Shown here piece after piece: positions 1-64,000 of a stretch of 64,000 nucleotides of DNA; position 1 is the stretch's first letter; every line of letters starts with the position of its first letter. The DNA comes from Cordylochernes scorpioides (Eukaryota > Arthropoda > Arachnida > Pseudoscorpiones > Chernetidae), in NCBI GenBank assembly GCA_030710605.1, contig CP092886.1, forward strand, positions 52,967,862 through 53,031,861, given 5' to 3'. The notes below the pieces were generated by a model. That model ran no database searches. It saw nothing but the letters and a program-made list of their open reading frames with translations, and was not told where the DNA came from. The position numbers were made by a program, and so were the translations under genes.

Positions 1-660
1 CTCATATGTCTGAAGCTCTACAAGATTGATACCCTAAAAGGATTGAGAGAAGATAAGAAAGACGAATATATTTACGTATCATGACTCATATGTCTAAAGC
101 TCTACAAGATTGATACCCTAAAAGGATTGAGAGAAGATAAGAAAGACGAATATATTTACGTATCATGACTCACTATGTCTAAAGCTCTACAAAATTGATA
201 CCCTAATATGATTGAGAGAAGATAAGAAAGACGAATATATTTACGTATCATGACTCATATGTCTAAAGCTCTACAAAATTGATACCCTAATATGATTGAG
301 AGAAGATAAGAAAGACGAATATATTTACGTATCATGACTCACTATGTCTCAAGCTCTACAAAATTGATATCCTAATATGATTGAGTGAAGATAAGTAAGA
401 AGAATATATTAACGTATCATGACTCACTAAGTCTCAAGCTCTACAAAATTGATATTCTAATATGATTGAGTGAAGATAAGTAAGAAGAATATATTAACGT
501 ATCATGACTCACTAAGTCTCAAGCTCTACAAAATTGATATTCTAATATGATTGAGTGAAGATAAGTAAGAAGAATATATTAACGTATCATGACTCACTAA
601 GTCTCAAGCTCTACAAAATTGATATCCTAATATGATTGAGTGAAGATAAATAAGAATATA
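1..660. repeat. 84/85-bp tandem satellite, about 7.8 units
   Basis: Units begin near 1, 85, 169, 254, 338, 423, 508 and 593, so the period alternates between 84 and 85 bp because of one extra C in the CTCA(C)TATG start. The first four units are nearly identical. The last four form a second sub-family that shares several substitutions, which is what local unequal exchange produces. The array decays at about 660 and runs off the left edge, so its true length is unknown. I see no ribozyme core or coding frame in the unit. Confidence 0.95.
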
Positions 661-1778
661 TTTAAATATAATAATTACTCAGAAATTTATTTCGAACAAT
701 GATAAATATAAACAATCGCTATTATTTAAGAATAAATTTTAATCGCACATATTGGATCTGAAGCTTTCGAACTTTATATTTCTTTTACATGCAGAAGAAC
801 GGTAATTTATGCAAATTCTTTTACATATATTTTGTAATATGAGGAATTCTTTACCCTGAAACAATATATTCGTTATTTATTGATCTTTTCTAAACATATT
901 CCTATATATATTACAACCATATAAGCGTTGTAAATAGAGAAATGGCTTCGGGCAATATATCGATTATTATTTTTCAATATTTCTGTTTTCAGAATCGATC
1001 TTATTTCAGCATTGTTTACCTGAATCAACCGTTGATTCGATTTGTATAGGATTTCAATGTTTAAATGTTATATTGGTATTTATAAAACAATTATTATATA
1101 TAATGGAGGACCTGGATTCGAAACCCCCTGAAATAATATTTTCGCGCAAAAAAATGAATATATTTTAAAAATATAAAACACTAGACGTGTGACCCGGGCT
1201 TCGCCCCGGGATTGACCCGTGTGCATATCTACCCGAGTGATATATATTTAGATAAGATTTTTTTAAATAATTGTTTGTTATTAGCATTATCTATTTGTTT
1301 GCATCAGCATAATTTAATCCAATCTTTGATAGAGGGCGCTGTTCGTGAGCTAAGTAGAATCATTTGAATATATAGTTTTGATAATTGAATGATACATTTT
1401 TTAAAATAGCCTATCGTCTTCCCCGTATTCTTTTACCTATGTATGGAAATTCTGGTTTGAATTAGTGAACTACTGCGAATTTGTATACCGGACAAACAAA
1501 CATACAAACATTGATATTCATATATATAGATATTTAAATTCTAGCAATATGAATGAGTTGTTTGTTAGAATGACGGCGAATTTCTTTAATCTAAATGTTT
1601 TTGTATTGGTTTATCGTTATTTAACGTTTAAAGTTCTTACAAGTCCTTTGATTGAATATTTTCATATTTTGACGTTTGTGCGGAACTGTATAGCTGTTGA
1701 AATACGATTTTAATCATCAAGGATAAAAATCAATGTTATTTATATATATTACGATGTACTAGAGCGCCATCTGTTATC
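661..1778. other. AT-rich stretch with no recognisable gene
   Basis: This 1.1-kb interval is AT-rich and shows no domain-bearing frame. A GC-rich hairpin sits at 1193-1210 (CCCGGG, short loop, CCCGGG) and stands out from the surrounding A/T. An 82-codon open frame at 1465-1713 has no recognisable features and is probably chance. Confidence 0.6.
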
Positions 1779-1980
1779 AAATTATAAAACTATTTTAGAG
1801 GCGTAATATTCTTTTTAAAATAAAACAATTTCTACTGTCCTTACTGCGATGGAAAAATTAAAGGGAGGGTTCACCACTGATGAGCCAGGCCCTCCCTTTA
1901 ATTTTTCCATCGCAGTAAGGACAGTAGAAATTGTTTTATTTTAAAAAGAATATTACGCCTCTAAAATAGTTTTATAATTT
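1779..1980. mobile_element. Foldback (palindromic) element, 202 bp
   Basis: The sequence is a near-perfect inverted repeat. The left arm begins AAATTATAAAAC at 1779 and the right arm ends GTTTTATAATTT at 1980, with a short loop around 1869-1885 containing TTCACCACTGATGAGCC. Almost the same loop occurs in the foldback element at 53613-53947, so the two belong to one family. No protein is encoded. It would be a MITE-like or retrozyme-like non-autonomous element; I see no clear target duplication here. Confidence 0.85.
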
Positions 1981-2046
1981 ATATATATGAAGTCCATTTA
2001 TATATATATATATGTGGAAAATATGCCGGGAGGAAATGAATCCATT

Positions 2047-2219
2047 GAAGCAATGGGCGCTTCTCCCGTTAAAATAAACATCAGAATCTGACGCCATCTA
2101 TTGACTGTCGCCGCAACTAGCGGCTTCGAGTCGGTGGCAAATCCACAAACACCAACTAGGCAAACTGATAAGCGTCAGATTCTGACGTTTATTTTGACGG
2201 GAGAAGCGCTAATTGCTTC
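2047..2219. mobile_element. Foldback remnant of the 9570-10104 retrozyme family
   Basis: Arms of 48 bp at 2047-2094 and 2172-2219 are inverted copies of each other around a 77-bp spacer. Arm and spacer sequence (for example GACGGGAGA, GCCATCTATTGAC and the AGCGGC..CGAGTCGGTG stretch) match the retrozyme at 9570-10104 at moderate divergence. The hammerhead core itself is absent, so this is an inverted, truncated copy. The Tc1 element at 2226 abuts its right end. Confidence 0.75.
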
Positions 2220-2225
2220 TATATA

Positions 2226-3718
2226 CACTGGTGTCCAAAAAATAAGAAACTTAACCAATATTGAAATTTCTCAAAAGCTAATTTATTAACAAATATAAAA
2301 TTTAGTATACAAATAGTTTAAACTAGGGAGAATTTGACTAGCTATATCAAAATTTAAAAAAATATTTGAAATTATGAAATATGCAAATTATTACCAACAT
2401 ACCCAAAGCTAAGGTTCCAGATCTTAAAGAAATAATATATCAATAGGTAGTATGATCACCTCTAACAGATATCAAGGTCTCACAGCGAGCCCTCATACTG
2501 TTTACCATGCTTTGGAGGAGGTCCAGGAGTAGTAAACCCCACTCCTCCAATAGAGCAATTCTTAGCTCAACGAGGGTTCTGGGAGAGGGGTGACGAGCTC
2601 CAATACGCCTCCCTAGAGCATCCCACACATGCTCTATTGGATTCAGGTCAGGAGATCTGGCTGGCCAATCCATCCTTCGAATATTCTCACTCTGGAGATA
2701 TTCATTGACTAGCCTAGCCCTATGCGGACGAGCATTATCGTCCATTAAAATTAAATTGTGACCAATTTGATCTCTATAAGGTCTTAGATAGGGCTCAAGG
2801 AACTCGTCCCTGTACCTTTGGGCAGTTAAAGTGCCCCCAGAAAAAATGTGGAGGGGTGTGCGTCTGCTAGAACTGATGCCAGCCCAGACTAAGAGACAGC
2901 CCCCTCTAAAACTGTCTATTTCCGTGATGTTACTGGGATGATAGCGGGTTCCAGGCTTCCTCCAGATGAAAACTCGTCGATAATCTGTGTTTAAACTAAA
3001 TCTTGACTCGTCACTGAAGAGAACATTGACCCACTGATCATGAGTCTAGGCGTGATGTTCCACGCACCAATTCAAGCGGTCTCTCCTGTGAGCAGAGGTT
3101 AAAGGGATACAGACCATTGGTCGTCTTGCATAAAGAGCACCTTCGTGAAGCCTTCGGTAAACAGTTTGTCTTGAAATTCTCGTTCCAGTAACACTTGAGA
3201 GTTCATTAGAGAGTTGAATAGCTGTCATCTCCCTATGGCGCTTGACAGTTACGACCAAATAACGGTCTTCAGAGGTAGCTGTTTTTCTTTTTCTACCAGA
3301 ACCTTCTTTTCTTTTGATGGCTCCTGTCTCAATGAACAGTTTCCATATTTTACTGACCACAGATTTATTTACATTTAGCCATTTTGCTACTTCAACTTGT
3401 GATTGCCCTGCCTCCATTTTTCCAACAGCTCTCCATTTTAAATCATCTGCTAAATTTTTCGTAAACTCATAATCAACTAAGGATTAAATAAAATTATAAT
3501 TGGACAATTCTTAGATGGGGGTAAACGACACGCCAAATAGCACACTTATAAAGACAAGCAAAAATTTGCATATTTTCAATTTTACCGAATCGAATGGTTG
3601 CAATAAATAAATTCTACGACTTAAAATACCTAATTAAATTACTTTTTAGCTTTTAGCGTTGTATATTTTAAAACATATCATTAAAAAACAAAAGTTTCTT
3701 ATTTTTTGGACACCAGTG
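2226..3718 (-). mobile_element. Tc1-like DNA transposon, 1493 bp
   Basis: The ends are inverted copies: CACTGGTGTCCAAAAAATA at 2226 and its complement ending CCAGTG at 3718. The left flank is the dinucleotide TA expected of Tc1/mariner target sites. The right flank is GATGG instead, because retrozyme sequence starts there and shares the last three bases with the transposon end. One transposase gene lies inside on the minus strand. Length and organisation are typical of Tc1 elements of about 1.3-1.7 kb. Confidence 0.9.
2440..3417 (-). pseudogene. Tc1-type DD34E transposase, one in-frame stop
   Basis: The reading frame codes for a Tc1 transposase. Its N-terminus has the paired helix-turn-helix region (SQVEVAKWLNVNKSVVSKIW, then the RKRKTAT linker and a second HTH). 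The DDE catalytic core follows, with first Asp in FSDESRFSL, second Asp in MDDNARPH and Glu in PDLNPIEHVWD, the normal DD34E spacing. A single TAG codon at 3043-3045 interrupts an otherwise continuous frame, at a place where Trp would fit (TGG to TAG). The first ATG (3417) lies about 20 residues inside the usual family start, and upstream codons stay open until a TAA, so the original start codon was probably lost. The protein would cut and paste the element at TA sites. It is inactive as it stands, although only one base may separate it from an open frame. Confidence 0.9.
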
Positions 3719-4260
3719 GATGGCTTTTCTTGATTTATCAAGAAATTGGGTTGGCCAAATATCAGGGAACAGGCTAAATCAATGTTTAGTTGATTTCTGT
3801 TCCACCAGATGGCGTTCTGCCTTCTGTTTAGCACATGTGCTCCTGGTCAGGATATGCCATGTTTATTATTGATTTCAACACCTGATCTTTTTATCTTTTT
3901 TTTTTCTTTCGTTTTTTTAATGTGCTAAGCGTATTTACGCAAGTTTGGCCTTAAATACCCATTTCTTGTTTTTTCGGGAAGCCGTTGGGACCAAAAAAAC
4001 CTTTTTGGTCGCAGTCGTTCAGCCTACTCCACGCTGACGAGCGCCAAAAGCGCGAAACGCGTTCGTGGATGGCCTTTCTTGATTTATCAAGAAATTGGGT
4101 TGGCCAAATATCAGGGAACAGGCTAAATCAATGTTTAGTTGATTTCTGTTCCACCAGATGGCGCTCTGCCTTCTGTAAAGCACATGTGCTCCTGGTCAGG
4201 CTATGTCATTTTTATTATTGATTTCAACACCTGATCTTTTTATCTTTTTTTTTCTTTCGT

Positions 4261-4277
<17 letters not shown>
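3715..4277 (+). mobile_element. Retrozyme-like tandem repeat, 349-bp monomer, 1.6 units
   Basis: A direct repeat with offset 349 bp: 3716 onward matches 4065 onward through the poly-pyrimidine stretch that ends near 4277. The repeat boundary coincides with the predicted cleavage site of the hammerhead ribozyme at 4022-4073. One full monomer (3715-4063) is followed by a partial second copy that ends in (TA)n. No protein is encoded. This head-to-tail layout with a hammerhead at the junction is that of metazoan retrozymes, small circular-RNA retroelements thought to use the reverse transcriptase of Penelope-like elements. Transposition competence is not shown by sequence. Confidence 0.8.
4022..4073 (+). 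ncRNA. Type I hammerhead ribozyme (retrozyme 2)
   Basis: All core elements are present in order. Stem I 5' strand CCACG is at 4029-4033 and conserved CTGACGA at 4034-4040. Helix II is GCGC 4041-4044 paired with GCGC 4050-4053 around loop CAAAA. Conserved GAAA is 4054-4057, helix III is the minimal self-complementary ACGCGT 4057-4062, and the cleavage residue is U4063 (GUU). Stem I 3' strand CGTGG is 4064-4068 and pairs completely with 4029-4033. A further GCC/GGC pairing (4022-4024 with 4071-4073) lies beyond an internal loop. The tiny palindromic helix III resembles the minimal hammerheads of Penelope-like elements and animal retrozymes, which are thought to cleave best as dimers. Confidence 0.85.
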
Positions 4278-4301
<24 letters not shown>

Positions 4302-4332
4302 ATATTAAAAAATTATTCTATTTAAAAATTAA
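4261..4332. repeat. (TA)n microsatellite and AT-rich junction
   Basis: A (TA)n run at about 4267-4298 is followed by TGTTATATTAAAAAATT and further A/T sequence up to the truncated LTR at 4333. The same junction sequence, about 42 bp including the TA run, recurs at 9183-9225 on the far side of the LTR element. Confidence 0.85.
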
Positions 4333-4444
4333 TTTCACCTTTGGCCCAGCTGTGTCGCCTTCCACCACGACTGCACGGTAGAGTTGACATCGAGGTTCGT
4401 CTAGCATCAGGTAACATTGGTCCCAGAGGTCCCAAGATATCACA
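4333..4444 (+). repeat. 5'-truncated 5' LTR of element A
   Basis: Identical in length and nearly in sequence to the final 112 bp of the 3' LTR. It begins TTTCACCTTTGG and ends AAGATATCACA, consistent with a terminal CA. Confidence 0.85.
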
Positions 4445-4587
4445 GACTCCCCCCGTACCGAAGAGTCGACAGGATAGTGGACGCCAAGGTACAAGTAAGC
4501 AAATAGACCACTGTCTGTACAGAAAGATGGAACAGGGAAGAGAGGAGGATTCAAAGGAGCCCATGAAGACCGATCCCGACTACGAAA

Positions 4588-4935
4588 GTGGCGACAACCC
4601 CACTTTTCCGAAGAAAGAAACCACCCTCGGTAAGACGCAGGAAATTGCCCCCGGCCAGGAAGACGTCACGCCCCCCGCCGCCGGTGTCAAATGTCCTGGG
4701 GAGGTTGACGACGACGCTACATCAGTTTTCTGCCGTGACCGGACATCGCGAGAGGTGGAATCGCTACGATGGTTCGTACGAGGCGCAGAGCTTCTTCACC
4801 AACTACGACGCCCAAGCAGATCGGGCCCAACTACAATACTCTACAAGACTGAGAAAGCCCGCAAACCTCCTGCAAGCACCCCTCCGAGTTACCCACACGC
4901 GAGCGTATGTTACCTGCTCCCCCGACCATCTCTAA
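4588..4935 (+). pseudogene. Gag-like fragment of element A
   Basis: An open frame of 115 codons ends with a stretch (RYDGSYEAQSFFTNYDAQAD followed by Arg/Leu-rich residues) resembling the start of a Gypsy capsid region. The upstream half is Lys/Pro-rich and may be an N-terminal Gag tail. It is far shorter than a complete Gag and no zinc knuckle follows, so it is a remnant. The overlapping 208-codon frame at 4341-4967 is probably a shadow. Family placement is tentative. Confidence 0.45.
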
Positions 4936-5097
4936 ACCACGAGCCCAGCGCAAACAATGAGCTCTGACTGTCCCATTGAACCTCCAACTATGGCACCAGA
5001 CCAGGACTGTCCCGACATACAAGACAACACAACAGTAGGTTCCTCCTTCTATAATTTTTGTTGAACAATTGCTCGTTCGAGCGGAACTGTCCAATAA

Positions 5098-5430
5098 TGT
5101 AAACCTACTCTACTACTTGATACAGGAGCATCTATCACTATAATTAGTCGGAATACTTTTAAAATAATAGAAACCAATTTGTAAAAGAAAAATACCTGTT
5201 CACCCATTTAACTTAACTATTAATGCCATAGCTAACAATATTTTCACCATAGATTATATCTTTTTGATCTTAAAAATAAGTAACATAACGCGCAATCTAA
5301 AATTCCATAACATCGATACACCTTTGCCTTTTGGCATTTTATTCCTTAATTCCATAAAACGATTTCTACTAATTATAAACTGTTCTCAGCTACTCCTGTA
5401 TCAAGATAATGTACCTCTACCAACTACCTT
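5098..5430 (+). pseudogene. Retropepsin-like protease remnant of element A
   Basis: The frame starting at 5098 reads TLLLDTGASITIIS, the aspartic-protease active-site motif of Gypsy polyproteins. It stops at 5184. A neighbouring frame continues with hydrophobic protease-like sequence to about 5430, implying a frameshift. No RT, RNase H or integrase follows, so the polyprotein was cut down to gag and protease remnants. In an intact element this protease would process Gag-Pol inside the particle. Confidence 0.55.
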
Positions 5431-8369
5431 TTACCAATTCACTTCGTGCAAGCAACACGTGTCCCATGGACAGGTTAATACAACTGTCCCATTTACTAAA
5501 TTTTCCCCTCCTGGAACGAGTTGCTCACACGTAGTGAAATCCAACACTCTTATTTAACCTCATTATAATGTTCCTAATCCCATTTTCAACGCCCCTATGT
5601 CCTTTTCTTTCATAGCTTTAGACAGAAATAACCTAAGTAACAGCCTTCCAAAACTATTCCAATCGTTAAATTCCCACATAACTACACTCCTTCCTTTTAC
5701 ATGCATAGTTAATCATCGACAAATCTCTCTCAACAAAATAAACAACACCCTATCACATCACTTTTTCCAATTGACAACAAATTTTTAGTGCGCGACTTCA
5801 CACCCAAATCTAATTTCGAGCCACACAAGCTTTATTACGTCGCCCTACTAAACACACACACAAAAAATTATTTTTTTTTCACATTAAACGTGTCATATCC
5901 ACTAACAATATAAAAATTATCGATATGTTCGTACAACCAGCACCCATGACTTTAGTAAATTTGTTATTCTTAGTGAAACAGGTTAGATTTTGTACAAAAC
6001 AGAGACTGCACGTGACACCTTTTCATTTACAATTTTTTTTCGCTTCGTGTCACAGAGCCACACACCACTAAACTCTTTCAATTTTCAGGCCAAAGACGCC
6101 TTCATCACGCCTGTGACACCTTTAATCACACATTGTCCACGTAGATAGTCGCAATTTCATTCAATTCTAACCCGATATCAATGAATAACATTTTTACTCA
6201 GTCCGCAAAATATCGAAACACAACAACCAGTCGATTTAATATCAACAGATACAATATCCGAATTTTCAAAATACAAACACAAATCGAACAAATGCTTGAA
6301 CACACAGGATCATTACAACCTCTGTATCTCCCTATGTCAGTTCCATAACGCTTGTCACCAAACGTGACAAATCAAAACGCTTTGCGTTTACAATTATAGA
6401 ATTAATATCTCCGAACGTAGTTCGAATTAACTTCCAATAAGTTGAAAGAAAGCAAGCCCCCTCGCTCCCCCTTGACCTAAATCCGGAATCGCATTAAAAA
6501 TAGCTTCGCTCCCCTCGCTTCCGCTGTACACGAGCAAACAAACAGCCGACATCTTGTTACGGCCCGTCACCAGGTCTAGATTCTCTCGCCCTCAATTAAC
6601 TTGTCAACTTAACATCGACACTTAGATCCAAGGACAACATTTTACTTACAAAAATCACACACACCCACATAAGTTTAAAAAAAAAAACGACAACATTAGG
6701 ACTCAGTGAGTTTCACAGTTAGAAACAATGTGATCCACGCGTCGCATCAAACTTAAAACAAATTCGATAAGTTAGAAAAACTTAGGCCAACAAGACCAAA
6801 GATATCAATCGAGGACAATTTAAAGCTCTCTCTACCCATCCTAAAAAAAAAAAAAAAACAGGAACATTACGTTTGGCCTACAACTTTCCATTCTTTCACG
6901 ATATATAATTTCTATATATAATCTTACTTGCTCTTCCTTCTCGATGAACATTTTTTAAAAAAATTTTTCATTTTAATATCCTTTATATAATCATTATATA
7001 GCTCTTATAATTGTTTTTTTTTACGTCAACCAATTAGTTTAGATTATTGTCTTTTTTTTATTTTTCTTTACCAAAACTTATTTACTTTTGCTTTATGACT
7101 CTATTTTATAATCAACTTTATATTTTATCTTTCATATCATATCTAATAATCTCAAGTTTATATTTCATGTTTATATCACTAATTTGCATTTATCATTTTA
7201 TATTTTTTCTCACTTTATAAATTAGATGTTATTTACATTGTTTCACCTTCCGCTACCATGTCAATGCTATCGAGTATATTATTGCTCATTATTTTTTTTT
7301 TCATTTAATATTTTCACTTTCTATTACCCCTTATATACTGCTGTAGTGTGTAAATCTTTGTATCATATCATCACTATTTTTACTTTTTTTTAAAGATTAC
7401 TTTGCATTTAACTTCGCCATTCTATTTTCGATTTTTCAAATCCTTTAACGCTATATGCAAAGCCTTAATTTCGCAATTTCATATCTCAATGATATATTCT
7501 TTTATAATCAAACTAAAAATCATGATCTAAAAACAGGGCAATCTTCAATAACCTCTTAAACAAACACTTTAAAGGTTACTTCTTAATAAATACTAACCCT
7601 TTTCCGCAGGAACTTTTAACTCCTTCGCAGGCTAGACTTGACCTACTTTGATTTCGTAATTAACAATCTTGTCACACCGTCCCCCGGATTTACCTATCCC
7701 TACTTCTGGCTTGGATACGTGCAAATTGTATTTTTTTTATTATTCCAGGGCACTCTCATGCCACACGCTGGCACATTTTTTTTTTTTATTTTACTCTTTT
7801 TCTCGCTAAGCCCCTGACGACTCTAATTAAAACTTTGATTTCTGGTCACTGATCTTCGCCCTCTTTATCCTGCATGCGTACGTCTTAACGACTAATTACT
7901 AAAACCCATAACAATCACCCTTATCTTACTTTTCGATTGTGGTACTGTAACTTTATTCGGTCCTTAAATTTACATGTGAAACATGGCCTAGGTTTTCCGC
8001 GCCGTGCACATTAAATGGTTTGGGACTTGAGTCAAAGTGACATTGCCTCAACCAAGTAGTAACTAACCCCTCAACCCTTTCTAACGCCTATCACGAAGAG
8101 ATCATGATTTTCCCATCAAATCATTTTTATTTTTACCTATCGTCATTATATGCTCTCTATTAAATATTTTATTCATATTTTTATTTTTACTTGTATGTTT
8201 AATATTAGTTGTTTATGCTTTATTATCTCTTATGGATATACAGAAATCAACCATGTTATATACCAACTCATTTCAATTAATTGTTAAAAATTACTTCCTT
8301 AATAACAGTCTTCCTATTCCGCTCTCTTAAATCCCTCCATATGAACCCTCTCACACCCGGGGCCATCTG
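5431..8369 (+). other. Non-coding internal region of LTR element A
   Basis: About 2.9 kb of A/T- and C-rich sequence without a recognisable domain. Parts (5670-6200) match the internal region of element B at 28300-28800, so it is conserved at family level despite having no coding capacity. The end next to the 3' LTR carries CCCGGGGCCATCTG, also seen in B just before its 3' LTR (ACGGGGCCCATCTA), and may include the plus-strand priming site. Confidence 0.6.
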
Positions 8370-9182
8370 TGATGATTTAAGACCATGGAATTGTTGTAAA
8401 TAGTCTAGATATCGACTACCACATGTTCCACCCCATGACTGTATATAACTTCTTATGTACTGCACATAGAAAACCTCAACTAACATCAATCTGTACCGCG
8501 TAAGAATCTAATAAAGTATTGCAACTGCACAGATAGTAGGAATGGAGAGAGACAGGAGAAAGTTAAGGTTAAAACAAATCAGGCTTAGAGGATCGTAGAA
8601 GTCAAACCTAAGAAGTAGATCTAGGAGAGAACATAATTATTAATAACGTCACAGTTAACCTTCTGACCCCGGAAACCCTGCGAGCTAAGTTTAAACCAAT
8701 ATTTCCGGACAAGACAGGAGGTATCTGGTGACCAGAAGTTATAAAAGTTTGAGAGACGCCCAATTTCCGGAACAAGACCGGACGTATTTTCCATCAAAGA
8801 AAGCCGCAAGGCCAATTACAGAAGACATCACCTAAGTAGGTCAACCAATAGCCTACGGCCACGTGAAAAAGTCCCACCAATTAGGAAAGAATCACCTAAA
8901 TAGGTCAGCCAATCAGAAAGAAGCAAGGTCGTGGTGTTAAATCGAGGACCTAGAATTGTAAGTCTCCGCTTGGATTCCAACGGTAACACTTGCTCTTAAG
9001 ATCTCTCTCTCTCTCCTCATCCCATTCCTTCTTGACGTCAGACGTTTTTAGTGGAATCTCTGTTTGTTTATTTCACCTTTGGCCCAGCTGTGTCGCCTTC
9101 CACCACGACTGCACGGTAGAGTTGACATCGAGGTTCGTCTAGCATCAGGTAACATTGGTCCCAGAGGTCCCAAGATATCACA
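8370..9182 (+). repeat. 3' LTR of element A, 813 bp
   Basis: Starts TGATGATTTAAG and ends GATATCACA, with TG...CA termini. The start is homologous to the element B LTR (TGATAATTTAAA). No coding frame is evident. Confidence 0.75.
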
Positions 9183-9569
9183 TATATATATATATGTTAT
9201 ATTAAAAAATTATTCTATTTAAAATATATTTCATAGATTCAAATATTTTGTTTATATCTACCTTCAGATGTCGGGACTTCCCTTATAAAAACTCATTGTT
9301 GTTGTTTCCCGGTGGCCGGCTCAAAACCTAAGAATAATCTTTTGTTTTCCTTATTCTACTCGCCTTAAGCCAGGCATTACTTTTATCAAATTTTCTTTTT
9401 TAAATATATATTCCATGGGTTCAATTAAAGCAACCTCTGATCAAACCATTATTATTTTTATTTCAAGATTTAACCACGACTGCATCACCATTACCATAAT
9501 TCTCAACATGATCAAAAATTCAAACAAGCAGAAAATCTCTCAATATTTTTCTTTATAACATATTTATAT
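9183..9569. other. Intergenic AT-rich stretch
   Basis: The first about 42 bp duplicate the sequence left of element A at about 4287-4329. The rest (9226-9569) shows no frame, repeat or structure that I can interpret. Confidence 0.5.
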
Positions 9570-10104
9570 ATAGATGGAAATTTTGCTGGGAGGATATTGA
9601 TCTAAAGAGACAAAGGTCGCCTCTCCCGTCAAAATAGACGTCAAAACTAGACGCCATCTATTGACCGTCACCGCAAACTAGCGGTCTCGGGTCGGTGACA
9701 AAGCCATAACACCAGCTTTGGCAAACTGAAAAGCGTCCACCTAGAGAGTGTTGTGGCTTTGTCACCGACCCGAGACCTCTAGTTTGCGGTGACGGTCAAT
9801 AGATGGAGTCTAGTTTTGACGTCTATTTTGACGGGAGAGGCGACCTTTGTCTCTTTAGATCAATATCCTCCCGGCAAAATTCCCATCTATATTTTAGCCA
9901 TAGATTTGGCCCAGCCACTTTGCCAGCTAAACACCTCTTTGGCAGATTGTCAAGATTCCATTAGATCCCGTGTGGATCTCATGGAATAAAGTCCGCCCTA
10001 GACTGACGAGGGCCATTAGCCCGAAACCATGGTCTCTAGGTGGACGTTTTTCAGTTTGCCAAAGTTGGTGTTGTGGCTTTGTCACCGACCCGAGACCGCT
10101 ATTC
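9570..10104 (+). mobile_element. Retrozyme with inverted partial copy, about 320-bp monomer
   Basis: Three blocks are visible. Block 1 (9570-9747) is an inverted partial monomer. Block 2 (9748-10034) is a direct monomer lacking its first about 33 bp and ending at the hammerhead cleavage site. Block 3 (10035-10104) is the start of the next direct copy, offset 320 bp. Arms 9570-9712 and 9748-9890 are a 143-bp inverted repeat. The inverted copy begins within 2 nt of the position corresponding to the ribozyme cleavage site. There is no coding capacity. It lies beside a mariner fragment. Head-to-tail plus inverted arrangement and a hammerhead at the junction are hallmarks of retrozymes and Penelope pLTRs. 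Confidence 0.85.
9991..10045 (+). ncRNA. Type I hammerhead ribozyme (retrozyme 1)
   Basis: Outer stem I pairs GTCC 9991-9994 with GGAC 10042-10045. An internal loop (GC opposite T) separates it from inner stem I, CCTAGA 9997-10002 with TCTAGG 10035-10040. Core CTGACGA is 10003-10009. Helix II is GGGC 10010-10013 with GCCC 10019-10022 and loop CATTA. GAAA is 10023-10026. Minimal helix III ACCATGGT spans 10026-10033 and is palindromic. The cleavage residue is C10034 in a GUC triplet. Every conserved core position is satisfied and all helices pair without mismatch, so this is the most convincing ribozyme in the window. Confidence 0.92.
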
Positions 10105-10450
10105 ATCGTGGACATTTATCCGCCCCTCGTTAAACTCCCGGCACCATTTCCGCACATTTTTGATGTCCATGCACTTCTCACCATACACTTCCACTAACTG
10201 ACGGTGAATTTCGACCGGAGAATTATTTTTCGAGGAGACAAGTGGCTCAAAGAGGCGGCGGGAGAGTGGTACAACACCTGAATTACAAAGTTGGTTGACA
10301 GGATGAAAAAAGTGATTGAGCATCAAGGCGACTATGTAGAAAAATAGCAAAGTGTCCAACCTTTCCAATGATGTATAAAAGGTTGTGATTAAATGTGTTT
10401 TTCTATGAAAAAAAAATAGGAGACCTTACTTTTCTACTCACCCTCGTAGT
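10105..10450 (-). pseudogene. mariner transposase 5' fragment with terminal repeat
   Basis: On the minus strand the frame ending near 10105 encodes a mariner N-terminal helix-turn-helix region (SPVEIHRQLVEVYGEKC, then VRKWCREFNEGR). The catalytic domain is missing because retrozyme sequence begins at 10104. Upstream, the interval ends at 10450 with a terminal-repeat-like sequence reading TACGAGGGTGAGTAG on the minus strand. This is the 5' third of a mariner element of which only the DNA-binding part survives. Confidence 0.75.
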
Positions 10451-10612
10451 TTGAAAACCCCTACTATATAATAAGAGAAAAATATACTACATTATTTCTG
10501 TCGGAAAATCAAAATATTTTGGAAATATACGTGCGTGGTGGATGGATGATACGTGCTTGTTGAACAATATCTCGAGACTTCAAATTAAATAAATTCAAGA
10601 ACTATTGTGTTG
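10451..10612. other. Short unassigned stretch
   Basis: AT-rich sequence between the mariner terminus and the 10613 repeat. I see no gene or repeat in it. Confidence 0.5.
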
Positions 10613-11014
10613 TACAGGGTGATCCAAAAGTCCCGCACAACTTTAAAAATTAATAACTCCGCGAATATTTGCCCTAGAGCAATGCGGTAAACACCATTGT
10701 GTTCAGGATGCAATGGGATTTTTATGGCAAATAATGAAAAATTCGAAATTGATTTTAGTTACAACTTTATTTGCTAGAGATGGCGCTCTACCAGAATCAG
10801 CGATTCAGCGGCCGAATTGTTTGATAAATTGAAAAATATAACTGAACGACATGTATTTTTCCTTTTTGAATACCAGGAAAGAACCTTAATAATATCAAAT
10901 GATAAATTAATAAAACACCATTTCGCCAAAAGTTTGAAGAAATGGTTAACGATTTTTAAATACAATCTGAGATATGTAAAATAGGTATATGCAAATTAAG
11001 ACATGTAGCAAAAA
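10613..11014 (+). repeat. Left inverted end, CAGGGTGATCC family
   Basis: Matches the reverse complement of 18562-18962 over its whole length with scattered substitutions. Includes the block GAGATGGCGCTCTACCAGAA. It can be followed weakly past 11014 (ATTTTAGATG), so the homology may run to about 11060. Confidence 0.85.
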
Positions 11015-11059
11015 GAACTGATATTTTAGATGCGGTTTGCTGGAATCCTCTCAGCTATT

Positions 11060-12800
11060 TAAATTTCGAAAATAATAATTTTCTAATTTTTTCAATTCAA
11101 CCCTCTCTCAGTATTGATTATATTTATTTTAATTCATTTGAAATTTTTTTATCTATCTCTGATGATTTATTTTACTCTGGAATGCCGTTGTTGTTTTTGT
11201 CGTGTCCAATAAAGAGCCTCAGATGTCTCCATGCATCTCTATCACAGCAGAAGCAGCAGCATTGTCCACTATCTTGGGTGTGTAAAGCAGCTGCTCTGGG
11301 TCTATGTCAATTTTCTGCAAGGCTGCGGGCATGAGAATATGTGGGTAGGTGTTAGTTCCACACCAGGACAGTTGTTGCATGTTCTATAGGTTCTTGTGCC
11401 ATCTGGATGTATTGTCATCCTTTATAAAGTTTTGTTCTAAATCTTCTTATAGTTTTGTCATTTTTCTCTCGGAGTTTGTTTCACATTTTGGTCTTTTCTT
11501 ATTTTTGTTTAATTATATTGTATTTTGCAAAAGCATTAGCGTCAAATAATGACATTTGTTCTTTCCTTTGGCTAAACTTTCTGGCTTCCTTTGCTAATTC
11601 AACTGTCATTTCATTACCCCCGATCCAAACACTGGCAGGAATCCATTGTAGAATGCAGTTATTCTCCAATGATATCAGTTGAGTAAGCAACGAATGTATT
11701 TTCTGTATGATTATAGCATTGCCCTTCTGAATTGCTTCTAGATCGGATATGAAGTCGTTGTATGGTATATTATAATTCCTTCTGCTTGATGCAGGGATGG
11801 TTGGTTAAGGCATACATCAAGAGCTTTCCAGATAGCTGTCAATTCACAAGTGAAGTTTGACGAAATCTTTCTTGCTCCTTCTTTGATTTTGATGTATGTT
11901 CCATCTTGCAGGATTATTTTAATTCCAGCCCCTCCATTACTTAGGGTAAGGTCTGATGATCCATCTGTATATGCTGTTAAATAATTTATCTGATCGCATG
12001 AACCAATTGTGTCAAGTCCTTTCTTTTTAAGTATGTTTTTGTTCTCTTTTTTTATTGCAGGGTTCATTCAGGTTAAGATTGATGATTACATTTGATGGCA
12101 AATTAAATAGGTTCTATGGGATAGGTGTTCAGTTTCTTCAGTTTTTAAGCTATTGGTGAATTTTATTGTTTTTAATTGTCTTCTGCTTTCAAGTAGGTCT
12201 AGACCACATTCTCTCTGAATTTTCTAATTGTTGGTATTTGAAACAGAACCAGTGATTAATTCGGCCGCTTTTGCTTGAACACTGTCAAGTCTTCTTTTTA
12301 TTGATGAACTTGAGGGAGCCCAAACAGGTGTTGCATATTCCATTATTGGCCTTATTAAGGTGATATATGTTGTTCTGAGAATTTTGGGTTTTGCTCCCCA
12401 ATTTGTTCCACATAGCCTTCTCAGAATGTTTAGGTTTCTGGTAGCTCTATTTGAGGTGCTAATTATGTGTTCTGTAAATCGCAATTCCTCATCAAGTATC
12501 ACACCTAGGTAATTTGGAGATCAAATTTTATCAATTATATGGTTGTTTATGCTTATTTTGGAGTTAAATTCATGCATTTTTTCCTGTCAGTGAAGGAGAC
12601 TTATAGGTTTGTGTTTATTGGGTTTATTGTCCTTTTGAGTTTCATTGCCCACTTCTCCAGTCTTCTCATTGATGTGTTCAGTATTTTTCTGATATTTCTA
12701 TACTGCTACTTGTGTGCCATATGACTATATAATCTGCATGACAGGCAACCTTTGTGTCTTCAGTGATGATGGATGTTGTTAAGGTTGTGTCGTAATTAGG
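11060..12800 (-). pseudogene. I-like LINE: RT C-terminus and RNase H, broken
   Basis: Minus-strand frames give the end of a LINE reverse transcriptase. A degraded catalytic motif lies near 12730-12780 (ADYIVIWHTSSS, where the family has ADD), followed by YLGVILDEELRFTEHI and a thumb-like region with MEYATPVWAPSS at 12224-12502. An RNase H domain follows at 11738-12067, with the catalytic Asp in YTDGSSD and the Glu in FTCELTAIWKAL. Several frameshifts and stops break it. An RNase H after the RT points to the I group of LINEs. Its N-terminal endonuclease part lies across the Gypsy insertion at 16090-16565. Confidence 0.75.
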
Positions 12801-12952
12801 TGTACAACAACTCAAACTTGACCATGACTCTTTTTTTTAGCTCTTATTCTTTTCGTTTGGCCAACAACAAATGTCCAATTTATATACACATATATTCTTA
12901 CATAATGAGGCTTTAATGAATGCAAATAATCATCTATCACATACACAACACA
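12801..12952 (-). repeat. 3' LTR of the degenerate Gypsy, 152 bp
   Basis: Begins TGTACAACAACTC and ends ACACAACACA, with TG...CA termini. It is immediately followed by TCTCCCCCTTAATA, the complement of a polypurine tract, as expected for a minus-strand element. Confidence 0.75.
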
Positions 12953-15900
12953 TCTCCCCCTTAATAATACTCCAGTCGGTCTGGGGGTTTCCTGGCTCTC
13001 TGAGGTCTAGGACTGCGGACGGGCACTTGCACAGCGGCAAGCTCCGGTTCAGGAGTGCAAGAGGGCACGTGCACAGAAGCAGTCTCCTCCTTGTTTCCTG
13101 ATGTAACCTCTGGAACCTCCTCTTCACTTTATTTCTGACTTCTACCTACAGGCTTCTCTCCTGATGTTCGAGGAAGTATCAAATTTCTTGTCTCCACTTG
13201 TTTCTTTCTCACAGGTCGCAATTAATTGATATGCCTCTTATACACAACTCCCTCGCAACTTATAAGGTAGTGACGGTAGCTCAATAATTTCAAAATGGTA
13301 CCTTTTTACCGTTTAGGTCCAGTTGCATAGTTGCGGAAATAAACCTCGCAACCTGTAGTAAACTGCTCCTGCCTTCTTACAGCCTCATGAAATGCCTCTC
13401 GCGGATTTCCCATCTTGGTATTAAATTCGAGAATCTTGATCTTAAACTTCTCTTCATTAGCAGTTCCGCGGGGGAATTCCTTTATTACAGTTTGGGGGAA
13501 TGCTCTATGAGCAAATAGGAATCTTTGTAGATTCGTCTCTAAATCATCCTTCCCATTATTCTTTCTCAAAAGGTTTTTAAACTCTCTTACATATCTCTCA
13601 GCTAAACTATTTGTACTAGGATTATACGGACTGGTCTTAGTGTGCCGTATACCATTCATTTTGGTAAATTGCTCGAATTCACCGGAGGCAAACTGTCTTC
13701 CATTATCTGTAACCAAAAATTAGGGCAATCCAAATCTGGCGAAAATTTCTCTAAGATGATTTATAATCTTTTTGCTGGTAATATCTTTGATGATAAAAAT
13801 TTCTATCCACTTTGAGTATGCGTCCACGAGAACCAAAAACATTCTTCCCATGAACGGACCCGCTTGATCAAGATGAAGTCGATGCCACGGTTTTTCGGGC
13901 CAAGTCCATTCCAAGATGGTAGCCGGGGGCATGCTTGCCGATTCTTGGCATACTCTACATTCTCTAGTTAACTCCACGATGTTACTGTCTATGTCTGGCC
14001 ACCAGAAATACCGTCTGGCAATCATCTTCATTTTAACAATCCCCATGTGTATTTCATTCAAGTCATTTAAAATTAAAGATATTCATTTTTGGGGAATTAC
14101 CACTCTTTCACGCCATTGAAGACAACCAAACTCCAAACTTAATTCCTCATTGATCTTATAATGAGGAGCTAGTGGGTTTTCTCTCGGTACCCTTGTGAAT
14201 TTCCACACACACACAGTTGCCTTCTCTAACATTCCTTAATACTATAGACAGTATTTTATCTTGGGGAGTCTCATATGCCACCTCCATAAAAGAGAACGGT
14301 ACCTCATTCAACTTCCTGAGAAGAAGTACCTGGTCTTCATCAAGAGACTCCCTGACACTCGATTCTAAAGGAAGACGTGACAATGCGTCAACATTGGAAT
14401 TATAACTAGTTTTTCGAAATTCCACAGTATAATTAAATGCAGCTAATTTTAAGGACCATCTTTTAATTCTGGATGATGCACATATGGGAATTGGTTTATG
14501 AGGTGAAAATATATGAATTAAGGGTCGGTTGTCTGTGACCAATACAAATTTCGTCCCAGTAGGTATTGTCTGAATTTCTCAACGCCAAAAGTTATGCTCA
14601 ACGCTTTATTTTCTAGTTGAGAGAAAGGTTTTTCCGCTTCAGTTAATGTTCTAGAAGCAAAAGCTATAGAGCATTCTTCCTTTCTATCATTTCTATGACT
14701 CAGAATTACGCCTAGTCCATAGTCCATTAATAATGATTTACATCTTTAGAATAACATTCGATATTCTTTCGTCCAATTCCATCTACAATTTTTATTCAAA
14801 GGTTGATAGAATAGCGCTAAAATGTTTGCTATATTCTTTATGAATCTATAATAATAAATTAAGAGTCCTATTAAAGATCTTAATTGCGAAACATTCTTTA
14901 GGTTCAGGTGCCTCTATCACTGCTTTAATTTTATTTTTTAAGGGATGCAGTCAATATTTATCCATTTTAAACCCTAAATATTCCACCTATTTCTTTTTAA
15001 ATTTACATTTATATCTGTTTAACTTTAAACCTTTTTCTAGCAATCATCTAAACACTAGATCCAACTTCTGTTCATGATCTTCAAAGTCTTTTCCTGAAAC
15101 CAAAATATCATCTATGTAGCAGGCCACACCTGGCAAATCAGCAAATAGACCTTCCATAATCCTCTGAAATTTATTTGGTGCTACCGCTACGTCATATGGT
15201 AGTCTTTTATAAGAAAACAACCTCTTTGTTGTGTTTATATCAACAACAGCTTTGGCTTCTTCCGCTAACATTACTTGTAATTAAGCCTGTGATAGGTCTA
15301 GAGTCGAAAGTACGGTGCTTGTAGATAATTTTGAAAAGATCTCATCGATCGATGGAATGGGATACCTATCTAATTCTATTGCTTTATTAGCTGTACATCT
15401 AAAATCACCACATATACTTTCACTACCATTTTTTTTTAATACTGGTACTATTGGAGCGGTCCAATATGCATGAACTATAGGTTATAAAGTGCAAGAATTC
15501 ACTAAACGATCAATTTCATTCTTTACTTCGTTTTTTAGAGAGAAAGGTAAACTTCTGGCCTTACAAAACACAGGAGTCACATCCTTTTTTAAATTAAAAT
15601 TCATTTTAACATCCTTTAGACAGCCCAAATCTTTGTTAAACAAATCTGCACATCTATCAATCAAGCTATTTCTATTAGATTCATTATTTAAATTTTTAAT
15701 GCTGAACAATCTAGAATAATCAAGTTTTAACTGGATTTTTCATTTACAACTATTAATCGTAAATATTGGTTGGCTTCTTTTACAAAAACATTTCTTTGCC
15801 CTATAATCTCTATTGATTTACCACAAAAGGATTTTAATCTTAAATTTGTTGGAAATAATTTTTTGCCTTGCCAATAAATCTTATCTTGAGGTATTAACGT

Positions 15901-15960
15901 AACTGGACTTCCTGTATCTATTGTAAAGCACAAAGATTAATCATCTACTGTTAAATTTAT
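12953..15960 (-). pseudogene. Gypsy pol (PR-RT-RNaseH-IN), heavily broken
   Basis: Domains appear in order on the minus strand. Protease is at 15727-15933 (FTIDTGSPVTLIP). RT pieces are at 15482-15709 and 15044-15271 (APNKFQRIMEGL then CYIDDILVSG, the YIDD form of YVDD). RNase H is at 14156-14727 (VVTDNRPLIHIF region and NVDALSRLP). Integrase is at 13720-14061 (zinc-binding C..C in CRVCQES, first Asp in LDQAGPF) and 13306-13716 (second Asp in VTDNGRQF, Glu in SLAERYVREFK). A basic tail ends near 12960 (RARKPPDRL). Each domain is separated by stops or frame changes. A second fragment of the same RT type lies at 39866-40105. Confidence 0.85.
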
Positions 15961-16089
15961 TGTGGCATCAGTTTCGCCCTGTACAGAATATATAGAGTCA
16001 ACTTGTACAAATTCACATCCCCACATTTTTTTACTAGCTTTGCAGACCCTACTTAAACGACCCAGTTGTGGTCCTTCCAGTAAAGTATT

Positions 16090-16565
16090 CACAGGTCTTT
16101 ACGTCTACCTCTAGGTATCGATACTTTTGCAGCTTTGGATATGTTCGAAGAGAATTTTTCCAATTTTTGTCAATCGTTCTGTGATTTAATTCTTCGTTGC
16201 ACAGTTCTTCAAGCTTTTCTGTGAATTTTTTTCCAATGTTCTTTTATTCTGTTGGAAATTCTCAATTTTGAATTTTAGGGTTGTTAAAATTGGTCTGTGG
16301 TCACTGATTGCACTTTTCAGAATTTTCCATTGTGTTGTGGGTGCGATGTTGCAATTTATCGCTGTGAGGTCTATATAATCTTTGATATTGAATCTCAGAT
16401 TCTGATTCAATTTTGTCTCCTGAGGACAGGTAATATGTACATTGTTGTCACAGAGAAGACAAGTCAGCTCTTTATTTTCCTCTGGGTACCATTTATATTG
16501 AGTTGTAGTAGATTGAATTGTGTGTCCTCGTAGTAGATTTCTCATCATGAGCTCGAGCTGCAGCT
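16090..16565 (-). pseudogene. I-like LINE: endonuclease fragment
   Basis: The minus-strand frame at 16186-16548 reads ELTCLLCDNNVHITCPQETK, where QET is part of the APE endonuclease active site, and later SAISDHRPILTTLKF, the conserved SDH motif. This is the N-terminal half of the LINE ORF2 whose RT and RNase H lie at 11060-12800. The Gypsy element separates the two. Frames near 16100 continue with linker-like sequence before Gypsy sequence begins. The first third of the endonuclease is missing or broken. Confidence 0.75.
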
Positions 16566-16748
16566 CCTGACGCGGCGGTTACCCCGGACGCGGTAGCATT
16601 ACTGGGGATATCAGTTTTGCTCTTCATTTGAAAATGGGTGCCGTTGCAACGTTAGTCATCTTGGAAACGAACCAGAATTTGGTCAAATATTCCAAGGGTC
16701 CAGGGGGACCGCAAGGAGGTGTGGTCGGACTTCTCCCCTTCCCCCTGT

Positions 16749-17870
16749 AATGCCGTCACTACAGGATAAAGCACTCTTGGTGAATTTTTTTAATTTTGAT
16801 TCAGAATCTGCCACTGAAGCTTTACGAGCGTTTCGTTCCTTTAAAGATATTCGAAGCGGTAAATGACCCATGAGTTGATAATCTCTAAGGCGAATGATTA
16901 AAAGTTTCGAGGAAATTGGATCTCTGGAAGCAAAACCTCGGAGTGGAAGACCATCGACATGCAAGTCAGTGGCTGTTACGGTTTTGCAGAATGCTGAAGC
17001 TATTGAAACGTTATCCGCGTATGGAGAAGTAAGTGCTAGACAAGTTTCTCGACAAACGGGGATTTCGTATGGAACAGTTTGGAGAGAAAACACATTTAGA
17101 ATTTTTCTATAAAAATACCCTAAAAAAATTCAAAGTTTTCACGAGTTGAAAGTCAGCGATTTTGAGAAGCGTCAAGAATTCGCTGCATGGGTTTTCCGGC
17201 AAATTGATATTGATGAAAACTGGCTGTCAAATGTTCTAAGAACAGGTGATGCTCACTTTTATCTAAGGGGAGAATTTAACATTCAAAACTGCCTCATTTT
17301 GGCAACAGACAACCCTAGGATTTTTACAGAAATGCCACTTCATCAGCACAGAGTTACAGTTTTGTGTGGGTTCACTTCTTCTTTTATTATTGGGCCATTT
17401 TTCTTTGAAAAAATCAATGGAAGAACTTTTAAAACCGTTTTATGTAACTGGTAAACGTTATGTTCAACTTTTAAGAGAAAAGGTTATTCCCATATTGCAG
17501 GACAGACAAGCACTAAGCGAAATAACATTCATGCAAGATGGAGGACCTCCTCATATCTCCCGCGGTGCCAAACAATTGCTGAAGGATACGTTCAGTGAAA
17601 TTCGTTGATAAGTCGCCACTTTATATACCAGTGGCCTCCAATGTCACCAGACTTGACGCCTTATAATTTCGGTTATGGGGGTACATTAAGTCGCGTTTTT
17701 ATCGATGCCGGCCTACCACATTGGCCATGTTGAAGGCTTCTATCAGATGGCACGTTTTATAAATTTCAACTATTTAATTGTGACCATTCTGTCATCTATC
17801 GTCTGCAGGCGGTGTTTGAGAATGAAGGGCGCCACATTGAGCAAAGATTGCGACCTAATACAAGAGAGAA
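16749..17870 (+). pseudogene. Tc1/mariner-superfamily transposase (DUF4817-like HTH), broken
   Basis: From an ATG at 16749 the frame encodes a helix-turn-helix of the type MPSLQDKALLV, then SATEALRAFRSFKDIRSGK, followed by two stops. The frame resumes with MIKSFEEIGSLEAKPRSGRPS. The catalytic region follows in pieces: FEKRQEFAAWVFRQID, then DEAHF-like DAHFYLRGEFN (17146-17454), FMQDGGPPHISRGAKQLL (second Asp) and PPMSPDLTPYNF near 17640. The final Glu/Asp region and C-terminus are frameshifted (to about 17870). Numerous stops make it inactive. Its position suggests it is the transposase of the 10613-18962 element. Confidence 0.8.
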
Positions 17871-18561
17871 GGCAGTTACCTCATGTGTTATATTTTGCAG
17901 CTCTTTGTTTTGGGTTATGGGAATAATAAATGCTGTCCTCACATCTTGACCCTTTTTTTTCTGTGAACAGTAATTTTTTTGTTTGTCATTTGCCCACATC
18001 TTATATTATGTCGTGCAGGCCAAAGTGTTATAACTTCTCGAATAACACTGGTATATACAATTTTACCCCTTATGTTTAGTTTATCGCTTTTCGCTCATTA
18101 GAAGAAATAGCATTAGGAATATTCTCTGTATCCCCCCCCCTCCCCAACTTTAGAAATTTTGCGCAAAAAATAATACAAAATGATTTTACTACCACGTTTT
18201 TCAACGCAAAAGGTCGATTTAAAAATGATTTTTTTTAGGGGATATATTTTCAAAATTAGTACAGTATAATAAACAATGATAACATTTGACAAACCCATAG
18301 GATATTTGGAATAAAGTACGACAAATATATTTTGTCACTCCCCTCTATATTTCATTTTTGGATCATGACAAATATCCAGTTAAATAGTCAAGTGTCGCCA
18401 ATTAGTCAAGAAACTACACATTCCTTATAGCATGAAATCCTATTAGTAGTGCCATCATATTTTTGGTACTATATTAACATTTCAAAAATCGTGTATTGAT
18501 ATCAGTAGTTATTTTCAAACATTCAATCTATTTCACAAAACTCCATCTAAAATATAAATAC
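17871..18561. other. AT-rich stretch between transposase and right inverted end
   Basis: No gene seen. Includes a C-rich run near 18133-18145 and an A/T-rich remainder. Probably the 3' part of the DNA transposon. Confidence 0.5.
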
Positions 18562-18962
18562 TTTTTTGCTACATGTTTAATTTGCATATACCTATTTTAC
18601 ATATCTCAGATTGTATTTAAAAATCGTCAACCAATTCTTCTAACTTTTGGCGAAATGGTGTTTTATTAATTTATCATTTGATATTATAAGGGTTCTTTCC
18701 TGGTTTTCAAAAAGGAAAAATACGTGTCGTTTAGTTATATTTTTCAATTTATCAAACAATTTGGCCGCTGAATCTCTGATTCTGGTAGAGCGCCATGTAG
18801 CGAATAAAGTTGTAACTAAAATCAATTTCGAATTTTTCATTATTTGTCATAAAAAATCCTTTTGCATCCTGAACATAATGGTGTTTACCGCATTGCTCTA
18901 GCGCAAATATTCGCGGTGTTATTAATTTTTAAAGTTGTGCGGGACTTTTGGATCACCCTGTA
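18562..18962 (-). repeat. Right inverted end, CAGGGTGATCC family
   Basis: Reverse complement of 10613-11014, ending CACCCTGTA at 18962 and flanked by TA. Differences from the left copy are scattered substitutions and short indels, so the copies have diverged for some time. Confidence 0.85.
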
Positions 18963-18964
18963 TA

Positions 18965-19808
18965 TAGAAGAGTGCCTAAATCTATGGGAGAGTATTTGTC
19001 CATATTGTTTCGTATGTTTCTGATATTTCAATACATCTGTTTATCCCTTTTTTTGGTGTTTGGTTATCAAAGATTCTAATAAAGGTCTTTGGTATTTACT
19101 ATGAATATTGTCATAATACACTATCGGTTGAGATAAGTTAAATATATGACCTGTTTCTTTTATGTGTTGAACTATTAAAAATCTGGGTCACTATTGATAA
19201 TATTCCTATGTTCGGCTATTATGTTCGGCTATTCTATTATGGACTTTTCTCCCAGTCTCCTCTACATATTTAGAATTACAGTTATATATTGCAAGATATG
19301 GAGTAGATAGTTTCTTTTATTAAGTGGAATATTGGATTGATTCTTTGTTAATGGGTTTCTAATCATATTACCTAAATTTAGAGATTTATTGTACATAGTT
19401 TTGATACCATATTTTCTAAGTGTTCTAGCTATGGATACTGATTGAAGGGAATATGGAATGATGAATAATGCTTTATAAATTTCTGACTTTTGGGTTATTG
19501 AATTGGTGTTTTCTGCAGTCTGATAAAATGTCGAAGGATGAAGGATTTTGGGTAACCTGATGATAATAGAGTTTTACAATATTTTTGGTTTCTTCTGTTT
19601 TTAATTGAGGTAAAGAACAATGTGTGAATATTATTTTAGATAATGTTTTTATAGTATTGATCTTATGGCTAAGAGGACAGAATGAAGAATATTTAATGTA
19701 GTTTGGGATAAAGGATGGCTTATAATATACACCTGTATTTATCTTCTATTCTCATGATTTTAATATCTAAAAAGGAAAGGAACTCATTATTCTCCTTTTC
19801 TACTGTAA
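18965..19808 (-). pseudogene. Penelope-like element: RT end and GIY-YIG endonuclease, broken
   Basis: On the minus strand, from the gap toward lower coordinates, the sequence reads FLSFLDIKIMR (RT palm end). It continues with RT-thumb sequence ending IARTLRKYGIKTMY and then a degraded GIY-YIG region (NSKYVEETGRKV, HNRIAEH, and QHIKETGHIFNLS), closing with LLESLITKH. Several stops and frameshifts interrupt it. RT followed by C-terminal GIY-YIG is the classic Penelope layout. The N-terminal part is lost in the assembly gap or beyond it, and the right inverted end at 18962 truncates the 3' side. Confidence 0.8.
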
Positions 19809-19908
19809 NNNNNNNNNNNNNNNNNNNNNNNNNNNNNNNNNNNNNNNNNNNNNNNNNNNNNNNNNNNNNNNNNNNNNNNNNNNNNNNNNNNNNNNNNNNN
19901 NNNNNNNN
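19809..19908. other. Assembly gap of 100 N
   Basis: A run of exactly 100 N, the usual placeholder for a gap of unknown size. Sequence on its two sides belongs to different elements, so adjacency across it is not proven. Confidence 0.99.
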
Positions 19909-19921
19909 TTTAAAAAAGCAC

Positions 19922-19977
19922 ATTCCAGAATAGAATGTTTTTAGAACGTTCTAGAATAATGTAGAACATTCTGAGAA
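19922..19977 (+). promoter_or_regulatory. Cluster of heat-shock elements
   Basis: HSF-type pentamers alternate in correct phase: TTCCAGAATAGAA at 19924-19936, GAACGTTCTAGAA at 19944-19956, and GAACATTCTGAGAA around 19963-19976. The middle one is a perfect GAAnnTTCnnGAA trimer site. Spacing to the TATA box is about 100 bp. Confidence 0.7.
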
Positions 19978-20066
19978 CTGATTGTCCAATTTAAAACGAT
20001 TACGCAAGGCTGGCTGCTTTCTGATTGGCTGAACAACCTTGAGGGTTCTGGAAAGATCTACTCCGG

Positions 20067-20077
20067 GATATATAGGG
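20067..20077 (+). promoter_or_regulatory. TATA box downstream of heat-shock elements
   Basis: GATATATAGGG, about 90-145 bp downstream of the heat-shock cluster, a normal spacing for an inducible RNA polymerase II promoter. Confidence 0.6.
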
Positions 20078-20350
20078 ATTAGGAGCTCATGCCAGAAGAG
20101 AGAAGAAGAACGAAGCTACGTGGTGTGCTCCAAGAAAGCTCGAGCTGCTGTCACAAGAGGCCAGGCTGCTGCTTACTGCCGACGCCGTTGTACTTCGTTG
20201 AAGATTCTAGAAGGTTATGCCAACTTCTGTCTCCTGTTCTGCTCCTGTTTTCCTTTACTGTGCTGCAGTCGCTGAGTTTGTAACATGCTTTCTGGTTGTT
20301 GTTGTTTTATTTTGCATTTTATTCTGTAATTCTTTTATTGATTATGCTTA

Positions 20351-20356
20351 AATAAA
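20351..20356 (+). terminator. Polyadenylation signal of the LTR-like segment
   Basis: AATAAA about 280 bp downstream of the TATA box and about 60 bp before the presumed LTR end, as expected for an R region. Confidence 0.5.
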
Positions 20357-20419
20357 GTCCTAAAGATTCTTTGTATCCACGGAAATTATTCTTTGTCAAG
20401 CACACACAACAACGTAACA

Positions 20420-20984
20420 CTATTTTATGTGAAGTCAAACATTGTAGTTTTCTTTCTATGTTAATACCATTCAATATTTGATTTTTTAATATTTCTGATT
20501 TCAACTCTTCCAGCCTCGATTCCTAGAGCGATATCGCGTGGGCACTCCACTTCAAGCTCAACCCTGCTTCCCTAGAATTATATGAACTACATTCAGTCGA
20601 AAGAAAGTAGGGATCACAATTTCGCTGATCAAATGAATATTTGAAAATTAGTATAGAAGTGAAATTGTACTGGGATCAGGTGGAACTGTTAAGTGATGGC
20701 GCAAGCCATCAGTAACTTTTAGTTGCACGATCAGGAGATGCCTTTTTTTCCTTAAGTGAATGTTATTTATTTTATTGTGAAAACGAATTTGAAAGGCCTT
20801 TTTTTTTTCTTTGTATTCCTCCACAATCCCACAGAAGACATTTATGGCTTCACTAAGGCCACACCAGAAAGTACTTATTCACAACAATACTCTTCCTTAA
20901 CTTGTTCTCTTTAGATTCCAAGGAATTTTTATTTATTATGCATTATAACAAATATGTACTTAAGGGGATTTATATATATATATA
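20420..20984. other. Unassigned stretch
   Basis: No frame or repeat that I can support. Two T-rich runs (about 20740 and 20798) and a (TA)n run at about 20970-20988 leading into the next foldback. Confidence 0.5.
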
Positions 20985-21195
20985 TATAAATAAAATAAAG
21001 CATATATTGGATTTGAATTTATTAAACGGCCAATATTTCTAGGGGCAACACGCCTCTCTTTATCAAGGCTTTTGATTTAAACTAAATCACGTGGGCATGT
21101 GATCCACTCATGCTATACAAGATCAAAGTAAGAAACTATCTGAATATTGGCCGTTTAATAAATTCAAATCCAATATATGCTTTATTTTATTTATA
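20985..21195. mobile_element. Foldback element with 53-bp inverted ends
   Basis: 20985-21037 and 21143-21195 are exact or near-exact inverted copies (TATAAATAAAATAAAGCATA and its complement at the ends). The 105-bp interior holds, on the minus strand, CTTGATAAAG, then an imperfect hairpin (AGAGGC with GCCCCT), then AGAAATATTGG. That layout resembles a degraded hammerhead or Penelope pLTR core. No coding capacity. Confidence 0.8.
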
Positions 21196-21385
21196 GATAT
21201 TAATATGGATTGCTCAATCTTTAAAATAATATATATATATATACAAACAAAAAAAAAACAAAACAGCTTTATTAGGGCATCTTGCCCTGTACGGATTCTC
21301 CGTGGAGTTACAGACAATATTAACCATAAGAGAACAGGTGAAAATAGAGTATTTACAGTTAAGGTATGGCAAACTGGGTGACTTT

Positions 21386-21730
21386 TTATTGTGCCCCTGT
21401 TCTTCTCTCTTCCATGAGTGCAATTTTATTCCCAACCGCTTTTTGAAAGTTGAACAGCTCAATTGCCCAACTTTTCTTATCTGAAACAGTTTTTATTAGC
21501 TTTATTGAGTTCAAATGCGGACTAGGAAGACTTTTCAGGATCTTTTTTCTCTCTCCTTCCAGATCCCCGCATTCAGCAGTAAAATGGTATATTTCATCAG
21601 TTATCTGACTTCCACATAACCCACAGTACAAATCTTCTTTCTTAATTGCGTAAATATGATTTTCTTTGATCATTGTTGACATTAGTCTGATCTGTGCAAT
21701 AAAACTCACTAAAGCTGAAGACAGATTACA
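21386..21730 (-). pseudogene. LINE ORF2 C-terminal zinc finger beyond an in-frame TAA
   Basis: Immediately after the ORF2 TAA the same frame stays open for 114 codons and encodes CGLCGSQITDEIYHFTAEC, a Cys-X2-Cys...His-X4-Cys finger typical of the C-terminus of CR1/L2-type ORF2. The TAA is therefore likely a point mutation that truncates the protein and removes the finger. If readthrough does not occur, this copy is probably inactive. Confidence 0.75.
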
Positions 21731-24700
21731 TTAAAAGTAATTTTCTGGAATAAATGAATCATAAAGTAACCTATAGTTTGAGTATGTTTTCGTAAGAGAT
21801 AATTTTGCCAGATCTTGCTGCAATAGCTGTTCAATTTTTATTTTTAGTATATTCGGAAATTCGATCTGTATGTCATCATAATTTAACCTATAGTTTAGCC
21901 ATGAGAGTCCACAATGATTGATGATATCCATAATATTCCTACAGAATCCTATAGGTTTTTTTGTCATTAAGGAAATTTCCTTCAATCTATTCCAGCATAA
22001 CTTAGGTAGTCTATTGTCTTCCATTTTTTGTAATCTAATGAAATATTTCAGAATTAATTTGATCGTTGTAAAAGTCAAAGATATTCTGCCTGTTTCCAGC
22101 CTTACAATGTACCCTGGTATATATCTTGGTAGATTCAGAAAATTTTTGATAAACGTATTCTGTAATTGGTCTATAATATCCGTATTGTCCCAAGCCCACA
22201 CAGGGGCCGCATAGAGCAGTATTGATTTAACAACTGAGTCAAATAAATTCAGAGCAACTTTTAATGAGTTAATTTTTTCTTTTTTTATCAGTCTAATAGT
22301 TGCATTTATTGCCGTATTTGCTTTGGCTTTATAAAAGAGGGCTACCTTTTTACTATTAATAGTGGAAGTGAATGGATATCCCAGATATGTAATATTGGAC
22401 GCAACAGTCAGTGGGGTGTCACCCCAGTACCAGTTTTCGTGTCTTGCCGGTCTTCCTCCATTTCTGAATACTATTATTTTGGACTTATTTTCATTTAAAA
22501 CTAATTTGTTCTTATCCAGGTAAGACTTTAGTAAATTGATTTTAATTTGAAGATTAATTTTCGTTTCTCCAATTATGGCTATGTCATCCGCATACATAAG
22601 TAGGTGTAAAACGCCAAAATCAGGGAGATGAAATCCTGTAAGTGCTGAGTTATTATAAAGTTCTATTAGGTCGGCCATATATAGTATAAATAAAAGTGGG
22701 GAAAGTGATTCTCCCTGCAACACTCCAGAATTAATTTTCACATTACTTGAATATTGTCCTTTCCATCGGATAGTGATCTTAGCTTCCTGGTAAAAGTTTT
22801 TTATCAGCATTACAAATTTATTGCTAATGCCCATTTTATGCAATTTTTGCCAAAGTAAATCATGTGGGACTGTGTCGAAAGCTTTAGTCAAATCGACGAA
22901 GAAGACATATAGCTTGCCTCGTTTTCTTCTCAGAGATAATTGGATGAGTGAATTCAATAGTATTATGTGGTCAGTGCATGATCGGTTCTTACGGAAACCT
23001 GCTTGGTTTTCTAAAATAATCCCTCTTTTTTCTATCCAGTTGTTTAATCTGTTTCTTAGTATTGTAGTAAATAATTTAGATATATTACTGCAGAGGGCAA
23101 TCCCTCTGTAATTTGTTGGGTTATTCTTATCACCGCTTTTATATATAGGGTGTACTATTGAGTTCGTCCAGAGTTGCGGGTATTTTTCTGTGGACATTAT
23201 TTTGTTGAATAGGTTTTTCAATTTAGTTAAAGTCGGTATTGGTAAATTCTTTAGCAACTCATTCGGTATACCATCGAGTCCCACTGCTTTGCCATTCGCT
23301 AGTTTTTTTACTACATCATGGATCTCTTCAAGGGTTATTTCCGCGTCTAAATCTGGATCTTTCCAACCGATCATCTGGTTTAACGTAAAAGTAGCTTCTT
23401 TATTTTCTTTGTTCAGTAAATTTTTATAAAATAAAAACCATTCTTTTATATCAATCTCACCTTGTATTATTGGTTTTTTTCTGAAGGATGCAATGGCATT
23501 CCAGAAGGATTTGGGATCTTTGGCGTTTTTTATCCTTTCATTCTTGTCCTTATTAAATTCATCTCTTTTTCTTTGCAGGAGCTTAAAATATTCCCTCCTA
23601 GCCTCAATATATTTTTGGCGGTCGTGTATGTTATTTGAGTTCCTACATCTTTGTAAACTTACTTTGGTCGTTTTTTTCATAATATAGCAATCTTTGTCAT
23701 ACCAAGGTTTTGAAAGTTGGTGTCGTCGTTTAGCAAATTTAATTATATTTGCCGATTCCATTGCCGTGTAGATCTGTTTAGTAAAATTTACTGTTTCTGT
23801 GTTAATATCGGTTTCATTTCCAACTTCAATATCACTTAAATTATGTTTTAGCATATCCACATTTTCTTTCGTCCAAATGAATTTTCGTGTTAGTATTTCA
23901 TTTTTGTACGAGGATTTAATAGCTTCATACCCAGTATTAATTTGTAAAACAATTGGTAAGTGGTCTGAATATGAAAGTTCTTCGATCCACATATCCGATA
24001 TGATCTGTGTTAAACCGTGTGTGTACATGAAATAATCCAAAACCGATGAACCTCTTTCTGAAATAAAAGTGAATGAGCCGTGCGTGTCACCCTTAGTTCT
24101 TCCATTTGCTATTGTTATAGAATTTGAATCAGTGAAGGAAATTAGTTTTTCAGATAGTTTCGAAGATATTAGGTCTTTAGATTTCCTATATTTGTTGAGG
24201 GGTGAATTTAGTTTCAGTGGGTTATGGAAGCCTCCAGCATTGCCTATTCTAATATTGATGTCACCAGCTATTAGCACTTCGTTACCTTCACTCATGTGAT
24301 AATCAATATACCTAAGTAAATTTGTTAAATTTTGTTCTTGTAATGCATTAGGAGGTAAATAAACAAACAGCAAACATATACTCTCGGTGGTTTTGTCTAG
24401 AAATTTGTGCGTCAAGACAGATATCCAGTAAGGGTTTGTTTCGATTTTTCTAACCGTATGTTGGAAGTTTTTTTTTAATCCTATCAGAATTCCCCCCGAG
24501 CCCCTTCCCTTTAGTTCTGTCTTCATTGCTGGGCTTTGAATTATGTAATATTCATCAGTTAACAATTCAATAACATCAGTGATCCATGTTTCATTTAGTG
24601 CAAAAAGTTCGTATTTTTTTAGGTATTCAACGAGTGGAAATATTGATGTTATTCTATTGAATCCATTTATATTCCATTGTAATATTTTAATTTTAGTATC

Positions 24701-24937
24701 TATATGTTTGACCTGAGTTACTTGTTTGTCTTTTATTGCCGATTCACAGTTTTTCGTATGTGTATACCTAATTTTAGTTGTATTTCTATCTGATATATTT
24801 TCCGTAACCTTTGAGTTTTTAATTTTAGAAGTTTTAGCCGTGAGTGTTTTATCATAAAGTGGCTGTATGGACACTGTATTAGAGATCTGTTTATCAATGG
24901 GTTGACTATTTACAAGTGATTGTTTCCTATCTGCCTG
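21731..24937 (-). CDS. LINE ORF2: APE endonuclease and reverse transcriptase
   Basis: About 1068 codons after the ORF1 TAG, in the same frame. The APE endonuclease occupies roughly residues 75-330 (ILQWNINGFN, ALNETWI, GRGSGGILIG, IAGDINIRIG, SYSDHLPIVL), with catalytic residues visible. The RT follows (about 480-800): GLDGIPNELL, NYRGIALCSNISKLF, QAGFRKNRSCTDHI, FFVDLTKAFDTVPHD, SGVLQGESLSPLLF and MYADDIAIIG, the catalytic YADD. No ATG occurs between the TAG and the endonuclease, so translation presumably depends on readthrough of, or mutation at, that codon. The frame stops at TAA 21731-21733 and then continues open with a zinc finger. It would nick target DNA and copy the LINE RNA. Confidence 0.88.
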   Translation of the reverse strand, partial: QADRKQSLVNSQPIDKQISNTVSIQPLYDKTLTAKTSKIKNSKVTENISDRNTTKIRYTHTKNCESAIKDKQVTQVKHIDTKIKILQWNINGFNRITSIFPLVEYLKKYELFALNETWITDVIELLTDEYYIIQSPAMKTELKGRGSGGILIGLKKNFQHTVRKIETNPYWISVLTHKFLDKTTESICLLFVYLPPNALQEQNLTNLLRYIDYHMSEGNEVLIAGDINIRIGNAGGFHNPLKLNSPLNKYRKSKDLISSKLSEKLISFTDSNSITIANGRTKGDTHGSFTFISERGSSVLDYFMYTHGLTQIISDMWIEELSYSDHLPIVLQINTGYEAIKSSYKNEILTRKFIWTKENVDMLKHNLSDIEVGNETDINTETVNFTKQIYTAMESANIIKFAKRRHQLSKPWYDKDCYIMKKTTKVSLQRCRNSNNIHDRQKYIEARREYFKLLQRKRDEFNKDKNERIKNAKDPKSFWNAIASFRKKPIIQGEIDIKEWFLFYKNLLNKENKEATFTLNQMIGWKDPDLDAEITLEEIHDVVKKLANGKAVGLDGIPNELLKNLPIPTLTKLKNLFNKIMSTEKYPQLWTNSIVHPIYKSGDKNNPTNYRGIALCSNISKLFTTILRNRLNNWIEKRGIILENQAGFRKNRSCTDHIILLNSLIQLSLRRKRGKLYVFFVDLTKAFDTVPHDLLWQKLHKMGISNKFVMLIKNFYQEAKITIRWKGQYSSNVKINSGVLQGESLSPLLFILYMADLIELYNNSALTGFHLPDFGVLHLLMYADDIAIIGETKINLQIKINLLKSYLDKNKLVLNENKSKIIVFRNGGRPARHENWYWGDTPLTVASNITYLGYPFTSTINSKKVALFYKAKANTAINATIRLIKKEKINSLKVALNLFDSVVKSILLYAAPVWAWDNTDIIDQLQNTFIKNFLNLPRYIPGYIVRLETGRISLTFTTIKLILKYFIRLQKMEDNRLPKLCWNRLKEISLMTKKPIGFCRNIMDIINHCGLSWLNYRLNYDDIQIEFPNILKIKIEQLLQQDLAKLSLTKTYSNYRLLYDSFIPENYF

Positions 24938-25843
24938 CTACAATGAATGTCCATTAGCATCTACAATTTGTCCATCACAGACCTTATATGCTATACCATT
25001 AATTATTAACTTATTGTCCCTTAGCTTAGCTAGAGTACCTTTTTCGACGAGTTCTCTTCTTTTGACATTCAGAACGCGTCGTTGTTCTCTCATCTTCATA
25101 CTATAGTCCTTCGACAGTGATATCTTAGTTCCTCTTAGATTGAAAGCAGCTTTGAATAGAGTTGTTCTATCGTTTTGTTCTGGGACTTCAACGAGGATCG
25201 GTGCACCAAGTTTTCTGGATACTCGGTGGCATCGCGTGATGTTTATCTTCTCCGTTGTCCGCATATTTTCTTCGATAACCCTCCGTATCCGTTCTCGGCA
25301 GTCCTCGTTATTATCTTGTTCTATTCCGTAAAAAATAAGGTTCCTTTCTCTGCTCTTTGCATCCAAGTATTCAAGCTGGTCTTCTAAGTCTTTTATTTTT
25401 TTGGAGTTTTGAGAGAGTGCTGCCTTTGTAACGGCAGAAGATTCCTCTAATTGTTGCAGTCTTTGATTTATATTTTCTACTCTATCGTCGATTGCCGAAA
25501 GACGGGATTCCAGCCTCTCACCCCAGTTATCCAGCCTTTTGGTGAGTGCATTTATCAGATCTTTGATCTCTTTATCCCTATCTAAGCTTGTTTCCAACGT
25601 CGTTTGTTTGGACATCTTAGGGCCTGGATTTTGTTCAATACCAGCTAATATTAAGAGCATTAAAACTACACATATAAGGAGAAAGTTTCGGAAATATTTT
25701 GAAAGTGAAATATTGACGCGTGATAAGCAAATCTTTTTGCCGCCGTATGTAGCCGGCTTGAAAGTATGTAAATTTAACTCAGAATTCTTGTCTAATAGAC
25801 ATAAAATTATGATGGTAAGATATGTTGGATATGAAGGTTTCAT
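24938..25843 (-). CDS. LINE ORF1: 2A motif, coiled coil, L1-type RNA-binding domain
   Basis: The protein is about 301 residues from the first ATG (25843). The upstream open frame starts only with GTG, so I did not use it. Residues 1-60 include hydrophobic YLTIIILCLL, and a second hydrophobic run (FLLICVVLMLLILA) leads directly into GIEQNPGP at residues 68-75, a 2A (StopGo) motif. Next come a heptad-rich coiled coil (about 80-170: RLDNWGERLESRLSAIDDRV, then NQRLQQLEE) and an RRM-like region (SRERNLIFYGIE, then CHRVSRK). A basic C-terminal domain ends the protein. This is an L1-ORF1-like nucleic-acid chaperone that would bind the LINE RNA. Ribosome skipping would separate the hydrophobic leader from the chaperone. 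The ORF ends at a TAG in frame with ORF2. Confidence 0.85.
   Translation of the reverse strand: MKPSYPTYLTIIILCLLDKNSELNLHTFKPATYGGKKICLSRVNISLSKYFRNFLLICVVLMLLILAGIEQNPGPKMSKQTTLETSLDRDKEIKDLINALTKRLDNWGERLESRLSAIDDRVENINQRLQQLEESSAVTKAALSQNSKKIKDLEDQLEYLDAKSRERNLIFYGIEQDNNEDCRERIRRVIEENMRTTEKINITRCHRVSRKLGAPILVEVPEQNDRTTLFKAAFNLRGTKISLSKDYSMKMREQRRVLNVKRRELVEKGTLAKLRDNKLIINGIAYKVCDGQIVDANGHSL
25619..25642 (-). other. 2A-like (StopGo) site in LINE ORF1
   Basis: Codes GIEQNPGP, fitting the 2A consensus (D/G)(V/I)ExNPG/P, preceded by a hydrophobic run. Such motifs are established near the N-terminus of ORF1 in some APE-type LINEs. Cleavage would fall between the final Gly and Pro. Confidence 0.8.
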
Positions 25844-25984
25844 TTCAGATATATTGAGTTTGAACTTTAGCAAAAATAGAGGAAATATTTTAGTAAGACA
25901 GTTCACTTACCGAGAGCGACGTTGCTTGCCGCCTATTCGTGCCGCCTCCTAGCGGAGAATTGCTTATATATATATATATATATA

Positions 25985-26500
25985 GTGTAAAAACTATATG
26001 ACAAAAATATAACAGTGATTCCACATTTAAAACTCAAGGAGCAAACTGATAAGAATAATAACTCATATCAAGTAGATTTGATTAGATTAGCAAGCTAAAT
26101 CTAAATTAATTATAACAATAAATAGTTGTTTAGTTTTGTATTAAAATTATCTTCATTATTTTGATTATTTAAATTCAAATTATAAAATTTGTAAATTGTT
26201 ATTATTTAGTAGAGAGAGAGAGAAAAAAAAATCCTTTACTTCTAACACATCATTCAGTTAATTATATATTTATAATTAATAACAATAAAATTTAACAACG
26301 TAACGTCTTTTGCATCGGCTTTTACACGTCATTTAGACATACTCTAACCTATATATAGAATAATAGAAGTGAGAATATATATAATATTATAATTTTAGTA
26401 GTTAGTGAAAAGAGAGAAAGACAGAACCATGCACTTTTAGTCAAACTAATAATAAGAGAAAGAAAAGTTTTGTAAAGAAGGTAGATAAGATTGTTAGTAT
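25985..26500. repeat. AT-rich direct repeat copy 1 (about 520 bp)
   Basis: Matches 31721-32239 in the same orientation at roughly 90 percent by eye, from GTGTAAAAACTATAT to GATTGTTAGTATAT. Both copies are bounded by (TA)n. No coding frame. Copy 2 is continuous with the Penelope-type element and mostly included in its palindrome, so this may be a terminal unit of that element. Confidence 0.8.
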
Positions 26501-26507
26501 ATATATA

Positions 26508-27375
26508 TGATAATTTAAACCAATAACCCTATATTATGTAATACGTATAACAAGCTTGTCATGTTGTATATAGAACTAATTATAAACTACAACTAATTAT
26601 ACGCATAATTGACGTGTGTCCTTGTATCTCCAGATGTAATGTACTGAGGATGAATAAATAAAAATATATAATAGATTAAAAACTGAGTTAAGAGCAAGAT
26701 TGAGCGAATCACAATGTAACTTCTAAAGTTAGATGGAAGCCCAGACAGGCGCCAGTGTGGACACGTGCAGAAAGGCAATACTTCCTGGTCCACTTCCTAG
26801 TCCCCTTCCTGGTCCAAAAAAGTTGTTTAAATAGGACCCCACGTAGCAACAGCCATTTTCAGTTCTAGTCAGTCCCGGTCAGCGTCACCCCTTGTCGCCG
26901 GTTGTCACCAACTCATCGACGATGTAAAACAGTAAGAAATCTCCTATCTCCATCTTTGCTCTTGGCTCGCTTTTTATCTATTCAAGGAACTTTCTTTCAA
27001 CTGTGTCTCTTCGTTTTGTGTGTGTGGACATTCCCCAGTTTTCCACTCTGCCTCGACCACGACTGCCTGTACCCTGTGAGAACTGTTAAAGGTCCTACAA
27101 GGTGCAGCGAGGTACTGGAAAACTCTCCACCCCTGACTGTCCCTCGCGGTTACTACAGGTTTGACCCTCGGTTGCCACAACTTATAGCGAGAGTCGACGA
27201 GGTTCTACAACAGGCTTACCAAACCTCAACGCATTATTACAGAGAGCCGACAGGACCTCAACGCAATATTACAGCTAGTCGACAGGATCCCTAATCACAG
27301 ATAAGGATCCCAACATATTATCTCAGAGAGTCGACAGGATCCCTAATCACAGACAAGATCCAACAAATTATTACA
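26508..27375 (+). repeat. 5' LTR of element B, 868 bp
   Basis: Starts TGATAATTTAAACC and ends ATTATTACA. Its 3' part holds imperfect tandem copies of GTCGACAGGATCCCTAATC near 27277-27360. Open frames of 130 codons appear identically in both LTRs only because the LTRs are identical; no domain is recognisable in them. Confidence 0.85.
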
Positions 27376-30300
27376 GCTAGTCGACAGGATTACCACAACG
27401 AAGGAGACCACAACGAAGAAGGTAAAAAGACTGTCCAGATAGATAGAAGAGCCAAGAAGCAAGATGGAGGAACAAGCACGCCAATCCAACGAAACGACCA
27501 AGCAATCTTCCCCCCAACGACACAGCCGAACATCCTGCAAAATAAGCCGGTGAGAAGTTACCCACCTTCGACCTTATAACGCAACCATCCAGACGACATG
27601 CCACCATCGCCAAACAGAAGTCACAAGCTTCTACAAGCTCTACATGGCACGCCTTCCACGTCATCAGGACAACAACCAAAGACCAAGTCTCCTGACTGAA
27701 CAATCATAAAAACTGTGAGTTTTTAAAAAATCTACTTAACTCTCTCTTCATGCTAACAACTTGATTTTCCATAAATATAATGTTTATTTTTACTGTAATT
27801 ATTTTTAAATCAAATTTTACCATTTTTATAGCATTTCAATTCAAATTTTAAATCTTGTACACCATCATTTATCAATTTTTACTTTATTTTAAGCAACTTA
27901 TAAATTTTAATTCATTACTTGCAATCTTACAGTTTTAAAAAAATCATATTATATTTAAATTACTCGAATCATAATTCTAAACTTATTTGTGTGTTTCTCT
28001 TAATACCTTATTTTTATACCAAAAACACCAATGTCTTAATTAAATATACAAAACTTTGCAAAAAAGCATTGTTATGTTCACTATTTTATGTACACGCCCC
28101 ATTCAAATTATAAGTCACTATCATGCCATTGCCCTTTTACAAGTATAATTTTCGCACTAACATAAGCAACGATTTAAAAAATATATTCAAATTTTAATAA
28201 ACATAGGTGAAAACGCATTTTTTAAAAATACAAAAATCGAAAGATACACTATCTTCAAAAGCACAACTAGAAATGTAACTGTCCTTCCCAAAACAAGTTA
28301 AAAATTCCAACATAGCTACACTCCCTCGTCCTTTTCTTTTTACATGCATAATTATTAATACTTCACACATCTCTCGGAACGAACTTCAACACACTCCCCC
28401 ATCACTTTCTCCAATTGGCCACATCTATTAACGCGCGATTTAACAACATCCAATTTCGAGCCACACGAGCTCCATATCGTCGCGAACACAAAGATTTCAC
28501 GATAAACATACCACCTCTATAACAATCTGAAAATTCTCGATGTGTTTCGTACAACAACCACCCATGACTAATAAATTTGTTATTTATTCGGAAACTAGAT
28601 AGATGCTGTACCCAAAAACGAAGACTTCACGTGGCACCTTTCCATACAACACCCACTAGTGTTACACAGCGCACCACAACAATTTTCTCACTTAACAGGC
28701 CCAAGACGCCTTCATGCCTGTGACACCTCACCAAAGCGTGTCTACGTTGAAGTCGCACTTTTATTCACATCTAACCTGACATCATTGAATAACATTTTTT
28801 AATAAGTCCGCAACAACGTCGAAACACAACACTTGCGAACACCGAGAAGACTATATTTTCAAACAGGCAAGAGGAGATAACTCGGGACGTAGGCCAGACA
28901 TGGGATCATGTGCCAGTCGGTAACAAAGGGTCGGCAACAAAGGACCGCCTACGTAAATAAACAACCCAGCTATGTCGGTCGGCATCAAAGGGCATGACAC
29001 ATGTTGATATCGACACCAATTACAACCGCCATGTTAAAATGACACCTCCAGTTGCAGTTCGCCTGTACCTGACACGTGATACAGCTCGCAGAATGGATAG
29101 ATTGCAGCACCTATAATTAATTGACTTACCAATAATTACCCAATTCACTTATTAATTTGAATTTTAATATTGAAAAAAATATCATAAAACTTTATATCTT
29201 CAATTATCATTGTGTGTTTTACAACTTTTACATTATTTTCACGCCCAGTATGGAATATTTTTTCTAAACTAGAACGCCAGCTTTTATAATGTTAACCCTT
29301 TATTGTTATATATTACAATCATCTTCGTCAATACCATCCAATTTTAAGAATCAAGATCGCTCCCCGTCTGGTCTCACATAATATAATCGGGAAGATCTGG
29401 CAAAGACCAACTTCTCAGACCGGACCAAAGCGACATAGGGCCACATTGCCTCCCCATAGGTCAAACTAAAGACACCAATAATCTTGGACCTACACCTAGA
29501 CATTGTGTGAATATGTTCCTTTCTTTTTTTTTCAGGAACGAATATTTTTTGCTTTCTTTTAACTTTTCTTCAAAAGAGACATTTTTTGCTCCATTTGTTA
29601 CTACTTAACATTTATCTAATTATTATATCTTTTATATTTTGCTAATTCATTATTATATCTTTTATATATTACTAATTCTAATTATTATATCTTTTATATT
29701 TTGCTAATTCATTATTATATCTTTTATATATTACTAATTCTAATTATTATATCTTTTATATTTTGCTAATTCATTATTATATCTTTTATATATTACTAAT
29801 TCTAATTATTATATCTTTTATATTTTGCTAATTCATTATTATGTCTTTTGTATATTACATGTTTGATTTTATCCCCTTATACTGTTGTTATCCGCAATCA
29901 TATTTCTATCTTTTTATTCACTATATTTTTGTTTAAATAACTTTATTATATGACAATGTTTATCATCAACTATCGGGCATCTACAACAATCGTTTTCAAT
30001 AATCCTACTTACTAACTAATTCCCTATACTTTCTCACTACCTATTTCAGCCATTGCTTCGAACGATAGTAGAAACGACAGCACTGCTTGACAATTTTTCT
30101 TTTGATTTCGTAATTCAACAAACTCTTTGAAAACACCGTTCCCCAGAAGTACAAGTCTCGACTTTTTGGTCTGAACACGTTTCAAAAGTTTATTTCAATC
30201 ATCCACAGAGCACATCACCAACGCATGCACCAAGCGTTCAATTTTTTTCAGCTCTAGCGGACCACAATCAACCTTTGATTTCAAGTCAAGTCAGACCACC

Positions 30301-30830
30301 TACTGTCGCTCCAACAATTCTACTTATCGCATGGCTCTACCACCCCTTTCAATCATATTAAGTCTTTTTCTTCAACAACTTTTCAACCCAATAACCCTAC
30401 AATTGTGACAAAGCACTGTAACCTTATACAGGATCGCAGGTGAAACATTGCCTAGGAAGACGCACAAGTCTATATCCTCGCTTTGCACCTGGATCTCAGT
30501 ATTTGATTGTCTGTGCAACACTTACAATTGCATATTCTTCAACCCCTAACCCTTTCCAACGCCCGCCAACAATCTCTTAGAACATCATCATTATTTTTTA
30601 GCAAACAAAGGTTTTATCTACAGTTCTCTTTTATAATGAATATCATAACTTTTTAATTAAACATAAGTTTTATTTTTATAATTTTCAGATATAGCCAAAT
30701 AAACATCTTGTTATAGCCCTTTTCCCTCACAGTTTTAATTAATTAAAAGAAATTTTAATTACTTACCTGTGTTAGAGAGGCTTTACCCGCTTAAACCCGG
30801 ATAAACCCTTTCACTCACGGGGCCCATCTA
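27376..30830 (+). other. Non-coding interior of LTR element B
   Basis: 3.4 kb of AT-rich sequence with no domain-bearing frame on either strand. It contains a 62-bp minisatellite at 29615-29862 and blocks homologous to element A. Confidence 0.7.
29615..29862. repeat. 62-bp minisatellite, about 4 units
   Basis: Units start at about 29615, 29677, 29739 and 29801, each containing two ATTATTATATCTTTTATAT half-repeats that differ slightly, so the basic module is about 31 bp. Confidence 0.9.
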
Positions 30831-31698
30831 TGATAATTTAAACCAATAACCCTATATTATGTAATACGTATAACAAGCTTGTCATGTTGTATATAGAACT
30901 AATTATAAACTACAACTAATTATACGCATAATTGACGTGTGTCCTTGTATCTCCAGATGTAATGTACTGAGGATGAATAAATAAAAATATATAATAGATT
31001 AAAAACTGAGTTAAGAGCAAGATTGAGCGAATCACAATGTAACTTCTAAAGTTAGATGGAAGCCCAGACAGGCGCCAGTGTGGACACGTGCAGAAAGGCA
31101 ATACTTCCTGGTCCACTTCCTAGTCCCCTTCCTGGTCCAAAAAAGTTGTTTAAATAGGACCCCACGTAGCAACAGCCATTTTCAGTTCTAGTCAGTCCCG
31201 GTCAGCGTCACCCCTTGTCGCCGGTTGTCACCAACTCATCGACGATGTAAAACAGTAAGAAATCTCCTATCTCCATCTTTGCTCTTGGCTCGCTTTTTAT
31301 CTATTCAAGGAACTTTCTTTCAACTGTGTCTCTTCGTTTTGTGTGTGTGGACATTCCCCAGTTTTCCACTCTGCCTCGACCACGACTGCCTGTACCCTGT
31401 GAGAACTGTTAAAGGTCCTACAAGGTGCAGCGAGGTACTGGAAAACTCTCCACCCCTGACTGTCCCTCGCGGTTACTACAGGTTTGACCCTCGGTTGCCA
31501 CAACTTATAGCGAGAGTCGACGAGGTTCTACAACAGGCTTACCAAACCTCAACGCATTATTACAGAGAGCCGACAGGACCTCAACGCAATATTACAGCTA
31601 GTCGACAGGATCCCTAATCACAGATAAGGATCCCAACATATTATCTCAGAGAGTCGACAGGATCCCTAATCACAGACAAGATCCAACCCATTATTACA
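30831..31698 (+). repeat. 3' LTR of element B, 868 bp
   Basis: Direct copy of 26508-27375 at a constant offset of 4323 bp, starting TGATAATTTAAACC and ending ATTATTACA before (TA)n. Confidence 0.9.
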
Positions 31699-31720
31699 TA
31701 TATATATATATATATATATA

Positions 31721-32239
31721 GTGTAGAAACTATATAACAAAATTATAACAGTGATTCTAATTTTAAAACTTAAGGAGCAAACTGATAATAATGATAACTT
31801 ATATCAATTAGATTTGATTAGATTAGCAAGCTAAATCTAAATTAATTATAATAATAAATAGTTATTTAATTTTATAGTCCAGTTTTGTATTAAGATTATC
31901 TTCACTATTATGATCATTTAAATTCAAATTATAAAATTTGTAAAATGTTATTAATTTGTAGATAGAGAGAGAAAAAAAAATCCTTTACTTCTAATACATC
32001 ATCAAGTTAATTATATATTTATAATTAATAACAATAAAAATTAACAACGTAACGTCTATTACATCGGCTTTTACACGTCATTTAGACATACTCTAATCCT
32101 ATATATAGAATAATCGAAGTAAAAATATATATAATAGTTAGAAAAAAGAGAGAAAGACAGAACCATGCACTTTTAATCAAACTAATAATAAAGAAAAAAA
32201 AAAAGTTTTGTAAAGAAGGTAGATAAGATTGTTAGTATA
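31721..32239. repeat. AT-rich direct repeat copy 2 (about 520 bp)
   Basis: Second copy of the 25985-26500 unit. From 31846 on it forms the outermost part of the left arm of the giant palindrome. Confidence 0.8.
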
Positions 32240-33075
32240 TATATATATATATTTTTATAATTTTATATTTTATCCTTTTTTTTTTTAAGATTTTTAAAGG
32301 TTTTTTTTATTTTATAATATGATTATAAATAGTTGTATTTAGTAATATATCTATAGTATGAATTAACATTCGTTATAAGTTTGGATATTATGTTTTGAAA
32401 CCCTAATGGTAGACCAGACATACACAAAAAACTTTAAATTGAAATAAATTGGAAAAAGAGATCTGCTGGACCGGGGATCTTCAGATAAAAGCCCAACGAC
32501 ATTTCACCCCTTCTTTATTATGTCATAGATCTCTTTTAAACCGGATTTTATGTGTTAATATTAAGTTGTTTCAGTGAAATATTTAAATGAACATATATAA
32601 CAGATACAAGTGTTAACAAATTCAAACTGTAAACCTACCTCGACCGTGGCGTCCTCCATTGTGAATATCTATTTCTGGCTGACACATGTTGCGGGGGGGG
32701 GGGGACATTTCAAATTTAGACCATTTATTCAGAATTTTTTGAAAAACAAGAAAATTAAAGAAGAAAGGAAAAATAGTTAAGGGAAGAAAGCTGAATTTCA
32801 TAATCTTTACAGTTAGTTATATCTAAATAACTGATTCAACACTTATTCATCTTTTAATATTCCTTTAAAAAGGCAAATTATAAGAGTTTAATAAAGCTAT
32901 TAATTGTGCAAATTCACCTTTATTTAACCTCCATTTTCCTCCCCAGAAATTGGAGATTAAACAAAATGAACTATATACTATAACACTTTAAAAATCTTGT
33001 GAAAAAATCTTTTAATCAGTTATTTAATCAAAGTTTAATTAACTGTTAAAGATTATAAATTTGTATTAGTTATTA

Positions 33076-34911
33076 TTAAGAGAAATTATAGAAAGTTGAT
33101 TTCATAAATGGATATTTCCATTTATTTTTTTTTATATATTTTATAATTGATATACTGTTGAAATATTTTACTTGTTTGATACTAAATTTGTTTTTAATAA
33201 ATTCCATGTTTAAATTTTTAACATCTTCTATGAAATTATCTAATATATTATTTATTCTATAAAATCTTAGAAACTGACCATAATATATACCCTTACAGCA
33301 ATTTAATGATATATTAGAATTCATATTACAGTATTTTATAATATTGAAATTATAATTACTCTTTTTATTATAAACTCTAACAGCACTATTTGTAAGGTCT
33401 ATATTCAAGTCTAAAAAGTTAACTTTTTTGTTTCTATAAATTTTTTCATTGTTCTTAAGTTTCAAGTATTTAGGATATATTTCAGGTATTAATTTTTTAA
33501 ACTGTGGATTATTAAATATTATTATGTCATCTACATATCGGAATATTTGCCAATTAATATTATTTTGTAGAAAGTATTCTCTTTCGTACCAGAACAATAT
33601 TAAATTGGCTAATAATGGACTAGAAGAAGTTCCCATGGGAACGCCTTCTGATTGAATATATATTTTATTTTTAAATTCTATATAGTTAAAATTTAAAAAT
33701 GTTTCCAGTAGAGTTTTTGCTGTTTTAAGATCTAATTTAAATGTTTTATATCTGTTATGAATAATTTTAATGTAGAAAGTTTTGTCATTAATGAATTCAT
33801 TAAATAAATTGGTTATTTTATTATTTAGATCTCTTAAATTTATTTTAGAATATAGGTCCTCAAAGTCAAATGTGTGTACTGTTTCAATGTTTGTCCAATT
33901 GTTCATTAAATAATTAATGATTTTTTTATTTGAGTCGATAAATTTATAATTATATTTATTAGTTAATTTATTTATAATAAATTGTAGTGTTGAAGCTAAT
34001 TGTATATCAATATTTTTTATGACTGAATTTATACCAGATGTGATTGTTCTGAAAGAAATAGGTTTTTTGTGTAGTTTAGGAATTATATAGAACTTTGGTA
34101 TGTTTGGATTTTTGTGGTTATTATAAATATTTAGTGAATTTTCAACATTTTTGATGTCTTTTTTGATTTTTGTGCCTGTAGTTCTAGCAAAAGTGTATTT
34201 ATGATTATTATCAATTTCCTTTTTAGTATATCGTGGTATAGATTTTTACAAATTAAAGATAAATTATTGGAACATTTATCTATAGGAGTGATAATATAGT
34301 CCTTCTGTAAATTAATTATATTTTCTTTAAAAGAAGGAATGTCTGAATTAGGTTTTGTGTATTTAAGTGTATTATTATAATAATTTATAATTTCCTTTTT
34401 AATATTATGTTTCCATTCCAGAAAAGTAAATTCTGGAATACTGTATTTTATACTAGTTTTATTTATGAAAATATCTATATCTTTTAATATAGATTTAATT
34501 GTATTATTATAATTGTGTTTAATTTGAGGTATATATTTATACCCTTTATTTAAAATTTCTTGATATTCTGGATTTAAAAAAGAAAAATTGCTAGTTAATA
34601 TATGACCTGAGAACTTATATTTATCAATATAGTTGTTGCAATTACATTTAATTTTTTTAAAATTTGCCAAATTATTAATAAATTGGTTATAATTACAAAC
34701 TAAATTACCTATATTTTTGTTGTATCTCCAGATTGTTTTGAAATTTAAATTTTTTATAGGGAAAAGATTATTGATGATTTGGTTATTAAAAATATCATTA
34801 AATTTAATATGATTAAATAAATTGTTATTAAATTTAATGATAATATTAATGTTATTAGTAGCTTGTTTAATTTTTCTGTATTTAAAGATGTCGTGTGTGA
34901 TATCTATTAAT
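33076..34911 (-). pseudogene. Penelope-type reverse transcriptase without C-terminal GIY-YIG (Naiad-like?)
   Basis: Minus-strand frames 34911 to 34131 and 33906 to 33076, with a frame change between them, make one RT. The N-terminal part has IKCNCNNYIDKYKFSGHILT (a Cys-X-Cys...His region) and KDYIITPIDKCSNNLSLICK. Near 34050-34100 lies KFYIIPKLHKKPISFRTI, the FYGLPKIHK-type motif of Penelope RTs. The palm follows: FDFEDLYSKI (first Asp), EGVPMGTSSSPLLANLI, RYVDDIIIFN (catalytic YVDD) and KVNFLDLNID. The ORF ends at 33076 with no GIY-YIG domain. Its 5' end is cut exactly at the palindrome junction (34911/34912), so an N-terminal endonuclease could have been lost. That would suit the Naiad group, whose endonuclease precedes the RT. 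Group assignment is inference. Confidence 0.75.
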
Positions 34912-35302
34912 CTTGAAACTTAAGAACAATGAAAAAATTTATAGAAACAAAAAAGTTAACTTTTTAGACTTGAATATAGACCCTACAAATAGTGCTGTTA
35001 GAGTTTATAATAAAAAGAGTAATTATAATTTCAATATTATAAAATACTGTAATATGAATTCTAATATATCATTAAATTGCTGTAAGGGTATATATTATGG
35101 TCAGTTTCTAAGATTTTATAGAATAAATAATATATTAGATAATTTCATAGAAGATGTTAAAAATTTAAACATGGAATTTATTAAAAACAAATTTAGTATC
35201 AAACAAGTAAAATATTTCAACAGTATATCAATTATAAAATATATTAAAAAAAATAAATGGAAATATCCATTTATGAAATCAACTTTCTATAATTTCTCTT
35301 AA
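34912..35302 (+). pseudogene. Inverted copy of the RT C-terminus
   Basis: The plus-strand frame of 130 codons equals the last 130 residues of the RT at 33076-33466 with one substitution, and ends in the same MKSTFYNFS plus stop. It starts abruptly at the palindrome junction and has no promoter or start of its own. Confidence 0.9.
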
Positions 35303-36542
35303 TAATAACTAATACAAATTTATAATATTTAACAGTTAATTAAACTTTGATTAAATAACTGATTAAAAGATTTTTTCACAAGATTTTTAAAGTGTTATAG
35401 TATATAGTTCATTTTGTTTAATCTCCAATTTCTGGGGAGGAAAATGGAGGTTAAATAAAGGTGAATTTGCACAATTAATAGCTTTATTAAACTCTTATAA
35501 TTTGCCTTTTTAAAGGAATATTAAAAGATGAATAAGTGTTGAATCAGTTATTTAGATATAACTAACTGTAAAGATTATGAAATTCAGCTTTCTTCCCTTA
35601 ACTATTTTTCCTTTCTTCTTTAATTTTCTTGTTTTTCAAAAAATTCTGAATAAATGGTCTAAATTTGAAATGTCCCCCCCCCCCCCCGCAACATGTGTCA
35701 GCCAGAAATAGATATTCACAATGGAGGACGCCACGGTCGAGGTAGGTTTACAGTTTGAATTTGTTAACACTTGTATCTGTTATATATGTTCATTTAAATA
35801 TTTCACTGAAACAACTTAATATTAACACATAAAATCCGGTTTAAAAGAGATCTATGACATAATAAAGAAGGGGTGAAATGTCGTTGGGCTTTTATCTGAA
35901 GATCCCCGGTCCAGCAGATCTCTTTTTCCAATTTATTTCAATTTAAAGTTTTTTGTGTATGTCTGGTCTACCATTAGGGTTTCAAAACATAATATCCAAA
36001 CTTATAACGAATGTTAATTCATACTATAGATATATTACTAAATACAACTATTTATAATCATATTATAAAATAAAAAAAAACCTTTAAAAATCTTTAAAAA
36101 AAAAAGGATAAAATATAAAATTATAAAAATATATATATATATATACTAACAATCTTATCTACCTTCTTTACAAAACTTTTTTTTTCTTTATTATTAGTTT
36201 GATTAAAAGTGCATGGTTCTGTCTTTCTCTCTTTTTTCTAACTATTATATATATTTTTACTTCGATTATTCTATATATAGGATTAGAGTATGTCTAAATG
36301 ACGTGTAAAAGCCGATGTAATAGACGTTACGTTGTTAATTTTTATTGTTATTAATTATAAATATATAATTAACTTGATGATGTATTAGAAGTAAAGGATT
36401 TTTTTTTCTCTCTCTATCTACAAATTAATAACATTTTACAAATTTTATAATTTGAATTTAAATGATCATAATAGTGAAGATAATCTTAATACAAAACTGG
36501 ACTATAAAATTAAATAACTATTTATTATTATAATATATATAT

Positions 36543-37163
36543 ATATATATATTTTTATAAATTTATATTTTATCCTTTTTTTTTATGATTTTTTAAATTT
36601 TTTAATTTTAAAATATGAATATAAATAGTTGTATTTAGTAATATATCTATAATATGAATTAACTTTTGTTATAAGTTTGGTTATTATGTTTTGAAACCCT
36701 AATGTTAGACCAGACATATACAAAAAAATTTAAATTGAAATAATTATTGGAAAAAGAGATCTGCTGGACCGGGAATTCTCAAATAGAAGTCCAGCTGGCA
36801 TTTCATCCCTTCTCTATTATGTCAATAGATCTCTTTTCAACCGGATTTTATGTGTTAATATTAAGTTACTTCAGTGAAACATTTATATGAACAGATATAA
36901 CAAATACAAGTGTTAACAAATTCCAACTGTAAACCTACCTCGTCCGCGACATCCTCCTCTGTAAATAGCTATTTCTGGATGACACATGCTGCGGGGGGGG
37001 GCATATGTCCTTCCTTCAAAATTAGACCGCTTATTCTGAAATTTTAGAACAACAAGACAACCAAAGAAGAAAGAAAAAATAGTTAAGGGGAGAAAGACAA
37101 ACTTTATAATCTTCACAGTTAAATATATCAATATAACTGATTCTACACTTATTCATCTTTCAT
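36543..37163 (-). mobile_element. Third, diverged copy of the element's 3' end
   Basis: Matches 32243-32870 in direct orientation with many substitutions and indels. Shared blocks include GAGATCTGCTGGACCGG and ACAAGTGTTAACAAATTC. It stops before the RT, so it is a 5'-truncated copy of the same retroelement family, as target-primed insertion would leave. It abuts the right palindrome arm across a (TA)n tract. Confidence 0.8.
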
Positions 37164-37316
37164 ATATACATATATGTACATATTTCTCTTATAACTTTAT
37201 AAACACTCTCGAATTCGTTTATTTATTGTAAAACCGAGTACATGTTAGGATCATTCTAATTGTGTGAGTCGAGAGAGATAGAGATAACGCGGCGCGATAT
37301 GAAAACTATTATTCTT

Positions 37317-37573
37317 CAAATTAAAGATACTTCGGCCAGTAAATTATATAATTTTTATATAAAATTATTTATAGCTACAAGGGTCACTCCAAAATATTTG
37401 CAATCACTTATTTTCATTAAACCTGCAACTTTCAAATTTTCAGAGTTTCTCAAAGAATATTTTAACGCTTTGCTAAATGTTTTAATTTTTGTTCGCTCCT
37501 GACGAGAACAATAGATTTTTGTCGAAACGTCGAGACAATAAAAATATTTACTGGCCGAAGTATCTTTAATTTG
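37317..37573 (+). mobile_element. Short element with 28-bp inverted ends and hammerhead-like core
   Basis: Inverted ends of 28 bp lie at 37317-37344 and 37546-37573 (CAAATTAAAGATACTTCGGC and complement). The interior is AT-rich, and a hammerhead-like core sits just inside the right end (37491-37539). The 80-codon open frame at 37260-37502 is not recognised. Inverted ends plus a ribozyme-like core resemble two Penelope pLTRs in inverted orientation. Confidence 0.6.
37491..37539 (+). ncRNA. Possible hammerhead ribozyme with minimal helix III
   Basis: CTGACGA is at 37499-37505, GAAA at 37524-37527, and ACGTC (helix III nucleotides plus cleavage C) at 37527-37531. Helix II pairs 37506-37511 with 37519-37523, allowing one bulged A and a TAGATTT loop. 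Stem I gives three pairs (37496-37498 with 37532-37534), an internal loop, then three more. Helix III has no loop (ACGT), so it could close only in a dimer. The core is complete but the stems are weak, so activity is uncertain. Confidence 0.5.
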
Positions 37574-38005
37574 AATAATTATGAATGCCGGCTAGGCAGC
37601 CTCTAACTTTACGATAAAAACTACTATGTTCAAAATCCAGTATATCCTCGATTCACTGGCAATCAGGGAACGCACAGCAACTATCGTCAAGTCAATAAAT
37701 TTTTACCTCGGGTAGTGTGTTCATTCAAAATTCAAAAAGTTGTAATTAGAAACATCAGCGATGCGCAGCAATTTATTTTTATTCACTATTGCGCATGTGC
37801 TGCATTGTTTTTCAGCAGCCACTTCTTATTGGTCGACGTCACAATTTGATGGATCATTTTTCTGCCCTCACCACCCTCCAACCTCTATATATCTAAATTA
37901 TCTATATTTAAATGAAGAGACAACACAAATAAATTAAGAGTAGACGAAGTTTAATTTTCACGTCCTTTAATAATTTTATTTTAAAATCCAATCAAGAAAA
38001 AAATA
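37574..38005. other. Unassigned intergenic stretch
   Basis: No gene or repeat identified. It lies downstream of the 38031-39008 frame and may include its 3' flank. Confidence 0.5.
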
Positions 38006-38011
38006 TTTATT
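38006..38011 (-). terminator. Possible polyadenylation signal
   Basis: AATAAA on the minus strand, about 20 nt past the TAA stop of the 38031-39008 frame. Confidence 0.45.
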
Positions 38012-38030
38012 ACGCTTGGTAATAAATTAT

Positions 38031-39008
38031 TTAGCGATATTCCTTCCGGGAATGCTCCTCGTTACGATCCTGGGCTTTGGTCTTGAGTGCATCAGGATCT
38101 TGTTCCCCAGCCATAGCTCTCTTGAAGTAGCTAATTTCTTCAGGGATGTCTTTGATCGGCCCTGAAGTCCTAGTTTGGCCTCGAGTCTTCATATCTGCAG
38201 CCCATTTTATTTTGGTGGGATCCAGATCTAAACCCATGTCTTGGAATGCGGCGGAAGACGGGTGTCTTTCTTGATATCCTTTAGCCATAGCCATCTCCCT
38301 GTAGACGCCCCCTTGGCCTCTAACGTCTTTGTAATCCGAAGAAGGGCGTTGCTCACGAGGATCTCCAGTTCTCGCCATCTCTCTGTAGAAAGCCACCAGG
38401 TGCTCGCTTGGAGGAGGAACTGCTCTGGCTCGGTACTGCGAGCGTCGGGTAAGGTAGGTTCTGTCGAACCGAACATCACAGGGAGTTCTTTCTTCGGCAG
38501 GCTTGGAACTCCACGGTCTTGGGTCAGTCTTCCCATAGTACTGCGGCTCCATTGGATCCTTCGCAAATACATTTTCTTTCTTCATAGGAATCGGCAGGCC
38601 AAATTTAGCTCTTGCGTAACCTGGCCGAACATAAGGCGCACTTGAAACTCTTGGTCTAATGTCCAGGTTTTCTACAGACAAATTCTCGTATTCGGAACAT
38701 AGCTTCCTATAATCATTCGGGAGATTGTCAGATGTTATTGGCTCAAAATTTGAGGTGACACCTTTTTGGGGGTCGCTGTCGTCAAAGGCTAAATATTCGC
38801 AGATTTCGAAAGTAGCATCGTCTGCGGGTTCAGTGACATTTGACCCGGAGCCCAATTTCTCTACAGTGATGAGAGAATCCAAAGAGTTAACATTCTTTTT
38901 GTCACCATGACTTGACATTGGGGAGTTTTCGATTTTTGAATCTCTTTCAAAGTATCCTGAGTATTTATTTATATCTTCTTTGGATCCAGAATTACCTCGT
39001 TGAGACAT
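38031..39008 (-). CDS. Unrecognised host-like protein, 325 residues
   Basis: An uninterrupted frame of 325 codons from ATG at 39008 to TAA. I do not recognise it. The open frame continues 20 codons upstream without an ATG, to a possible splice acceptor (TTTGCTGCAG near 39082), so this may be the last exon of a longer gene. The protein is hydrophilic, rich in Arg, Pro, Ser and Asp, with no signal peptide or membrane segment. It contains two similar segments, FYREMARTGDPREQRPSSD and VYREMAMAKGYQERHPSS, and a weaker third (YFKRAMAGEQDPD), suggesting a degenerate internal repeat. An acidic first third (DDATFEICEYLAFDDSDP) precedes a basic middle. Base composition is richer in GC than its surroundings and no transposon motif is present, which favours a genuine host gene or retrocopy. 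Confidence 0.6.
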   Translation of the reverse strand: MSQRGNSGSKEDINKYSGYFERDSKIENSPMSSHGDKKNVNSLDSLITVEKLGSGSNVTEPADDATFEICEYLAFDDSDPQKGVTSNFEPITSDNLPNDYRKLCSEYENLSVENLDIRPRVSSAPYVRPGYARAKFGLPIPMKKENVFAKDPMEPQYYGKTDPRPWSSKPAEERTPCDVRFDRTYLTRRSQYRARAVPPPSEHLVAFYREMARTGDPREQRPSSDYKDVRGQGGVYREMAMAKGYQERHPSSAAFQDMGLDLDPTKIKWAADMKTRGQTRTSGPIKDIPEEISYFKRAMAGEQDPDALKTKAQDRNEEHSRKEYR

Positions 39009-39082
39009 TTTCTTCCTATTAGTTACAATCTTAGCTGGCGAAGAATTTATATTTTGCGATACAAACACAATCTTGTTAACTG

Positions 39083-39860
39083 CAGCAAATCTCGTTTATG
39101 AATAAAATTAAACAATCTAACTTTGATATTAGCGCGAGCTCGTGCTCCCCCCATTTTAAGAAATTTTAATATATCAATTATTTTAGTAGAATTAATATTT
39201 TTAATTAATAAATCATATATATTCTAATATATTTCAGATATTTGGAATATCAATTTCTAGAGAAAATGTAGGTAAAAATATAGACATAAAACAATGTTGT
39301 TTTAAAAGAAGCCTATAGCACTTTTTATTCCGAAATTAAATAAACCTTTCTCGCTGTAATCAATAACAAATTAAAAAACTATTCTTGGTTAAGTTTTAAA
39401 TTTCTAAACGAAACCTTCTTACAATCCAATAAAGTGCTAGTGTACAAAGTAAATAAAGGGATTAATTCTATTTTATGCCATTTGTCAACGGCCATTTTTA
39501 ATAAAATATTCTTCTAAAAGTTTGAAGCTGCATTTGAGGCAAACGAATTGGAAAAGCAAAATAAAAATATTTCTAGCGCCACTGGACTCATAAATGATGC
39601 GTTCAGGCAATGATCTGCTCTTCCCTGTAATTATAATAAATTTCAAATCAGGCATGCATTCTCTAATTGATAGCTATGCAAATTTGTTCAACAACGAATG
39701 GCGTTTGTTTGAAAGGTGTGGAGAAATCGACTTTTAAAGAGAAAAAAGATGTAACTGCTGTATTTTGCAAATATAGGAGTCTGCCATTTTCTTCAAAAAG
39801 AAAGTTCTGCCATTTTCTTCAAAAAAGAAAGTCGAAGTAGATGACATGTTCTTGAGATTA
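39083..39860. other. AT-rich stretch with a short duplicated motif
   Basis: No gene identified. At about 39780-39831 a 26-28 bp unit containing TCTGCCATTTTCTTCAAAAA is tandemly duplicated. It may be an intron or upstream region of the 38031-39008 gene. Confidence 0.5.
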
Positions 39861-39865
39861 TCGGG

Positions 39866-40105
39866 AAGTACGGAATTCTCGACCTGTCAAGAGCGTACAG
39901 GCAGTTAGGTAATAGTATAAGAATAGGACAAGGCAGTAGTGAATATCAACACTACGACAGGGTTGTTTGCGTTTAAAAGACTGCGGTATGAATAAACTGC
40001 GGCTCCGAATAAGTTTCAAAGAATCATGGATAATATGGTCGCCGTTATGTCCGGAGTGGCGTGCTACATTGATGACATATTGATACAGGAAAATATCCCA
40101 GGGAT
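39866..40105 (+). pseudogene. Gypsy reverse transcriptase fragment
   Basis: The plus strand reads ILDLSRAYRQL (first catalytic Asp region), then after stops APNKFQRIMDNM and VACYIDDILI. The last blocks are the same RT type as the Gypsy at 15044-15271. About 80 codons survive, with several stops. It has no LTR and sits directly upstream of the Penelope element. Confidence 0.75.
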
Positions 40106-40149
40106 CATGAAACGAACTCAGGACTGATTTTGTTTTCTAATATATGCTC

Positions 40150-41903
40150 AAAACATCAAAACACTTTAGTCAATCTTTCTAACTAATCAATTACACCCAA
40201 TGCTACGAGACTTTTATCAAACCTAATAAATTATGTTGCGTCTCGAAAGATTGATATACCCAGGACTTTAGCTACTATTGAAAATTCTATAAAACTTTTA
40301 CTAGTTCAAAATAAGGTCAAAATAAGATTAGAGGTTACACCAATAATTTAAAAAAATGGAACTACAAAATAAAACTAATTTAAATCTAGAAAAAAGACAG
40401 GCTATCAAATCATTAAAACATAATAAAGATATTAATATAACACCTTCAGACAAAGGAAGAAACACAGTAATTATGAACACAACAGATTACAACAATAAAA
40501 TTTGTCAATTACTTCAAGAAGATGAAACTTATGAACATCTAACCAAAAATGTATTATCTAATCTCACTAAGAAATTTAATAAAAAAAAAAACTCAACAAA
40601 ATAATACGTGTACACAAACCAGAGAAGAAAACCTTCGAAAATTTAAAAGCACAAGACACTAATCTACCTCACTTTTATGGGCTTCCGTTACTCCCTATTG
40701 TGTCATATGCTGGCTCATCACTTTACCCTCTAACAAAATTTATTTCTCCCATTATCTCTTCACTTCAGAAATTACTCCCCCCACACTGTCCCAAATTCAA
40801 CAGTAGCTGTTGAGAAAATCCAAAACCTTTCAATCTCTAATCAAAGCCGAATGGTATCATTCGACGTCGAATCTTTATACACTTCAATTCCACATGATGA
40901 AGCAATTTTAACTCAAAAATTTATTGAAACCCATCAACGCTCTGTTCTTCCTTTTTCATCTGAAGCTTGGATAGAATTAATTAAACTTTGCTTAGAATAT
41001 AATTATTTCAACTATAAAGACCAATTCTTCAGACAAATTAAAGGCCTGCCGATGGGCAACCCTATTTCATCGGCTTTGGCAAATATCTTCATGAATCAAT
41101 TTGATCAATTTGTTACAGAATCAAAACATTTAAAAATTATTTTTTGGCAAAGAGAGATATATAGAAGACATTTTTTGTATAACTGAATCAGAAATTTCAA
41201 TCTTTCCAAAATTTTTGAATAATCTAAAACCATTTTTGAAGTTCACACACGAAATTGAAAAAAATCAATTCTCTGGGATTTTTAGATATTCAAATTAAGA
41301 GAAAACAAAATAAAATTGAAACTAGTATTTATAGAAAGTCTACCCACACTCTCTCTCTCTCTGTAAACTACCTAAATTTCCATTCTTTCGGCCCAGTCCA
41401 TCACAAAACTTCTGTAATAAACACTCTCTCTAAAAGATTAACTACACATTGCTCAATGAAAAATGATGAAAATATGGAGAGAAATAGAATTTTTAGAGAC
41501 CTAAAAAACAATGATTACCCAGAAAAATTTATTAAAAATAACCTTTATAAACCTAAATTTGTACAATCAAGCAACAGCTCTGATCAATCAAAAAAGTTTT
41601 ATTACACCCTCCCTTACAGCTACGGCTCTGAACGCATTGCCAGAGTCTTAAAGAGAAACAATATAATTGATACATATATATAAATCTTCATTCAATTTGA
41701 AAAAATTCCTACGCACCCAGACACCAAAAAAAATTGCAAATTAAAAAACAGAAACAATGTAATTTACAAAATACCATGTAATGATTGCCCCGCCAAATAC
41801 ATAGGAGAAACAAGCAAGCCTCTAACACAAATCTGGTTTAAGAAATTATAATCCATTATCACTCCTTGTAGACCACGCTTTGAAAAACAATCACACACCG
41901 GAC
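40150..41903 (+). pseudogene. Penelope-like element, RT and first part of GIY-YIG endonuclease
   Basis: The plus strand carries, in several frames: RKIDIPRTLATIENSI (N-terminal linker), RQAIKSLKHNKDINITPSDK (40356-40604), HFYGLPLLPIVSYAGSS, then the RT palm at 40851-41186 (SFDVESLYTSIPHDEA, KGLPMGNPISSALANIF). The catalytic box reads RYIEDIFCI where YVDD is expected, so the first catalytic Asp of the pair is replaced by Glu. RT-thumb sequence follows (FLDIQIKRKQNKIETSIYRK, PYSYGSERIARVLKRNNII), then VIYKIPCNDCPAKYIGETSK, the GIY-YIG start with zinc-binding Cys pair. At 41903 the frame is cut by Copia inside NNHTPDF. The last 55 codons lie at 54123-54289. Frameshifts and the YIED change make it inactive. 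Confidence 0.9.
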
Positions 41904-42146
41904 TGTTGTGGGTCGGTGATGCAAAAGAACAGTCAAATAAGTGATTTTATAAATATAATATTATTATTAGTTATAAGGATATATATGTTGACAAAAGAAT
42001 AGCAACCGCACACAGCAGTTGAACAAAGGTAGGCTAAAAGACTATATACAAGATGACGGCGGCAGGAAGGGGGGTGGGGCCGTTCCCATTGGTCAGTTAT
42101 CTTCATGCAGCGCCGCCACGCGGCCGCGTCCACGCTTCTCTCATCA
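41904..42146 (-). repeat. Copia 3' LTR, 243 bp
   Basis: Plus-strand text begins TGTTGTGGGTCGG and ends CTCTCATCA. It is followed by TTCCCCCACTGAAG, the complement of the polypurine tract AGTGGGGGAA. Confidence 0.95.
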
Positions 42147-42570
42147 TTCCCCCACTGAAGCGCTGGACTGGAGAACAGTTCATGAAGTCACAGGCGTTCT
42201 TGTGAGCCACTTTGCTCAGGGTCTTGGTGAAGACGTCGGCCAGGTTCTCCTTTGTAGGGATGTAGACAATCTTGATCTCTCCGCTAATTATTCTTTCACT
42301 GACGTGATGGTATCTTATGTCAATGTGTTTGGATCTGTTGTTCTCCACATTATTTTTGGAAAAATCTATAGCGGATCTATTATCGCAATGAATTATCAAG
42401 GGAAAGGCAAAATTCGATAAGAACTTTAATTCTTTCAAGATGGTAGCGATCCAAACTGCTTCCTTAGTGGTCTGGGATAGCGCTAAATATTCTGCCTCCA
42501 TTGTGGAAAGTGAGACACACTTCTGTTTGCTAGTCTTCCATATGACTAAGGAATGTCCTATAGTGATAGC
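42147..42570 (-). CDS. Copia RNase H C-terminal part
   Basis: Continues the Copia polyprotein after the BEL insertion: SLVIWKTSKQKCVSLSTMEA (RNase H catalytic Glu), IIHCDNRSAIDFSKN (catalytic Asp), HIDIRYHHVSE and TKENLADVFTKTLS, the standard Copia C-terminus. Its frame joins the 5' part across the duplicated ATAGC. The open frame runs on into the LTR to 42103 before a stop. Confidence 0.9.
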
Positions 42571-43570
42571 TGTTAAGAACGGGGTAATTAAAAAAGCTCG
42601 TGGAGGAAAAGAAAAATTCTGAACGCTCCACAAACCCCCTTTTTAACAAAATAAAAACTTTAACCTAAAGTTTGATATTGTTTTGGGCTGCCTTGGGTGT
42701 TCAAGCAAGAAAAAAGGAAGACAACAAAAAGGTTACACATATAAAGTTTTGTTTAATGTTAGCTATAAAATGAAGGATAAAAAAATATATGAAAACTTAT
42801 TATTTTTGTATATTCCGAATTTTTGCATGCAACTTAAATGTTTTTTAACAAAAGAAAATATATAATGATGATATTGACGAAAATAGAAAAAAAACTTAGT
42901 AAAAATAAGAAAAAGAAAAATACTACAAAATATGCTAGATTAACATAAAAAATATATCAATTTTTAGGAAATAAAAGCATGTGAGAGAGTGCTCACCAAA
43001 AAACAGTTCCTCTCAGTTGTTAGGTCGGCTTGCCCGAGCCCCCCTGCCTTGGAAGCACAATTTCGTCTGTCCTCGACGAACTTCCTGGAATCTTCAGATG
43101 AAGCACAATTCGTCGCTCTTGACGTACTCCAACCACTATGCGAATCTCTCAACGATTCGTCTCGGCTTCACCTTTCTTTGAGATGTCAGCCACTCAGTCC
43201 CTTCTCAGACCGCTTGTATGGTCGTTTATGGAAGATGGACGAAGATCCCGGAGCTCCTCTTGGGCAAGCCCCCGCGAGGATTTTTTCTTGTCTTGTCGGC
43301 ACAACTGTGACACCAACTCTGGCGCCCGCGCCCTGACCTTTTTGACCCCTCCGCCCCTCCAATTGGTCGGTGGGTACTTTGGACGGTCCATCCGGCCGGT
43401 GGACGCTTACATTCTCTCGGCAAGGGGGGGCCGGTGTGTGAAAAGAGGAGAAGAAACAGCAAAAAATAGATTCCCCTTCGCTGAGGGGTCAGACACACAA
43501 AAAACCAAAAATATGAAAAAATAGTTGTAATATTTACATATATACATACAATATTCCATGAGTTCTAACA
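42571..43570 (-). repeat. BEL/Pao 3' LTR, 1000 bp
   Basis: Followed at 43571 by TACCCCCACCTTTTCTTTG, the complement of a polypurine tract (AAAAGGTGGGGG). Open frames inside (for example 42989-43336) occur in both LTRs and have no recognisable domain. Confidence 0.93.
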
Positions 43571-43640
43571 TACCCCCACCTTTTCTTTGTGTGAAAACAC
43601 AAAAAAAAAAAACAAGGAAATGTGCTCTCCCTTTCTTTTG

Positions 43641-45819
43641 TCACTGATTCAAAACATCAGGAGCAAACCTTATTGGTTTGCGGACTTCACGTCCGGATCT
43701 TGTTTTGATCGTTAGAGGTTTTTTATCCCCAGAGGCCTTTTCAGGAGTTTCCTCAGAGGAAATCTCAAGGGGAAAGTCTCTGTACAGGGCGTAGCCATTC
43801 GCCTGTTGATGTCTTGACTCTGGCAACCCTGTTCACCCCATCTTTCCCCAAGTAAAGTTTTATTATTTTTCCAACAGGCCAGAGAATTCTTTTAGTGTTG
43901 TCCTGGCCTATAAGGACTAAATCCCCTTCTTTTATGCATAGCTCCCTTTTATTTTCGGCCCGTTGTATCAGTACCCCCAAATATTCCTTGCGGAATCTCT
44001 GTTTAAGTTCCTCATTTAGTTTACTCAAAATCTTGTATTTTCTGGTGAAAGAATTCACTCTTATTTTCTCTAGCTCCGGAAACTCATTGTTTGCGTTAGT
44101 CTGCAGAAACATTTGAGGGGTCAAGGGAATGAGGTCTTGGTCATCTTCCGATATATATGAAAGAGCTCTATTGTTGATAATACTCTCTACCTCACATAAA
44201 GCAGTCTCAAGTTGTACATAATTCAATTTACTAAATCCGAGCATACGAACCAATAAACTCTTAACAACCCTTACTAATCTCTCCCAAAACCCTCCCCACC
44301 AAGGCGCTGAGGGAGGGATAAAAATCCATTGGATTCTTTTTACACTCGATTCCCTTTCAATCTCCCCCCAATCCAAGCGTTTAAGTAATTCGTTTGTTTT
44401 TGAGAAATTTGTCCCGTTATCACTATATATTTTTCCGGGACGTCCACGCCGACAAATGAATCTTTTTAGAGCTAACAAAAAAGTGTTTGCCTCTAATGTT
44501 CTCACAATCTCTAGGTGGACAGCTCTGTAAACAGCGCAAGTAAACAAGGCCACCCAAACCTTGCTGCCACCTTTAAGATGTAGCGGTCCCAACAGATCCA
44601 CACCTGTCACCTCGAAGGGTTTGCCTAACCCTATTCTATTAGTCGGCAAAGCCGCGCCAGGAGTCTGAATAGGTTTCTGATTATGCCTCCTACATATCAC
44701 ACATTTCCCAATTATTTGTTTAATCAATCTGCGACCACCAATGATCCAGAATTTCTCTCTCAATTGTGAAAGAATGAATTGGGCCCCTCCATGCCCATTT
44801 TGTTGGTGTATTTCACGAACCATCTGTTCCACCAAAGGATGATTACGAGGTAGTAAAATAGGTCGTTTAAACACTTCTGAATCTTGTCCATGTAGCAGCT
44901 TCGTCTCAACGCACCACAAACCTTCGATGGATTTAATAGTCTTTAATCCATTTTTCGGAGCCTGTTTTCCTGGGAAAGTCTCTTGTTGAACCAATTTCAA
45001 CAGCTTCCTTTCGGCCCTTTCTAACTCTATTACTTTCAAATTTCCCCTTTCAGTGGGTATTCTTCTCGCATTGTCCAAGAATCTTAAAACCCAAGCCATA
45101 ATCCTAATGTTTAAGCTATACTTGGATCTTCTATCTAGGAACCATCGATTTGCCTCGACAATGAGAGTGGTGTGGGCCTGTAAGGTTTTTCTTTTTTCTT
45201 TGATGATCTCTTCCTCATCAATAGTCGGTTCAAAACTAGGCCAACTCTCCTTTTCCCCTTTGAGCCATTCAGGACCCTCCCACCAGTTGGTCGAGACAAA
45301 TTGTACGATAGAGCACCCTCGAGAAGGCAAATCCGCTGGATTAAATTTTCCGTAAACAAACTTCCAGTTCTCATTATTGACAGTGTCTCGTATTTCCTGT
45401 ACTCGGTTTCTTACAAACACATTCCACTCATTTTTTCTCTTGAGCCAAGCCATAACGGTTGAGGAATCGGTCCATAAAGTAACAGGGCAACTATTTGTTA
45501 AGGCAGTCGAAATAGATTTAACAAGTCTAGCTCCTAAAACGCAGGCCAAAAGTTCTAACCGAGGAATGGTTACCCTCTTGGTTGGCGCAAGCCTAGATTT
45601 GCTCCAAAGCAGAGACAAATGTACTCCCCCCTGCACTTCACTTCTCATATATGCCACTGCTGCATAAGCTGATTTACTGGCATCGCAGAAGACGTGTATT
45701 TCATTCTTATTAGTTTGATCAAACCAAATATGCCTGGGAATTTTGATTTGACTTAATAGACCAATTTGGGAGTACCATGTTCTAATCCATATCTTCGGGT
45801 AATTGAGAATCCCATCCAA
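43641..45819 (-). pseudogene. BEL/Pao RNase H and integrase
   Basis: A 684-codon frame (45819 to 43765) and a short tail in another frame (to 43641). RNase H: VFCDASKSAYAAVAY, LELLACVLGARLVKS, LWTDSSTVMAWLK, KFNPADLPSRG. Integrase: zinc-binding HQQNGHGGAQ and CVICRRHN, catalytic Asp in VTGVDLLGPL, Asp in IYSDNGTNF, Glu in PWWGGFWERLVRVVK. The C-terminal tail ends with basic sequence (SGREVRKPIRFAPDV) in the shifted frame. The change from 45819 relative to the RT frame, and another near 43800, would stop translation unless they are assembly indels. It degrades RNA and inserts the DNA copy. Confidence 0.92.
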
Positions 45820-46657
45820 TTTTCAACTCCCAGGACCTCTGTAATAATAGTTTAGGAGGCAAAAATATAGGACTATAAACTCCCAAAGGATCAAAAACTT
45901 GCTGAATTTTAGAAAGGATAATCCTCTTGGTTAGTCTTCGGGGGAGATCCTTTTCAATAGAAACATCACAATTAAGTACATCTTCTACTTTGTCCCACAC
46001 AAGTCCCAACACCTTGGTAGTAGTTCCTTTTTCCTCCTTTGAATTACTCACTGGTAAATTAAATTCCCACTCACGCAAGTCCATTTTTGCCATTTCCATG
46101 ATATTGACAGCTGTATTCTGGAATTGTTGGACCTCCTCCTGAGAGGAGAGGGATGTTACCAAATTATCCATATAAAAGGATCTCGCCATAGTCTTTGCGA
46201 TTTCAGCTGCCGGACCTTGTACAGAATTCAGATGATGATCAATAACTGCACCCAAGATGAATGGACTACAGTTAAGCCCAAATACCACACGTTTATGTCT
46301 AAAAACGGTTAACTTCATAGGGTCAGTTTGATCCCACCAAAGGAAGCGAAGAAAGTCCTGGTCTTGAAGCTGCACTGTAATCATCTGAAATGCCTTTCGA
46401 ATATCGGCTAGAACACCAATACCCTTTTCTCTAAACCTAATTAATATTTCAGGTATTTTTTCCAAAAGGTTAGGTCCCTTTTCTAGATAGTCATTCAGAG
46501 AGAGACCATTATACGACCTGCAGGAGGCATCGAAAACAGGATGAAGAGGCGTCGTCCTACTTTCAGCCTTGAACACCGGCCTATGCGGTAAATAATGGCC
46601 CTTCTTTTGAGGCCTATTCTCCTCTATCCTCTCAATTAGGCCCTCTCTCTCTCCCAT
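45782..46657 (-). pseudogene. BEL/Pao reverse transcriptase
   Basis: 291 codons containing HYLPHRPVFKAESRTTPLHP and VFDASCRSYNGLSLND. Then come GVLADIRKAFQMI (first Asp), RVVFGLNCSPFILGAVI and SFYMDNLVTS, where BEL/Pao elements have a YVDD-like box with variation. The frame differs by one base from the gag-protease frame. The shift falls in a (GA)n run (GGGAGAGAGAGAGG near 46640-46652), a likely slippage or sequencing site. Overlap with the flanking frames is only 20-40 nt, so the shifts look accidental, not programmed. Confidence 0.9.
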
Positions 46658-48889
46658 TCTTGAAGAATAGTAGAATATTCAATAACCATTTTCTCCTTCC
46701 TTAACTTACTAGTGCATGCTTCCAATCTCCTCTGCGCTATTTCTAAATTCGAGGGTATATTATTTCTCTCGCATTTCCACGGTAGCGCGACTGAATATCG
46801 TTGATCTTCATCCCTCTTTATATTTTTTATAAAATGTTCCTTTAGTTCAGTTTCCCTTTTCTTTTTTGAGACAACTTCGATGGGATCTTGGATTCCCAAG
46901 ATATCCAGCTCCCAAAGATCTTTCAAGTTGTTTCTTGCAACCAACATATTCAATGCAATTTGGACCTTATCCTCCTTACCCACCACCGGAGATTGCCCCA
47001 TAAGCGTCCATCCTAATTTTGTCTCTACGGCAGTTAGGTCCTCTCCTAGATGGACGACCTTCCCGGTCAGTAATTGTCCAAAATAGTCACTACCTATTAA
47101 AATATCTATTTCCTCATTTCTAAAATTTGACGGGTGAATATAGATCTTTTTCCGTTTTAATTTGTATAACAAACATCCTCTTGGAATCGGCGGTATCCTT
47201 GCACAAATTTCTGGTTGATCGAGGGCGACTATGTCTACATCAATTTTATTGGTTAGACTTCCCAGTTTCAAAACATATTTTCCGTGCAACGCCTCCTTCA
47301 AATTTCCTCCCCCGAAAAGAGATTTTTCCAAACTTATCTCTCCTATTTTGTTTAAACCCAGTTTTTCGACAATTGATCTCTTTATATAGGAGTAGTGACT
47401 TCCAGTGTCAAATAACACTTTTACTTCTTTAGTCTCTTTAGCCCCTTTCAATTTCGCCACGGAAGTCATGAGTAAGATGTCATTGGCGCATGTTCGCGCA
47501 GACATATTAACACCCGTGCATGTTGCATTTCCTTCATTAACAACCTTAGATGTTTCACCTTTGAAACTATTGTTTCCTCCTTGCTTCAAAGCAATTTTAT
47601 TGCAAAAGATATCTAGATGATCTTTTCCGCAATTTCTACATTTTATGTCTGCTCGGCATTCCCTTTTCAGATGGTTACCCTTTAGACATTTAAAGCAGAC
47701 TTTAGCCTCCTTTATCCTTTGATCCCTCTCGCTAGGTGTAAGCCGCGAGGCAACAAAACATCTACTACTCAGGTGATTATCCCTCTGGCAGAATATGCAT
47801 TTTGTCTTAAATGCGCTGCCGAATAAATTGGAGACAGTGAGCGGTGTCTTCCGAGGAGTCTTTAGTTGAGAACCTGTAGCCCTCATTGAGCTATTACCCT
47901 CAAAATTCTCCTTAGCAAATGCCATTCGCTCAGCACCCTTCACCTCATCCCGAAGGAAGTCCATCAGAGCCTGAAGTCTACCGCTGGCATCGCTCTTATC
48001 TCCATTCTCCGCTCCTTCTTCTTTTATCCCATAGCCCACAGCAGGATTCCTCTGCCACACCTGAATAATGTCCAATGGCAGACTCGACTCAACCAATGGG
48101 TAGAGGAACACGCCTGCCATCTCCGTGTTAACACCCAGTGATTCTAGGTTCTTTAAGTGAGCCGTCAGATCATCGTAGATCTCGTCAAGAGGAAGGTTTT
48201 CTTTTCTTGCATTAGAAACAACCAGTTTCAACAGTCTCCTTATGTAGTGTTCTATGAGAAGGTTCTTATCTCCGAATCGATCTTTTAGGGCTTGTACTAC
48301 CTTGGGATAATTATCCTCAGTTATGGGGTAACTGCACACAAGACGATGAGCTCTGGATCCCTCGACTACCGCTTGTAGCAGATAGTGAAATTTATCTACA
48401 TCCCAAGAGTTTCATCGTCATTGATTTTACTAAATTGCCCCCACCATGAGAGCCAATCCTCTAGGTTGCCCTTAAATTTTGGTAGCTCCACTTTTGGCAA
48501 CCTAATAGTTCTTTTAGATTCGGTATTTACAACCGAATTCGCCGCGGACTCCACCAATGAGCCGTCGACCCTATCCCTCGCGGTTTCACACCGAGACAAA
48601 TATTTATTTTCTATGTCAAACATCCCTTGAACATAGTTTTCACAACCCTCGAATTCTTCTTCGATTTTGACCTCCGTTATGGTTTCATCCTCCAGAAGGA
48701 GCCCATGATACCTTGAATCAATTTCACTTATTTCCTTAGAGAGAGCACAAATTCGGTTATATTTAGCTCTATATTTTTCTGTATCGAGAAATCTGGCTTT
48801 TCTATTTCAGCCCAAAACTCGGTGGACAGCCGAGTAAAAATAGCTCTTTTGGGGGCTCTAGACCTTTTTAAGATATCAATATTCTGCAT
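46636..48889 (-). pseudogene. BEL/Pao Gag and protease
   Basis: The ATG at 48889 begins MQNIDILKRSRAPKRAIF. A frame change near 48770 and another near 48370-48395 interrupt Gag. The main frame (48339 to 46636) has capsid-like sequence (LKDRFGDKNLLIEHYIRRLL). Zinc knuckles CIFCQRDNHLSSRCF and CFKCLKGNHLKREC follow, then CRNCGKDHLDIFC. Next is a retropepsin-type protease, VKVLFDTGSHYSYIKRSIVE, with the DTGS active site, then the pre-RT linker (GWTLMGQ). Length is normal for the family once the frames are considered together. Confidence 0.88.
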
Positions 48890-48985
48890 TATTTACTATA
48901 TAATTTTTCTCAAACCTTTCTTTTTTTTTCCTTTTCTCGATCTGACCAGCCAATGCAGCCCCTCCGGGGACGCCAAAAAATATAA

Positions 48986-49988
48986 TGTTAAGAACGGGGT
49001 AATTAACAAAGCTCGTGGAGGAAAAGAAAAATTCTGAACGCTCCACAAACCCCCTTTTTAACAAAATAAAAACTTTAACCTAAAGTTTGATATTGTTTTG
49101 GGCTGCCTTGGGTGTTCAAGCAAGAAAAAAGGAAGACAACAAAAAGGTTACACATATAAAGTTTTGTTTAATGTTAGCTATAAAATGAAGGATAAAAAAA
49201 TATATGAAAACTTATTATTTTTGTATATTCCAAAATTTTTGCATGCAACTTAAATGTTTTTTAACAAAAGAAAATATATAATGATGATATTGACGAAAAT
49301 AGAAAAAAAACTTAGTAAAAATAAGAAAAAGAAAAATACTACAAAATATGCTAGATTAACATAAAAAATATATCAATTTTTAGGAAATAAAAGCATGTGA
49401 GAGAGTGCTCACCAAAAAACAGTTCCTCTCAGTTGTTAGGTCGGCTTGCCCGAGCCCCCCTGCCTTGGAAGCACAATTTCGTCTGTCCTCGACGAACTTC
49501 CTGGAATCTTCAGATGAAGCACAATTCGTCGCTCTTGACGTACTCCAACCACTATGCGAATCTCTCAACGATTCGTCTCGGCTTCACCTTTCTTTGAGAT
49601 GTCAGCCACTCAGTCCCTTCTCAGACCGCTTGTATGGTCGTTTATGGAAGATGGACGAAGATCCCGGAGCTCCTCTTGGGCAAGCCCCCGCGAGGATTTT
49701 TTCTTGTCTTGTCGGCACAACTGTGACACCAACTCTGGCGCCTGCGCCCTGACCTTTTTGACCCCCTCCGCCCCTCCAATTGGTCGGTGGGTACTTTGGA
49801 CGGTCCATCCGGCCGGTGGACGCTTACATTCTCTCGGCAAGGGGGGGCCGGTGTGTGAAAAGAGGAGAAGAAACAGCAAAAAAATAGATTCCCCTTCGCT
49901 GAGGGGTCAGACACACAAAAAACCAAAAATATGAAAAAATAGTTGTAATATTTACATATATACATACAATATTCCATGAGTTCTAACA
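48986..49988 (-). repeat. BEL/Pao 5' LTR, 1003 bp
   Basis: Direct copy of 42571-43570 with a few single-base differences. On the minus strand the internal region starts TTATATTTTTTGGCGTCCCC, in which TGGCGTCCCCGG is a candidate primer-binding site about 10 nt from the LTR. Confidence 0.93.
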
Positions 49989-52900
49989 ATAGCGGTCCCA
50001 CTATTGGACCGTCTGTCATCGATGTCGCTAGCCCAATCTGCATCACTGTATGCACAAACATCATTGGAATCAGTCCGGCGATAAACGAGAGATAGATTTA
50101 TGCTGCCGTGTAAATATCTTAAGACGTGTTTGGCAGCTTGCCAATGTCGACGTCCAGGGTTGCTGGCGAATTGAGCTAATCTCGTAACGGAAAACATTAA
50201 GTCTGGCCTAGTACAATTCGCAAGATAAAGGAGCGACCCGATTAGTTCCCTATATGGAATAGCTTTCATCCTCTCTTTCTCTTCTTCATCTGTGGGGCAA
50301 TCTCCTTTTGAGATTGGAAAACTAATGTCTAACGGTGTGGATACCGGTCGACATTCAATCATGTTGAATTTTTGTAAGATTGATTTAACATACGTACTTT
50401 GAGATAGTACTACAGTCTCCTCATCTGGATAGCCAATCTGAACTCCCAAGAAATTCCTGATCGCTCCCAAATTTTTAACTCGGAACCTTTCATTAATTTT
50501 CTGTTCTATATTCCGCAAAATCTCTTCACTCTCACCAAATAAAGCCAAGTCATCTACATAAACGGCAATAATTGCCTTATCTAGATAAGTATAAATACAA
50601 TTACAGGATTCTAGTCGTGTAAATCCCATTTCTTGTAAAGCATGATCGAGTGTTAAATTCCAATTCCGCCCTGATTGTCGAAGGCCGTAAATAGGTCGAA
50701 GCAGTTTGTAAACCTCGTTATCTTTCCTCTCGACCCCTTCTGGCAAAAGCATGTATATTTCTTCTTCTAAGTCGCCATATAGATAAGCGTTATCTACGTC
50801 GAGATGTCTATTGTACCATTTCATGTTCAAACTTAACGTTATCAAAACTCTTATTACAGCTAAGTTAATAACAGGTGCATAAGTTTCCTGAAAATCGATT
50901 CCTTGTTTCTGTGAGAAACCTCTAGCTACTAAACGTGCTTTGAAACGCTCTACATTTCCGCTCTCATTTGTCTTCACCTTATACACCCATCTGCTGCTAA
51001 TCGGTTTCTTTCCCGGCGGTAATGTTGATAACTCCCAAGTGCCTCGTTCCTGAAGCACTCTAAGCTCATCTTCCATTGCTTTTCTCCAATACATGGCTTC
51101 GGGAGATTGGACTGCCTCTTCAAAACTTTGCGGCTCGGTAACATCTAAAAAGTTTAACTCTACTCTTGGTTTACCTTTTCTCCCATATGGATTTCGAACA
51201 ATGTTTTTGGAGGTGGAGGGTTGTGGTAGAGTGTCCTCTACCCCCACTGAATCCAAATTACTCGGTAATTCATTCTCTAGGTCGTTATCATGATTAGTCT
51301 CAGGTTCTAGCCAAACGTGGTTGTACCTTTCCGGTTCTGTCTCTTCGACTATTTTGGTCCACTCTAGTCCAATTTTAGACTCATCGAATCTAACATGTTT
51401 TGTTTCAATCACCTTTTGTAATTCTGGGCACCAGAGACGGTATCCACGTGTTTGAGTGGAGTATCCTACCAGAATACATCTACATGCCCGATGGTCTAAT
51501 TTTCGCCTTCTTTCTCTTGGTATATGGCTATATGCCAAACATCCAAATGCTTTTAGGTGTCTTACACTAGGATTTCTTTCTAACCAAAGTCCATCAGGTA
51601 CTTTGTCTTTTAGAGCAGTATTATAACATTTGTTTTTAATATAAGCAGCTGTGTTTACCGCCTCTGCCCAAAATCTTTGGGGGAGATTAGCGCTATGTAA
51701 ACAAGCGCGGGCCATATCTAAAAGTGTTCGATTTACACGTTCTGCCACACCGTTCATTTGTGGAGAATACACGTTTGTGCGTTCATGCTTTATCCCTAGT
51801 TTTTGTAATTTGTCTTGAAAATCTCTATTGCAAAACTCAAGTCCATTATCCGATCGTAATACTTTAATTTTATTACCAGTTTGTCTCTCTACAGTGGCTC
51901 TATAGATATCGAAATGTTTTAATACCTCATCTTTGTTTTTCAGAAGATACACAGTAATCCTTCTTGAGAAATCATCAACAAAAGATAGAAGGTATCTATT
52001 GCCTCCGGTTGATTTTACCGGCATTGGACAGCAAATATCTGTGTGGATAAGCTCCAAGGTCTGTTTTGATCTAATATTGCCTAGGTTTTTATGTGACGCT
52101 TTAGTGGATTTGGCGATACAACAATCGTCGCATAGGCCTTTGTCTCTAGAGGAAATTTCTAAGCCTATTACCAGCTCCTCCCGCGCCATCTTTTCAATGG
52201 CGTTACTGTCAATATGGCATAACCTTTGATGCCACGTTCTCAAGGAATTGTTCTGAAAATGGTCCCTTTCACTATTAAATGCTGTTTTACTGGAGTTTAG
52301 GGTCTTACCTTTCACAATGTAGAGGCCATTTACATTTGTCGCTTCCGCTATAATCCTGTTTTCTGCGTTGAAAACGCGAGCTACCATATTACGGAAGGTC
52401 ACACGGTTGCCGTTTTCTTCTATCTTGGAGACTGACAGCAGATTCCTTCGCACATTTGGGACGTATAGCACATTGTTTAGCTTGATTTCGATGCACTCAT
52501 TATGGATAGACGTCTGGAGAAATATGTGTCCATATCCTTTGGCCTCAGTTGTCCCACTCGCAGTCATGATAGGATCAGATGACACCTCCCGAAGGTCAAC
52601 GAACCAGTCTTTGTTTCTGCATACATGGTTGGTTGCTCCGCTGTCCAGCAGCCACGAATCCTCGTCGCTCGTTAGGTTGAGTGCAGCCAGGAAGTTATCT
52701 GATTTGTTTACCTTCCTCTGATAATGCTGATTATCGCGGTTCCAAGTAGTTGTTTGCTTCATTCCTCGGCAGTTGGTGGCGATGTGGCCGATCTTCCCGC
52801 ATCGGTAGCATTTTCTTCGACTGTCGGTGCTGCTGTTATTTTGATGCTTGTTTACCTGTAGCACCTCCTTGGATGAATCCTCTTTTCTGGTTTTTCTTCT

Positions 52901-53473
52901 CTCGTGTTCCGTTAGCAGGACCTGCCTTACCTTGGATGACGTGAACTCATCATCCGTCATGTTGCCAAAGTGCATTATAATCCCATCATAGGAGTCTGGT
53001 AGTCCAGCTAGCATAGAGTATGCCAGATCTTCATCCTTTACTTCACATCCCGCTTTTCTGAGATGATCACTGCAGGTCTTTAATCTTGATAGGTAATTTA
53101 TAATATTTTCTTCTTCGATGAACTTGATGTTCACGAATTGTTTCTTGAGTTGAAGAATTCGCGCCCTTGATTTCGGTTCAAATATTTGTTCCAGGGTCGT
53201 CCAGGCTTCACTTGCAGTCTTACAGTCGATAACGTGTATTTGTTGCTCTGTAGAAATTGATAGAGAAATCGTTGCCAGTGCCTTTTCTTGTTTAATTTTT
53301 GTCTTCTCATATTTTCTTTGATCCTCATCAGCGTCGATCGTTTCTTCGTTAATTACACATTCCCATAATCCTCTTTCGATCAGAAGCATCTTCATGTTAA
53401 ATTTCCATGATCGATAATTGCTGCCGGTGAGCTTCTCGACGTTCAGGGCAAGCGCTTGGGAAGACGACGCCAT
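49989..53473 (-). CDS. Copia Gag-Pol polyprotein, 5' part (Gag-PR-IN-RT)
   Basis: About 1160 uninterrupted codons from ATG 53473. Gag is about residues 1-260, with a CCHC knuckle (CYRCGKIGHIATNC). Protease has WLLDSGATNHVC. Integrase precedes RT, the Copia order: HHCC region (HQRLCHIDSNA, CDDCCIAK), catalytic Asp in LIHTDICCP, Asp in RSDNGLEF, Glu in NGVAERVNRTLLD. RT has RFKARLVARGFSQKQ, LDVDNAYLYGDL and AVYVDDLALFG with the YVDD box. RNase H begins SDADWASDIDDRR and is cut by BEL at 49988. Apart from that insertion no disabling lesion is visible, so the element was probably intact when BEL arrived. It encodes the particle and the enzymes that copy and integrate the element. Confidence 0.95.
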
Positions 53474-53510
53474 CTTGGTTTCACTTACTTCTCGTTCTTT
53501 TTAATGTAGC

Positions 53511-53529
53511 TAACCACGATCTGCTACCA
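53511..53529 (-). promoter_or_regulatory. Copia primer-binding site
   Basis: Immediately internal to the 5' LTR the minus strand reads TGGTAGCAGATCGTGG, resembling the initiator-methionine tRNA complement (TGGTANCAGA) used by Copia elements. Confidence 0.7.
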
Positions 53530-54122
53530 TGTTGTGGGTCGGTGATGCAAAAGAACAGTCAAATAAGTGATTTTATAAATATAATATTATTATTAGATAT
53601 AAGGATATATATTTTACACAAATAAATTTACTGGCAATGCGTTTCTTTTTTAAATCTCTACAGACCTTACTGCAATGATATGATTTAATGAATGAGAGGG
53701 CTTGGCTCATCGCTGAGAGGGTTCACTACTGATGAGCCAAGCCCTCTCATTCATTAAATCATATCATAGAGATTAATTTGGCGAAACCGCTGAGAGGGTT
53801 CACTACTGATGAGCCAAGCCCTCTCATTCATTAAATCATATCATTGCAGTAAGGTCTGTAGAGATTTAAAAAAAGAAACGCATTGCCACTAAATTTATTT
53901 GTGTAAAATTTTAACGATAGAGGGCAATAAAATTTAATTTACTAATATATAAGGATATATATGTTGACAAAAGAATAGCAACCGCACACAGCAGTTGAAC
54001 AAAGGTAGGCTAAAAGACTATATACAAGATGACGGCGGCAGGAAGGGGGGTGGGGCCGTTCCCATTGGTCAGTTATCTTCATGCAGCGCCGCCACGCGGC
54101 CGCGTCCACGCTTCTCTCATCA
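53530..54122 (-). repeat. Copia 5' LTR interrupted by a foldback
   Basis: Same termini as the 3' LTR. Its continuity is broken at 53613-53962 by the foldback and a second copy of its 15-bp target. Confidence 0.95.
53613..53947. mobile_element. 335-bp foldback with 15-bp target duplication
   Basis: The insertion site duplicates TATAAGGATATATAT (53598-53612 and 53948-53962). The outer arms are long inverted repeats (TTTACACAAATAAATTTA at the left end, complement near 53890-53910). The centre contains a 77-bp direct duplication of a block with GGTTCACTACTGATGAGCCA. The right end has a non-inverted tail, AACGATAGAGGGCAATAAAA. It is the same family as 1779-1980. A 13-15 bp duplication suggests target-primed insertion rather than a cut-and-paste transposase. 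Confidence 0.9.
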
Positions 54123-54289
54123 CGGACTTTGATAAAACAGATATTTTATACCAGAACATAAATGAAAAACATCGCCGATTATTTTTGGAAAGTTGGACCT
54201 CCGCAGAAGACAAAGACAGTATAAATAGTAAATTTGAACTACAGAGATATATTCGCAATTTAGATCGTCATAAAATATTTACAGTTTAA
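54123..54289 (+). pseudogene. End of the split Penelope GIY-YIG endonuclease
   Basis: Resumes after the Copia element with the duplicated CGGAC and reads DFDKTDILYQNINEKHRRLF followed by LESWTS, the C-terminal Glu-containing block of Penelope GIY-YIG endonucleases. The TAA is at 54287-54289. Together with 41903 it shows the Penelope copy was present before Copia inserted. Confidence 0.9.
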
Positions 54290-54482
54290 TTTTTCATTTT
54301 ATTACTACAAATTTCCGGTATTTTAGGTTTTTATTTATTTATTTCATCTCAATTTGCAGGTGTTACATTCGAGCACAGCTCGCGAGTCACCTTGTCCAGA
54401 TTATTTACACATGGCGAGTTGTAATGCTGGAGTGGCCCCCCGAACCTTACAGGAGGGCAGTTGTTGGGTGTTTGGCTGTCAG

Positions 54483-57110
54483 CTAGCCATTGGGTCCAGG
54501 TCGTCGGATTCGGTGGCTGAGGTCACCTTGATTTTGTACAATTTCTTGTATAGTTGGATTTGATGATTTTTGAAATTGCGTGAATAGTCTTGTCGCAGAG
54601 TCTTGATAAATCTCTTCTATATTAGGCTGGTTGAGATCTTCTTTGAGAATTTTGTTTGAAAGATTGAATGGGGCTCCTATAGTGATTCGTAAGCAAATCC
54701 TCATGAAGGCATCTATTCTTTTTTTATCCGTAGGTGTGATATATTTGCCCCAGACTGGTAGTGCGTACGTGATGATGGGTAGAATACAGGTTTTGTACAA
54801 CGTGAATTTATGCTTTGTTGTTAAATTACTTTTAAAATTAAGCAGGCTTGATAGAGATATTTTGGCTATCTTTGCCTTTCTTATGGTGTTTTGGACATGT
54901 AGGTTAAATTTTAATTTCGAATCCAAAGTGACACCAAGGTACTTGGCATTGTCGGCCCAACTAATAGTGCTTGAGTTTACTGTCAAGTTGGTTTGTGGCT
55001 TGAATTTTTTGTTATCTCTTGGGGGAAAAACTATTGCTTGAGTCTTAGTTGGGTTAATGTCTAGTTTCCACTCATCGCACCATTTGATTATGTCATTTAG
55101 GTAATTCTGAAGCTGAGTAACCAATAGGTCGACTGATTTAGAGTTAAATAAAATTGCTGTGTCATCTGCGAAGAGCTTAAGTTTACATTTAGAGTGCAGT
55201 GGGATGTCATTAATGTAAATATTGAAAAGGTAGGGTCCCCGAGGATAGAGCCTTGAGGTACTCCAGTCTGGATTGGCTTTGGTTCAGTTATAAAATTTCC
55301 TTGCTTGACTGAAAATGTCCTGCCCTGTAGATAATTCTGCATAAAATTGATAATGTCACTTGGAAACTGGTGTTTTGTGAGTTTCTTTATAAGGCCATTA
55401 TGCCAAACTTTATCAAATGCTTTCGCAAAATCTAGAAAGACAGCACCTACCACTTCCTTGTGGGATCTTCTTATCTGGATGTAGTCCATAACTGCAATGA
55501 GTTGGTGAGTTGTTGAATGCCCCCTTCTAAATCCGAATTGCTGCGGGATGATGAAGTTAGAGTTGTCCAAGTACCTCTGAAGTCTACGTAAAATAATTCT
55601 TTCGTAAATTTTGCCGATGGTGGGGAGGAGGCTGATAGGTCTTAGATCTTCAGGGGATTTAGCGGATTTTTTGGAATTGGAATTATGATAGCATGCTTCC
55701 AGACTTTGGGGTAGTAACACAAGTGCAGTGCGGCGTTGAAAACTCCAGCTAGAAATATAATCCATTTGATGGGAAGATTCTTGGCCATTTTCGGAGTGAT
55801 ATTGTCATGGCCAGGAGCTTTGTGGTTAGCTAAGTATTTAATCACTTCCTTGACTTCATTTGGTGTCGTCATTGTGAGCATTTTTTCTTGTTGGTGATTA
55901 TAAGTTATGTTTGGTTGGTCTTCTTCTTTTTCCTTGGAGAACTGGTTGGAGAAGTGTTCTGCAAGTTCATTTCCGATTTCTTTGTCGGTCAATAAGGTTT
56001 TGCCGTTCATTACTAAATTTGAGATCCTTTCCGTTTTTTTCCTGATACGTTTTGTTTTTCTCCAGAAGTCCTTTGGGCTTGATTCAATCTTGTGTATGAA
56101 TTGAGTCCAGTTCTCGGTGGAGTCAGATTTGAGGGCTTTGTTAACTTTTCCCTGTAGGTTTAAATAAATGGCTCTATGGGCTGGATCCCAGGTTGCTTGC
56201 CATCTCTTACGAGCTTTATTCTTTTCTTTTATCAAGGCCTTGGTCGAAGGGTTCTGTTTTGATGAAGAGGATGATATAACCGTGTTTTTTGAGTAGCTGT
56301 TGTAGATTTTATCATTTAGTATGGTCACTGCTGAGTCAATATTGGCTTCCGTTTTCAAGGTACTCTAGGAGGCGTACTGGAAATTAAGTCTTGTTGGAAG
56401 TGAACCCAGTTAGTGAGTCGGCAAGCCCTAGTCGTGAATTCATCCTTCGGGCAGGTCAGCTCTAAGATTACTGGGAGGTGATCTGAAGATAAGGCATCCA
56501 GAGTCTTAATCCTCGAAGTCCAGGGGATGTTTCTAAGAATTGCGATGTCTAGAAAGTCTAGATTTCCCAAAGGACTGTAGTGCGTGGGTGAAGAAGGTGC
56601 GACAATGTCCAGGTTTTCTTTTTCGGAAAAATTATGAAGCACGGTTCCACTATTATTGGAGGTTCTTGAGCCCCAAAGAGGGTGCTTGGAGTTCCAGTCT
56701 CCTGCAGCGATTACTGATTGATTATTCTCTAACAAGAGATTCAGATCTTCCTCCAGGAGTGGTAGATCGGGTTTCTTATAGATTGACGATATCTGCACTA
56801 CTGCCCTTCCATCTGGTTTCATTAGAATTGTGGTGTTTTCCATGTTAGATGTTTGAATCAGCACTTTTTTATATTTAAGATAGTTTTTTAGAATTATTGC
56901 CGTTCCACCGCCCCTTCCAACGATTCTATCGTCTCTTATTGTCTGATAGTTTTCTGAGTTTGAGGTCGACAGATGGTTTTAAGTGTGTTTCACTGAGCAG
57001 TGCCATGTCTATTGAGTTTTTCTTCTAAAAACTGTAGGAATTCTTCTTTTTTGAGTTTGATTCCGTTGCAATTCCAGAAAACGATTTTTAAAGGTAATTT
57101 GCCTTTCATT
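54483..57110 (-). pseudogene. Jockey ORF2 (endonuclease and RT), frameshifted
   Basis: ATG 57110 opens LPLKIVFWNCNGI, the APE endonuclease start. Endonuclease continues at 56355-56864 (VIAAGDWNSKHPLWGSR, SSDHLPVILEL). The RT lies in three further frames: 55642-56358 (YLANHKAPGHDNITPKM), 55097-55765 (RPISLLPTIGKIYERII, QFGFRRGHSTTHQL, VFLDFAKAFDKVWH, GVPQGSILG) and 54483-55124 (WKLDINPTKTQAIVF, AKYLGVTLDS). The catalytic FADDTAIL can be read in a shifted frame near 55150-55180. Successive frames are each shifted by one base in the same direction, as single-base deletions would do. It would nick and reverse-transcribe at the target. Confidence 0.88.
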
Positions 57111-57131
57111 GTAAGAAGGTTTTGATAATTT

Positions 57132-58290
57132 CTAATAACTTTTCGCACAGTTCCCTGGTGTCAGAACGAGTAGTTTTCTTTTTGCAGTTTCAGCGTAACT
57201 TGCCTTTTGTTTTTCAACAGTTGCTTCTTCTGTTTTAGTGGAGCTTGCTTGAGGTATGGTGTTAGGGGAGTTTTGTCTGGGAGGCTTTAGCTGCTGTTGT
57301 TGTGGCTTCGGAAAATTTGGGCATCCGCGGTAATTGGCTGTGTGCGCCTCTCCACAGTTAGCGCACTTTGGTGGGAGCTGTTTCGACTTTCTTGGACAAT
57401 CCTTCGAATGGTGTTCTTCAGCACACTTGACGCATTTGGGCTTCAAAAAGCAGTTTAGCTGGCCATGCCCAAAACCCTGACAGTTAAAGCATTGGGTCAC
57501 TCGTTTTGTAGTCCTGAATGATTCCACGACTATTTTTTGATAAAGTATTTCGGCTATTCCATAGATTCGTTTATTTTGTTCATTTTTCGGTAGCTCTACT
57601 AGGACTATATTCATCGGTATTTTGGTCTATTGTCTATGGAGTCTTTTGACAATGACCTCAGTGAAGCCCATTGAGACCAGTTCAGTTACGACGTCTTCTT
57701 CTTTGAAGGCTGTTGATACCCCTTTCAATACCACTTTCAGCGGTTTTTCCTCCTGTAGTCTGTAGGAATATCCTCCATTATTTTTCTATACATATTCCCT
57801 GATTTTTTTGAAGTCGCCTATGTTTTTCGATTTAATTAAGGTGCTTTTTGCCAGAAATCGTGACTTGGAATGGTTCCATGCACAAGTCTTTTAGTTCTTG
57901 GCAAAGAAGCTTCCAATCTGCTACATTTTCTGCAATAACAGGAGGAATTATCGTTTTTTTCACGTTAGTGACTGTGGTCCATGGGCCATCGTTGTCGTTA
58001 TTTTCTTCATCGTCTTGCGGTGGGTGAGCTGCGTTCATTTGTTGAGAAACTCCAGTGGCGGGACTTTGTTCGTCGATGTCCATTCTAGGCGTCTTCAGGT
58101 TACGATCGCTCCTAGTTGGCGATCTTGAGTCATCCTGGGAGCCGCGAGTTCTCTTCTTTGATTGAACCGTTTCCTCAAGTTTATACTCGATTCCACATTT
58201 GTCTAGGATCTTCGTTATTAAGGAGGCTTCGATTATGCATAGTTTCTCGCCGGTTGGTCCGATCGTCGATTTAATTACAATCGGTGACAT
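57132..58290 (-). pseudogene. Jockey ORF1 (Gag-like, zinc knuckles)
   Basis: ATG 58290 starts a frame of 152 codons with an acidic, Ser/Pro-rich N-terminal part (MDIDEQSPATG, DDEENNDNDGPWTTV). A frame change at about 57830-57620 follows, where GVSTAFKEEDVVTEL (the PRE_C2HC-type domain found before Jockey zinc fingers) can be read. The second frame (57614 to 57132) has three zinc knuckles: CFNCQGFGHGQLNC, CVKCAEEHHSKDC and CANCGEAHTANYRGC, then a Pro/Gln-rich tail. It would coat the LINE RNA. Frameshifts make this copy defective. Confidence 0.85.
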
Positions 58291-58310
58291 ATTATTATTT
58301 TTTTGATAAT

Positions 58311-58588
58311 TACCAACTATATCTAAAAATTTATTTACCGGGGCAATTGTTGTTGTTTGTGAATACTCTGTTTATTTCCTATTATATTATATATTTTAGG
58401 TCTATATTTTAATAAATTTTATAGGGAGAGGTACACATTTAGAAGCACGTTAAATGTTTTAATGCTTAAAACGCATTTTTCCTTTTATATATATTTCTTT
58501 AAATTTATGTAACATCGTTTAAGTTTATTTCAAATACAATCACACGCTTATTTTATATATATGTATTATGTTATTATATATATAAATG
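58311..58588. other. AT-rich stretch
   Basis: Probably the 5' leader of the Jockey element plus flanking A/T sequence. No gene seen. Confidence 0.5.
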
Positions 58589-58854
58589 TATAAATGAATA
58601 AAAAAAACAAAGCTTCAAGGGCTGCGTTTCTTATATTAGAACGAATATAATACGAGCTTTCGGGCACATACGCCCTTCTACAGGAATTATAATGAAACAA
58701 TAATCCAACTAGTTATATTACAATCCTATTTTCAAACTAGTTGGATTATTGTTTCATTAATTCCTGTAGAAGGGCGTATGTGCCCGAAAGCTCGTCTTAT
58801 ATTCGTTCTAATAAAAGAAACGCAGCCCTTGAAGCTTTGTTTTATTCATTTATA
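58589..58854. mobile_element. Foldback with hammerhead-like core in both arms
   Basis: Arms 58589-58712 and 58737-58854 are inverted copies around a 24-nt loop. In the right arm, plus strand, CTGTAGA (58764-58770) is followed by a clean GGGC/GCCC hairpin (58772-58775 with 58782-58785) and GAAA (58786-58789). The left arm carries the same on the minus strand. CTGTAGA differs from the hammerhead consensus CTGANGA at one invariant A, so the core is probably dead or non-canonical. No protein encoded. Confidence 0.8.
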
Positions 58855-58980
58855 AATTGTACAGGGTTTTTCAATCGATATATAAATGTATATATAAATT
58901 CCCTTAAAATACATATTTGTAAAGTACACATATAAATATATGAAAAAATAGTACAAATGTACTGGTATAAGGTGCATAAA

Positions 58981-59150
58981 TTAAGAAAGAAAAAAAGGCA
59001 TGTCACGTGCTGTCATTATTTTTAATTGCTTCAATGTTATCAAGCTTGCTCTTCTCAAGACTGTTTTATCAAGAGAAATGGTCGTTAGGGGCCAGGCCAG
59101 ATTTAATATTGTCAGGAGGACAGTTTCCTGGTATTCCTTCTTATCTGGAC
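58981..59150 (-). CDS. Exon-like frame of unknown protein, 3' end
   Basis: On the minus strand the frame reads DKKEYQETVLLTILNLAW, then ISLDKTVLRRASLITLKQLK and ends MTARDMPFFLS plus TAA. It has the leucine-rich, helical look of a conserved alpha-solenoid protein and carries no transposon motif. I do not recognise it. The Gypsy element inserted at its upstream edge. Joining across the 5-bp duplication, the sequence on the far side (62872-62900) has a pyrimidine tract ending in CCGTCCAG, a fair splice acceptor. This may therefore be a terminal exon with an LTR element sitting at its intron boundary. The stop might instead be in intron sequence. Confidence 0.4.
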
Positions 59151-59385
59151 TGTAACGTCCTCGTGTTTGTTGGTTGACGTTAATCAGCAAGAAATATTTG
59201 GAAGTTAAAAAACAAAGTTTTTTTTTTTTGGCTAACATCAACATAATATAAATTATATCTCAGACATAAGTTTACATGTGGATATTATATTACAATATGT
59301 TAAAAGGCAACTGCACAGAGTACCATCAGTGATAATAATGTGCTCACTGATAATTTACTATATAGGCATGCCAGCTGCCGTTACA
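59151..59385 (-). repeat. Gypsy derivative 3' LTR, 235 bp
   Basis: Starts TGTAACGTCCTCG and ends GCCGTTACA. It is followed by TCTCCCCCTTTGAAG, the complement of a polypurine tract. Confidence 0.93.
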
Positions 59386-60942
59386 TCTCCCCCTTTGAAG
59401 AAATTCATTCTTCAAATCGTTTGGGTGGCTTGATGATCCGCCCATACCTTGTTGTAATGGGCAAGGTGCCGTTCTTGTGCTCCGCGTTCTGGTGATCACT
59501 CCTGGGTTCCTGGCCTGAGAATGGTCTTGGAGAAGTATTGAGTTCTTCGGGAACTTGAGCCTGTTCCTTATCACCGCTCGGGCCAGGTCCTTCCGGTAGA
59601 GTTGACTTGGGGATCTCCGGGATTCTCGGGATTCTCTTTTGCTGTTGCTTTGGACTCTCCAGATTCGTATGTCGCATGAAGGAGCTGTTTTGCGGCGGTA
59701 CTCACCAGTAGGTGTTTGCACTTTATATGATCTTGGAGCTACTTCTTGGTATTGCTGTGTAATTGTTTGACAGGTGTTTACTCGCTTGACAAGACCTAAA
59801 TTGGAACAGGTTTGTCTGCCTAGGATGGGACAAGTGTTATCTCTGGATATGATGAAACGTAGGTTCGCAGTCATGTTTTTCACCATGCACATTGCGAGAC
59901 TTTGTCCTTCAACAGGAATTCGATGTCCTGAAAAGGAAATTAAACTTTTTACTGGAGACCTTTGGATTTCCAGATTTAATCTCCCTGCCAGGCTGAGTGG
60001 CAACACATTACACTGTGCACCTGTGTCTAGTTTCATGTTTACCTTTTTGCCTTTAATTTTGACTTCCTCGTACCAATCTTCGGTCAGGTTGGTGTTTTCA
60101 ACTGACTGGATTACAAATTCTTGAATCATTTCAGGTTCTGGTGACCCAACAATTTGTCTGACTTTGTATGAATTTGTGTTCCGGGATCTGCAAAGATTTA
60201 CAAAATGGTTGAGTTTCTTGCATTTGTTGCATCTCTTTTGATATGCCGGACATTGGTTGATTTTGTGTGATCTACCACAATTTCTGAAGTTTTCTATTAT
60301 TTTGTGACTTAGGTTAGTGGTGTTTTCTTTTCTCAGCTCTTTTCTATCTTCCCACTTCTTACTGTTCATCTTTGTCACCGCAACTTGTTTGTCTGAGTCG
60401 GCTAGTACATGTTTCATTTGGTTTGTGGCATTTTCACATGCTATGCAAATCTGTGTGGCTTTTTCCAGATTAAGGTCAGCCTCACTGAGAAGTCTTTCTC
60501 TTATTCCATTGTTAATAATTCCTACAACTATTCCATCTTTAAGTAGTTCATCAGACATGACAGCATATTTACAGTTTGCTATCTGTAATTTGATCCTAGT
60601 CAGAAAATCATTAAATGATTCATCTTCTTTCTGTTTCATCTGATTGAATTTGAATCTTTCAATTGTAGTGGTCAGCTTTGGAGAAAAATAATTGTTGAAC
60701 TTGCTTTTTACAATGCTCAGATTATTTTTATCTGCATTATTTAAGTTGAAAGATTTTAAAATATTTTGAGCCTCTCGTCCCATTGCAGCCACAAAGATAG
60801 CAACCTGTACCTCTGGTGCTTTACTACTTAATTGGGTAGCAATTTCATACCATTCAAAGATTTTAAGCCAAGATTCCCAGCCCTCTTTGTTTAGTTCATT
60901 TAGACCTATTTGTTTTGGAGGTCGAAAAGCATTTTCCGCCAT
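59344..60942 (-). CDS. Gypsy Gag-protease fused to the Pol C-terminal tail
   Basis: 532 codons from ATG 60942; the longer open frame starts only with TTG. Gag: FRPPKQIGLNELNKEGWESW, capsid-like FKFNQMKQKEDESFNDFLTR, and a knuckle region CNKCKKLNHFVNLC; the preceding finger has an Asn-Cys pattern, NCGRSHKINQC, with one Cys apparently lost. Protease: VNMKLDTGAQCNVLPLSLA (active-site DTGA) and CPILGRQTCSNLGL. Then, without any RT, the frame passes into APRSYKVQTPTGEYRR, the tail normally found after integrase. A +1 frame (59405-59677) continues that tail to RYGRIIKPPKRFEE. The in-frame join means this derivative could still make Gag and protease while depending on another element for RT and integrase. 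Confidence 0.85.
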   Translation of the reverse strand: MAENAFRPPKQIGLNELNKEGWESWLKIFEWYEIATQLSSKAPEVQVAIFVAAMGREAQNILKSFNLNNADKNNLSIVKSKFNNYFSPKLTTTIERFKFNQMKQKEDESFNDFLTRIKLQIANCKYAVMSDELLKDGIVVGIINNGIRERLLSEADLNLEKATQICIACENATNQMKHVLADSDKQVAVTKMNSKKWEDRKELRKENTTNLSHKIIENFRNCGRSHKINQCPAYQKRCNKCKKLNHFVNLCRSRNTNSYKVRQIVGSPEPEMIQEFVIQSVENTNLTEDWYEEVKIKGKKVNMKLDTGAQCNVLPLSLAGRLNLEIQRSPVKSLISFSGHRIPVEGQSLAMCMVKNMTANLRFIISRDNTCPILGRQTCSNLGLVKRVNTCQTITQQYQEVAPRSYKVQTPTGEYRRKTAPSCDIRIWRVQSNSKRESRESRRSPSQLYRKDLARAVIRNRLKFPKNSILLQDHSQARNPGVITRTRSTRTAPCPLQQGMGGSSSHPNDLKNEFLQRGRCNGSWHAYIVNYQ

Positions 60943-61264
60943 GTTGTTGTTATAGTAATTTTTTTCTAAAAATACACTTATTTCTTCTTGCTTGTAAATT
61001 AAATTATTTTCGTATATATTATTATGCAACTTGAATTTTTATTTGAACATGCAAATTTGAGATGTTCTGAAATACTTTAAGAACTTGGAAATTAATAAAT
61101 TGTTCTTACCACGTGGTGTTGTTTACAAGCGCCGCTGCCGCTACCACCATGTAACGTCCTCGTGTTTGTTTGTTGACGTTAATCAGCAAGAAGTATTTGG
61201 AAGTTGAAAAGAAAGTTTTATTTCTTTTTGGCTAACATCAACATTATATAAATTATATCAGACA

Positions 61265-62736
61265 GAGAAAATATCTTTATTTACGGGGCTGCTAACCAAA
61301 ATAAATGAGTTTTGAGCCCAATGGCCGCGTAAAGCGGAATATATAAAACCACTATGACCAGGGTGGAGAGGCTAAGGACAGGATCACCGTCAGGGAAGAT
61401 GCGGGTTAGGCCGGATTGGGACCGCGGAGGTCAGGAAGCAGGAAGAAGGCGGGATGACTAGAACTTTGCAGCTCTAGCTCTGGCAGTTTGGCAAGACATT
61501 GATCCTGCCTCGTGGTCGGCAGAGAGGCCCTTGGCTGAGCAGTTGGCGCACTTGGCCGTGCGCGGGGTTGGCAAGAGTTGGACAGCTTCGGCTTGTGGTC
61601 ACCAGAAGCGCAGTGGAAGCAGGTGACTGTAGCCTTGGTGCACCTATCGGCGTTGTGGCCGTAGCCACAGCAGCGGTAGCAGACGCGGACGCGGACAGAC
61701 TCCTCGTAGTTCAGGATCACTTGGTCCACAATGATCCTGCCGCGTATTCCAATGGCCTTGTAGGAAGCCAAGTCCAGCTCAATAAAGGCCGTGCAGGTGC
61801 CATTTCTGGTCGGAGATCTGTGTGCCACTCGGACAGACTTGTCTCCAGGAAGCTGGTTGGCTGAGGGCATCGGTGGAAAGGAAGGCCTTGACAACGTCCT
61901 CATCCGCGGTTTCCGCCTCCACGTTGAAGAGGCAGATTCTTGGGAGGAATTGCCTCAGTTCCCGGACTTTCAGGCCTTGGAGCTTGTTGTCCAGGGCAGA
62001 GCTGACGGCAGGAATGGCCTCTGGAGTGTTGGAGTGCAGCACCAGTTTTCCCCTGGTGCGCAGAGACGCTCAGACGCCTTGGGGCAGAGTGTGGGCAGCG
62101 CGGACAGCTTTGAGGATGTCCCGTGGGTCAGCCTGCGGGTTATCTGCAATAACTACGATGTGGGCCGCTGATTTCTCCCTATTGAGGGTGCCTTTGGCAA
62201 CGGCAGGCTTGGGGGGCGTGGGAAGATGCAGGCTTGGCTGTAACCAGTGGTTTGCTTCTCTTAGCGGGCGGGGTTTGACGCCTCTGGCTGCTTCCTCTTG
62301 GTTAGAGCAGGATCTGGCTTCTTGGGAGCAGGTGCTGCCACAAGGACAGCAGCTGGAGCGGGGGTGGCAGGCTTGATGAGCTCAGTCTGAGCGCTAGAGT
62401 CCTTGCAGGTGGGAGCAGGGCTAGTTTGAGTGGTTTGGTAGGTTTTCTTTGGCATTTGGGCATCCATGATTTCATCCAGCTCCATGAAGTTATTCACGGT
62501 GCCCGCGAGGTTCTTCACATCCCTAACTAGGCACTTGATTATTTCCGTTCGCTGCTCAATGAAGCGAACAAGGTCCAGGTGAAGAGCTGCTAGGGAGGGC
62601 TGGCCGAGGGATTGCAGGATTTGGTAGTGGCGGGAGATGACCGTGTTGTCTTCTTCAACAAGAGCCGCGATGTCAACCGAAGGTTGAGAGGGCTTGTTGG
62701 CTTTCTTCTTCTTGCAGGAATCCATGGCGGGGAACG
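61265..62736 (-). mobile_element. ORF1-only LINE insertion, 1472 bp
   Basis: Flanked by a 13-bp target duplication, ATTATATCAGACA (61252-61264 and 62737-62749). On the minus strand it begins 11 nt before the ATG of a LINE Gag-like ORF and ends about 140 bp after the zinc knuckles at AATAAAGATATTTTCTC, with no endonuclease or RT. It is markedly GC-richer than its surroundings. It resembles HAL1-type half-LINEs or a deletion derivative. Confidence 0.85.
61406..62725 (-). pseudogene. LINE ORF1 (R1/I-like Gag with zinc knuckles), broken
   Basis: ATG 62725 opens a Lys-rich start (MDSCKKKKANKPSQPSV), a helical segment and a Thr/Pro/Ala-rich linker (62725 to 62261). A frame change and an in-frame TGA (near 62072) follow. 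The second part reads VRELRQFLPRICLFNVEAE (62042 to 61779). A third frame (61903 to 61406) gives SVRVAHRSPTRNGTCTAFIE and the knuckles CYRCCGYGHNADRC and CFHCASGDHKPKLSNSC, then a basic tail. This order is that of R1- or I-group ORF1 proteins. Three lesions make it non-functional. Confidence 0.8.
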
Positions 62737-62871
62737 ATTATATCAGACATAAGTTTACATGTGATATATATTACAATAAGTCAAAAGGCAACTGCACAGA
62801 GTACCATCAGTGATAATAATGTGCTCACTGATAATTTACTATACAGGCATGCCAGCTGCCATTACATGGAC

Positions 62872-64000
62872 TGGACGGACGGTCGGGGAAAACAGTGGCG
62901 CCACGTGGAAGGGGGAAAACTCAGTTCTCCATTCTTGCTCTAACTGCTGTGTCGATTTGGCTCATGTATATAGTGACTTTTATTTTATATTTAAAATATT
63001 TCATTTAACTAATTGAATAAATATTTAAAGTAATTCGGAAGCCTATTTAATTATTTTTCTTCAACAATATGTTGTATGGAGGAGTTTAACTATTTCGCGG
63101 TGAAGAGAAGTGTTATGATAGATCCAATCTCCTGATGCCCATTTTACTGTCTTTTCCTGCGCAAGATTCACGCAAACGCCTCAGAATCTCAAGATATGAG
63201 TCTTAGTGGGTTATCACACCAAATGGGCCTGAATTCACAATGCCTCAACCTCTCATGGTACAAGAAACTCACCAATAAAAGCTTTAATTTTAACATGGAC
63301 ATATTTACTTTTTTATCTTAATGCTTCTTTTTCGAGTCACTGACTTAACTGTCGCTTTGGTTCAGAATTACTAGTAATCACCTTCCAGTGTGAAAAATGG
63401 GATTATCCTCAACTATTGCTAACCAATCTGTACAAGTTGAAACACATGTCTTTTTTTTTTCTGGTCTCAGCTTAAATTTGTTTAGAACAAAGTACGAGGT
63501 CGGCCTAGTCAAACTTGCCTTGCATGACCCAAAGAAGTTACCAGTACTTCAATAGCTACTTATTACAAATTGACGATCATCATAACCAATGTATTGATTT
63601 TGCAACTGTTTCTGGTCTGTCAACTGATGAAACATGGCCTGCCAATACAGAATCTTTTTAACTGTCTTTCTCCCATCCCATGTTTTGGATTTGGACAAAC
63701 ATAGACATCCTTAAAAGTCATTCATAGGTGTCTGTTGCGGTTTTACTGAGTTTGAAAAAAAATTGTAAACATATTCTTTGCTATTCTTTTATAACCATGC
63801 TGAAATCTCGGCGCTTTCTCAAAGTTTTTTTTCTGTAAAAAAAGACCAATAACACTATTTTTCGATAATCTATTAAGAATTTGCATAGAATATGTTTAAA
63901 ACTTGAAATAATTATATATTTTTAATATTAAAAATTATGAGGCTCCCTTCATTCTGAAGCTTTTTAATGTACAAAAAAAAATATAAAGTTTTTCTATAAA
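62872..64000. other. AT-rich stretch to the window end, no gene seen
   Basis: No domain-bearing frame on either strand. The first about 30 bp look like an intron-exon border for the minus-strand frame at 58981-59150. The rest could be its intron or plain intergenic DNA. Confidence 0.5.

Follow-up and report, generated by a model that had tools for sequence, protein, structure and literature searches.

How does a repeat of 320 nucleotides (nt) that carries a hammerhead ribozyme (HHR) come to be inserted at many places in an animal genome? The question is raised by a small element in a 64,000-nt stretch of the pseudoscorpion Cordylochernes scorpioides (contig CP092886.1, positions 52,967,862 to 53,031,861), which we call the window. 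The element has no coding capacity: no open reading frame (ORF) of at least 130 amino acids is listed in 9568-10101, and its unit is too small for a reverse transcriptase (RT). Which enzyme moves animal retrozymes is discussed in passages of PMC7229834 (Cervera and de la Pena 2020): a helper is needed, and Penelope-like elements (PLEs) are 'a strong candidate'. There the candidacy rests on shared HHRs, tandem copies and co-existence. In the parts we cite, PMC8969392 states that retrozymes 'may rely on PLEs', and PMC7761336 and PMC11722881 put it much alike. PLEs have recognizable hallmarks, given in excerpts of PMC3846280 as a tail, head-to-head pseudo-LTRs (pLTRs) and target duplications of 8-10 bp. 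According to PMC11167929, both target strands are cut and extended by the PLE protein, which starts at two internal sites, one at either boundary of the tail; no difference in start site between the two strands was seen in vitro.

The HHR lies on the plus strand at 9989-10048, and its parts can be read directly. Stem I pairs GUCC[GC]CCUAGA (9991-10002) with UCUAGG[U]GGAC (10035-10045). The core CUGACGA (10003-10009) is followed by stem II, GGGC-CAUUA-GCCC (10010-10022), and by GAAA (10023-10026). Stem III, A-CC-AU-GG-U at 10026-10033, is the palindrome ACCATGGT; C10034 is H17, and the cut is predicted at 10034/10035. The motif has the CUGANGA core, GAAA, a UH cut site and helices I to III, and it is open at helix I (type I). 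An earlier, sequence-only reading of the window had described a complete core with three helices at 9991-10045 and a palindromic helix III. All of these parts are present.

Such a motif might arise by chance. The bare core pattern is not significant: it occurs 10 times in the window against a mean of 5.3 expected, and 7 of 100 shuffles reach 10. A type I descriptor finds two places in the window, 4034 and 10003, each with a stem I of 6 bp and a stem II of 4 bp. Sixty dinucleotide shuffles of the whole window yielded one place at looser settings and none with stem I of at least 5 and stem II of at least 4. The place at 10003 belongs to what we call family 1, and the one at 4034 to a second family described below.

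Copies of family 1 allow the pairing to be examined further. We searched 2.62 Gb of the genome in 24 contigs and fetched 40 distinct loci, 40 of the 3385 candidates being scored in the search. L010 was left out because it is L006 again, L011 and L016 cover overlapping parts of one contig, and L042 and L043 are used in no result. The 40 loci contain 72 HHR regions with 43 distinct sequences, many of them decayed. Standard pairs make up 95.7% of pair cells in the family-1 HHR, against 24-44% with the partners slid (38 of 40 distinct 60-nt regions; L014:2192-2251 and L039:1875-1934 were left out). Within family 1 alone one pair changed on both sides, which is not above shuffles, so only a cross-family alignment is informative on covariation. 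A model built on family 1 picks up the family-2 HHR at 4020-4077 with E 7e-11 (rough calibration). In the cross-family alignment, which was fitted to the model and in which cells count sequences and not events, 11 of 17 pairs have both-side changes, with 54 such cells against 9.8 in shuffles (84 matches, 8 of them from family 2, in 55 distinct rows; two or three poor rows were kept).

The covariance-model check that the sequence-only reading had set in advance as its refuter came out negative: Rfam has no significant match for the HHR at 9991-10045. At the gathering threshold nothing matches 9989-10048, and 1101 bases around the HHR contain no hammerhead at E up to 10. The best family-1 result is RAGATH-1-hammerhead with 12.5 bits (E 5.5 in 81 bases), where the gathering threshold is 56.3. 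The family-2 HHR scores best with Hammerhead_HH9, at 27.3 bits and E 1.7e-5, below the curated threshold of 52 bits. Given the 72 regions, the 95.7% of standard pairs, the family model and the cross-family covariation, we infer that Rfam misses the HHR because its models presuppose a longer stem III. In our view, the family model and the covariation outweigh the negative Rfam result. The claim of a type I HHR within a retrozyme holds on the dispersed copies, the descriptor counts against shuffles, the family model and the covariation between families. Some miRNA-like Rfam matches at 9681-9779 are simply the inverted arms of the element, all under gathering. Scanning viral contigs with the family-1 HHR gave no match.

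Can so short a stem III support cleavage? Folded as a circle, the unit reaches -110.8 kcal/mol, compared with -82.2 (sd 4.8) for 100 single-base shuffles. This minimum-energy fold contains stems I and II but is not the catalytic one, since it lacks stem III and has the core's GAC paired to GUC. Co-folding two HHR segments gives -51.6, and folding a single segment -22.2; in the co-fold the palindromes of the two segments pair with each other. The palindromic stem III suggests, as far as predicted folds go, a weak monomer that would act as a dimer. Amphibian retrozymes with weak stem III are described in part of PMC7229834 as acting as a dimer, and the predicted dimer fold here agrees.

What is the repeating element? 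The family-1 unit has 320 nt and a GC content of 47.5%; we number it from u1, window position 10035. Its copies are dispersed over many contigs. The arrays of L011, L016 and L018 contain several direct joints of u320 to u1, each of which carries an HHR, and they have no ORF. The family is a 150-450 bp repeat with a type I HHR, multicopy and partly tandem, as metazoan non-LTR retrozymes are. No direct terminal repeats beyond the repetition of the unit were found in the family-1 loci. Units of one locus agree at 96.6-100% (12 pairs from L011, L016 and L018, of which L011 and L016 overlap), and units of different loci at a mean of 92.1% (278 pairs, highest 98.7%). Minus and plus arms are 99.4-100% identical (6 pairs). 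These identities fit the copying of one or like RNAs on both sides simultaneously, for more than one round of the unit; later homogenisation could also produce them.

The window copy consists of two arms. The left, inverted arm occupies 9568-9747 on the minus strand, running from u319 to u178, and the right, direct arm 9748-10101 on the plus strand, from u34 to u320 and on to u67. Together they form a long hairpin (145 nt, 97%). The right arm is cut short at 10101, where it adjoins a mariner-like piece (10102-10239, minus strand) that matches HTH_48 of the Mos1 transposase with E 9.1e-7. We had considered 10101 as a conserved 3' end and withdrew it: many genome matches stop at query position 351 because the query itself diverges there, at the mariner piece. 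The left flank of the window copy matches a flank of L003 without a difference over 150 nt, so the two loci, 140 kb apart on the same contig and in opposite orientation, are segmental duplicates. In L003 the other arm reaches u152. An older family-1 copy, about 78% identical, lies at 2008-2208 on the minus strand, with a short plus-strand piece at 2180-2208. The window also begins with a tandem array (1-664; period 85 or 169, 96% matches).

The predicted cut had been read as the start of the repeating unit, and the ribozyme as the explanation of the repeat structure. Both ideas are right in part. In the window copy the inverted arm has its inner end, 9747, no more than 2 nt from the cut. Across the family, however, only 4 of 64 inner ends fall within 3 nt of the cut, and the direct repeat of the window copy begins at u34 (9748/10068, spacing 320). 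Two of those four ends, moreover, belong to the duplicated window locus; about 1.4 would be expected (7 of 320 positions), and we rejected the cut site as a general repeat boundary. Inner junctions are scattered. The ribozyme fits a period of 319/320 nt with one HHR each, but not the head-to-head arms, the outer ends and the target duplications. A better explanation of these is reverse transcription of the two-ended PLE type that begins about 142-182 nt past the cut.

The outer ends show a pattern. We mapped unit segments in the 40 loci and obtained 43 clusters of at least 150 nt that stay clear of the locus ends, plus 4 touching one. Thirty-one of the 43 are head to head (minus then plus, 3' ends outward), 7 are plus-plus and 5 minus-minus. 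Outward 3' ends fall into two windows, u138-156 (short) or u172-186 (long), in 60 of 74 cases, these limits having been fixed after the data were seen. Where both ends could be classed, every cluster has one short and one long end (24 of 24; 13 long-left, 11 short-left). With L032 and L037 removed as duplicates, the count for independent insertions is 22 of 22, and random pairing would give this with a probability of 2e-6. The observed short ends span u142-155 and the long ends u175-182; in the window copy, the outer end at 9568 counts as long. As aligned, the two lie 22-39 nt apart, a scatter that comes from AT-rich flanks blurring the ends, and in clean cases such as L020 and L027 the distance is 35. 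L008 is a weak case, its last segment being 81% identical.

The pattern of two sites (u142-152 and u177-182) had been recorded before the last 11 loci were fetched. These contributed six two-ended clusters (L031, L032, L034, L037, L038 and L040), of which four are independent since L032 and L037 duplicate earlier loci. All six fit the narrower limits. Target duplications are found in part of the sample: with words containing ATATAT or TATATA left out, exact repeats of at least 8 nt flank 9 of 22 insertions, four of them 14 nt long, compared with 29 of 462 mismatched-locus pairings, and 13 of the 22 have no repeat of that length. Examples are ATAAGCTAT in L040, AAAAACATCTTAAG in L023 and CTGCTTTTACTGTA in L027.

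Is this pattern peculiar to one family? Family 2 has a unit of about 350 nt and occupies 3716-4265 on the plus strand, with a single arm whose outer end, u204, is of the long class. Its HHR has a GUU cut triplet and the stem III palindrome ACGCGU. The unit is repeated in the window with 96% identity over 202 nt, and its GC content is 41.4%. Between the two families, 25 nt at the HHR core are shared, and all further matches are no better than chance. Each of the four two-arm clusters of family 2 (L019, L023, L025 and L028) has one end at u153-160 and the other at u193-209, the family having been sampled within loci fetched for family 1 and PLEs, with L032 and L037 set aside as duplicates. Near both retrozymes, at 4266-4440 and 9070-9224, the window has a common stretch, TTTCACCTTTGGCCCAGC.., together with 43 identical AT-rich bases, in different order.

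A third element, at 37313-37616 on the plus strand, has a minimal PLE-like HHR core at 37499 and 37-nt inverted arms arranged head to head. It is flanked by AAAACTATTAT and AAAACTACTAT, which match at 10 of 11 positions by eye and are likely an 11-bp target duplication. This element and a relative in L045 (920-1136) both have one short and one long end, separated by about 30-39 nt, as read by eye with the two copies compared with each other only. Rfam finds no HHR in it.

Do the PLEs of the same genome leave such ends? The window contains a decayed PLE at 40361-41860 on the plus strand (RVT_1, E 4.6e-9 at 40842-41141, then a GIY-YIG-like stretch by eye) and PLE RT fragments at 19391-19745 on the minus strand (tblastn, E 3.6e-8). 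Another RT fragment, at 32901-35480 (RVT_1 at 33076-33903, minus strand), consists of two head-to-head copies with 3' parts outward, 99% alike in the overlap. We searched the genome with the window's PLE piece and scored 150 matches of 21235 candidates. Among the matches scored is a subfamily with open frames of up to 818 amino acids; its copies form tandem runs with a period close to 3240 and often stand in head-to-head pairs, for example at C9:82544368-82557731 and in L066-L069. A C-terminal frame in L068 matches GIY-YIG with E 2.7e-6, and the older L049 has an RT match with E 1.2e-15.

We read the PLE ends in four loci. Of the head-to-head pairs listed for the younger subfamily, these four have the shortest distance between their two matches, and the list has more pairs. 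All four show one arm that stops at ...TTATTATCTAAT and another that extends 31-33 nt beyond it, the long end of L066 being taken from the alignment. This extra piece is the tail. It contains ATGGATTGCTCTATTTTCAAAA, possibly the start of the ORF; in the Anolis PLE the tail likewise lies in the first part of the ORF. The target duplication is an exact 13 nt in L068, and that of L069 was seen by eye. A canonical HHR core is absent from the PLE arms of the four loci, the only match, at 159 in L069, falling outside the arms. The PLE 3' region reads CTCGATAAAGGTTGGC..GCCAGCCGAAATATTGG where an HHR is expected, without the canonical core, and Rfam finds none at the PLE 3' end of L068. Retrozymes and the PLE stretches compared with them have no sequence in common beyond chance pieces of 10-15 nt or nested family-2 copies. 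Retrozyme copies do adjoin PLE 3' ends: family 2 in L064 (2868-2934) and L048 (from 3138), family 1 in the right flank of L067. It looks as if PLE ends may be favoured as retrozyme targets.

Since the pairing of the ends is that of the published PLE tail, PLE machinery most likely inserts these retrozymes. We put at roughly three in four the probability that family 1 is a metazoan non-LTR retrozyme inserted in this way. The type I HHR, probably dimerised through its palindromic stem III, would cleave the transcripts of tandem units, and the cut units would be joined into RNA circles, as is published for elements of this kind. A PLE protein with RT and GIY-YIG domains would then cut both strands of an AT-rich target. 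On each strand cDNA synthesis would start at one of two internal RNA sites, about u142-155 (short) or u175-182 (long). Both cDNAs would run toward the 5' side of the RNA, in some copies for more than one round of the unit, and would be joined 5' to 5', giving head-to-head arms between target duplications, as the footprint suggests. The PLE protein as enzyme, self-cleavage, circle formation and priming on both target strands are all presumed steps. The template could be either a circular RNA or an uncut tandem RNA, for the footprint would fit both.

A stricter version can be formulated for PLEs themselves. It would have two internal start sites about 30-40 nt apart, with one used on either strand of the target, and a completed insertion would therefore always have a short and a long end; the same PLE ribonucleoprotein would insert small HHR RNAs, reading round a circular template on both strands. 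This we offer tentatively, at somewhat less than even odds.

The same ends could be expected if the unit were no independent element at all. It might belong to an autonomous PLE with its HHR in the pLTR, as a solo pLTR or some other piece; arms, tail and duplications match those of PLE pLTRs, and the genome does have PLEs with pLTR-like HHRs (a degenerate core at 1326 in L003, and 37499 in the window). Yet the arrays run directly from u320 to u1 without an ORF, and the PLE stretches examined match the unit only by chance or through nesting. We regard the pLTR explanation as unlikely. The unit itself is not an autonomous PLE, for the RT and GIY-YIG ORF is absent from it, the PLEs sitting elsewhere in the genome.

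Nor need the enzyme be that of a PLE. LINEs are present in the window (the ORF at 21731-24874 on the minus strand resembles one by eye), and one of them might insert the retrozyme by target-primed reverse transcription with twin priming, which likewise yields inverted 5' parts. This is quite improbable: the family-1 ends inspected have no A-tail or simple 3' tail, and LINEs are not known to leave two fixed internal ends, one per side, with long arm overlaps, whereas a PLE of the same genome leaves exactly such short and long ends. The 145-nt arm hairpin, the arrays and the many decayed HHR copies could also point to a fold-back repeat or satellite in which the HHR is a dead remnant and the footprint arose by recombination or self-priming. 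A satellite should hardly be found on many contigs with fixed outer ends and, in part, target duplications, nor should two otherwise unrelated units share the 25-nt HHR core and its pairing; we consider this very improbable.

Insertion by PLE machinery, our preferred reading, has consequences beyond this locus. Two otherwise unrelated retrozyme families have a footprint in common with a PLE that resides in their own genome, and this bears directly on the insertion pathway as evidence. That a short end is always paired with a long one also constrains PLE integration itself. Purified PLE protein offers one way to check the footprint, and every assembled genome another. Family 1 fits best among the metazoan non-LTR retrozymes, as a new family of a known kind whose ribozyme is ordinary for that kind. 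What is new here, and worth following, is the insertion footprint that ties the retrozyme to PLE machinery. Neither tails nor head-to-head arms are reported for retrozymes in the open-access literature that we searched, which is not proof that none is published.

How do these elements compare with known systems? Metazoan non-LTR retrozymes, in the portions of PMC7229834 we cite, have a type I HHR in a repeat of 150-450 bp; the units here are 320 and about 350 nt. As here, those retrozymes are tandem and without an ORF, have GC below 50% and duplications above 4 bp, and co-exist with PLEs. The stem III palindrome is found in amphibian retrozymes also, according to the same portions. The words 'inverted' and 'head-to-head' have 0 occurrences in the main text of PMC7229834, and arms and short/long ends are not among the features described there. 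Those features are found in PLEs: excerpts of PMC3846280 and the text of PMC11167929 give AT-rich targets, head-to-head arms of which one carries a tail of about 31-40 bp, and duplications of about 8-14 bp. The same is seen here, the duplications in part of the insertions. A PLE, however, is about 3.2 kb long with an RT/GIY-YIG ORF, and the retrozyme unit is 320 nt without one. Plant LTR retrozymes, as presented in part of PMC4918200, are likewise non-autonomous elements with an HHR, but their HHR is of type III and they have LTRs and 4-bp duplications (according to passages of PMC7229834), whereas the elements described here have type I HHRs and longer duplications.
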